Source: a virus. Taken from it: a stretch of DNA of 20,309 nt. Location: the IMG/VR virus record IMGVR_UViG_2162886007_000055, positions 1 through 20,309 of that record; one strand, written 5' to 3'. Position 1 is the first letter of the stretch; the number at the start of each line of letters is the position of its first letter. The notes under the pieces were generated by a model, which searched no databases, was not told where the DNA came from, and saw only the letters and a program-made list of their open reading frames with translations. Positions 1-20,309 of the stretch are shown piece by piece. A program made the translations under genes and the position numbers.

Positions 1-52
1 CTCATTCGCGGATTATTTTTCCTGTCACCCTTAACTGACGCATATCAAACTT

Positions 53-559
53 ATGGCAATCACCGAGAAGATGCGAGCATATGCCGTCAACAAGGCGGCG
101 GGCTTGAAGAACAAGGAAGCAGCAATTGCGGCTGGCTTCTCTCCCAAGACGGCCGACATCCAAGCGGCGCGACTCAACGGCCACCCGGAAGTCAAAAAGG
201 CAATCGCCGCCGCCAAGCGCGACATGCGCAAAGGCGTGATCGACAAGCCGGATGTGCCCGAGGCCGACCTGAGTGACGAAGCCGCGCATCGCAACAAGAT
301 GCCCAAGGCCAAGTACACCGACGCATTGGAGTTCTTGGTGGATGCGATGAACCACAAGCACCTGCCTATCGCGGCGCGCGCCGACTATGCGAAGGCGCTG
401 TTGCCGTACCAGCACGCGCGGATTGCGGAAAAGGGCAAGAAGGAGACAAAGAAAGACCGTGCGCAGCAGATTGCCGGCGGCGCGGCGGGTAAGGGCAGCA
501 AGCCGAAGTTCGCGACCAAGTCGCCGCCCCCGCTGAAAGTGGTAGGGGGCACCGGCTAA
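53..559 (+). CDS. terS: Terminase small subunit
   Basis: This 168-residue protein is the DNA-recognition subunit of the packaging motor; it would bind the phage packaging site and hand the DNA to the large terminase. Residues 5-60 form a helix-turn-helix-like region (AAGLKNKEAAIAAGFSPKTA) followed by a NGHPEVKKAI segment, the usual arrangement in the Terminase_2 family. The C-terminal 50 residues are lysine-rich and low in complexity, as is common in these proteins. An in-frame TAA at 32-34 means ATG 53 is the first possible start; its Shine-Dalgarno sequence is poor, and ATG 71 is a weaker alternative. The stop overlaps the terL start by one base (TAATG), so the two are probably translationally coupled. 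The family call rests on motif resemblance and on position directly before terL. Confidence 0.85.
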   Translation: MAITEKMRAYAVNKAAGLKNKEAAIAAGFSPKTADIQAARLNGHPEVKKAIAAAKRDMRKGVIDKPDVPEADLSDEAAHRNKMPKAKYTDALEFLVDAMNHKHLPIAARADYAKALLPYQHARIAEKGKKETKKDRAQQIAGGAAGKGSKPKFATKSPPPLKVVGGTG

Positions 560-2346
560 TGGCTGTCGCCAAGTTAAAATGGTCAACGGCCTGTCCTGAC
601 TGGCAGGAGCGAATCGTAAAGGCGCAAACGCTTATCCCGTTTGCGCCTTTATTCCATGCGAATGCCGTGGAAGCGCTGGAAACTTTCGACTCACTGCGCA
701 TGGTGGACGCCGCTAACTCGCCCACGTTCGGCGAAGTGTGCCGCTCATGGGTGCGTGACTTTGTCGGTCAAATTTTCGGAGCCTACGAAGACGCAAGCGG
801 CGTTCGGCACATCACCGAATTCTTCATGCTCATTAGCAAGAAGAATGGCAAGAGCACGACTGCAGCGGCAATCATGCTCACGGCACTGATTTTGAATTGG
901 CGTCAAGACGCAGAGTTCATCATCCTATCTCCGACCATCGAAATCGCCAACAACAGCTTCAAGCCGGCGGCGTCTATGGTGCGCGCCGACCCTGAATTAG
1001 CGGAAATGTTCGACGTGCGTGACCATACGCGCGAAATCATCCACCTTGGCACCAACGCATCGTTGAAGGTAGTGGCTGCGAGCAGTGAAACCGTCTCCGG
1101 CAAGAAAGCTGTGGGTGTGCTGATTGATGAACTGTGGCTGTTCGGTAAGAACGCGAAGGCCGAAGCGATGTTGATGGAGGCTACGGGCGGCCTGGCGTCG
1201 CGCCCCGAAGGCTTCATCATCTACTTGACCACGCAGTCCGACGAGCCGCCTGCGGGTGTTTTCAAGTCAAAGTTGGAGTACGCGCGCGGTGTTCGGGACG
1301 GAACCATAGATGATCCGCAGTTTTTGCCGGTCATCTATGAGTTTCCTGACGAAATGTTGAAGTCCAAAGCTTACTTGAAGCCGGAAAATTTCTACGTCAC
1401 CAATCCCAATCTCACTGTCGCGAACGATCCCGATGCTGGCGGCAGCGTCAACGTGGCTTTCATCGAACGCGAGCATCGCAAAGCGATGGAAGGTGACGAA
1501 GGTACACTGCGCATCTTCCTCGCCAAGCATCTGAACGTCGAAATCGGACTCAATCTGCGCGCTGATCGATGGGCAGGTTCGGATTTGTGGGAAGAGGCCG
1601 CCAAGTTGCCGCGCGTCACCATCACCTACCTGCTGCAGAACTGCGAAGTCGTCGCGGGCGGCGTGGACGGCGGTGGATTAGACGACCTGTTGGGTGCCGC
1701 CATGATTGGTCGCGAAAAGTTTTTGACCGAAGTTGTCATCCCGGAGCACTACGACGAGGATACGGGCGAACTGATCGAGGAAGAGCGCGTATGGGTGCAG
1801 CGTTGGGTTGCGTGGATGCACGCCTGGGCGCATCCGAGCGTGCTGAAGCGGCGGCAGGACATCGCGAGCAAGCTGGGCGACTTGCGCAAGGCTGGATTGG
1901 TCACGGTGGTCACGCGCGCTGGGCAGGACGCAGAGCAAATGGCAGCCTATTTCCGCCGTGTGGACCGCGCTGGGCTGCTGTTTCAGATTGGTTTCGACCC
2001 GGCGGCCATTGGCGGCCTGATCGACGCCCTATTGCAAGCTGGGGTAGATGCAGACAAAATGGTAAAAGTCAACCAGGGGTTCAATCTGGCCGGCTCCATC
2101 AAGACTGCGGAGCGCAAGTTGTGGGAGGGAGTGTTGGTTCACGACGGAAATGCACTCGGCAACTGGTGCGTGAGCAACGCAAAAGTGGTGGTGCGTGGCA
2201 ATGGCACATACGTAACCAAACAAGTGAGTGGCACCGCGAAGATTGATCCGCTCATTGCGTTGTTCAATGCCGTTGCCATCATGCAAATCAACCCGGAAGC
2301 GCAGGACGAATCGTTCAGCGTGGACAAACTGGTGATAGCCGGATAA
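559..2346 (+). CDS. terL: Terminase large subunit (ATPase and nuclease)
   Basis: This 595-residue protein is the motor that pumps DNA into the prohead and cuts concatemers. The N-terminal ATPase shows a Walker A-type loop SKKNGKST at residues 93-100, a Walker B strand VGVLIDEL ending in D190-E191, and a following YLTTQSDEP segment (about 222-230) in the position of the coupling motif. The C-terminal RNase H-like nuclease starts near residue 365, with the acidic strand GGVDGGGLDDLL giving candidate metal ligands D370 and D375/D376. Length and motif order fit the Terminase_1 (HK97-like) family. ATG 559 lies nine bases after AGGGGG (544-549) and overlaps the terS stop. The 5' part of the coding region contains a long perfect inverted repeat (617-651), listed separately. 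Confidence 0.95.
   Translation: MAVAKLKWSTACPDWQERIVKAQTLIPFAPLFHANAVEALETFDSLRMVDAANSPTFGEVCRSWVRDFVGQIFGAYEDASGVRHITEFFMLISKKNGKSTTAAAIMLTALILNWRQDAEFIILSPTIEIANNSFKPAASMVRADPELAEMFDVRDHTREIIHLGTNASLKVVAASSETVSGKKAVGVLIDELWLFGKNAKAEAMLMEATGGLASRPEGFIIYLTTQSDEPPAGVFKSKLEYARGVRDGTIDDPQFLPVIYEFPDEMLKSKAYLKPENFYVTNPNLTVANDPDAGGSVNVAFIEREHRKAMEGDEGTLRIFLAKHLNVEIGLNLRADRWAGSDLWEEAAKLPRVTITYLLQNCEVVAGGVDGGGLDDLLGAAMIGREKFLTEVVIPEHYDEDTGELIEEERVWVQRWVAWMHAWAHPSVLKRRQDIASKLGDLRKAGLVTVVTRAGQDAEQMAAYFRRVDRAGLLFQIGFDPAAIGGLIDALLQAGVDADKMVKVNQGFNLAGSIKTAERKLWEGVLVHDGNALGNWCVSNAKVVVRGNGTYVTKQVSGTAKIDPLIALFNAVAIMQINPEAQDESFSVDKLVIAG
617..651. other. Perfect 14-bp inverted repeat inside terL
   Basis: Arms 617-630 and 638-651 are exactly complementary (TAAAGGCGCAAACG against CGTTTGCGCCTTTA) around a 7-base loop CTTATCC. 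The outer ends are A-rich on the left and T-rich on the right, so the element looks like a weak bidirectional terminator or an mRNA hairpin. It lies about 58 bases into terL and is translated as part of the region around residues 20-31. Attenuation, mRNA protection or a terminase-binding site are all possible; the sequence shows only the structure. Confidence 0.7.
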
Positions 2347-2349
2347 CAC

Positions 2350-3585
2350 ATGACCATCTTTTCCCAAATTTACGGCTCGCTAAAAGGCGGTTGGAAGACC
2401 CACGGTCCGAACCAGATTTCTGGCAGCGGTGCTTTCGACTCTCCCGATGGGTTCGGTGACACCGTCAGCGCAGAATCGGCCATGCGCTTGTCCGCAGTCT
2501 GGTCCTGCATGAACATCCGGGCCGAGACGGTGAGCACTCTGCCACTCAATCTGCGCGACGGTGCAAAACAGGTACTTACGAAACATCCTCTCTACAACGT
2601 GCTGCATCGTTCTCCTAACGCGGACATGACGGCGGCCGAGTACTGGTCGCTCAACACCGCGCATTTGGACATGTTCGGCAATGCGGTAAGCATCATCGAG
2701 AGGCGTAGCGACAAGTCCGTCATTGCACTCACGCCGCAAGACCCTGGCAAGGCATCGATCCAGTTCAACAAGTCTGGTTCCCGCAAGATTTGGACGATTG
2801 ACGGTGACGATTTCAGCGACGATGACATTTTGCACCTGCGTGGCTTCAGTGCCGACTCCGAATGGGGCGCGGCACGGTTGGACATCGGCCGTCAAATCCT
2901 GTCAGCGCAAGTGCAAGCCAACCGTTCGGCAATGTTGGCCTTCAAACAGGGGCTGAAGGTCGGTGGCTTCTTCCTCAACGAGGGTAAAAACGACTGGACA
3001 ACCGAACAACTGAAGGATTTCGGCAAGCGCTTGGACTTTTTCGGCCGGTCAGAGAATGCGGGCAAGTGGATGACGCTTTTGCGCAACATGAAGCCTATCG
3101 CCGGCACGGAATTTAGCGTCAAGCCGTCCGAAGCGCAGTTGTTGGAGTCGCGCTATTTCGGCATCGAAGAAATCTGTAGGTTGTTTAATGTTCCGCCGCC
3201 GTTGATCGGACATACGAGCAAAGCATCGTCGTGGGCGTCGTCGTTGGAGAACTTGAACCTTCACTTCATCATCTATTCGCTGCAGCCGACGTTGGTGCGC
3301 TATGAACAGCGCATTGAAAAGAAACTTTTGACGCCGTATGACATCGCTGCAGGCGTGCAGGCCAAGTTCTCAATGCAAGGTTTGCTGCGTGGTGATACCA
3401 AGACGCGTCAAGCCTTCTACGCATCCGGCTTGCAGAACGGCTATTTGAACCAAAACGAAGTACGCGACCTTGAGGACATGCCGGGGATCGGTCCTGAAGG
3501 CGACGTGTACCGCGTACAACTCAACATGGCCGGGGCGGATGCCGGCAACGACACGCCCCCTAGCGATCAAGGAAACAACCAATGA
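2350..3585 (+). CDS. Portal protein, HK97 family
   Basis: This 411-residue protein would form the dodecameric ring at one capsid vertex through which DNA enters and leaves and to which terminase and the neck attach. It matches the HK97-type portal family in length (about 400-430) and by its hallmarks: an N-terminal SAVWSCMNIRAETVSTLPL segment (48-66), the YWSLNTAHLDMFGNA region (98-112), and the wing/stem motif ESRYFGIEEICRLFNVPPPL (266-285). The C-terminal tail is flexible and Asn/Asp/Gly-rich. The start follows the terL stop by three bases with only a weak ribosome binding site, so it probably depends on re-initiation. The end overlaps the protease gene by four bases (ATGA). Confidence 0.95.
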   Translation: MTIFSQIYGSLKGGWKTHGPNQISGSGAFDSPDGFGDTVSAESAMRLSAVWSCMNIRAETVSTLPLNLRDGAKQVLTKHPLYNVLHRSPNADMTAAEYWSLNTAHLDMFGNAVSIIERRSDKSVIALTPQDPGKASIQFNKSGSRKIWTIDGDDFSDDDILHLRGFSADSEWGAARLDIGRQILSAQVQANRSAMLAFKQGLKVGGFFLNEGKNDWTTEQLKDFGKRLDFFGRSENAGKWMTLLRNMKPIAGTEFSVKPSEAQLLESRYFGIEEICRLFNVPPPLIGHTSKASSWASSLENLNLHFIIYSLQPTLVRYEQRIEKKLLTPYDIAAGVQAKFSMQGLLRGDTKTRQAFYASGLQNGYLNQNEVRDLEDMPGIGPEGDVYRVQLNMAGADAGNDTPPSDQGNNQ

Positions 3586-4262
3586 GCGCGCAAATCATAC
3601 AGACCAAGACTCGCTACATTGACCGTCCATTTCAGGTCAAAAGTGTCACTGGCGATGGCCGCTTCGTCGGATACGCCAGTGTCTTTGGCGAGGAAGACAG
3701 CTACAGCGATATCGTCATGCCCGGCGCGTTCAAGCAGTCTTTGAAAGAGGACTTCACCGACAAAAAGCGCTACGTGCCGATGCTGTGGCAGCACAACAGC
3801 TACTCGCCCATCGGCATCTACCCGGAAATCTACGAAGACAGCACGGGCCTGTATGTCGAAGGTCAGTGCAACATGAAAGTGCAGCAGGGCATGGAATGTC
3901 ACGCGCTCATGGATCAGGGCGCGTTGACGGGCCTGTCTATCGGCTACACCACCGTCAAAAGCGAGTGGAATGAGACGACAGGCGTTCGTAAGCTGCTGCA
4001 AGTCAACTTGTGGGAAGTTTCCCCCGTCACCTTCCCGGCTGGTGACAGCGCGCGGGCGCAGGTGAAATCTCTCTCGGAAGTTGGCACACTATCGGAACTG
4101 GAAGACTATCTGCGTGATGCTTATGGTGTTTCCAGGAAAGAGGCGACGGCACTTGCGTCGCGGTTGAAGGCTGTCACGGCGGCGCAGAGTGATTCTGCTG
4201 CTGGTGCCGATGCGGCGAAGAGCATTACCCGTGTCAACTCCATCATCAAATCACTAATCTGA
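3582..4262 (+). CDS. Prohead maturation protease, HK97 family
   Basis: This 226-residue serine protease would be packaged in the prohead, cleave the N-terminal scaffold-like domain from the capsid protein, and then degrade itself. The family signature is clear: GYASVFGEEDSYSDIVMPGA (30-49), then VPMLWQHN with candidate catalytic H71, then ALTGLSIGY with candidate nucleophile S119, then LWEVSPVTFPA with a conserved acidic residue E145. All expected active-site residues are present. The C-terminal 65 residues are helical and Ala/Ser-rich. The start overlaps the portal stop (ATGA), and the capsid Shine-Dalgarno sequence overlaps this gene's stop codon. The position between portal and capsid is the canonical one. 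Confidence 0.93.
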   Translation: MSAQIIQTKTRYIDRPFQVKSVTGDGRFVGYASVFGEEDSYSDIVMPGAFKQSLKEDFTDKKRYVPMLWQHNSYSPIGIYPEIYEDSTGLYVEGQCNMKVQQGMECHALMDQGALTGLSIGYTTVKSEWNETTGVRKLLQVNLWEVSPVTFPAGDSARAQVKSLSEVGTLSELEDYLRDAYGVSRKEATALASRLKAVTAAQSDSAAGADAAKSITRVNSIIKSLI

Positions 4263-4265
4263 GGA
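4261..4265 (+). promoter_or_regulatory. Shine-Dalgarno for the capsid gene start
   Basis: GAGGA lies seven bases before ATG 4273 and overlaps the protease stop TGA (4260-4262). It decides for the upstream start and therefore for inclusion of the hydrophobic N-terminus. Confidence 0.7.
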
Positions 4266-4272
4266 CCGCACT

Positions 4273-5616
4273 ATGAACACCAAGTACATCAACTTCGCCT
4301 GGCGCGTACTCGTTGCCACCATCGTCACCACCCTCTTCTGCACCGGCCATGCGGCGGCCGCCGCGCTGATCGCACCTGTCGTCGGCGCCGACTTGGAGGA
4401 ACTGGCACACAACATGGCCTCCGCCAACGCCACGTTCAAGGCGGCGCACAAGGAAGTCAAGGAAGCGAACGAGGAACTGACGCGCAAGATGAGCGAGCAG
4501 GGCACCAAGATCACCCAGGAACTGAAGGACGCCATCGACAAGGTCATCGGCGACTTCAATGTCAAGTTCGAGGGTCTGAAGGGTGAAATGACCACGCTCG
4601 AACAGAAGGCCGTGGCCGCGCGCGACAAGGGCGAGCCGGAAGTGAAGTCGTGGGGTCAGCAGTTCATGGAAGCCGGCAACGTCAAGTCGGCGTTGGAGCA
4701 CGGTTCTTCCTTCACCGGCACGCTGCGCACCGAGGTCAAGCAGGTGAACTCGGCGGCGGCCGGCGCGCTCATCCTGCGCCCGTTCCGCGACAACGAGATG
4801 GTGTCGCTGCTGCGCGAGCGTCGTGTGGTGCGTGACCTGTTGACCGCGATCCGCGTCAACACGTCGTCCGTGGACTACGTGACGCAGACCACCCGCACCA
4901 ACAACGCCGGCCCGGTCGCGGAAGCGGCCAGCAAGCCTTACTCCGACTACGCGTGGGGTTCGGCTACCGCTGTCATTCGCACGCTGGCACACCTGGCGAA
5001 GATCACCCGCCAGGCGATGGACGACGCGCCGCGTCTGGTCGGCGAAATCGACAGCGAAATGCGCTACGGCCTGGGCTTCGTGGAGGAACGTCAGTTCCTG
5101 TTCGGCAACGGCACCGGCCAGAACCTCAACGGCATCATGCCGCAGGCCACCGCGTTCGCGCTGCCGGCCGGTTTCACTCGTCGCGCCGGCACCACGAAGG
5201 TGGATGTTCTGCGCGTGGCGATGCTGCAGAACGCCGTGGCACTGCTGCCGGCCGATGGCATCGTGCTCAACGACGTGGACTGGGCCGATATCGAACTGAC
5301 CAAGACCACCGACGGCGCGTACCTGTTCGCCAACCCGCAGGGCAGCGTGTCGCCGCGCATGTGGAGCCTGCCCGTGGTCACCACGCCGGCCATGACCGCC
5401 GACAACTTCCTCGTCGGCAACTTCACCATGGGCGCGACGATCTATGACCGCATGATGGTCGAAGTGCTGATTTCGACCGAGAACGTGGACGACTTCGAGA
5501 CGAACCGCGCCACCATGCGTGCGGAGGAACGTGTCGGCCTGGCCGTCAAGCGTCCGCAGGCGTTCACCAAGGGTACGTTCTCTACCGCCATCCCGCTCAT
5601 CAACCCGGCCGCCTAA
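4273..5616 (+). CDS. Major capsid protein, HK97 fold
   Basis: This 447-residue protein forms the capsid shell. From residue 160 onward it can be aligned by eye with HK97 gp5: AAAGALILRP, the E-loop EAASKPYSD (218-225), RQAMDDAP (246-253), FGNGTGQNLNG (277-287), WSLPVV (364-369) and the C-terminal EERVGLAVKRPQAF. Residues 38-115 form a charged coiled coil equivalent to the HK97 delta (scaffold) domain; by analogy the protease would cut near K156. Oddly, the chain opens with a positively charged and hydrophobic stretch (K4, R11, VLVATIVTTLF at 12-22, then GHAAAAA) resembling a Sec signal peptide. ATG 4273 has a good Shine-Dalgarno sequence; an internal ATG at 4414 (residue 48) follows GGAGGA and would give a conventional delta domain. 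Leucine codons are mostly CTG, unlike the TTG-rich flanking genes, as expected for high expression. Confidence 0.95.
   Translation: MNTKYINFAWRVLVATIVTTLFCTGHAAAAALIAPVVGADLEELAHNMASANATFKAAHKEVKEANEELTRKMSEQGTKITQELKDAIDKVIGDFNVKFEGLKGEMTTLEQKAVAARDKGEPEVKSWGQQFMEAGNVKSALEHGSSFTGTLRTEVKQVNSAAAGALILRPFRDNEMVSLLRERRVVRDLLTAIRVNTSSVDYVTQTTRTNNAGPVAEAASKPYSDYAWGSATAVIRTLAHLAKITRQAMDDAPRLVGEIDSEMRYGLGFVEERQFLFGNGTGQNLNGIMPQATAFALPAGFTRRAGTTKVDVLRVAMLQNAVALLPADGIVLNDVDWADIELTKTTDGAYLFANPQGSVSPRMWSLPVVTTPAMTADNFLVGNFTMGATIYDRMMVEVLISTENVDDFETNRATMRAEERVGLAVKRPQAFTKGTFSTAIPLINPAA
4395..4400 (+). promoter_or_regulatory. Possible internal Shine-Dalgarno in the capsid gene
   Basis: GGAGGA is a strong Shine-Dalgarno core located 13 bases before the in-frame ATG 4414 (capsid residue 48). 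The spacing is longer than optimal, so internal initiation is only a possibility. If used, it would make a 400-residue capsid protein without the hydrophobic leader. Confidence 0.3.
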
Positions 5617-5650
5617 CGGCCAGGGGCTGACGCGAAAGCAGCACCCTCCG

Positions 5651-5682
5651 TCGCCCCGGTACGCCATGTGCCGGGGCGATTT
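5651..5682 (+). terminator. Strong hairpin after the capsid gene, terminator-like
   Basis: Arms 5651-5662 and 5668-5679 pair over 12 bases with one G-U pair around the loop GCCAT; the stem is GC-rich (CGCCCCGG against CCGGGGCG). It is followed only by TTTC rather than a long T run, so it may be a partial terminator or a 3' mRNA-stabilising hairpin. A smaller imperfect stem (CCCGGCCG against CGGCCAGGG, with one bulged A) spans the capsid stop codon at 5604-5625. Confidence 0.55.
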
Positions 5683-5706
5683 CGCATCCAACTCAGGAGC
5701 ACCGCA

Positions 5707-6177
5707 ATGAAGAATCAACGCTACAACCTGCTGACCACGCTGATCGTGTCGGCGCTGCATCCGAACGAACCGTTCCCCGTGGGCACCACTTGGGAGCCTA
5801 CCAACGCCATCGACATCCAAGAGGCCGAGGCGTTGTGCTTGGCCGGCTACGCCAAGAAGATCGACGGCGGCGCGTCCGACAAGTTGCAGCCGACTTGGCT
5901 GCAGAAGCAGGACGAGGCAAAGCGCAAGGCCGCCGAACAGGAACAATCGCAGGACGAGGAAGACCCGGCGCCGACCATCACGTCCGATGAGGACGAAGAA
6001 CTGCGCGCTATCCTGCTGGGCAACGTCGAACAAGTCCGTGCCGAACTGGACGGCCTGACCGCTGCGCAATTGCTGCGTCTGGACGAGCTGGAAGGCGACA
6101 AGGAACAGGGCGGCAAGGCCCGCAAGGGCGTGCACGACGCCATCAACGAAGCCTACGCGGCACTGGAACAGGAGTAA
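5707..6177 (+). CDS. Unknown acidic head protein downstream of capsid gene
   Basis: This 156-residue protein has no function I can assign. Residues 1-48 form a small domain (LIVSALHPNEPFPVGTTW, then IDIQEAEALCLAGYAKKI) like the short DUF7210-type proteins often found after phage capsid genes. The middle (about 60-95) is very rich in Glu, Gln, Asp and Lys and probably unstructured or coiled. The C-terminal part (about 98-154: LRAILLGNVEQVRAEL, LTAAQLLRLDELE, KARKGVHDAINEAY) looks like a compact helical domain seen as a C-terminal appendage of other phage head proteins. ATG 5707 is chosen because AGGAG (5695-5699) lies seven bases upstream; an earlier in-frame GTG at 5668 would lie inside the hairpin. 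A head-completion or decoration role is inferred only from position. Confidence 0.75.
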   Translation: MKNQRYNLLTTLIVSALHPNEPFPVGTTWEPTNAIDIQEAEALCLAGYAKKIDGGASDKLQPTWLQKQDEAKRKAAEQEQSQDEEDPAPTITSDEDEELRAILLGNVEQVRAELDGLTAAQLLRLDELEGDKEQGGKARKGVHDAINEAYAALEQE

Positions 6178-6183
6178 GCCGCC

Positions 6184-6705
6184 ATGAAGCTGATTACGCT
6201 TGACGAAGCACGCGATCACGTAAAGGCCGAAGGCGACGATGATGAACTGTTGACCGTGTATTGCAACGCGGCCGAAGCTGCGTGCGCTCGCCTCGCCAAT
6301 CGTAGTCTCTTCGCAACGACGCAAGAACTCCAAGCCGCGCAAGCTACTATCCCCACTCGCATGGCGGCGGCGTACACCGCGTATGACGCCGCCATTGCGA
6401 GCGCGCAAGCGTCAGATGACAGCAGGGTGGCTGCAATGCTCACTTCGGGGGCGCAGAGCACGTTGGACGCGTCCACCACGATGTGCGAGAGCATCGCCCA
6501 TGGCTTAGCCGTGGACGCGGCGGCAGATGCGGCCGGCTTGCCAGGCAACGACGCCATCCGGGCCGCCATTTTGCTGTTGGTAGGTCACTACTACGCCACG
6601 CGTCCGGCGGTTATCACTGGTCAGGGTGCGGCGGCCATCGAAGTTCCGCAGGGAACTGCCGATATCATGGCGAACTATCGTTGGATCGGGCCGGAGTATG
6701 TATGA
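6184..6705 (+). CDS. Head-tail connector protein, gp6-like
   Basis: This 173-residue protein would form the ring under the portal that connects head to neck. The N-terminus (LITLDEARDHVKAEGDDDEL, then VYCNAAEAACARLANRSLF) is the typical opening of the HK97 gp6 / phage connector family, in which a helical bundle begins with a short strand and the LDEAK-like helix. The family is often about 100 residues; this copy has an Ala-rich helical insertion near residues 55-105 before the C-terminal AIRAAILLLVGHYYATR helix (about 125-140) and a short tail. AGGAG (6170-6174) lies nine bases before the start. The stop overlaps the next gene by four bases (ATGA at 6702). Confidence 0.85.
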   Translation: MKLITLDEARDHVKAEGDDDELLTVYCNAAEAACARLANRSLFATTQELQAAQATIPTRMAAAYTAYDAAIASAQASDDSRVAAMLTSGAQSTLDASTTMCESIAHGLAVDAAADAAGLPGNDAIRAAILLLVGHYYATRPAVITGQGAAAIEVPQGTADIMANYRWIGPEYV

Positions 6706-7046
6706 GCAACAATGTCGGCGAGCGCAATAGGTTCCTGCACGTTGAGAAGCGTTCTAGCGGCGTGGATGCCGCTAATCAACCGATCGATGTGTGGGAGTTG
6801 GTCATGAAGCGTTGGGGCAAGCCGTTGACCAGCCCTGGCATGTCTGCGGTGCGTGCTGCCGAGAACGGCGTCAACGCATCCCCTGCGCGTTACAGTTGGC
6901 GCATCAATTTCACGCCGAATGGGATCGATGTCGGTATGCGCGTCAACTACAAGGGGGTTATTTTCGACATCCTTGACATTAGGCACGACTACGCGACTCG
7001 GGAGTACACCGATTTGGTGTGCGAACAAGGTGGCAACAATGGCTGA
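6702..7046 (+). CDS. Phage head-tail adaptor / head closure protein
   Basis: This 114-residue beta-barrel-like protein would close the head below the connector. The pattern NRFLHVEKRSSGVDAANQPI, then VWELVMKRWGKPL, YSWRINF, IDVGMRVNYKGVIFDILDIR and YTDLVCEQ matches the phage head-tail adaptor family (HK97 gp7/SPP1 gp16 group), in which a query about the test article (vWe.v...w) is followed by a GMRV..G..YdI segment. ATG 6702 overlaps the preceding stop (ATGA) and has GGAG five bases upstream; an in-frame extension back to 6483 overlaps the connector gene and is not favoured. The end overlaps the next gene by eight bases. Confidence 0.8.
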   Translation: MSNNVGERNRFLHVEKRSSGVDAANQPIDVWELVMKRWGKPLTSPGMSAVRAAENGVNASPARYSWRINFTPNGIDVGMRVNYKGVIFDILDIRHDYATREYTDLVCEQGGNNG

Positions 7047-7551
7047 CAAGATTTCCGCCAAAATGGACATGAGTGAGTGGACTGCGGCGCTCGACGCCTT
7101 GAAGGGGCCGGTGCGTGAGTCACTTGTGCGCCGCATGTTGGTGGAAGCCGGCGTGATGTTGCGTGATGTTGCCGCAAGCAACGCGGCGGTGTCTGCCAAT
7201 AAGGAAGGCAAGGAAGCACGCGGTGTGCTGGCACGTTCGCTTTACTTGAAGTACCTGTCGGAAGATTCCAGTGATGCGGTTTCAACCTACAAGATTTCGT
7301 GGAATGCGCGCAAAGCGCCACATGGCCATCTGATCGAGTTCGGGCATTGGTTGACGCACAAGGTTTACAAGGCGGCCAACGGTGAGTGGTACACGCTGAA
7401 AGACCAGCCGTTGGACGCACCGCGCTGGGTGGCAGCGCGTCCGTTCTTGCGTCCGGCTTGGGACAGCTACAGAACTACAGCGTTGCGCGTGGCATTCCTG
7501 CGCGGTGAAAAAGAACTCCCTCTTCTGCTTGCGGAGCACGTCAAGCCATGA
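7039..7551 (+). CDS. HK97 gp10-like neck/tail protein
   Basis: This 170-residue protein fits the HK97-gp10-like family, which lies between the head-closure and tail-terminator genes in many siphophages and takes part in tail completion. Visible family features are an N-terminal helix with ALDALKGPVRESLVRRMLVE, the central HGHLIEFGHWL motif (about residues 95-105), and the RPFLRPAWDSY segment (about 133-143), which corresponds to the usual 'PFLRPA' signature. ATG 7039 is internal to the end of the preceding gene (overlap 7039-7046). An upstream in-frame extension to 6853 would overlap the adaptor gene for its whole extra length and is rejected. The gene ends in an ATGA overlap with its neighbour. 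Confidence 0.8.
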   Translation: MADKISAKMDMSEWTAALDALKGPVRESLVRRMLVEAGVMLRDVAASNAAVSANKEGKEARGVLARSLYLKYLSEDSSDAVSTYKISWNARKAPHGHLIEFGHWLTHKVYKAANGEWYTLKDQPLDAPRWVAARPFLRPAWDSYRTTALRVAFLRGEKELPLLLAEHVKP

Positions 7552-7943
7552 GTTTCGAGACTGATTTTATCGCGAAGTACGCTGCGCTATTCAACGGCCG
7601 GCTTTATTGGGACGAGTCGCCTGAAGGTTGGACAGCAGAACAGCGCGCGGCACCATTCGCTATCGCGCAACAGGTTGGCGGCTCCAACCGGCAGTATGTT
7701 GACGACAAAGAGCAGCCCGAATTTCTCAATGCCCGTGTGCAGGTTGATGTGTGGGGCAGCCGTCGCATGGAAGTGTCCGATGCAATGCGCAGCTTTGTTG
7801 CTGCGGTAATGCAGAGCAACACGGCCGACTGGTATGCACGCGAAATGGGCGAAGTCATCGGCGATCACAATGAAGTCCTGAAGTTGCGGGGGTCGCGGCA
7901 GGACTTCAATTTCAGCTTCCGCAACCCCCGGTACGTTCCGTAG
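7548..7943 (+). CDS. DUF3168-like tail terminator/completion protein
   Basis: This 131-residue protein sits directly before the major tail protein, where the tail terminator (lambda gpU-like) is usually encoded. Its layout fits: an N-terminal helix (FETDFIAKYAALFNGRLYWD), a central strand with APFAIAQQVGG (about 35-45), the ARVQVDVWGSRRMEV strand-turn (about 63-77), a helix DAMRSFVAAVMQ, and a final strand pair ending in DFNFSFRNP. The segment VQVDVW is the recognisable core of the DUF3168 family. The call rests on this pattern plus gene order rather than on a diagnostic active site. ATG 7548 overlaps the preceding stop by four bases. Confidence 0.7.
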   Translation: MSFETDFIAKYAALFNGRLYWDESPEGWTAEQRAAPFAIAQQVGGSNRQYVDDKEQPEFLNARVQVDVWGSRRMEVSDAMRSFVAAVMQSNTADWYAREMGEVIGDHNEVLKLRGSRQDFNFSFRNPRYVP

Positions 7944-8003
7944 TAGACTGTTTCCGCCGCCAAGGCGCGGCACCGTTCAACCTCAACCCGTAAGGAGCCA
8001 CCC

Positions 8004-8657
8004 ATGTCCATCATGCTCAACGGTGCCAAGTACGCCATCGCGACCGTACTGGCCCAGGCCGTGCCCATCACCGGTATCAGCAACGCCAACCCCGCCGTGG
8101 CATTGGCGGACGACACCCCCACGGCCGGCGACATCCTCATCCTGTCGTCCGGCTGGGGTGAACTGGACGAGTCCCCCGTGAAGGTCGGCACCGTTGTCGC
8201 CGACACGTCGTTCCAACTGCTGGGGTACAGCACCACCGATTTGGTGCGTTTCCCCAATGGCGAAGGAGTCGGCGGCTACGTCATCGCAAGCGATTTCGTC
8301 AACCTGCCGAAGATCCACGATATCCAGAAGTCGGGCGGCGAGCAGAACTATGCGACCCGTCAGTACGTCAGCGATCCGTCCGGCAAGCAGGTGCAGGCAC
8401 CTACGTTCAAGTCGGCGCGCAATCGCACCTACATGCTGGACTACCAGCCCGACAAGCCGCACTTCCAGGCACTGATCGAGTTGGACCGGTCGCAGGAAAT
8501 CACCATCTTGCGCGAAACCTTGCGCAACGGTGACGTGATCTACTACGCCGGCCGCGCATCGTTCGACCAAGACCCGACCACGGCGCTCAACGAGTTCATC
8601 AGCAATGCGTTCTCGTTCTCGCCGACCGCCGACAGCATCCGCTACCCGGCGGCGTAA
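8004..8657 (+). CDS. Major tail protein (tail tube)
   Basis: This 217-residue protein would polymerise into hexameric rings to form the tail tube. The early segment ITGISNANPAVALADD followed by GDILILSSGWGELD resembles the small beta-barrel insert found in many proteobacterial phage tube proteins. The remainder has the alternating strands of a tube fold (FQLLGYSTTDLVRFP; FVNLPKIHDIQKSGGEQ; FQALIELDRSQEITILRETL). AAGGAG (7992-7997) six bases before ATG 8004 is the strongest ribosome binding site in the window, and codon choice is biased as in the capsid gene, consistent with an abundant product. The gene lies between the tail terminator and chaperone genes and is followed by a terminator-like hairpin at 8691. 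Confidence 0.85.
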   Translation: MSIMLNGAKYAIATVLAQAVPITGISNANPAVALADDTPTAGDILILSSGWGELDESPVKVGTVVADTSFQLLGYSTTDLVRFPNGEGVGGYVIASDFVNLPKIHDIQKSGGEQNYATRQYVSDPSGKQVQAPTFKSARNRTYMLDYQPDKPHFQALIELDRSQEITILRETLRNGDVIYYAGRASFDQDPTTALNEFISNAFSFSPTADSIRYPAA

Positions 8658-8690
8658 TCTGGTCATGCCTAACTTGGGCAAGGCCAACTT

Positions 8691-8718
8691 GCAGGGGCGT
8701 CAAACGCCCCTGCTTCTC
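8691..8718 (+). terminator. Terminator-like hairpin after the major tail gene
   Basis: Arms GCAGGGGCGT (8691-8700) and ACGCCCCTGC (8704-8713) are perfectly complementary around a 3-base loop, followed by TTCTC. It is probably a partial intrinsic terminator limiting read-through from the major tail gene to the chaperone genes. Its place supports ATG 8749 as the real chaperone start, which keeps the hairpin untranslated. Confidence 0.7.
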
Positions 8719-8748
8719 ACTGTTCCACCATCCACGGAGCGTATCGTC

Positions 8749-9072
8749 ATGTTGAACCGCAAAACCCCCGACACCTTGGCAACCGACCTGACCATCAAGG
8801 GACAGGGCGAAACGATCACTGTCCCCGTCATCTACAACAACCGCACACAGAAGCAAATCACCGAGAAGACGACCGAACTGCAGGCAACCGAGAAGGGCAA
8901 AGATGCGGAGTGGGTCAACCGCGAACTCTTCATCTACGTCGTCAAGGAACTCGGCGGCGTCATTCCCACGCACGAAGGCATCGCGGAACTGGAAGACAAT
9001 TGGCCGGGCAGCGTCGTCGGCATCTTCGTCAAGTTCCATGAAACCCGCCGCGTGGAAGTCGTAAAAAACTAG
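8749..9072 (+). CDS. Tail assembly chaperone, gpG-like (pre-frameshift frame)
   Basis: This 107-residue protein is the short, abundant tail assembly chaperone expected between the major tail protein and the tape measure protein; in lambda, gpG and gpG-T hold the tape measure protein while the tube forms on it. I recognise it mainly from position and from the frameshift arrangement at its 3' end, since these chaperones diverge strongly. The chain is small and charged, with strands near TIKGQGETITVPVIYNN and a helical C-terminal half (NRELFIYVVKELGG). GGAG at 8736-8739 lies nine bases before ATG 8749. In-frame starts at 8605 and 8665 would run through the terminator hairpin and are less likely. 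The last sense codons form the slippery site, directly before TAG 9070-9072. Confidence 0.85.
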   Translation: MLNRKTPDTLATDLTIKGQGETITVPVIYNNRTQKQITEKTTELQATEKGKDAEWVNRELFIYVVKELGGVIPTHEGIAELEDNWPGSVVGIFVKFHETRRVEVVKN

Positions 9073-9115
9073 AAGCCTCAGTCGAAGACCTGTACTACAG
9101 GATTCCGACTGAGGC
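9063..9115 (+). other. -1 programmed ribosomal frameshift signal
   Basis: The heptamer A AAA AAC (9063-9069) is in the correct phase for the upstream frame (GTA AAA AAC TAG) and sits directly before the stop codon. After a 5-base spacer, arms 9075-9084 (GCCTCAGTCG) and 9106-9115 (CGACTGAGGC) form a perfect 10-bp stem. Its loop contains a second stem, CCTGT (9089-9093) with ACAGG (9097-9101), closing on ACT. Slippery site, short spacer and strong stem-loop together make a standard -1 signal joining the chaperone frame to the one that follows. Confidence 0.92.
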
Positions 9116-9389
9116 CGAGTTGATTGACGAGCCGTACACGCAACAAGACTTCATTGACGCGCAAGAAACGGTTGACGTTTGGGAAGAAAACTGGGACGTG
9201 CTTCATCTGTTCATGCGCAACGCAACGCAGTGGAGAATGAGCATGGCTGGTCCCTACGCGCTTGATATGACGATTTTCCACCATGAGTTGGATCGGAAAA
9301 AAGTTCCTGACGAAGATTACGACGAAATGTTGTGGAAGCTCGGAATCATTGAACCTGCGGCACTGAAAAAGTTAAACAAGCGCACCTGA
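9069..9389 (+). CDS. Tail assembly chaperone, gpT-like extension made by -1 frameshift
   Basis: This is the second half of the long chaperone. After slippage on A AAA AAC the ribosome reads CTA at 9069 and continues for 106 codons (17 before the TTG at 9120, then 89) to TGA 9387-9389, so the full fusion spans 8749-9389 and has about 213 residues. The extension is acidic and aromatic (LYYRIPTEAE; WEENWDVLHLFMRNATQWRM; EDYDEMLWKLGI) and ends in basic NKRT. In lambda-type phages the fused T part contacts the tape measure protein while the G part recruits tube subunits. The TTG at 9120 has no convincing ribosome binding site, so independent initiation is unlikely. The following terminator begins at the stop codon. 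Confidence 0.85.
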   Translation, partial: LEASVEDLYYRIPTEAELIDEPYTQQDFIDAQETVDVWEENWDVLHLFMRNATQWRMSMAGPYALDMTIFHHELDRKKVPDEDYDEMLWKLGIIEPAALKKLNKRT

Positions 9390-9412
9390 CCCCGCTACGG
9401 CGGGGTTTTCTT
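9389..9412 (+). terminator. Intrinsic terminator before the tape measure gene
   Basis: CCCCGC (9390-9395), loop TACG, and GCGGGG (9400-9405), followed by TTTTCTT (9406-9412), form a compact canonical rho-independent terminator starting at the chaperone stop codon. The tape measure Shine-Dalgarno sequence (GGAG 9413-9416) follows at once, so tape measure transcription must come from read-through, antitermination or an unseen promoter. Confidence 0.8.
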
Positions 9413-9424
9413 GGAGAAAAGAAA

Positions 9425-12277
9425 ATGGCCGAGACTTCCGTTGGCACTGCAAAGCTTATCTTGACCGGCGACAGCACCGGCCTAGAAGTGGTCATCGACC
9501 GCGTCAAGCAGAAGCAGCAAGGCTTGGGCGACATTGCGCAGCAAGAAGCGGCCAAGATGACGCGTGCGCAACGTCAGGTCATCACAACGTTGGACAATCA
9601 GGCCACTAAGCTCAATCTGACGCGTGAGCAATGGCTACAGTACAAGGTCATTACACAGACGACTGGCGACGTGCAAGCAGCGCTGCTTGCGAAGATCAAG
9701 GCCAACAGTGCTGCAATCGATCAGCAAGGCAATGTCGCAGAAAAAACCGTCAACCAGTTGAATAAGTACGGTGTGACGCTGAAGCAACAGGCTGCGGCGA
9801 TGCGCGGTGTGCCTGCGCAGATAACCGATATATTCGTATCGTTGCAGGGCGGCCAAAACCCGCTCACTGTGCTGTTGCAGCAGGGCGGCCAGTTGAAAGA
9901 CATGTTCGGCGGCATCGTACCGGCGGCGCATGCACTGGGCACGTCGTTGCTTGGCCTCGTCAACCCTGCAACGATCACTGCCGCAGCAGTCGCGGTAGTT
10001 GCCGCTGCATACCTGTCCGCCGAGAACCGTAGCAACGCGTTCAATCAAGCGCTGCTGCTTACCGGCAACACCAGCCGTATCACCGCAGACGATTTGAACG
10101 ACATGGCGGCGCAACTCGACGAGTTGTCTGGCGTGACTTCGCGCCAAGCTGCTTCCGCGCTGACACAGGTTGTCGCCAACGGCAAGATTGCGGCCAGTCA
10201 GTACCAATTGGTCACGGAAGCTGCCGTGCTCATGGAAGACGCCGTAGGCATTGCTGTGGAAAAGACCGTGGAGCAATACGCGGAATTGGCGCGTGATCCT
10301 GTCAATGCTGTGTTGAAGCTCAATGAAACCGAAAACTTCCTGACGCAGTCGGTATATGAGCGCATCAAGGCATTGCAGGACGCCGGCGACATCGAAGGCG
10401 CTGCCGCTCTGGCGACTGAAGCGCGTGCTGAGTCGCAGATTCAACGCGCGCATGAAGTAGTGGAAAGCCTTGGCCTTGTCAGCGGCGCATGGCATGACAT
10501 CACCAACAACACTGGCGAAGCGTGGGACGCTGCTGTCAGCTACTTCATCAAGTTGGATCGTGACGCCAAGGACGCGGCCGGCACCTTGGGCAAGTTGTGG
10601 GATGCCATGCGCTCCGGTCCATCCATGCCCTGGTCGATGCAGAACGCGATGTTTGGGGCGCCGAGCACTATGGCTGCTACCACCCCACAGGGTAGCCCCG
10701 ATCCGAAGGTAAATTCGGCCGTTCAGAAGCAGCTTGATGCGCTGTTGGCTGGCAATCGTTCGCGCGAGGATCGACAAAAGCTGGAAGAGACGCAGATTGT
10801 CAATCTGTACAAGCAGCTTGGCATCGCCAAGGAAGACAAGCGAGTACAGGATGCGTTGAACGAATCGAAGAAGCGTTACCAAGAATCTTTGCCCAAGGGT
10901 GACAATGGATCGGCTGCGCGTTCGCTCGCCAATGCGGAAGCGTCGGCCGGTGTGCAGGGCATCAAGGACGCTGAGGAAAAGAAGCGCGCGGAAATCATCA
11001 ATACCGGCAAGGTGCTTCAGGCGCAGTACGCTGCGCGCAATGTCACGACTAGCGACTACTACGCACAGCAACGGGAGTTGGCGCAGCAGGATTTGGCGGT
11101 GCAGGAAGACTCGCTGACCAAACAAATCGCACTCCTGCGTAGTCGCGATGTCAGCGGCAAGGATTCTGTCAACACGTTGAAACAGGTCGGCGAGTTGGAA
11201 GCCAAGTTGGCAAAAGTGCGCGCCGATGGTGCAACGCAGTTGACCATCCTTGGCATTCAAGAGCAGGACGTTGCAGACAAGCGCAAGCGTGCCGTGGATG
11301 CCTACCGCGAGGCGCTGATGACGGCCAATCAAGCCGCCAAGCAGACTGCTGATGCACAGCTTGCGCGCATCGTGCTCGGTCAGCGTGAGGCCGAGTTGCA
11401 GGAGAAGTTGGCGGCGGTAACGGCTGACAGCGCTGAGAAGCAGCGGCAGTTGGCACGTGAGTATGCCGAAACCAACGACTACGCAACATACCAAGAAAAG
11501 CTGTCAGCTCTGCAGCAGTACACCGATGAGCAGGTGCGCATCGTGCGTGATGGCTATGATCGCATGAGCGCTGCGCAGGGTGATTGGGTCAACGGCCTAA
11601 AGGGTGGTTTGGCACAATGGATGGAAGGTGCACAGAACGTTGCTGACCAGACTAACGCTATCACCAAGAAAGGTTTGGACAGCTTGACGGAAGGATTCGT
11701 CAACTTTGCCACCACTGGCAAGTCTCAGTGGAAATCGTTGCTGGCTGATATCGGTACTGAAATCGTCAAGTTCATGGCAAAGCAAGCCGTCTTGCAATTC
11801 TTGCAGTTGTTCTCGTCGTGGTGGACCGGCGGCAGCAGCACCACAAGCATGGGGATGACCGACTTCCAAGGTGGCGTGTCGCCGACCATGGCAGCCGATG
11901 GCGGCGTGTTCTCCGGTGCTGCTGGCCTGAGCGCGCACAGTGGCACCGTCGTAAACAAGCCAACCCCGTTCTACTTTGCAAAAGGCGCTGGCGTCATGGG
12001 CGAAGCGGGTTGGGAAGGCATCTTCCCGTTGACTCGCGGTAGCAATGGTAAGCTCGGTGTCCAAGCGGTAGGCGGCGGTGCTGGTAGTGGCGATGTGCAA
12101 GTCAACGTCAATGTGCAAGTCAATAGCGATGGTTCTACCAGCACGTCCACGCAAACTGCCGGCGAACAAGCCACGATGTTCAAGAGTTTTGCGGAGCGCA
12201 TGGGAATGATCGCGCAACAGGAAATCACCAAGGCGCGCATGCCTGGCGGTCAACTTTGGAAAGCGGGGGTGACGTGA
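9425..12277 (+). CDS. Tail tape measure protein, lambda gpH-type
   Basis: This 950-residue protein sets tail length and passes down the tube during DNA ejection. After a charged helical start, residues 127-165 (RGVPAQITDIFVSLQGGQNP, then LTVLLQQGGQLKDMFGG) carry the classic TMP_2-type segment, followed by a hydrophobic stretch (about 175-197: LLGLVNPATITAAAVAVVAA). A long Gln/Ala/Glu-rich helical region (about 430-720) is coiled-coil-like. Near residues 748-795, GFVNFATTGKSQWKSLL then AKQAVLQFL matches the C-terminal lambda-family tape measure signature, and the end has the usual Gly-rich domain (ADGGVFSGA; FYFAKGAGVMGEAGWEGIFP). At roughly 0.15 nm per residue this length would specify a tail of about 140 nm. 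GGAG lies eight bases before the start; the stop overlaps the next ATG (TGATG). Confidence 0.95.
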   Translation: MAETSVGTAKLILTGDSTGLEVVIDRVKQKQQGLGDIAQQEAAKMTRAQRQVITTLDNQATKLNLTREQWLQYKVITQTTGDVQAALLAKIKANSAAIDQQGNVAEKTVNQLNKYGVTLKQQAAAMRGVPAQITDIFVSLQGGQNPLTVLLQQGGQLKDMFGGIVPAAHALGTSLLGLVNPATITAAAVAVVAAAYLSAENRSNAFNQALLLTGNTSRITADDLNDMAAQLDELSGVTSRQAASALTQVVANGKIAASQYQLVTEAAVLMEDAVGIAVEKTVEQYAELARDPVNAVLKLNETENFLTQSVYERIKALQDAGDIEGAAALATEARAESQIQRAHEVVESLGLVSGAWHDITNNTGEAWDAAVSYFIKLDRDAKDAAGTLGKLWDAMRSGPSMPWSMQNAMFGAPSTMAATTPQGSPDPKVNSAVQKQLDALLAGNRSREDRQKLEETQIVNLYKQLGIAKEDKRVQDALNESKKRYQESLPKGDNGSAARSLANAEASAGVQGIKDAEEKKRAEIINTGKVLQAQYAARNVTTSDYYAQQRELAQQDLAVQEDSLTKQIALLRSRDVSGKDSVNTLKQVGELEAKLAKVRADGATQLTILGIQEQDVADKRKRAVDAYREALMTANQAAKQTADAQLARIVLGQREAELQEKLAAVTADSAEKQRQLAREYAETNDYATYQEKLSALQQYTDEQVRIVRDGYDRMSAAQGDWVNGLKGGLAQWMEGAQNVADQTNAITKKGLDSLTEGFVNFATTGKSQWKSLLADIGTEIVKFMAKQAVLQFLQLFSSWWTGGSSTTSMGMTDFQGGVSPTMAADGGVFSGAAGLSAHSGTVVNKPTPFYFAKGAGVMGEAGWEGIFPLTRGSNGKLGVQAVGGGAGSGDVQVNVNVQVNSDGSTSTSTQTAGEQATMFKSFAERMGMIAQQEITKARMPGGQLWKAGVT

Positions 12278-12618
12278 TGGCAATTTTTGGTTTTCGTGCT
12301 GAAGTTGGGACGAGCGGCGATGGAGAGTTTGCCGTTTTCTCGTCCAAATTCGGCGATGGCTATTCCCAGGACACGCCCAACGGACTCAACAACGAGACGC
12401 AGAAATGGAGCGTCAAAGTGTCGAGCAAGGGCGGCAGTGCTAAGACTGTGCAACAAGCATTGGACTTCATTCGCGCGCAAAAGGGCTTGCCATTCCAGTG
12501 GCGTGCTCCGAATACGACGGGTCTTGGCTGGTACGCATGCAAGCGCTACTCGCAATCCGACGAAGGCGGCGACTTCTGGACGCTGACTATGCAATTTGAA
12601 CAGGCGTACCGTCCATGA
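12277..12618 (+). CDS. Minor tail protein, lambda gpM-like
   Basis: This 113-residue protein matches the lambda gpM family in length and in its pattern: FRAEVGTSGDGEFAVFSSKF, then GDGYSQDTPNGLNNETQKWS, then a helix ALDFIRAQKGLPFQWRAP and a final strand TLTMQFEQAYRP. Members are part of the distal tail ring between tape measure and tail tip. ATG 12277 shares one base with the tape measure stop; an in-frame TTG at 12256 would add seven residues inside the tape measure gene and is not favoured. The stop overlaps the gpL-like start by four bases. Confidence 0.88.
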   Translation: MAIFGFRAEVGTSGDGEFAVFSSKFGDGYSQDTPNGLNNETQKWSVKVSSKGGSAKTVQQALDFIRAQKGLPFQWRAPNTTGLGWYACKRYSQSDEGGDFWTLTMQFEQAYRP

Positions 12619-13298
12619 CTATCAATTCCGATGTTCAACAACTCGACACCCCGCCGATCATCGAACTGTGGGAACTCAACGCTACGTCGATTGGCGGCGG
12701 CATCGTTCGTTTCCAAGGCCACCAGAACGGTTCTATCTGGTGGCAGGGCCATGAGTATTCCGCGTGGCCTTGCGAGGGTGAAGGTTTCGAGCAAACTGGC
12801 GACCAACAACCAACACCCAAGTTCAAGGTGGGCAACGTCAACCGCGCAATCACCATTCTGTGTCAACAGTACGCGGACTTGGTTGGCGCGGTAGTTACGC
12901 GCCATCGCACGTTCGCCAAATATCTGGACGCGGTCAATTTCCCGGAAGGCAATCCGACTGCAAATCCGAACGAAGAGTTCCCAGTGGAAGCGTGGTTCAT
13001 CGAACGTAAGTCTGCGGAGTCGTTCGAGTCGGTTGAATTTGAACTGTCGTCGGCATTGAACTTCTTGGGCGTCAAGTTGCCGCGCCGGCAGATTATCGCA
13101 AACCAGTGCGATTTCGATTATCGAGGCCCGCTTTGCAACTATGTCGGTCCACCTGTGGCCGACATCATGGACGTTCCGACGAATGACCCGGCCAAGGATC
13201 GGTGCGGCAAGCGGTTGCAATCTTGCAAGCTGCGCCAATGGCCTGACAACGTTCTCAATTTTGGCGGCTTCCCGGCCGCAGGACTGGCACGCACATGA
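12615..13298 (+). CDS. Minor tail protein, lambda gpL-like with four-Cys Fe-S motif
   Basis: This 227-residue tail-tip protein follows the gpM homologue, as in lambda. The N-terminal half is a beta-rich domain (IIELWELNATSIGGGIVRFQ; FKVGNVNRAITILCQ). The C-terminal domain holds four spaced cysteines, C165 (ANQCDFDY), C174 (GPLCNYVG), C197 (KDRCGKRL) and C204 (QSCKLRQW), the arrangement known in lambda gpL-type proteins to coordinate an iron-sulfur cluster. The end DNVLNFGGFPA is also typical of the family. It would bridge the distal tube ring and the J-like central protein. Start and stop both overlap neighbours by ATGA. Confidence 0.9.
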   Translation: MTINSDVQQLDTPPIIELWELNATSIGGGIVRFQGHQNGSIWWQGHEYSAWPCEGEGFEQTGDQQPTPKFKVGNVNRAITILCQQYADLVGAVVTRHRTFAKYLDAVNFPEGNPTANPNEEFPVEAWFIERKSAESFESVEFELSSALNFLGVKLPRRQIIANQCDFDYRGPLCNYVGPPVADIMDVPTNDPAKDRCGKRLQSCKLRQWPDNVLNFGGFPAAGLART

Positions 13299-14020
13299 AG
13301 ATCGAAACAGAGCAAGCGATTCGCGAACACGCCATCGCAGAGTACCCGCGCGAAGCGTGCGGCTTCATCGCCGTGGTCAAGGGTAAGGAGCGCTATTTGC
13401 CTTGCCGCAACGTAGCGGACAACCCGACCGAGACGTTCATCGTGCACCACGAAGATCAGATGATGGCCGAAGACATAGGGGACATCATCGGCTTCGCCCA
13501 TTCACATCCCGATGGCAGTCCCGACATGAGCGAGGCCGACCGCGTCATGTGCAGTCGTGACGAAATTCCGTGGTACATCCTGAGCGTCAACGCCCAGGGC
13601 GATACGACGGACCTACAGCGCTATGAGCCGGACGGTTATGAAGCGCCGTTGGTGGGCAGGCAGTTTTCCCACGGCGTGCTGGACTGCTACACGTTGATTC
13701 GCGACTACTACAGTCGCGAGTTGAACATCGTGTTGCCCGACTTCGAACGTCAAGACGATTGGTGGAACAAAGATCAGGACTTGTACATGGAACACTTTCG
13801 TGATGCGGGTTTCGAGCCGATTACAGGCGCGATCAGCAAGCACGATGTGATCTTGATGCAAGTTCGCTCGCCGAAGGTCAACCACGGAGCCGTGTTTATT
13901 GGCGGGCCTGACCACATTTTGCACCACATGCATGGCCGTTTGTCTACGCGGGAAGTATACGGCGGCTGGTATCAGGAGATTACTCGCATCATCATCCGTC
14001 ACCGGGAGTTGCAGGCATGA
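13295..14020 (+). CDS. Tail tip protein, lambda gpK-like: JAMM plus NlpC/P60 hydrolase
   Basis: This 241-residue protein has two enzymatic domains. The N-terminal JAMM/MPN metalloprotease domain shows E20 and a full H-x-H-P-x6-S-x2-D motif (HSHPDGSPDMSEAD: H69, H71, S79, D82). The C-terminal NlpC/P60 cysteine peptidase domain shows C131 in GVLDCYTLIRDYY and H197 in KVNHGAVFIGG, with a His-rich segment at 207-213 as a further candidate. In lambda the homologue is needed for tail-tip assembly, and the NlpC/P60 part may loosen peptidoglycan during DNA entry. All key residues are intact, so both domains look active. Linked by ATGA overlaps on both sides. Confidence 0.92.
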   Translation: MKIETEQAIREHAIAEYPREACGFIAVVKGKERYLPCRNVADNPTETFIVHHEDQMMAEDIGDIIGFAHSHPDGSPDMSEADRVMCSRDEIPWYILSVNAQGDTTDLQRYEPDGYEAPLVGRQFSHGVLDCYTLIRDYYSRELNIVLPDFERQDDWWNKDQDLYMEHFRDAGFEPITGAISKHDVILMQVRSPKVNHGAVFIGGPDHILHHMHGRLSTREVYGGWYQEITRIIIRHRELQA

Positions 14021-14697
14021 GCTACGCAGAACTGACGACAATTCGTTTCTACGGGCACATGGGGCGGCAGTTCGGCCGCGTGCACCGTATGGCGGTAGAC
14101 AGCGGCGCCGAAGCCGTGCGCGCGCTGTGCAGCCAACTGCCGGGCTTCGAGCGTTACTTGGCAGAATCCAAGGATCAGGGCTACGCGTTTGCGGTGTTCT
14201 ACGATAAAGAGAACTTGCGCGAAGAAGACTTGCACAAGCCGAGCACCGGCCGTGAGATTCGGTTTGCTCCGATCATCATGGGGCGCAAGAGCGGCGGTTG
14301 GTTCAATGTCATCCTTGGCGCCGCACTGATTGTAGTCGGCACTGTTTTGTCGGCGTATGGCTACGGCGCGGTCGGCGTGCCTATGGCGAAACTTGGCTGG
14401 GGACTTGTGGTTGGCGGTGTCGTGCAAATGCTGGCACCGACACCCAAGGGAATTTCAGCGCGCGACAGTCCCGAGAACCAGCCGTCCTACGCGTTCAATG
14501 GCGTGTTCAACACGCAGGCGCAGGGCAACCCTGTAATGGTGATCTATGGCGATGTGATTTGCGGCAGCGCGGTGCTGTCTGCTGGCATCAGCGCTGTCGA
14601 TCAGGCGTACATCCCCAGTGGCACAACGGCGACGGGAAGTGGTGGCGGCGGTGGCGGCGGTGCGCCGGCTTGGCATATCGATTGGGCAGCACAATAA
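14017..14697 (+). CDS. Tail assembly protein, lambda gpI-like
   Basis: This 226-residue protein fits the lambda gpI family by order (K-I-J) and pattern: an N-terminal ubiquitin-like beta-grasp region (TTIRFYGHMGRQFGRVHRM; SGAEAVRALCSQLPGFERYL), a strand EIRFAPIIMG, then two hydrophobic helices (about 95-115 WFNVILGAALIVVGTVLSAY and 126-140 LGWGLVVGGVVQML). The C-terminal part holds NPVMVIYGDVICGSAVLSAG (171-190), a conserved ending in the family. A seven-glycine run (about 209-215) precedes the final APAWHIDWAAQ. It is required for tail-tip assembly in lambda and is not certain to be in the virion. The start overlaps the gpK homologue by four bases. Confidence 0.88.
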   Translation: MSYAELTTIRFYGHMGRQFGRVHRMAVDSGAEAVRALCSQLPGFERYLAESKDQGYAFAVFYDKENLREEDLHKPSTGREIRFAPIIMGRKSGGWFNVILGAALIVVGTVLSAYGYGAVGVPMAKLGWGLVVGGVVQMLAPTPKGISARDSPENQPSYAFNGVFNTQAQGNPVMVIYGDVICGSAVLSAGISAVDQAYIPSGTTATGSGGGGGGGAPAWHIDWAAQ

Positions 14698-14784
14698 CTG
14701 GGGAGTGGCGCAATGAGTGAGTTTTCCAAGCTGCACATGAGCATCAACACGGCGCTGCGCGGTGCAGGTGGCGGCGGTGGCGGC
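14641..14784 (+). repeat. 18-base Gly-coding direct repeat across the gpI/gpJ junction
   Basis: The sequence GGTGGCGGCGGTGGCGGC occurs at 14641-14658 near the 3' end of the gpI-like gene and again at 14767-14784 near the 5' end of the gpJ-like gene. The copies are 126 bases apart, and both genes use the same reading frame. Both copies encode polyglycine. Confidence 0.8.
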
Positions 14785-17700
14785 AGCCCGCGTCAACCCA
14801 TCGAGTCGCCCGATTCGCTGCGCAGCATCGCGTATGCGCGTATCGTTGACTTGGTTGGCGAGGGTGAAATCGTCGGCTTTTCCGATCAGACCAACCCGTT
14901 GTCGTGCGTCTATCTCAACGAGACGCCCGTGGCGAATGGTGATGGCTCGTTGAATTTTCGAAACATTCAAATCGACTCGCGCGTCGGCACGCAGACCCAA
15001 GACCCACTGCCCGACTTCAATGGCGTAGAAAGCGAAAACCTAGTGGGCGTGGAGTTGCGTCAAGAAACGCCGTGGGTGCGCTCGCTGACCAACACCAACA
15101 TCGACTCGGTTCGCCTTCGCTTGTCCGCTCCGGTGATGACCAAGCAGAACGCCACAAACGGCGATATCAACGGCAGCTACGTCGCGTACAAGATCGAAGT
15201 GCAGACCGATGGTGGCACGTTCAACACGAAGCTGCAGAGCGCTTTCAGCGGCAAGGCTACCAGCAAGTACGAACGCACACATCGCATCCAATTGCCCAAG
15301 GCCAATAACGGATGGACGATTCGTGTCACCCGTATCACCCCCAACAGCACGTCATCGTTGGAGCAAAACGCCACGTATGTGGAGAGCTACACCGAAATTA
15401 TCGAAGCCAAGCTGCGCATGCCGATGTCGGCGCTGGTGTCGCTGATCGTTGATGCGGAACAGTTCAACAACATCCCTTCGCGAGCCTACCATCTGAAGGG
15501 GCGCATTATTCGCGTGCCCAGCAACTACGATCCTGACGCACGCACCTACAGCGGCGTGTGGGATGGCACGTTCCAATCGCGCTATTCCAACAACCCTGCT
15601 TGGGTGTTCTATGACATGGCGCTCAATGACCGCTATGGCTTGGGTCATCTGATCCCCGTGGGATTGATGGATAAGTGGGCGTTGTACCGCATCGCCCAGT
15701 ATTGCGATGGGATGGTGGATGACGGCAAGGGCGGCCAGGAGCCGCGATTCACCTGCAACATCGTGCTACAAGCGCAGAACGACGCGTTGCGCGTCATGCA
15801 GGATTTGGCAACCGTATTTCGCGGCATAATCTATGCCAGTGGTGGGGCGGTCACTGCTGTCGGTGACATGCCGGAAGATTCGTGGGACACCTACACGCCA
15901 GCCAATGTGATAGACGGACGCTTCGTCTATTCCGGCTCCAATCGCAAGGTGCGACACACCGTGGCACTGGTGTCGTGGTCCGACATGTCGGACTTCGGGC
16001 GTGCCAAGGTCGAGTACGTCGAAGATCAGGATGGTATTGCACGCTATGGCATCCAACAGACGGAAATCATCGCGGTAGGTTGCACGTCGCAGGGTCAGGC
16101 GCATCGATGGGGACGGTACTTGCTCGCTACTGAGCGCTACGAAACCGACAGCGTCACCTTCGATGTCGGTTTGGGTGGCAAGGTCACTGCGCCTGGCAAG
16201 ATCATCAAGATTGCCGACCCGTTGCGTCAAGGCATGCGGCGCGGCGGTCGCATTCGTGGCGCCATCGCCAATGGCGTGGAGGTAGATTTGCTGCCGTCGT
16301 CGGTAGTGGTTGGTGACTCTCTGATTGTGACGTTACCCGATGGCACGTCTGAAATGCGCACTATCAATCAGATGACGGGCAATTTCATTTACGTCAACAG
16401 CAACTTCAGTGCGATCCCGGTCGCGCAGTCGGTGTGGGCTGTGGAAAGTGTCGGCATTCCGCTGCAGGAGTATCGCGTCATTGGCGTGGCCGAAATCAAG
16501 GGCGACATGATCGGTTACAACATCACCGCAATCGAACATGAGAGCGGCAAGTTTGCCTACGCCGACACTGGCGTGCTCATCGACAGCACACCGATTCCGG
16601 GAACGCCCAGCACGGTTGTGCCGCCGCCCACTGGCCTGCAGGTGACGCATCGCGACGTGGCTGACCAGAACACTGCGATCAAAGTGGTTAACTTGTCGTG
16701 GAACGCAGTCAACGTCGCCAGTTCGTACAACGTGCTGTGGCGGCAGTCGGAAGGCTCTTGGGTTGACTTGGGCACGACTGGTTTCAACAACATCGACATC
16801 AACGGCGTGCTGCCCGGTGGATTTGAAGTGCAGGTCATGGCGATCAACTCGTTGGGCGTGCGTTCGGTGCCAGCTTTCGGCGGTCCTTACGACATTCCGC
16901 CCGTTGGTACGCCGCCGGGCTACGTGGAGCAGATAAACAACAACATTTCGCAGGAAATCATCGATCGATTGAACGGCGATGCCGAAGCTATCGCCACGGC
17001 TGCGGCTGACGCCACCGCTAAGGCAGACGCAGCCCGCGAGGCAGCAATCGCCTACGCCGATGTAATCGGTGCGCAGGTGGCAGACATCATCGGTGCCGAC
17101 GAGTGGGTGACTGGCAAGGATTATCCGGAAGGAGACTTGGTTAAGCACAACGGCACGTTGTATCGCGCGCTGCGTGACAATAACAGTGTGGAACCTGGCG
17201 CGTCCGGTAGCGGAAACGACTGGCAGGCAGTGGGCAACTACGACTCGCTGGGTGAAGCAGTCGCCGCAGCCGTGTCCATGAGCACTACCAACGCATCTGA
17301 TATCGCAGCGCAAGCGCAAGAACTGGACGCTGTTGTGGCACGCATGCCCACGGGCACTGGCACGCTTGCGACGCAAGCAACTGTGGCTGCTGAACAGACA
17401 GCGCGTGTGGATGCCGACAACGCGTTGGGCCTGCGCGTCAATACCATCGAAGTGCGCATGCCCACGGGCACCGACCAACTCGCCAACGAAGCGCGCGTAG
17501 TGTCCGCAGAGCAGGCCAGCGTGACGCGCGATAACGCGTTGGGTCAGAGTGTGGATGCAGTGAGCGCCAAGTTGCCTGCCGATGGGGGTCAGGCAGCATC
17601 TGAAGCCAGCGTCACGGCCTACAACCAAGCCAGCGTCGCGCGTGACAATGCGTTGGGTCAGCGTGTCGATTCTGTGCAAGCTGGCATTGGCACCAGCAAT

Positions 17701-19044
17701 CCGAACCTGTTGACGAATCCTTCGTTCGAGAAAGGTGTCACGTCATGGCTTGGCGACACCGCATCGCTGACCCCATTGGCGCAATTGCAGTACGGAGCCT
17801 TTGGTGTATTTGCGTCAACTCCTGGCGTGGCTAAGACTGTCTATCAGGAGTTTTCTAGTCCCAATCTCAATGCGCCTTATTGGCTTGGCGCCGATGTGTT
17901 TCGCAATAGCGCCACTGGGTCCGTGCGTGTTGTCCTTGCTGCGTACAACGGAAGCACGTTGGTTGCGTCTAGCTTGGCGCAATCTGACGGCAGCAAGACC
18001 GCAGTGTGGCAACGCATCGTCACTAGCCTACAGGTTCCGAGTGGGGCAACGCGTCTGGTTGCGTCGTTGGTATCGGAGAACACCGATCAACCTAGCGGTG
18101 TGCGCCGGGCCAAGTTGGAAGTTGCCGGCGCTGTCACGCCGTATAGCGACGACGTAGGGCAGTCGGCGACTTCCAGTGCCGTCACTACGCTACAGGCCGA
18201 CGTGACCACGCTCAACGGCCAAGTGCAGGCCAATGCACAGGCTATTACCAGCGTGTCGGCACGGACTATCAGCAGTCCTAATTTGCTGCCCAACGGCGGC
18301 TTTGAAAATGGCACCGTGGGCTGGAACCAACTAAATGGACTCGCTGTCGCCAGCAATGGCTATTGGGGGCGCATCTTGTCTGGTGGCACGCCGACCAATG
18401 CCGCCCAGGATATCTACAGCGATCCGTTTCCTGTCGGTGGAAATTTTCCGTACACCTTTTCAGGCGATGCACTGCTGGTAGCTACTAGCAGTGCCGCACA
18501 GTTGATGTTTGACATTCTCTATTACGACAGTTCCAACACGCTGGTGGGCTACGTGCCCGGTCCTGCGCGCGCTGCCAGTTTCAATTTCGACGCACAAGAC
18601 ACGGCGCGTGGACTCTACAAGGTGACTGGCACGTCGCCGGCCAATGCTGTCACTGTGCGTGTGCGCATGCGGTGGGCAAGCAATGGTGCCACGATTCAAG
18701 CCATCGGCTTCCGGCAGATGAAGTTCGAGTTCGGCAACAACGCCACCAACTACACGACGGAAGCAGGATTGACGCAAACTGCCAGTGCTGCACAGTCGTT
18801 GAGCGTCAACCTCAACACTCTGACCGGCCAGTTCAACGCCAAGTATACGCTGGCGCTCAACGTCAATGGATATGTGACAGGTGTGACCAGTATCAACAAC
18901 GGCACGACTAGCACGTTCGACATTGTGGCCGACAGCTTCCGCGTTCTGTCGCCGGCGGGTGGTGCACGCACCGAGTACAGCAACGGCAACTGGCGTGTGT
19001 ATGATGCCAGCGGCATCCTTCGTGTCCGAATGGGGGTTTGGTAA
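14713..19044 (+). CDS. Tail tip / host-recognition protein, lambda gpJ-like
   Basis: This 1443-residue protein forms the central tail tip and host contact. The N-terminus carries a Gly run (18-24), then SLRSIAYARIVDLVGEGEIVG (36-56), the gpJ hallmark, and the hub domain runs to about residue 620 (phage-tail_3-like region near 300-500). A fibronectin III-like domain follows at about 637-730 (PTGLQVTHRD; VNLSWNAVNVASSYNVLW), then an Ala-rich helix (745-795), a chitin-binding-like module at 797-842 (EWVTGKDYPEGDLVKHNGTL; DWQAVG), three 38-residue repeats (877-990), and two related jelly-roll-like modules at about 994-1146 and 1187-1350. The C-terminus (1365-1443: YTLALNVNGYVTGV; FDIVADSFRVLSP) matches the DUF1983 J C-terminal domain. 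GGGAG lies seven bases before the start. The modular second half is probably the host-range region. Confidence 0.93.
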   Translation: MSEFSKLHMSINTALRGAGGGGGGSPRQPIESPDSLRSIAYARIVDLVGEGEIVGFSDQTNPLSCVYLNETPVANGDGSLNFRNIQIDSRVGTQTQDPLPDFNGVESENLVGVELRQETPWVRSLTNTNIDSVRLRLSAPVMTKQNATNGDINGSYVAYKIEVQTDGGTFNTKLQSAFSGKATSKYERTHRIQLPKANNGWTIRVTRITPNSTSSLEQNATYVESYTEIIEAKLRMPMSALVSLIVDAEQFNNIPSRAYHLKGRIIRVPSNYDPDARTYSGVWDGTFQSRYSNNPAWVFYDMALNDRYGLGHLIPVGLMDKWALYRIAQYCDGMVDDGKGGQEPRFTCNIVLQAQNDALRVMQDLATVFRGIIYASGGAVTAVGDMPEDSWDTYTPANVIDGRFVYSGSNRKVRHTVALVSWSDMSDFGRAKVEYVEDQDGIARYGIQQTEIIAVGCTSQGQAHRWGRYLLATERYETDSVTFDVGLGGKVTAPGKIIKIADPLRQGMRRGGRIRGAIANGVEVDLLPSSVVVGDSLIVTLPDGTSEMRTINQMTGNFIYVNSNFSAIPVAQSVWAVESVGIPLQEYRVIGVAEIKGDMIGYNITAIEHESGKFAYADTGVLIDSTPIPGTPSTVVPPPTGLQVTHRDVADQNTAIKVVNLSWNAVNVASSYNVLWRQSEGSWVDLGTTGFNNIDINGVLPGGFEVQVMAINSLGVRSVPAFGGPYDIPPVGTPPGYVEQINNNISQEIIDRLNGDAEAIATAAADATAKADAAREAAIAYADVIGAQVADIIGADEWVTGKDYPEGDLVKHNGTLYRALRDNNSVEPGASGSGNDWQAVGNYDSLGEAVAAAVSMSTTNASDIAAQAQELDAVVARMPTGTGTLATQATVAAEQTARVDADNALGLRVNTIEVRMPTGTDQLANEARVVSAEQASVTRDNALGQSVDAVSAKLPADGGQAASEASVTAYNQASVARDNALGQRVDSVQAGIGTSNPNLLTNPSFEKGVTSWLGDTASLTPLAQLQYGAFGVFASTPGVAKTVYQEFSSPNLNAPYWLGADVFRNSATGSVRVVLAAYNGSTLVASSLAQSDGSKTAVWQRIVTSLQVPSGATRLVASLVSENTDQPSGVRRAKLEVAGAVTPYSDDVGQSATSSAVTTLQADVTTLNGQVQANAQAITSVSARTISSPNLLPNGGFENGTVGWNQLNGLAVASNGYWGRILSGGTPTNAAQDIYSDPFPVGGNFPYTFSGDALLVATSSAAQLMFDILYYDSSNTLVGYVPGPARAASFNFDAQDTARGLYKVTGTSPANAVTVRVRMRWASNGATIQAIGFRQMKFEFGNNATNYTTEAGLTQTASAAQSLSVNLNTLTGQFNAKYTLALNVNGYVTGVTSINNGTTSTFDIVADSFRVLSPAGGARTEYSNGNWRVYDASGILRVRMGVW
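17341..17682 (+). repeat. Three tandem 114-bp (38-residue) repeats in the gpJ-like gene
   Basis: Units 17341-17454, 17455-17568 and 17569-17682 encode residues 877-914, 915-952 and 953-990. Each starts with a basic residue plus MP or LP (RMPTGT, RMPTGT, KLPADG) and contains D-N-A-L-G (DNALGLRV, DNALGQSV, DNALGQRV). Units 1 and 2 share identical DNA at their start (CGCATGCCCACGGGCAC). The pattern suggests tandem duplication of a helical stalk segment. Confidence 0.85.
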
Positions 19045-19328
19045 TGGCTATCGAGAAGAAAACTGTTTCGCCCAACGTCGAAATCGTGTGGAATCCTGCC
19101 GACAACTCCGGTCTGGTTCGCTTCATTGCGCGCACCTACACGGTAGTAGATGGTGTGGTTGTCGGATCAGAGCCGGCAGGCATGGAAGAACGCAGCTTCG
19201 ATCATCTGCAGGAGCTTGGGTTCGATGTGCCAGGCGTCATGCAGGAGTTCAAAGACGCTTTCGACGCAGTGTGGGCAGAGCGCGAGCCGTTGCCGCTGAG
19301 CGACCCCGATCCACTGCCGGAGAACTGA
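19044..19328 (+). CDS. Small protein of unknown function after gpJ-like gene
   Basis: This 94-residue protein is not one I can assign. ATG 19044 shares one base with the gpJ-like stop (TAATG), suggesting translational coupling; a TTG six bases earlier is in frame but adds only two residues. Visible features are an N-terminal pair of strands (NVEIVWNPADNSGLVRFIAR), a turn with VDGVVVGSE, a helix (VMQEFKDAFDAVWAERE), and an acidic, proline-rich tail ending DPDPLPEN. No signal peptide or membrane segment is seen. Position suggests a tail-tip accessory or chaperone role, which is inference only. Confidence 0.75.
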   Translation: MAIEKKTVSPNVEIVWNPADNSGLVRFIARTYTVVDGVVVGSEPAGMEERSFDHLQELGFDVPGVMQEFKDAFDAVWAEREPLPLSDPDPLPEN

Positions 19329-19330
19329 GT

Positions 19331-19624
19331 ATGCCGCAAGGAATGCAAATCTTCGATGCGTCTGGTGCCACCGTGGTTGACACGAATGTGTGGATGAGCC
19401 AGGTTCTTGGTAGCTTTACCCTGGCAGGCCCGCATGCCGCAGGCAGCTTGACGGACGCCAACTTGGCACAAGGGCGGCCACTCCTCATTGTGTTGCCCGA
19501 ACAGGGAAACACAGGCACAAACGTATCTGGCAATCCTGTCACTAGCAGCGTGACGATTTCTGACAACACCGTCAATTGGAATGCGGCACCGTATGCGTGC
19601 CGCGTCATCTACGGAATCTACTGA
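19331..19624 (+). CDS. Small tail-tip accessory protein, DUF6453-like start
   Basis: This 97-residue protein opens with MPQGMQIFDASGATVVDT, a pattern common to small beta-rich proteins encoded after gpJ-like genes. The rest alternates short strands with Ser, Thr, Asn and Gly (SSVTISDNTVNW; CRVIYGIY), as in a small beta-sandwich or fibre tip. ATG 19331 follows the preceding stop by two bases; a longer in-frame reading back to 18923 lies inside the gpJ-like gene and is rejected. The next gene begins two bases after this stop and opens with a similar motif. The role is inferred from position and resemblance. Confidence 0.75.
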   Translation: MPQGMQIFDASGATVVDTNVWMSQVLGSFTLAGPHAAGSLTDANLAQGRPLLIVLPEQGNTGTNVSGNPVTSSVTISDNTVNWNAAPYACRVIYGIY

Positions 19625-19625
19625 C

Positions 19626-20309
19626 ATGACATCGGGTCTTGCCGTATACAACACTAGCAACTACTTCCAGATAACCGAGCAATTCAAAAACTTGGTCTTG
19701 ATCGCAAAAGGCCAGGTCAACTTTGATGGTACACCAGGCTGGCAACCTGGCGGTGGTCCGCTGTACGGATGCCACGCGACGATCACGCTGCCAAACACCA
19801 CGGGCTACCCGCCTGTGCTGGCACTTCGCTGCGACGTTTACGTTGCGATCTTCCGCACACGGCTGGTGGGTAGCAACTGGGTGTGGGACTTGGTGTCGGA
19901 GTTGGGCTATACGCTAACAAACGCCATTCAATATTTCGCGTTTGGGCCGACGCCAAATTCATCACCGGCTAATTTCGGTTTCGAGGTTCGCACGGCGGCC
20001 AATGAGTTGGCCTATCACAGTAGCTATTTGCCGATGCGGGTGACGGACTATCAGTCCTCTTTGCAAGGCAGCCCCGGCACATTCAATGTGGCGTCTGGCA
20101 AGTCACTCGCAATCGCGTTGCTATCGTCAGCGTGGTCATGGACTCAACAGGTGCCATCTGGCACATGGCAGCAGTTTTTGCTAGGCACTGCTGTGCGAAC
20201 CACTAGCTCCACTGCAGGCGACGTAAAGCCAGCTTTGCAATATGGTCAGTTGTTTCAAGCGCAGAACTATGGCTTTGGTGCAGGCGGCGGCGGCTATTGG
20301 GCAGCCGCC
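19626..20309 (+). CDS. Tail-tip/fibre-like protein, partial at right edge
   Basis: Starting at ATG 19626, two bases after the previous stop (TGACATG), the frame is open for 228 codons to the end of the window without a stop, so this gene is truncated by the window edge. The product opens MTSGLAVYNTSNYFQITEQF, related to the start of the preceding gene (GMQIFDASG against GLAVYNTSN). It is rich in aromatic residues, Gly, Ser and Thr with alternating strands (KNLVLIAKGQVNF; CDVYVAIFRTRLVG; YFAFGPTPN; SYLPMRVTDY) and ends here in a Gly run (GAGGGGYW). It is probably a beta-structured tail-tip or fibre component; a receptor-related role is inference. The remaining C-terminal length is unknown. Confidence 0.75.
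   Translation, partial: MTSGLAVYNTSNYFQITEQFKNLVLIAKGQVNFDGTPGWQPGGGPLYGCHATITLPNTTGYPPVLALRCDVYVAIFRTRLVGSNWVWDLVSELGYTLTNAIQYFAFGPTPNSSPANFGFEVRTAANELAYHSSYLPMRVTDYQSSLQGSPGTFNVASGKSLAIALLSSAWSWTQQVPSGTWQQFLLGTAVRTTSSTAGDVKPALQYGQLFQAQNYGFGAGGGGYWAAA

Follow-up and report, generated by a model that had tools for sequence, protein, structure and literature searches.

The major capsid protein (MCP) encoded by the virus analysed here begins with a leader of about 40 residues, made up of a positively charged n-region, a hydrophobic helix of 19-21 residues and a short Ala-rich helix, which precedes a normal scaffolding (delta) domain. Comparison with its relatives shows, at the level of sequence, that this leader is an exchangeable cassette that has been gained, lost and shuffled between MCP lineages, and this mobility, absent from the preliminary description of the DNA, is its main feature. 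HK97-type MCPs, with their fused scaffold, are the textbook example of a shell that self-assembles in the cytoplasm, and the frequent swapping of a membrane-seeking leader suggests that in this family of tailed phages the shell protein is handled at the cell membrane ahead of assembly. The window, that is, the whole stretch of DNA analysed, is an entire IMG/VR virus record of 20,309 bases. It has the usual head-gene order (terminase large subunit, portal, prohead protease, MCP, then connector and tail genes), and the features discussed below are the following.

559-2346, + strand: terminase large subunit, TerL (Pfam)
2350-3585, + strand: portal protein (Pfam)
3582-4262, + strand: prohead protease (Peptidase_S78), expected to remove both leader and delta domain (domain search)
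4262-4265, + strand: AGGA, Shine-Dalgarno sequence of the leader start, 7 nt before the ATG at 4273 (sequence)
4273-5616, + strand: MCP gene, HK97-type
4273-4392, + strand: leader cassette, residues 1-40, MNTKYINFAWRVLVATIVTTLFCTGHAAAAALIAPVVGAD (sequence; hydrophobicity; indel here in sister MCPs)
4279-4341, + strand: predicted hydrophobic helix 1, membrane-type, residues 3-23 (AlphaFold2, pLDDT about 75-86; hydrophobicity)
4351-4383, + strand: predicted second helix, short and Ala-rich, residues 27-37 (AlphaFold2)
4393-4740, + strand: delta (scaffolding) domain, ordinary HK97-type, residues 41-156 (AlphaFold2; alignment of full-length HK97 and D3 MCPs)
4395-4416, + strand: apparent internal start, GGAGGA (4395-4400) followed at a spacing of 13 nt by an in-frame ATG (4414-4416, codon 48), judged unused
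4741-5613, + strand: mature MCP, HK97 fold (Pfam; PDB profile and fold matches)

By its fold, its delta domain and its gene order, the window MCP is of the HK97 type with a fused scaffolding domain. It matches Pfam Phage_capsid (1.3e-55), and a PDB profile search matched it to the full-length chains of D3, phiXacJX1 and HK97, while Foldseek aligned it with D3 at 3.3e-35 and with HK97 2ft1 at an rmsd of 2.3 over 256 columns. It shares with the MCPs of HK97 (gp5), D3 and phiXacJX1 the fold, the fused N-terminal helical scaffold, the portal and Peptidase_S78 genes immediately upstream and the cleavage neighbourhood. AlphaFold2 places the coiled-coil helices of the delta domain at residues 41-75 and 82-118. 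K156 is invariant among the aligned leader-bearing MCPs and aligns with HK97 K103, from which we infer cleavage after K156; the delta domain is then 156 residues long including the leader and 109 residues long counted from codon 48, the latter in agreement with the length given in the preliminary description. The solved relatives, however, are leaderless, and the chains of HK97, D3 and phiXacJX1 align from about profile position 36-45, past the leader. D3 had been considered as a leader-bearing phage after a tblastn alignment reached query residue 8, yet its annotated start, together with a stop codon, makes its MCP leaderless.

In the relatives with a leader, every leader ATG is found close behind the protease stop, and nearly all of them have a Shine-Dalgarno sequence; in the window the ATG lies 11 nt past the protease stop TGA (4260-4262), with which the Shine-Dalgarno sequence overlaps. 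GC3 is 0.85 in the leader, 0.88 in the rest of the MCP and 0.69-0.70 in the protease and portal genes. When leaders are aligned, the third codon positions vary most and dN is lower than dS in nearly all well-aligned pairs; for the window and its relative L018, there are 11, 15 and 25 differences at codon positions 1, 2 and 3, with a dN of 0.40 and a dS of 0.86. Thus the Shine-Dalgarno sequence of the leader ATG, the MCP-like codon bias and the third-position variation together show, on comparative grounds, that the leader is translated and selected as a protein. An annotation artefact or a wrongly assigned start is ruled out by the start context in relatives, GC3 and the third-position bias.

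The preliminary description had read this region as a positively charged hydrophobic leader before an ordinary delta domain, which the sequence, the hydrophobicity statistics and the AlphaFold2 model bear out, and its coordinates and residues (ATG at 4273, K4, R11, VLVATIVTTLF at 12-22 and GHAAAA at 25-30) are all correctly numbered. In most of the long leaders, a positive n-region leads into a hydrophobic helix (about 19-21 residues) and then into a short loop, where Gly and a polar or acidic residue are frequent; a weaker segment rich in Ala and Gly follows, and after it the delta domain. Two membrane-capable helices joined by a short loop are clear in L105, L102 and L079, and in the L105 MCP AlphaFold2 predicts, with low confidence (41-68), full-length helices at 3-21 and 26-43 ahead of the delta coiled coil. 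Among the long leaders compared, the second segment is shortest in the window's clade; the second helix of the window is weak as a membrane segment on its own and is flanked on its C-side by acidic residues. Taken singly, most leaders have a second helix that is not significant against shuffling. A second, short class of leaders (MRK..ALLG.MTAAERARGRYMR) has about ten hydrophobic residues, hardly enough for spanning a membrane, followed by a recurring motif (MTAAERxRGRYMR, EFGRKD, GPRIxFD, VRTGxxL). A lipobox-like LAAC or LANC (MTKLIVSAGAIPAAFLAAC...) was observed in the leaders of L118 (at 2333), L119 and L143 (at 2366), which resemble lipoprotein signal peptides.

The hydrophobicity of the leader is beyond chance. 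It was scored with a simplified Hessa-type scale, our own simplification and not the published predictor, taking the best 19-residue stretch close to the N-terminus. On this scale the window MCP scores +1.2 and the leader-bearing relatives (n=28) have a median of -0.8 and a maximum of 3.5, whereas the leaderless MCPs of the same family (n=50) have a median of 12.1 and a minimum of 6.3, without overlap between the two groups. Among the other + strand ORFs of at least 150 aa in the same loci (n=603), one reaches 1.2 and 16 reach 3.5, and the window proteins with such a hydrophobic segment are the MCP, tail protein I and the tape measure only. A net positive n-region within the first 11 residues was found in 31 of 32 leaders compared with 6 of 50 leaderless MCPs. 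Hydrophobicity and n-region charge appear to match those of a membrane signal-anchor or of a two-helix hairpin. We also considered a holin or another known membrane family, and rejected it since the hits were all sub-threshold: the window leader matched no holin family, and one leader only, that of L181, gave similarities to Phage_holin_3_2 (PF04550; E 0.018, 15.9 of 25 bits) and phrog_175 (E 0.035). This leader belongs to a type (AQAAG-DV--F--H-D---L-MLG-AG) also found in L016, L017 and L184, and some cassettes might derive from holins.

Within this MCP family the leader occurs widely. The alignment of capsid homologues proposed in the preliminary description finds it conserved in relatives, and 37 long and 43 short leaders occur among 177 distinct MCP relatives, numbers that do not represent a prevalence, since the collection was gathered by similarity to leader-bearing queries and is biased. 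In a tree of 90 rows built from the mature region only, with the leader left out, well-supported branches force at least 12 changes of the long-leader label, which rules out a single ancient trait of one clade. Indeed, sister MCPs with and without the leader can be nearly identical in their mature region (97% for L097/L098, 99% for L063/L281 and 96% for L052/L069). At 80% identity or more we counted 19 non-overlapping pairs in which one member has a leader and the other lacks it; a few among the weakest pairs (e.g. L058/L074 and L032/L066) hinge on the cut-off of the short class. In DNA alignments of such sisters, the leader is a clean in-frame indel between the common Shine-Dalgarno region and start and the first codons of the delta domain. 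Conversely, one leader type can be found on MCPs that are just 38-57% identical (L026/L069, L016/L184 and L120/L197).

Leaders are present in prophages of bacterial genomes (L176, L179, L181, L184, L188, L191 and L197) and in cultured phages, with long leaders in Stenotrophomonas phage Silvanus, Mesorhizobium phage vB_MseS-P1 and Nostoc phage Nsp-JY10 and a short-type leader in Agrobacterium phage Rivra. Mass spectrometry of vB_MseS-P1 virions detected the products of g3-g9, including the MCP (g5) and the protease (g4) (PMC11409702), and virions are thus compatible with an MCP that carries a leader. The MCPs of L169 (PP395642) and L173 (PP395637), deposited with Nostoc and Microcystis as hosts, are closest to those of proteobacterial phages, and the stated hosts may reflect co-cultured heterotrophs.

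Our preferred reading, which we put forward tentatively and rate as falling somewhat short of probable, is that the leader is a translated, exchangeable cassette that transiently targets the new MCP to the membrane and is then lost with the delta domain. The nascent leader would act as a signal-anchor or helical hairpin that engages the cytoplasmic membrane, with its N-terminus and the delta domain on the cytoplasmic side, and newly made MCP would be held or concentrated there, either ahead of portal-nucleated prohead assembly or while it proceeds. The prohead protease would then mature the shell and the leader would be discarded along with the delta domain. Such a joint removal is likely given the position of the leader, and mature virions would consequently be identical with or without it. 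Because shells that are 97-99% identical exist without a leader, we regard it as an accessory to assembly or to host interaction and not as a part of the shell. A hairpin would keep the delta and shell domains in the cytoplasm, and so would resolve the objection, raised in the preliminary description, to the export of a capsid protein. That the leader anchors prohead assembly to the membrane is plausible, and a membrane role is favoured over a purely lumenal one by the positive n-region of nearly all leaders and few leaderless MCPs. The fuller proposal, that an MCP-borne cassette delivers capsid subunits to the cytoplasmic membrane, starts proheads there and is toggled in evolution between near-identical shells, is possible although we consider it doubtful.

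There is a precedent for membrane-linked heads in T4, whose prohead assembly begins on the inner membrane with the gp20 portal, gp40 and YidC (PMC9958956). However, T4 attaches through its portal and a chaperone, whereas in the window phage the candidate attachment is the MCP itself; if membrane targeting is true, membrane-linked head assembly would no longer be peculiar to T4-like portal chemistry. Another phage major coat protein with a membrane-spanning helix is the inovirus pVIII (PMC3185693), which is not homologous to the leader-bearing MCP as far as the two were compared. The pVIII helix stays in a virion that is extruded through the membrane, while the leader helix lies outside the mature MCP and the phage is tailed. 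In the open-access literature, which was the scope of our search and leaves subscription journals and preprints aside, we came across no tailed-phage MCP described as carrying a leader of the signal or membrane type. Whichever reading holds, many annotated MCPs of these phages carry a leader that is invisible to the structural work on D3, phiXacJX1 and HK97. Comparing one and the same shell with the cassette and without it constitutes a natural experiment on the site of head assembly.

Several points stand against the membrane reading. The window's clade has a weak second helix, the short leaders are barely of membrane length, and the acidic flank after the second helix of the window disfavours a cytoplasmic C-side under the positive-inside rule. 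Moreover, the trimeric coiled-coil towers formed by scaffold residues 2-66 of HK97 Prohead I are about 100 A long and project inward around the portal (PMC10275583), and the leader would thus be expected inside the prohead. Since anchoring that lasted until the shell had closed would trap membrane, it would need to be transient, to precede closure or to involve few or the first subunits. This same geometry makes a serious rival of a reading in which the leader never meets a membrane: leaders at the tips of the towers would bundle together or with the portal, strengthen the scaffolding and be digested with the delta domain. According to alignment and AlphaFold2 the leader is joined directly to the tower end of the scaffold, it is dispensable between sisters as an add-on to a working scaffold could be, and the geometry problem of the membrane reading is avoided. 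However, such a lumenal core leaves both the positive n-region and the signal-anchor-grade hydrophobicity unexplained, and hundreds of exposed hydrophobic helices would be expected at the membrane, or aggregated, before assembly. On balance we consider it rather unlikely.

A role in host interaction that leaves assembly unaffected is less probable still. The leader would then be a fast-changing anti-host module that, for instance, alters recognition of the MCP by a defence system or occupies the Sec or insertion machinery. Near-identical MCPs often gain, lose or swap the leader, as would be expected of such a module, and in most leader-bearing pairs amino acids change faster in the leader than in the rest of the MCP (a dN of 0.40 compared with 0.23 for the window and L018). 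However, faster change is also normal in hydrophobic segments, and a removable N-terminal domain would be an odd site for counter-defence.

The preliminary description had termed the leader secretory-signal-like. The part of this that stands is the positive n-region and the hydrophobic h-region of a type I Sec signal peptide, which Sec signal peptides and signal anchors have in common with the leader, even though the hydrophobic region of many relatives' leaders is longer than a typical h-region. In contrast, the c-region is inconsistent. Signal peptidase I sites were scored with a matrix built from 23 E. coli signal peptides, 22 of which themselves exceed 6 on it. A score of at least 6 is reached by only 10 of 32 leaders, and the leaders surpass shuffled sequence by a small margin (combined z 2.6). 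The best site of the window, HAAAAALI|APVV, has a z of 1.6 and is not canonical, although the end of some leaders is a good AxA site (GSAHA|A in L090, PDVAMA|A in L115 and GAQA|A in L016). A cleavable signal peptide as a general rule is thus unsupported, and export of the MCP or a fraction of it, or its cutting by signal peptidase I, is very improbable. Indeed, the cargo here is a capsid protein, heads could not be built around cytoplasmic DNA with an exported MCP, and many leaders look hairpin-like, a further hydrophobic segment often coming next.

The last alternative, also raised in the preliminary description, was that the leader is untranslated and that initiation occurs at codon 48, where GGAGGA and an in-frame ATG are indeed present, but we give it almost no credence, since the spacing is 13 nt, none of eight relatives from the window's clade has a Shine-Dalgarno sequence at this position, L103 and L021 lack any start codon there, and the leader's own start, its codon bias and its third-position bias contradict it.

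A separate observation concerns the 3′ end of the prohead protease gene, 88-123 nt before the mcp ATG, where L026 (2157-2185), L033, L052, L116, L249 and about 30 other relatives share the conserved codons CTT-CGG-GGG-GAn-CCC-GAG, which are absent from the window. Synonymous sites are conserved in this element (CTT in 30/33, CGG in 32/32, GGG in 29/32 and CCC in 31/32), even though the rest of the protease gene uses CTT, GGG and CCC as minority codons. The element folds into a 7-bp hairpin, CUUCGGG[GGGAG]CCCGAGG, whose pairing is retained in variants (e.g. L125 and L120), and 75 of the 76 testable exact copies in viral contigs sit between the protease and the MCP. No Rfam match was obtained at the hairpin even at E up to 1. 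A programmed frameshift from the protease into the MCP at the conserved G-run of these relatives was considered and rejected, the MCP frame being 0, +1 or -1 relative to the protease across phages; we regard the hairpin as a candidate mRNA operator or recombination boundary. Finally, an open frame of 720 codons was observed on the minus strand of the window (4246-6408), opposite the MCP and the next genes; its likeliest source is the MCP gene's strong GC3 bias.
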